Origin: Cohaesibacteraceae bacterium
GTDB lineage: Bacteria; Pseudomonadota; Alphaproteobacteria; Rhizobiales; Cohaesibacteraceae
Assembly (NCBI GenBank): GCA_016764535.1
Contig: JAESRR010000019.1
Coordinates: 7,717 to 20,101, forward strand
Length of the DNA: 12,385 bases
Direction of reading: 5' to 3'
Part shown: positions 1 to 12,385 of the stretch, piece by piece
How the letters are laid out: each line of letters opens with the position of its first letter
How positions within the stretch are numbered: position 1 is the first letter of the stretch
The notes under the pieces: generated by a model
The model's input: the letters and a program-made list of their open reading frames with translations, nothing else
Databases searched by the model: none
Told to the model about the DNA's origin: nothing
Translations under genes and position numbers: made by a program

Positions 1-101
1 AAATACAGAGAATGTTCAGGTTTTTTTACTAATATGAGTAGTGCTCCACGATGATACGACGGACTTATAACTAAATTCTGGTGGGGTAACGGGTGGTTTG
101 A

Positions 102-539
102 ATGGATAACCGACTAACCATTATTTTTGCAGATGACGACGCAGATGACAGGATGCTGTTTGAAGATGCCATGCTGGCTTCGCGTAAGTATGTGAATGAG
201 GTTCGGTTTTCCAGTGACGGTCTTGAATTGTTACAACGCCTGAGATTTGAAGGAAAGTTTGAAGCTGATCGTCAATCGCGTCAGCCTGATCTTGTATTGC
301 TTGATATTAATATGCCCAGCATGGATGGTTTTGAAGTGCTGGAAGAGATGAAATCCGACGAGAGGCTAAACTCGATTCCAGTGATCATGTTGAGTGGTTC
401 GCGCCGGGCGGCAGAAGTAACCCGGTGTTACAAGCTCGGCGCTTCAGGTTTTCTCGTCAAACCGGACACCCAGGAGCAGCTATCGGCAGCATTTTTGCAA
501 CTCACAAGCTATTGGGCGCTATTGATGGAATCTCCATGA
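102..539 (+). CDS. Stand-alone response regulator, Rcp1/CheY-like (first of three paralogs)
   Basis: This is a single receiver domain of 145 residues with no output domain, so it should act by protein-protein contact as a phosphorylation-switched partner of a histidine kinase in the cytoplasm. The acidic cluster is D11-D13, the phospho-acceptor is D68 in LLDINMP, the switch serine is S98 in MLSGS, and the conserved lysine is K120 in LVKP. The IRDV/VNEV strand, the long QRLRFEGKF insertion before beta-3 and the YW near the C-terminus are typical of Rcp1-type regulators, which usually pair with phytochrome-like or other sensor kinases. No kinase lies in the window. It is about 65% identical, by my residue count, to the third copy at 1261. 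The ATG is preceded by a weak GGGTGG ribosome site. All key residues are present, so it is probably functional. The partner is unknown. Confidence 0.93.
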   Translation: MDNRLTIIFADDDADDRMLFEDAMLASRKYVNEVRFSSDGLELLQRLRFEGKFEADRQSRQPDLVLLDINMPSMDGFEVLEEMKSDERLNSIPVIMLSGSRRAAEVTRCYKLGASGFLVKPDTQEQLSAAFLQLTSYWALLMESP

Positions 540-691
540 TTTCCCGCAGATATCGGCGTTTTCCCTCAATCCACGCGTAAGGCATTGTTCATCTAATACG
601 TAGTTTCCCTGATATGAAACCGTGAGATGTGTCACACCCTTATTGGAGTTGCGGTCCGTACTGAATTGAACCTGGCAAATCGATAAATGAT

Positions 692-1048
692 ATGACCAAC
701 CAGATTACCCTCTTATTGGCTGACGATGACGAAGAGGATCTTGCCTTATTGCAGGATGCTGTTTTCTTATCGAAGGATTATATCCGCGATGTCAAATTTG
801 TGACCAATGGCATTGTGTTGCTGCATCGATTGCGTGGCGAGGGTATGTATGAGCAGGATCAAAACATACGCCAGCCGGATCTTGTGGTGATTGATCCGGG
901 TGCTTCGGGTTTTATGGTGACGCCTCATACCCCGGAAGAATTGCAAGGGATGTTTTTGCAATTGATCCGATATTGGTCACAGCTGATGCGCTCACCCTGC
1001 AATCAAGATTATAAAGCATCCGGGACCGGTTTCAGCTCTGCCGCCTGA
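692..1048 (+). CDS. Internally deleted response regulator (second paralog, probably non-functional)
   Basis: The 118-residue frame is open but the receiver is damaged. Residues 1-68 match the third copy through PDLVVID, so the acidic pocket (D11-D13) and phospho-acceptor D68 remain. The sequence then jumps straight to GASGFMV, which is beta-5 of the receiver. Forty-three residues (alpha-3, beta-4, alpha-4) are missing relative to the copy at 1261, including the switch Ser/Thr. The conserved lysine that follows beta-5 is also changed: FMVTP here against FMVKP in both sisters (T77). By my count about 62% of the remaining aligned residues match the third copy. A canonical alpha/beta receiver could not form, so this is best read as a decaying duplicate. 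A residual decoy role cannot be excluded because the frame has stayed open. No clear ribosome site precedes the ATG. Confidence 0.7.
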   Translation: MTNQITLLLADDDEEDLALLQDAVFLSKDYIRDVKFVTNGIVLLHRLRGEGMYEQDQNIRQPDLVVIDPGASGFMVTPHTPEELQGMFLQLIRYWSQLMRSPCNQDYKASGTGFSSAA

Positions 1049-1116
1049 GCCTGGTTCGCCGTTTGTTTTCGATTATTATGATACGACGCATGACGTCTTA
1101 AGACATTGACCATTTG

Positions 1117-1145
1117 TTGAATTGCGGATTTGTTTTTGATCTAAA
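1117..1145 (+). promoter_or_regulatory. Possible promoter for the third response regulator
   Basis: TTGAAT (1117-1122) and TCTAAA (1140-1145) are separated by 17 bp inside the 212-bp gap before the 1261 gene. An alternative -10, TAAAAT, lies at 1142-1147. The match is moderate and the region is AT-rich, so this is only a candidate. It would leave a leader of about 110 nt. Confidence 0.3.
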
Positions 1146-1222
1146 ATCATGACGATCTGTTAAGTCTCTAAGTAAAATCCCGCATATAGATTTTCATCCT
1201 GTGGCATAGTGGACCGACACTC

Positions 1223-1240
1223 CGATCCGGCAGTGGATCG
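1223..1240. promoter_or_regulatory. Perfect 6-6-6 inverted repeat before the third response regulator
   Basis: CGATCC (1223-1228) and GGATCG (1235-1240) are exact reverse complements around a 6-bp spacer. They end 6 bp before the strong Shine-Dalgarno AAGGAGG (1247-1253) of the next gene. This could be an operator half-site pair or a small mRNA hairpin close to the ribosome site. It is short enough to be chance. Confidence 0.35.
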
Positions 1241-1260
1241 TATAACAAGGAGGGTTAAAT

Positions 1261-1752
1261 ATGGATAATCGCCTCGCATTGGTGCTCGCTGAAGATGATA
1301 CAGATGATCGTCGATTGTTTGAAGATGCGATGTTTCATTCCCGTGCCTATGTTAAAGACGTAAAATTTGCGATTGATGGCCTTGAACTTTTACACCGGTT
1401 ACGTGGTGAAGGTAAATTCGAGCAGGATCATCGCAAGTGTCAGCCGGATCTGGTGGTGATTGATCTTGGTATGCCTGGTATGGACGGATTTGCATTGCTG
1501 GAGGAAATGAAGCAGGACGAATATTTACGATCCATCCCGGTAATTGTGCTGTCGGGAACCGAGCGCACATCGGATGTCCGGCGCTGTTATGATCTTGGTG
1601 CTTCGGGGTTCATGGTCAAACCGGATACACATAGCGAATTGCAGTCGATGTTTTTGCAATTAACCAAATACTGGTCTGAATTGATGAAATCCCCGCGCAA
1701 AAAAATATTCACCAGCTCTGCTGATCCTGTTTCATTCAGGGTTTCCAAATAG
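1261..1752 (+). CDS. Stand-alone response regulator, Rcp1/CheY-like (third paralog)
   Basis: This 163-residue single-domain receiver carries the acidic residues E11-D12-D13, phospho-acceptor D68 (VVIDLGMP), switch residue S98/T100 region (VLSGT) and lysine K120 (FMVKP). The C-terminal helix ends in KYWSELMKSP, as in Rcp1-type regulators, followed by a tail of about 18 residues absent from the first copy. An excellent Shine-Dalgarno AAGGAGG (1247-1253) sits 7 nt before the ATG, so this copy is probably the best translated of the three. It is preceded by a long leader with a short inverted repeat. The gene still carries the 10-bp direct repeat TGATCTTGGT (1461-1470 and 1590-1599) that marks the ends of the deletion in the second copy. 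No kinase or output-domain gene is adjacent, so the signal is unknown. Confidence 0.94.
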   Translation: MDNRLALVLAEDDTDDRRLFEDAMFHSRAYVKDVKFAIDGLELLHRLRGEGKFEQDHRKCQPDLVVIDLGMPGMDGFALLEEMKQDEYLRSIPVIVLSGTERTSDVRRCYDLGASGFMVKPDTHSELQSMFLQLTKYWSELMKSPRKKIFTSSADPVSFRVSK

Positions 1753-1847
1753 AATTGAAATCGATTTTATAGCTGCGCCTGACCAATGGGCCGGGTGATT
1801 AATGCAGATTTGCCCTAGCATATCACAGCATATTTTACGGTCCCGCA

Positions 1848-2393
1848 ATGCACACCGATGTGCCTGCAACCCGCTTCAATGTCTCGCCAATTTTCGATGA
1901 CCATTGTATCTCCCCAATTCCATGCTACATGAAGTACATGGCAAAGATGGAAAAAGATGAATGGTGTAGCTGTCCATTTCGATACGCGGTGACAGCCTTT
2001 GTAGACAAGTGGAGCCTGCTTATTCTGCGGGATATGAACTTCCTTGGGCGCAAGCGCTATTCTGAATTCCTCAAAGCTGAAGAAGGTATTTCCACCAATA
2101 TTCTGGCTGATCGCCTCGACAGGCTTGTGACCCAGACGATCCTTGAGAAACAGCCTGACGTTGAGAATCCTGGCAAGCAGATCTATGTGCTGACTAAAAA
2201 GGGCAGGGACCTGTTACCGATCCTGCTTGATATTGTCCGGTGGTCGCACAAATGGGATCAGGATACGGTTGTGGAAGACGAGTTTATTGCCGAGATCAAT
2301 GATAATCCGGTAAAATTCGTCGCAGATTTTTACGACAAAGGCATGATGAATGTCTGTCCGGAAGAGGATCATATTTGCACCGGAACGGTGTAA
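1848..2393 (+). CDS. HxlR-family winged-helix transcriptional regulator
   Basis: This is a DNA-binding regulator of the HxlR/MarR-like class. The domain runs from about residue 42 to 135: CPFRYAVTAFVDKWSLLILR is the typical family opening, recognition-helix region GISTNILADRLDRL lies at 80-93, and the wing with KQIYVLTKKGRDLLP at 110-124. C40 and C42 (CSCP) sit where redox-sensing HxlR members carry their reactive cysteine. C170 and C177 near the C-terminus could be partners. A C-terminal extension of about 45 residues follows the core. The true start may be later: M28 (1929), M31 (1938) or M34 (1947) gives the short N-terminus usual in this family, and none of the starts has a good ribosome site. 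It lies just upstream of, and co-oriented with, the RND operon, whose leader carries two inverted-repeat motifs that are candidate operators. The ligand or oxidant is unknown. Confidence 0.9.
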   Translation: MHTDVPATRFNVSPIFDDHCISPIPCYMKYMAKMEKDEWCSCPFRYAVTAFVDKWSLLILRDMNFLGRKRYSEFLKAEEGISTNILADRLDRLVTQTILEKQPDVENPGKQIYVLTKKGRDLLPILLDIVRWSHKWDQDTVVEDEFIAEINDNPVKFVADFYDKGMMNVCPEEDHICTGTV

Positions 2394-2497
2394 ATTTGGA
2401 CCGCCCTGTCTGAAGCCTGTGCCCTATACTGTGCGGCAAAGTGACGCCTGATAATAATTTATCTGTTTTTTCAATGACTTGTGAATATTTCAGACTG

Positions 2498-2525
2498 TTG
2501 ACTCTGGTCACTCCTACCATATACT
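2498..2525 (+). promoter_or_regulatory. Sigma70-like promoter of the RND operon
   Basis: TTGACT (2498-2503) and TATACT (2520-2525) are separated by 16 bp. Each box differs from consensus at one position. Transcription would start near 2532, upstream of the paired inverted-repeat motifs and of the permease start at 2765. Confidence 0.6.
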
Positions 2526-2554
2526 CGCCAATCATATGCTGAGATGATACATAA

Positions 2555-2572
2555 ACTTGCAAAAAACAAGCT
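2555..2572. promoter_or_regulatory. Candidate operator 1 (ACTTGCAAAAAACAAGCT)
   Basis: CTTG and CAAG arms flank an A-rich centre, and the right arm continues into the 10-bp palindrome ACAAGCTTGT. The same motif recurs 58 bp downstream. Its placement just after the predicted transcription start suits a repressor site, most simply for the neighbouring HxlR protein. Assignment to that protein is inference. Confidence 0.45.
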
Positions 2573-2612
2573 TGTAATTTTCAGGGCAATGTCCATATGG
2601 CAAATCAACGTG

Positions 2613-2629
2613 ACTTGCAAAAAGCAAGC
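2613..2629. promoter_or_regulatory. Candidate operator 2 (ACTTGCAAAAAGCAAGC)
   Basis: CTTGC and GCAAG form perfect 5-bp arms around AAAAA. It matches operator 1 at 16 of 17 positions, with the starts 58 bp apart (about 5.5 helical turns). Two near-identical A-centred inverted repeats in one leader are unlikely to be accidental. Confidence 0.45.
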
Positions 2630-2764
2630 GCCAAGAAACTCTGGATGTTCGGGGAGCCATCACACAGGCTAAACCGGACGCTTTTTTAGGGACAGGCGGG
2701 GAACAAAAGTGTTTCCTGTATCAGTTGGAACCATTGGGGGCCGGGGTAAACCTGGTTAAGCAAC

Positions 2765-5140
2765 GTGAATTCCAGATTTATTGAACGATTTTCAGAATTT
2801 ATCATCCAGTATCGCTGGATGGTCATCGTGGTGTCATTATTGGCATCCTTTGCCGGGGCCAGTGGCATAACCAAACTGGACTTCATCTCTCACTATTCTA
2901 TCTTCTTCTCACCGGATAATCCTGATCTCGCCCGCTGGGATGATTTTCAGGCGACCTATTCCAAAAATGACAATGTGAACTTCGCATTGCAGCTTCCCAA
3001 GGGTGATGCCTTTGACAAGCAGATGGCAATTGTCGTTGAGAAGCTGACGGAAAAGTCATGGAACCTTCCAAACGCTACACGGGTTGATTCAATCTCCAAC
3101 TTTCAGATGACCACCGCGTCTGAAGAAGGTATGGTTGTTGAAGATTTGATCGAGGGAGCGACGGAGCTTTCCCAGAACAAATTGAATGAGCGCGGCCAGT
3201 ACGCCAAAAACGAACCGGCGATTTACAAGAACATCGTTTCGGAAGATTTCCGTACCACTGCGGTGAATGTCACCCTTGATTTCCCCGGACTTAGCGATAC
3301 AGAATTGCTCGACACGGTTACCGCAGCGCGGGCTCTGGTTGTCGAGATGAAGACGGAATTCCCTGATCTGACAATTGTTCCAACCGGTGCGGCCTTCATG
3401 AACTACGCATTTGTGGAATCCGGCGAAGCTGATGGCATGACGTTGATCCCGTTGATGTATGGTATCGTATTGCTACTTTCACTTGTTCTGCTGCGCAGCT
3501 TCATCGGAATGTTCGCGACGCTTGTTACGATTATCCTGTCAACTCTTGTTGGTATGGGGATTGGCGGTCATCTGGGGATGGATCTGGCTCCGGTAACCAT
3601 TCTGGCGCCAAATATCATCCTCACGCTCGCGGTGGCGGATTGTATTCATATCATTTCCTCGGTGCAGAGGAATTTGCGCTCGGGAATGGAAAGAGACGAC
3701 TCCATTCGTCTTGCCCTGCGTAAAAACTTTCTCGCAGTATTTGTAACTTCTGCCACAACCGCAGTGGGCTTTTTGAGCCTCAATTTCTCCGATGCACCCC
3801 CCTTCCATTACCTTGGTAATATGAGTGCTATTGGTGTGATTGCGGCATGGATACTGGCTGTTACTCTTGTTCCGGCAATGCTTTCTGTCATGCCTTTGAA
3901 GGCCGCAGCAGTTCCACGCAAGGGTATGCTCGAAGGTCCGATTAATGCGCTTGCCAATTTCACGATCGACAAACGCAAAATCATTTTGCCGGTTGGCGGG
4001 TTGTTTTCCATCGTGTTGACGGTTCTGGCATTTAACAACGAACTTGACGATCGCTTCTCGCAATATTTCGGCAAGGAAATGCAAATCCGTCAGGATCTGG
4101 ATTTTGCTTCGGAGAACTTGCGTGGGCTGGATTTATATGAATATTCAGTTTTGTCCGGCTCTGAAGGCGGTATAGCAGAGCCGCGTTATATGCAGCAGCT
4201 TGATGCTTTCACCGCATGGTTGCGGGCCCAGCCTGAAGTGCAGCATGTGGCTTCGTATTCTGATACGATCAAGCGTTTGAATATGAATATGAACGCGGAT
4301 AATCCGGAGTTCTATGCCATCCCCGATCGGCGGGATCTATCGGCGCAATATCAGTTCCTTTATGAGCTATCATTGCCATACGGGCTTGATCTGAATGACC
4401 GGATCAACCTCGATAAATCCTCTACAAGGCTGTCGGTTTCCCTGCATGATATGAAGGTGACCAAACAGCAGGAATTTGGCGTTCGGACACAAACCTGGCT
4501 TGCTGCCAATACCGATCCGGAATTTCAGGCAACTGAAACCGGAACATCGGTAATATTTGGCATGATGGCAATTCGTAATATCAATGCCATGATCATCGGC
4601 AATATCATCGCGGTTCTATCGATTTCGGTGATGATGATGATCACATTGCGCTCGATTGGAATTGGCGCGTTGTCTGTGGTGACAAACATCATTCCGGTGA
4701 TGGTGACATTTGGCTTCTGGGCGATGACAGTAGGCTATATTGGTTTGGGTGCGTCGGTGATCGGCGCGGTGTCTCTGGGCATTGTGGTTGATTATTCGGT
4801 CCATTTCCTGACCAAATATCTTGATGCAAGGCGAATACTTGGCAAACAGCGTGATGATGCGATCCGCTATGCCTTTGCTGAAGTTGGCGAGGCGCTGGTC
4901 TTCACTTCACTGATTGTCGGTCTTGGATTTGCTGTCCTTGCCTTGTCGACTTTCCAGCTTAATGGTCAGCTTGGTCTTTTAACCGCCATCACAGTTGTTG
5001 TGGCGCTGGTCTTTGACCTTCTCATGCTACCAGGCATTTTGTTAATCGGTTTCCGCAGACAGGAAACCTCTTCAACAGATGCAACACCTTCTACTGACAA
5101 ATCATCAACAGGAGTACGCACCAGTGCGGTACCAGCTTAA
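2765..5140 (+). CDS. RND-superfamily (MMPL-type) inner-membrane exporter
   Basis: This 791-residue proton-driven permease of the inner membrane probably moves a lipid or other hydrophobic substrate towards the periplasm. It shows the RND duplication: TM1 (about 18-35), a large periplasmic loop (36-222), TM2-6 (about 224-378), TM7 (about 405-424), a second loop (425-603) and TM8-12 (about 604-765). One membrane aspartate per half fits the proton-relay position: D292 in LAVADCIHI and D676 in GIVVDYSVHF. The size fits MMPL/HAE3 proteins rather than AcrB-type pumps of about 1,030 residues. The start is GTG 2765, which places a short cytoplasmic segment before TM1. A Ser/Thr-rich tail (768-791) follows the last TM and overlaps the next gene. 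No membrane-fusion or TolC-type partner is encoded. The next two genes supply a periplasmic carrier and a barrel instead. Substrate unknown. Confidence 0.92.
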   Translation: MNSRFIERFSEFIIQYRWMVIVVSLLASFAGASGITKLDFISHYSIFFSPDNPDLARWDDFQATYSKNDNVNFALQLPKGDAFDKQMAIVVEKLTEKSWNLPNATRVDSISNFQMTTASEEGMVVEDLIEGATELSQNKLNERGQYAKNEPAIYKNIVSEDFRTTAVNVTLDFPGLSDTELLDTVTAARALVVEMKTEFPDLTIVPTGAAFMNYAFVESGEADGMTLIPLMYGIVLLLSLVLLRSFIGMFATLVTIILSTLVGMGIGGHLGMDLAPVTILAPNIILTLAVADCIHIISSVQRNLRSGMERDDSIRLALRKNFLAVFVTSATTAVGFLSLNFSDAPPFHYLGNMSAIGVIAAWILAVTLVPAMLSVMPLKAAAVPRKGMLEGPINALANFTIDKRKIILPVGGLFSIVLTVLAFNNELDDRFSQYFGKEMQIRQDLDFASENLRGLDLYEYSVLSGSEGGIAEPRYMQQLDAFTAWLRAQPEVQHVASYSDTIKRLNMNMNADNPEFYAIPDRRDLSAQYQFLYELSLPYGLDLNDRINLDKSSTRLSVSLHDMKVTKQQEFGVRTQTWLAANTDPEFQATETGTSVIFGMMAIRNINAMIIGNIIAVLSISVMMMITLRSIGIGALSVVTNIIPVMVTFGFWAMTVGYIGLGASVIGAVSLGIVVDYSVHFLTKYLDARRILGKQRDDAIRYAFAEVGEALVFTSLIVGLGFAVLALSTFQLNGQLGLLTAITVVVALVFDLLMLPGILLIGFRRQETSSTDATPSTDKSSTGVRTSAVPA

Positions 5141-5933
5141 ATCAAATATCGTGAAAGGGGCGCTGCTTGCAGCGCTCTGCACCGTAGTTTTGTCTCCTTC
5201 GCTGGCGCTGGCCGATGCAAAGGGTCTTAAGATTGCCACGCGCTCGGACAATATCGACAACGGGTTCAGGGATTCTGTGGTCACAGCCAACATGATCCTC
5301 ACCAACGCGGCCGGCAGAACTTCCAAACGCAAGATGACGCTTGTTACCCTTGAACGGACTTCCAGCAAGGTGGGTGATAAATCCATCTCGGTTTTCCAGT
5401 CTCCCAAGGACATCAAGGGCATTGCTGTTCTGTCTCACGCCAAACTAAAAAAGAACGACGACCAGTGGATCTATCTGCCAGCTGCAAAGCGTGTAAAGCG
5501 GATTTCCTCATCCAATAAATCCGGCCCGTTTGTGGGTAGTGAGTTTGCCTATGAAGACATCACGGCTCAGGAAGTTGGCAAGTTCAGCTATACCTTCATG
5601 AAGACGGAGAAATGTTCCGGTGGAACCTGTGATGTTGTCACGCGTGTGCCGCTTTACAAAAACTCGGGCTATTCCAAGCAGATTACCTGGATCGGGCAGA
5701 AAAATGCTCTGGTTCACCGGATTGATTTTTACAATCGTTCCGGCTCCCTTGCAAAACGTCTGACCTATACCGGTTACAAAAGATATAGCGGTTTTTATCG
5801 CCCTTCCAAAATGACCATGGTCAATCTGCGCAACAAAAAGAAAACAGTTCTGTCGTTTTCGAACTACAAATTTAAAACAGGTCTTTCAGATCGGGATTTC
5901 CGGTCCGGTGGCCTCAAAAACCTGAAGTGGTAA
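5124..5933 (+). CDS. Periplasmic LolA-like protein ('outer membrane lipoprotein-sorting' family)
   Basis: This secreted protein of about 269 residues probably has a LolA-type half-barrel fold and could ferry a lipid or lipidated molecule between the RND permease and the outer membrane. The family signature is the central stretch QWIYLPAAKRVKRIS followed by KSGPFVGSEFAYEDI, seen in proteins usually annotated as outer-membrane lipoprotein-sorting (Pfam LolA_like). I choose GTG 5124 as the start. AGGAG at 5110-5114 lies 9 nt upstream, and it gives a clean signal peptide: RYQLKSNIVKG, then a hydrophobic run, cut after ALA before DAKGL. The longer frame from ATG 5079 would bury that signal behind 15 polar residues. 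The gene overlaps the permease end by 17 bp, implying translational coupling. A C184-C189-type pair (KCSGGTCD) may form a disulfide. Function is inferred from family and context. Confidence 0.85.
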   Translation: MRYQLKSNIVKGALLAALCTVVLSPSLALADAKGLKIATRSDNIDNGFRDSVVTANMILTNAAGRTSKRKMTLVTLERTSSKVGDKSISVFQSPKDIKGIAVLSHAKLKKNDDQWIYLPAAKRVKRISSSNKSGPFVGSEFAYEDITAQEVGKFSYTFMKTEKCSGGTCDVVTRVPLYKNSGYSKQITWIGQKNALVHRIDFYNRSGSLAKRLTYTGYKRYSGFYRPSKMTMVNLRNKKKTVLSFSNYKFKTGLSDRDFRSGGLKNLKW

Positions 5934-5937
5934 GCGT

Positions 5938-7137
5938 ATGACATATTCAGTTTTGCGTAATTTCCTTCTTGCCGGTTCTGTGCTGGTTCCCCTTTCTGCG
6001 GGAGCCGGTGAGCTGGATGTCTCGGGTTATATTGGCGGTGAAGTCACCGTCTTTCCCCGGGAAGGTCTCTACGCAGACCAGCTGAAACATCTGCAGGCAG
6101 GTGTGACAGCTCGGCCCGAAATATCCTGGTCTTCTGAAGATCGCAATACATCGGCAACGATCATTGGCTTTGGCCGTTACGATCATGCCGATGAAAAGCG
6201 CAATCATGTTGATTTACGTGAAGCATGGCTGGCACATGATTTCGATGGCATCGAAGTATTGGCCGGGGTCAACAAATTGTTCTGGGGTGTTACCGAAAGC
6301 CGCCATCTGGTTGATATCATCAACCAGTCAGACGCGCTTGAATATAACAACCGTGACGCCAAACTTGGTCAGGCCATGTTCTCTGTCACTGCCCGGCAGG
6401 ACTGGGGTGATCTGGCACTGATCGCGATGACCGGATTCCGTGAACTTGATTTTCCGGGACCAGACGGGCGACTGCGTCCAGGTCTCACTGTTGATACCGA
6501 TAATGCTGTGTTTGAACACAGTGCCGAACACTGGGCACCGGATTTTGCTGTGCGCTATTCCAACACCTTTGGTGATGTGGATCTGGGCCTGAGTGCATTT
6601 CACGGTACCAGCCGTGAAGCACGGTTTGTTCTCAATACAGGCAATGACACGCTGGTTCCCTATTATGACCGGATAAGCCAGCTTGGTCTGGATGTGCAAT
6701 ATACAGCAGATTCATTGCTGCTGAAATTTGAAGGCATTATCCGCAAGGGCCATGGCGATACATTTGGTGCGGTTGTGACCGGCGCTGAATATACGCTGTA
6801 TCAACTGGCTGGAACCGGCATGGATCTGGGGTTAATTGCTGAATATCTGTATGATGGACGTGATGACAGTGCCCCGATTACGCCTTACGACAACGATGTG
6901 TTTGTCGGGCTGCGCCTTGCCATGAACGACACCCAGGATACATCAGCGCTTGTGGGCGCGAGTATCGATCTGGATGATGGCGCCATGGGTGTGCGGGCCG
7001 AATTTGAACGCCGGATTATGGATGGTCTGACGTTTGAAGCCGACATTCAGTATTTCGTCAATGCCGACAAGGATAGCGACAGTTATGGCTTCCGCCGTGA
7101 CAGCTATGCTTCGATCACATTGAAGAAACATTTCTAA
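5938..7137 (+). CDS. Predicted outer-membrane beta-barrel protein
   Basis: The 399-residue protein has a signal peptide (MTYSVLRNFLLAGSVLVPLS, cut near SAGAG/ELDV) and then alternating polar/hydrophobic strands, with many Asp/Gly turns and aromatic girdle residues. It ends in ITLKKHF, the C-terminal phenylalanine expected for recognition by the BAM machinery. No named family could be assigned with confidence. It looks like the porin or export-channel style proteins (DUF1302 or alginate-export-like) that often accompany RND/MMPL genes, but it is shorter than typical DUF1302 members. It starts 4 bp after the LolA-like gene, so it is in the same operon, and it is the natural outer-membrane acceptor or exit for that pathway. 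The operon ends at the strong terminator 45 bp downstream. Confidence 0.8.
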   Translation: MTYSVLRNFLLAGSVLVPLSAGAGELDVSGYIGGEVTVFPREGLYADQLKHLQAGVTARPEISWSSEDRNTSATIIGFGRYDHADEKRNHVDLREAWLAHDFDGIEVLAGVNKLFWGVTESRHLVDIINQSDALEYNNRDAKLGQAMFSVTARQDWGDLALIAMTGFRELDFPGPDGRLRPGLTVDTDNAVFEHSAEHWAPDFAVRYSNTFGDVDLGLSAFHGTSREARFVLNTGNDTLVPYYDRISQLGLDVQYTADSLLLKFEGIIRKGHGDTFGAVVTGAEYTLYQLAGTGMDLGLIAEYLYDGRDDSAPITPYDNDVFVGLRLAMNDTQDTSALVGASIDLDDGAMGVRAEFERRIMDGLTFEADIQYFVNADKDSDSYGFRRDSYASITLKKHF

Positions 7138-7182
7138 CAGCTTGTGTGAGCTGGTTCGGTTTTCAATCGGAACAGACGACTT

Positions 7183-7211
7183 GAGGCGGCCTTCGGGTCG
7201 CCTCTTTTTTT
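7183..7211 (+). terminator. Intrinsic terminator of the RND operon
   Basis: GAGGCG (7183-7188) pairs with CGCCTC (7199-7204). The stem extends through a G-U and two C-G pairs to a TTCG loop (7192-7195), the very stable cUUCGg tetraloop. Seven T residues follow (7205-7211). This is a textbook Rho-independent terminator 45 bp after the barrel gene. Confidence 0.92.
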
Positions 7212-7296
7212 GCCGTATCCTGTGAGACGTTGGTGTACACAGCGAACAGGAAAAAAGTAAAGTTGTTGGCACACTCCGAAATTCATCTCCCACCGG

Positions 7297-7453
7297 GTCG
7301 TCCTGAATTTATTTCAGGACCCATAGTGATGCCCTTCAAACACTCTCGAATTTGGTTTGAATTTAGGGGCATGTGTCGGATGAATGAGATCTTCCTGGTC
7401 CGCGGTGCTCGCCGCTAGTCTGAGCTATGGATGCTGATCTGCATCAGCATGAC
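7297..7453 (+). repeat. Array unit 1 element
   Basis: Both hairpins are intact: left 7300-7320 (8-bp stem) and right 7431-7450 (8-bp stem). The core carries the variant ACTCTCGAATTTGG, which is shared with unit 6. Confidence 0.85.
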
Positions 7454-7544
7454 ACAGCGGGTGGAACGGGCGTGAGTGGTTGTCAAAGTCGCCGGATGTT
7501 GGTTCCAGTGATGATATAGATTTCTGAAATTCTACCCTCACTGT

Positions 7545-7699
7545 GTCACATTGAATTTATTTCAGGACACATAATGATGCCTTTCAAACACAATCGGAGT
7601 TGGTTTGAATTGCGGTATGTGTTGGATGAATGGCTATTTCCTGGTCCGCTGTGCTCGCCGCTACTCCGAGCTATGGATGCTGATCTTCATCAGCATGAC
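7545..7699 (+). repeat. Array unit 2 element
   Basis: The left end is the variant TGTGTCACATTGAA, which weakens the left stem. The right hairpin has CTTC in place of CTGC in its loop. The core variant ACACAATCGG is shared with unit 7. Confidence 0.85.
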
Positions 7700-7789
7700 A
7701 GTGTGGGTGGAACGGGCGTGAGTGGTATCAAAGTCGCCGGATACTGGTTCCAGGATTGTTGTAGATTTCTGAAATACATCTCCCTCCGG

Positions 7790-7944
7790 GTCGTCCTGAA
7801 TTCATTTCAGGACCCATAGTGATGCCCTTCAGACCCCACCGGGTTTGGTTTGGATTGCGGAATGTGTTGGAGAAGTGAGGTCTATCTGTTCCGCTGTGCA
7901 CGCCGCTATTCCGGGCTATGGATGCTGATCTGCATCAGCATGAC
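7790..7944 (+). repeat. Array unit 3 element
   Basis: Both hairpins are intact, with TTCAT in the left loop. The core variant CCCCACCGGGTTTGG is shared with unit 4. Confidence 0.85.
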
Positions 7945-8036
7945 ACCGTGGGTGGAACGGGCGTGAGTGGAAATCAAAGGTACAGGATATTGGTTCCAGC
8001 GTTGATATAGATCTTCTGAATTTCGACATTCTCCAG

Positions 8037-8191
8037 GTCGTCCTGAATTTATTTCAGGACCCATAGTGATGCCCTTCAGTCCCCACCGGGTTTGCTTCGA
8101 ATTGGGGTATGTGTCGGATGAATGAGATCTTCCTGTTCCGCTGTGTTGGCCTCTACCCAGAGCTATGGATGCTGATCTGCATCAGCATGAC
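8037..8191 (+). repeat. Array unit 4 element
   Basis: Both hairpins are intact. The core is most like unit 3. The linker after it (GCGTTTGTTTTGTTGTCCGA) is shared with unit 5. Confidence 0.85.
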
Positions 8192-8282
8192 ACCGTGGGT
8201 GGAATGGGCGTGAGTGGGCATCAAAGGAACTGGATACTGGTTCCAGCGTTTGTTTTGTTGTCCGAAAATCGCCTCCCTCTGT

Positions 8283-8437
8283 GTCACACTGAATTTATTT
8301 CAGGACCCATAGTGATTCCGTTCAGACACCGCCGGGTTTGGTTTGGATCGGGGTATGTGTTGGATGAATGGATATTACTAGTTCTGCCGTGCTAGCCGTT
8401 ACTCTGAGCTATGGATGCTGATCTGCATCAGCATGAC
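8283..8437 (+). repeat. Array unit 5 element
   Basis: The left end is the TGTGTCACACTGAA type as in unit 2, and the right hairpin is intact. The core has ACACCGCCGGGTTTGG. Confidence 0.85.
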
Positions 8438-8528
8438 ACCGAGGGTGGAACGGGCGTGGGCGGGTATCAAAGTCGCCGGATACTGGTTCCGGCGTTTGTT
8501 TTGTTGTCCGAAATTCTACCCTCACTGT

Positions 8529-8652
8529 GTCCTTAGTAATGCCCTGCAAACACTCTCGAATTTGGTTCGGATTGGGGTAAGTGTCGGACGAATGGATATT
8601 ATCTGTTCCGCTGGGCTGGCTGCTATTCAGAGCTATGGATGCTGATCTGCAT
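8529..8652 (+). repeat. Array unit 6 element, both hairpins deleted
   Basis: The left end jumps from GTGTCC to TTAGTAATG, losing about 22 bp that include the left hairpin. The right end reads GATGCTGATCTGCAT directly into TGTGGGTGG, losing the second arm of the right hairpin. Core and linker are otherwise normal. Confidence 0.85.
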
Positions 8653-8741
8653 TGTGGGTGGAACGGGCGTGTGGGGTTGTCAAAGTCGCCGGATACTGGT
8701 TCCAGGATTGTTGTAGATTTCTGAAATGCATCTCCCTCCGG

Positions 8742-8896
8742 GTCGTCCTGAATTCATTTCAGTGTCCATCGTGATGCCTTTCAAACACAATCGGATTTGG
8801 TTTGAATTGGCGTATGTTTCAGATGAATGGATATTACCTGCTCCGCTGCGCTAGCCGTTACTCTGAGCTATGGATGCTGATCTGCATCAGCATGAC
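8742..8896 (+). repeat. Array unit 7 element (last)
   Basis: The left hairpin has a decayed second arm (TTCAGTGTCC). The right hairpin is intact. The linker after it breaks off within about 10 bp (GTGGGAGGAAG), shortly before the stop codon of the minus-strand gene at 8931. Confidence 0.85.
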
Positions 8897-8930
8897 ACGG
8901 TGGGAGGAAGAAGCGGTGTTCAATCCGCAA

Positions 8931-9821
8931 TCAACCTGCCTTTGACGAGCCTTCTCCGCCCTTCCGATAAACATCAAAATCGATATCATCCAGCTCCAGC
9001 GTGCGCAGCATGGTGCCCAGACCAAAGATAACCAGTAGCTGGAAAAAGATGCTGAAGATCACCGGTTGCAGGAATGCAATATCGAGCAGCTTCACCAGAT
9101 TATCAAGAAACAGAAAAACACTCATGCCAATGGACGCGACAAAGTAGATGCGGATTTGCGTGCGGGCATGTTTGAAGCGGTCTGCGGTTTTTTGCCATGG
9201 ATCGAGTTTTGGGCCGCGCATGAAAAACCGGACCATGAAAATAAAGAACCCATTGGTCAGAACGACCGCAAAAATAGAGGTGGCTGCACTCATGGGACGA
9301 TGGTTGAGGATCAGGTCTGTGTATATGAAGAAGCTGATACAGATCAGTGTGAATATCAGCGCCATCCATATCATTGGACGAGGCGCATAATCGCTCAGAT
9401 GCCTTGGAGTGAGAGAGGCACTGCGTTGTGACTGCGATCGGGCCTGACGCATTTTGCGAAAATGGCGAAACGTCGATAATTCCAGTAGCAACTGCGGTGC
9501 GGCCTGCACGAAGAAAAAAATGGTCACAAGTAATTCTTCGCCATTGCCGGATGGCTTGTAACCAGCTTGCAGGGCATAGAGCAGAATGCAAATGCCGATC
9601 CCGGCTGTCATGCCGTTTATCAGTGCAAAATAAAACAGTGTCCGTGCACCTTGAAATCCCGCCAGTTTGTCAAATGGTGCCGGGTAGAATTTGGGATGGG
9701 TCTGCGGCGGGTATTTACGCAACACAGTTGAAATTCTGGCATGGATTTGCGCCGGATAATAAACCGACATAACAAATATCTGACACAGGAATACGCAATA
9801 AAATAGAACTGTGACTGACAT
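8931..9821 (-). CDS. Seven-TM integral membrane protein, GntR-linked, unknown function
   Basis: The 296-residue protein has seven predicted hydrophobic segments (about residues 4-22, 62-85, 97-115, 150-168, 180-199, 224-242, 250-271). A basic cytoplasmic-like loop lies at about 120-148, and an acidic tail ELDDIDFDVY precedes the C-terminus. A Pro/Tyr-rich loop (YPPQTHPKFYPAP, 37-49) after TM1 is its most distinctive feature. I do not recognise a named family, but I recall similar proteins next to short GntR regulators in other proteobacteria. The gene starts 1 nt after the GntR stop (TGACATG), with GGGAG 6 nt before its ATG, so the two are translationally coupled. It has no ATPase partner here, unlike the ABC transporters usual for YtrA-type regulators. 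It probably responds to, or removes, a membrane-active signal, but that is inference from the partner alone. Confidence 0.85.
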   Translation of the reverse strand: MSVTVLFYCVFLCQIFVMSVYYPAQIHARISTVLRKYPPQTHPKFYPAPFDKLAGFQGARTLFYFALINGMTAGIGICILLYALQAGYKPSGNGEELLVTIFFFVQAAPQLLLELSTFRHFRKMRQARSQSQRSASLTPRHLSDYAPRPMIWMALIFTLICISFFIYTDLILNHRPMSAATSIFAVVLTNGFFIFMVRFFMRGPKLDPWQKTADRFKHARTQIRIYFVASIGMSVFLFLDNLVKLLDIAFLQPVIFSIFFQLLVIFGLGTMLRTLELDDIDFDVYRKGGEGSSKAG

Positions 9822-9822
9822 G

Positions 9823-10206
9823 TCATGCTCCCTTTTTGTTGTTCATGACATTGGAAAAAGCGATGCGGATCTCGGAGTCTGTCGCCCCATCTGCTCGACA
9901 GGCAATGATTGTTGCTTCCAGCTTGCCGGTGATGATGGCATCAAGATCAATGGTGCAATTGGCCTGGGCATCCGGGTGCACAAATGTGCCGCGATACCCC
10001 CGTGTCTGGATGATGCTGTCCCGTTCCAGCTGGCGATAGGCCTTGGCCACGGTTTTGGCATTGATATCCAGATCATTGGCCAGTTGGCGTATTGACGGAA
10101 GTGCATTGCCCGGGGCAAGAGCGCTGGAACCAACAGCGTGTTTTATCTGTGAGACCAGCTGTGCAAACAACGGCATCGGATCGTCAATATCAATCGCAAT
10201 TTCCAC
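9823..10206 (-). CDS. Short GntR-family transcriptional repressor, YtrA/YhcF type
   Basis: The 127-residue protein has an N-terminal winged helix-turn-helix (about residues 11-76) with the family signature PSIRQLANDLDINAKTVAKA and the wing TRGYRGTFV at 68-76. Only about 50 residues follow, forming a short helical dimerisation tail as in YtrA/YhcF-type members, which lack the large ligand domains of other GntR classes. Such proteins usually repress their own operon, typically with transport or membrane-protein genes. The start is GTG at 10204-10206, with AGAAGG (plus-strand 10216-10221) 9 nt upstream. A 44-bp inverted repeat overlaps its promoter, supporting autorepression. The membrane-protein gene follows after 1 nt. 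The inducing signal is unknown. Confidence 0.92.
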   Translation of the reverse strand: MEIAIDIDDPMPLFAQLVSQIKHAVGSSALAPGNALPSIRQLANDLDINAKTVAKAYRQLERDSIIQTRGYRGTFVHPDAQANCTIDLDAIITGKLEATIIACRADGATDSEIRIAFSNVMNNKKGA

Positions 10207-10228
10207 TATGTCCGGCCTTCTGTATCAA

Positions 10229-10272
10229 TTGACCCATATGTGCCATGTATATGAAGGGTACATCTGGGTCAA
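10229..10272. promoter_or_regulatory. Inverted-repeat operator of the GntR operon
   Basis: The left arm TTGACCCATATGT (10229-10241) and right arm ACATCTGGGTCAA (10260-10272) are reverse complements at 12 of 13 positions, around an 18-bp spacer. The two outermost 8-bp blocks, TTGACCCA and TGGGTCAA, match perfectly. Its position over the promoter fits an autorepressor site for the adjacent GntR protein. Confidence 0.7.
10246..10272 (-). promoter_or_regulatory. Promoter of the GntR/membrane-protein operon
   Basis: On the minus strand TTGACC (10267-10272) is followed after 15 bp by TATACA (10246-10251). The -35 lies inside the right operator arm and the -10 in the operator spacer, so repressor binding would block polymerase. 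The 15-bp spacing is short. Confidence 0.45.
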
Positions 10273-10357
10273 TAAGTATTTCCAGGTACGATCATCTGAT
10301 TGATAATTTTGGACAATGGTATACAATCTGAATTGCTAGCAAATACAGGACGCCGGG

Positions 10358-10417
10358 ACCCTCAGGGTAACTGGTCAGGGTGGCCGGGCATAAATTATGC
10401 CCACCAATTGTCCGGCC
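10358..10417. repeat. Cluster of palindromes between kinase and GntR genes
   Basis: ACCCT-C-AGGGT (10358-10368) is followed by GGGCATAA-A-TTATGCCC (10386-10402, perfect 8-bp arms). GGCCGG (10382-10387) and CCGGCC (10412-10417) can pair around the latter. No T-tract follows on either strand, so these do not look like classical intrinsic terminators. They lie downstream of the kinase gene at 10488 and upstream of the GntR promoter, and could still form an mRNA 3' end structure or a protein site. Confidence 0.5.
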
Positions 10418-10487
10418 CCATTCCTGTTTTGCAGCTTATCCAATCACTTCTATTGCAATCGCCTGAAAATTTGTACGCGCAAGTTGT

Positions 10488-11702
10488 TCAACCGAATGGT
10501 GCATTGCTTTCATTCATCACAATCGCTGCAGTGCGTTGTAACCAGTCCTGTGGGTCACCCCTGTGATATGGCTGTTCACTATCTTCAATATTATCGAGAA
10601 AATGTTGATAGAGACAGGCCTGTCGCGCAGCAGCAATCGGGGCGATGAGCAATGCCGCCTGTACGGGATTTGACCCGGGAACGGCCTGCTGCCAGCGATC
10701 AAACCAGTGTGCTTCCAGCGTATTTAAATCCGTGATTTCCATGTGTGCCATGAAGGCTGGCATATCGATCAGCGGGTGACCAAGCAGGGCATCCGCGAAA
10801 TCCAGCAAAACGAGATTGTCGGCGGCACCTCGCAAATTACCTGGATGAAAATCTCCATGCACCAATGTATCGGGGAGACCGCAGGCCTCCAGCGCTTCAA
10901 ACCGTTGATCAAGGGTATGTACAAAACGTGCAAGGGGAGCGGCTGTCTGTACCGGCAATTGCGGCGCGATCCGTTCGATCAGTGTGTGGATGTGATTGAT
11001 GGCGGCATCCTTGCGCCAGTCCGGCAAACCGAGTGCGAGCAGCTTTCCGGTTTGTGAGATTTGTGATGTCTGCAAATTGACCAACAGATCAATCATTCGG
11101 CGTGCTTCCTGCGGCCCGGCATCATATCGATCTGTCCCGGGTATGGCGCGGGTTAACATCCGTTGGCCGTCGATAGCAATTAGCCCGGGGACAGGTGCTG
11201 GCGCGAGATGCTCGAGCAAGCTGCCTTCGGGAGCCGCGAATTTCGGCACGACCTTGAGCCAGGCATCACCTTCATTGGTCGGAAACCTCCAGATACTGGA
11301 AAGGTTCCAGCTGCGCATTTGTTGCGGCGGATCAATTAATTCCTGACCCTGGATTTTTAGCTGCGCATGTGCCCAGGCAAGATCCCGTGCGGGGCCGCCG
11401 GGCTTTGCATACGGCAATCGATGTGGATCATCTTCCAGCAGCATGTCACACGGATCGCAAGGGAAAGCCTCCGGTACTTCGGCGAGATAGGTGACGCCGC
11501 CGCCATGCGGGGTTGGGTCTTGGGTTTCAAGCAGCCGAAGGATTGTCACGGCAATATTGTCGCGGGCGCGGATGGCTGCAACGACCGGGGCGACTTCCTG
11601 CCACCATGGTAATTCAATTTTGATGGGAGGGAGTTTTCCGAACACGTACCCATCGGGCGTACATAAAACAAGGCGAACAATACGTGGCTGAAAATCTGTC
11701 AT
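10488..11702 (-). CDS. Aminoglycoside-phosphotransferase-fold kinase with extra N-terminal region
   Basis: This 404-residue cytoplasmic enzyme has a C-terminal APH/choline-kinase-type domain. The catalytic loop is HGDFHPGN (282-289), with D284 the likely base and N289 metal-binding. The metal-binding DFG-equivalent is LLDFAD with D301, and the ATP lysine is probably K150 (AWLKVVPK). The family phosphorylates hydroxyls on antibiotics, sugars, choline and other small molecules, and most uncharacterised members are not resistance enzymes. The first 100 or so residues (RLVLCTPDGYVFG, then PWWQEVAPVVAAI and PHGGGVTYLAEV) form an additional alpha/beta region. It is vaguely Nudix-like but lacks the Nudix catalytic box. 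I loosely recall a similar layout in actinobacterial phosphotransferases, so transfer is possible. Substrate unknown. No strong ribosome site precedes the ATG. It stands alone, separated from the GntR operon by about 280 bp. Confidence 0.85.
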   Translation of the reverse strand: MTDFQPRIVRLVLCTPDGYVFGKLPPIKIELPWWQEVAPVVAAIRARDNIAVTILRLLETQDPTPHGGGVTYLAEVPEAFPCDPCDMLLEDDPHRLPYAKPGGPARDLAWAHAQLKIQGQELIDPPQQMRSWNLSSIWRFPTNEGDAWLKVVPKFAAPEGSLLEHLAPAPVPGLIAIDGQRMLTRAIPGTDRYDAGPQEARRMIDLLVNLQTSQISQTGKLLALGLPDWRKDAAINHIHTLIERIAPQLPVQTAAPLARFVHTLDQRFEALEACGLPDTLVHGDFHPGNLRGAADNLVLLDFADALLGHPLIDMPAFMAHMEITDLNTLEAHWFDRWQQAVPGSNPVQAALLIAPIAAARQACLYQHFLDNIEDSEQPYHRGDPQDWLQRTAAIVMNESNAPFG

Positions 11703-12143
11703 GCCGTCTGGTGGCTATAATCCACGCTGCTGTAAACCACCGATAGATTTTTGGTTATGGTTTTGTTCAGAGTGTTGCTTATTGGTTGGAAAATTTGTGG
11801 TGGCTGGAAACAGCTGTTCTGTGAGGTTGATTTGAAAATTGAGGTGAATGAATGGTTAATATTGTAAAGTTTATGAAGTGCGATTATTGCAAAGGAATAT
11901 TTTCTAACGGTGTTAGATTGTTGGTGCGAAGGATATCATTACGATCTATTCGTGTTCTGATTTTCGGAACATAGAAGGTCGTGAACGGTGATCAAATCGA
12001 GAAAGTCATAGGTTGATAAAGAGCGCCTGCTATCCGATTTGAGCAACAAACCTTGTTTTAAAATTAGCACAAAAACTGGTCTGTAACTGTTAGTTCAGCT
12101 TTACGGTCTGATTCAGTGTCACACCTGATTTAACTATTTTGGA
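11703..12143. other. AT-rich stretch without a convincing gene
   Basis: About 440 bp between the kinase start and the partial gene at the window edge. It is visibly more AT-rich than the flanking genes. The only candidate is a 40-codon frame at 11852-11974. A small perfect inverted repeat, TCTAAC-GGT-GTTAGA (11903-11917), lies inside it. Promoters for the minus-strand kinase should be here, but no clear -35/-10 pair was found. Confidence 0.5.
11852..11974 (+). CDS. Possible 40-residue basic protein with a CxxC
   Basis: The frame starts at an ATG with GAGGTG 5 nt upstream and ends at TAG. The product would be basic, with a single CDYC motif (residues 10-13) and an Arg-rich second half (LLVRRISLRSIRVLIF). 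One CxxC alone is half a zinc site. No homologue is recognised, and the frame is short enough to occur by chance. Confidence 0.2.
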   Translation: MVNIVKFMKCDYCKGIFSNGVRLLVRRISLRSIRVLIFGT

Positions 12144-12385
12144 TCATATGAGACAACCACTGTAATCACCACCGAAGAAAGGACCACCGGTATATTGGCC
12201 AAACTGATCTACCAGCGCTTCTGTTAAGATACCGGACCCACCCAGACTTAATGCCAGAAATAGAAATAGGTAGGCCTTCCAGTTGGATGCAGTCACGGAT
12301 ATCCAGGGAGTATTCTTCATTCTGTCATCCAGACTCAAAACAGTCTCATCGGTGCTTTGATGATCGATGTCTTGTGAATCTTCAT
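12144..12385 (-). CDS. C-terminal part of a small membrane protein (cut by window edge)
   Basis: A minus-strand frame stays open from the window end to a TGA at 12144-12146, giving at least 80 residues. The visible part has an acidic, polar N-terminal segment (EDSQDIDHQSTDE, LSLDDRMKN). One hydrophobic segment follows (WKAYLFLFLALSLGGSGIL), then a Gly/Phe-rich tail ending GGPFFGGDYSGCLI. An internal TTG at 12336-12338 is possible as a start, but the open frame reaching the edge makes a longer protein more likely. No family is recognised. It could be the tail of a larger membrane protein or a one-TM small protein. Confidence 0.45.
   Translation of the reverse strand, partial: EDSQDIDHQSTDETVLSLDDRMKNTPWISVTASNWKAYLFLFLALSLGGSGILTEALVDQFGQYTGGPFFGGDYSGCLI

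Follow-up and report, generated by a model that had tools for sequence, protein, structure and literature searches.

A tandem array between two convergent genes of a Cohaesibacteraceae bacterium is likely to be a cluster of tail-to-tail REP dimers of the CGTC superfamily, duplicated locally in tandem and neutral or selfish in nature. The array lies in a stretch of 12,385 nucleotides (GenBank assembly GCA_016764535.1, contig JAESRR010000019.1, positions 7,717 to 20,101 of the forward strand) that was analyzed as a whole and is called the window here.

A tandem array in a convergent gap

TRF applied to the window reported 6.8 copies of a repeat with a period of 246 (77% matches, score 1610; Table 1). 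When the units were aligned, six were found between two end partials; unit 5 lacks the B body and unit 6 lacks one A arm. Six A hairpins are intact and one is half-deleted, and six B hairpins are present, the B body being deleted at the seventh position. A first-pass annotation, made from the letters of the window alone, had described seven units of about 246 bp arranged head to tail, which is a fair account apart from the end partials and the deletions in units 5 and 6. Inspection of the units also confirmed its description of the unit ends as inverted repeats that have diverged and that each contain a hairpin. Chance as the source of the array is excluded by the TRF score and by some 79 relatives located outside the window.

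Table 1. Features of the array and its surroundings, in positions of the window.
Feature	Position	Strand	Basis or remark
ORF, 399 aa, outer-membrane-like by eye only	5938..7137	+	without Pfam or NCBIfam match
Terminator-like hairpin with T run, after plus-strand operon, outside array (hairpin 7183-7204)	7183..7211	+	terminator scan
Tandem array of REP dimers, about 6.8 copies, period 246	7278..8909	+	TRF and unit alignment
B hairpin, partial unit 0	7296..7324	+	alignment
A hairpin, unit 1, REP tag on minus strand	7428..7454	-	A-stem pattern match
B hairpin, unit 1, stem with 4 mismatched pairs	7546..7572	+	alignment
A hairpin, unit 2	7674..7700	-	A-stem pattern match
B hairpin, unit 2	7789..7817	+	alignment
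A hairpin, unit 3	7919..7945	-	A-stem pattern match
B hairpin, unit 3	8036..8064	+	alignment
A hairpin, unit 4	8166..8192	-	A-stem pattern match
B hairpin, unit 4, stem with 3 mismatched pairs and arms from two hairpin types	8282..8310	+	alignment
A hairpin, unit 5	8412..8438	-	A-stem pattern match
Unit 5, deleted B body, tag adjoins tail	8523..8541	+	alignment
Unit 6, A hairpin without one arm	8636..8652	-	alignment
B hairpin, unit 6, stem with 3 mismatched pairs and arm mix reciprocal to 8282	8741..8769	+	alignment
A hairpin, partial unit 7, stop codon of minus-strand ORF about 33 nt away	8871..8897	-	alignment
ORF, 296 aa, convergent to ORF 5938..7137	8931..9821	-	without Pfam or NCBIfam match

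The stops of the plus-strand ORF (7137) and the minus-strand ORF (8931) are separated by a gap of 1,793 bp, of which the array takes up about 91%. The remainder contains a terminator-like hairpin. Neither flanking ORF matched Pfam or NCBIfam, and an Rfam scan of 7000-9200 returned four matches, all below threshold and none within the array. Elsewhere in the window there is a tandem trio of receiver-domain-like response-regulator ORFs (102-539, 692-1048 and 1261-1752; the first was tested and the others were judged by eye), in which the middle ORF is short compared with the other two and seems to be missing a central part.

Hairpins fit the CGTC REP superfamily and form tail-to-tail dimers

On the plus strand, hairpin A reads TGGATGCTGATCTNCATCAGCATGACA, and hairpin B follows downstream in the opposite sense. 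Each dimer runs from hairpin A, with its tag on the minus strand, through a spacer to hairpin B, with its tag on the plus strand, so that the tags point inward. Read from its tag, a hairpin has TGTC or CGTC, followed by a stem of 8 bp with a loop of 4 (A and part of B) or 5 (B), and then CCA. The unpaired CGTC/TGTC tag and the CCA tail occur in most A and B hairpins, and GGTC occurs in some of the window B hairpins. The tag-to-tag distance is 91-92 nt in the window and mostly 69-76 nt at other loci (one at 91).

As described in the available text of Di Nocera et al. (2013, PMC3733652), CGTC REPs have a TGTC/CGTC tag, a stem of 8-9 bp usually starting with AT, a loop of 4-5 and a CCA tail, and are reported chiefly from alpha-Proteobacteria. 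The stem lengths and loops here lie within these ranges, and several B types start with AC, AA or GT rather than AT. Judged by sequence, hairpins A and B fit this superfamily, and in the terms of that paper the A-B pair is a tail-to-tail (TT) dimer of unlike partners. The two sets of repeats also have in common the unlike dimer partners and the intergenic location. The organization differs. In the published set, head-to-head dimers prevail and both TT dimers and groups are rare, whereas here the TT dimer is the dominant form, its spacer is conserved in length, and it occurs in tandem clusters. This published prevalence counts against our preferred reading; the head-to-head arrangement is an organizational preference in print and not a defining sequence feature. 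The large REP clusters in that text are mostly tandem singletons or dimers together with flanking DNA (PMC3733652).

Stems are kept by two-sided changes

The first-pass annotation had proposed to look for covariance of the hairpins across copies. Pairing was seen in 93.6% of the stem cells of 35 distinct A hairpins, compared with 89.6% in 24 distinct loop-5 B hairpins and 93.8% in 6 distinct loop-4 B hairpins; without a spurious array-end row, all cells pair in the other five of the last class. Pairing in A and in both B classes was above all 500 shuffles, a result that is not a probability because the sequences are related. Two-sided changes were found at 3, 5 and 5 of the 8 stem pairs (A, loop-5 B and loop-4 B, respectively), and the stems are thus kept by such changes. 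Three of the six window B stems carry 3-4 mismatched pairs (7546, 8282, 8741), and these broken stems count against the preferred reading.

Within a dimer, the likeness of A to its own B (0.719) equals that with shuffled partners (0.720; 60 dimers), which means that A and B do not co-vary. These data do not support a long hairpin formed by pairing of A with B.

The dimer is dispersed and each array is probably local

The own genome (G000) comprises 3.86 Mb in 302 contigs and is 87% complete. A search of it with the A-stem pattern (at most 3 mismatches) gave 63 matches, all of them on 20 of the 302 contigs, and 0 with a reversed control pattern; a pattern for one B type gave 17 matches. With a dimer profile, 87 copies were found at 36 loci of the 20 A-stem contigs. 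Of the elements, 61 had served to build this profile and so match by construction. The profile found 0 elements on 20 control contigs, an absence that is partly by choice since the controls were taken from match-free contigs. The whole-genome spread rests on the A-stem pattern search and not on the profile. These data show that the repeat is not unique to this locus, and the stems covary, so the case that had been named as refuting the first-pass interpretation, a unit that is both unique and not covarying, does not apply.

We then compared dimers and outer linkers by mean pairwise identity. For dimers, this was 0.761 within the same array (73 pairs), 0.652 between different loci of one contig (95) and 0.579 between contigs (2247). 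For outer linkers, the corresponding values were 0.777 (41), 0.579 (44) and 0.393 (996). Comparison of the window with the others gave 0.527 for dimers and 0.332 for linkers, and we take the latter to be near chance, as judged without a shuffled control. Because the dimer is common between loci and the linker is largely array-specific, these data support the idea that what is dispersed is the dimer and that each array is a local tandem duplication. They also bear out the first-pass argument that amplification was tandem since the linkers are repeated too. The label of a MITE-like non-autonomous element stands in that the family is dispersed, hairpin-ended and non-coding, and is refined in that the unit is a CGTC-type REP pair and not a classical MITE. 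Arrays on three contigs (C234, C118 and C202) have linkers in common with up to 0.86 identity. This counts against the preferred reading and implies that part of the spread takes flanking DNA along.

Dimer-to-dimer spacing is 215-270 bp in at least one instance at 19 loci and 175-186 or 349-365 elsewhere. The spacings gather at 215-270 bp even though several such arrays have no common linker; such gathering is not expected from random duplication, and this too weighs against the preferred reading. No predicted gene overlaps any of the 36 repeat loci by more than 60 bp, where the gene caller was a simple codon score that missed the ORF at 8931. At some loci the B hairpin region is longer, and a similar open frame is kept there in two contigs (L033 620-1320, L031 8057-8632).

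Loci of one contig have the same strand in 10 of the 12 multi-locus contigs (permutation p ~0.003), a further point against the preferred reading. Replication-strand polarity was considered as the cause and was not established: among the 12 of 20 contigs with |z| > 2 for third-position GC skew, the skew agrees with locus strand in 7, disagrees in 4 and is mixed in 1. The strand agreement within contigs also prompted us to consider an integron attC-like array. This was set aside because the linkers (21-197 bp) are too short for cassettes and also repeat within an array, and the genes between loci look ordinary.

Exchange between copies and the soundness of the bin

The nearest neighbor of a window unit shifts along the length of the unit, as in a mosaic. 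Among 57 same-locus B pairs, counted without the spurious array-end row, 17 had one or more two-sided stem-pair changes (mean flank identity 0.70, compared with 0.76 for the other 40), and eleven had four or more, with flanks 0.51-0.76 alike. In the clearest body swaps, five or six two-sided stem changes come with a new loop, with same-locus flanks 64-76% alike and 51-59% in three others. From this it might be proposed that REP hairpin bodies are exchangeable cassettes, an unrelated stem-loop taking the place of the old one while tag and tail stay fixed; the missing B body in one window unit can be set beside this. However, in the window B hairpins 8282 and 8741 the arms of two types are mixed reciprocally, and the same holds for C234:18906 and C234:7442. 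Exchange therefore reaches inside the hairpins, and breaks that also fall within a hairpin, as in ordinary recombination, make swapping of whole cassettes less likely. We regard it as doubtful. If true, it would mean that a hairpin-specific cut-and-replace activity on single-stranded DNA acts on CGTC REPs. To our knowledge, no mobilizing enzyme of CGTC REPs is known.

The genome-wide copy number and clustering would mislead if the repeat contigs came from another organism and had been binned here by error. Base composition gives some reason to ask this, with G+C at 0.478-0.522 in the 20 repeat contigs and 0.431-0.496 in the 20 controls, GC3 at 0.523 and 0.439, respectively, and the family confined to 20 of 302 contigs. 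Tetranucleotide correlation is highest between controls (0.58), but the signature does not split the groups (repeat-control 0.52, repeat-repeat 0.53). Moreover, for a protein of one repeat contig (C123), the 15 best matches outside the own genome all come from the same family with 71-82% identity, and a complete genome of that family (G001) has dimers with like inner ends and matches the profile weakly (E 0.004-0.006). The MMPL protein of the window contrasts with the C123 protein, its best match outside the own genome being in another family of the order (43%). On balance we consider a bin artefact unlikely, and the nature of the window array would be unaffected even so.

Related repeats and transposases

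As a comparison, we searched for the repeats in other genomes. A 496-bp piece of the array used as a query gave a weak match in 1 of 60 relatives (G027). An exact TT-layout pattern gave 36 matches in the own genome, where many elements were counted on both strands. Within the order, 22 of 249 genomes matched, the own included, with 5 matches in the runner-up; within the class, 41 of 385 matched, again including the own, with 4 in the runner-up. This pattern was modeled on the tags of the own genome, so it passes over looser relatives, and chance seems to account for many single matches. With it, no other genome among those searched approaches the copy number of the own genome. TRF found no such tandem array in two stretches of G001 (L149, L151). 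By eye, G001 also has a long insert within a REP hairpin, and in a small genome of the same class (G485) CGTC-type palindromes stand just a few tens of bases apart (L161).

A search of the 87%-complete own genome for Y1 transposases (Y1_Tnp) gave 0 matches. This leaves the dispersal unexplained and counts against the preferred reading. As far as the assembly covers the genome, it also argues against the dimer being a REPIN proper, that is, a non-autonomous element moved by a REP-associated tyrosine transposase (RAYT). The dimers do resemble REPIN clusters in their layout, their dispersal, their intergenic location and their tandem clustering together with flanks, as far as the available text of PMC3116915 describes them. 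The dimer and linker identities show an inverted REP doublet as the dispersed unit, and G001 has two Y1 proteins (open frames, 236 aa) and a few dimers. On the other side, the available text on CGTC REPs reports no transposase link (PMC3733652), and A and B of a dimer do not co-vary, unlike a jointly recognized long hairpin. We consider a REPIN proper quite improbable. RAYT linkage was not found in the own genome, and in G027 a Y1 gene lies on the same 6-kb contig as a REP pair of other layout.

A link to IS110 and bridge RNA found no support: there are two IS110 genes, of which the C222 copy lies outside any repeat and the C28 copy is on a contig without an A-stem match. No use of these hairpins by phage or IS110 was seen; the transposase survey covered Y1 and IS110. 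One IS110-family transposase gene (L070 14620-15560) lies amid apparent ABC-transporter genes and outside any REP.

Transcription and protein binding

The array could instead be a selected RNA-level element, with hairpins that serve as terminators, as mRNA 3'-end stabilizers or as an insulator between opposing transcripts. It does sit in a convergent gap, and published CGTC REPs are mostly behind genes, according to the available text of PMC3733652. A predicted gene is present on both sides at 20 of the 36 loci (the other 16 are without a neighbor gene on one or both sides), and these include 6 convergent and 2 divergent cases. However, 12 of the 20 are unidirectional, and the first-pass suggestion that the array could insulate or terminate convergent transcription is not supported.

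In 7000-9100 there are 7 terminator-like sites, compared with 1.8 (SD 1.5) in shuffles, and 0 promoter-like sites, compared with 2.4 expected. All of the former are on the plus strand; three precede the array and four fall within it (7829, 8226, 8230, 8474). Yet the sites in the array lie outside hairpins A and B and in some units only, with none on the minus strand, and hairpins A and B have no T runs. The plus-strand operon already has its own terminator-like hairpin, which speaks against a special role in convergent transcription; the four plus-strand sites in the array are the contrary point. G.T and A.C mismatches are balanced (5 vs 4 in A, 6 vs 6 in loop-5 B; small numbers), so a strand-specific RNA constraint is not visible, and the fold of one unit has a z of -1.6 as RNA and -2.5 as DNA. 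Given the predicted sites, a regulatory role of the array is possible, but selection at the RNA level is decidedly unlikely.

By analogy with E. coli BIMEs, for which binding of gyrase and IHF has been proposed, the array might bind gyrase, IHF or another nucleoid protein, and the arrayed palindromes in intergenic gaps are in line with this, but spacing and hairpin bodies vary and we consider it very unlikely. A published abstract states that several proteins bind BIMEs. The array is probably a neutral or selfish repeat tolerated in the intergenic gap, with no specific function; if it affects mRNA ends or supercoiling, it would do so as a by-product.

Origin of the array and comparison with known systems

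Local duplication of REP dimers suggests the following sequence of events. A single dimer would first have landed between the two convergent genes, presumably carried by a mobilizer. The dimer and a neighboring segment of DNA may then have been duplicated, and duplicated again, via unequal recombination or replication slippage. Either process would be promoted by hairpins that stall forks. Later exchange from copy to copy could have given rise to mosaics, to mixed or replaced hairpins and to the occasional deletion of a hairpin. This genome, whose many tandem arrays hold dozens of dimers and whose hairpins are mixed and swapped inside the arrays, is a good one in which to trace the spread of CGTC REPs. 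It is also a warning that a tandem hairpin array in a convergent gap is not necessarily regulatory.

E. coli BIME arrays, like the present array, consist of alternating inverted REPs and linkers in tandem, with a REP sequence unrelated to the hairpins here. A difference is that the linkers here are largely private to each array. A description of BIMEs as REPs in alternation is also given in the available text of PMC2817692. In REPINs and their tandem clusters, as far as they are covered in the available text of Bertels and Rainey (2011, PMC3116915), an inverted REP pair is dispersed and clusters repeat the unit with its flanks, as here; those REPs belong to the GTAG superfamily and have RAYTs, whereas ours are of the CGTC type and a RAYT was not found. 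Arrays of Neisserial intergenic mosaic elements (NIMEs) with dRS3, in the available text of PMC3898611, are intergenic, 200-2700 bp long and composed of CGTC-type palindromes with repeated spacers, a likeness to the present array. There, the dRS3 pattern ATTCCC(N8)GGGAAT flanks RS repeats and NIMEs are linked to surface-protein genes; this pattern fits none of the B stems listed here. Our literature searches returned no recognizable description of the present REP dimer family. Together, these comparisons indicate that the array is a known kind of repeat, CGTC REP dimers, expanded into a BIME-, REPIN- or NIME-like cluster of unusual arrangement.
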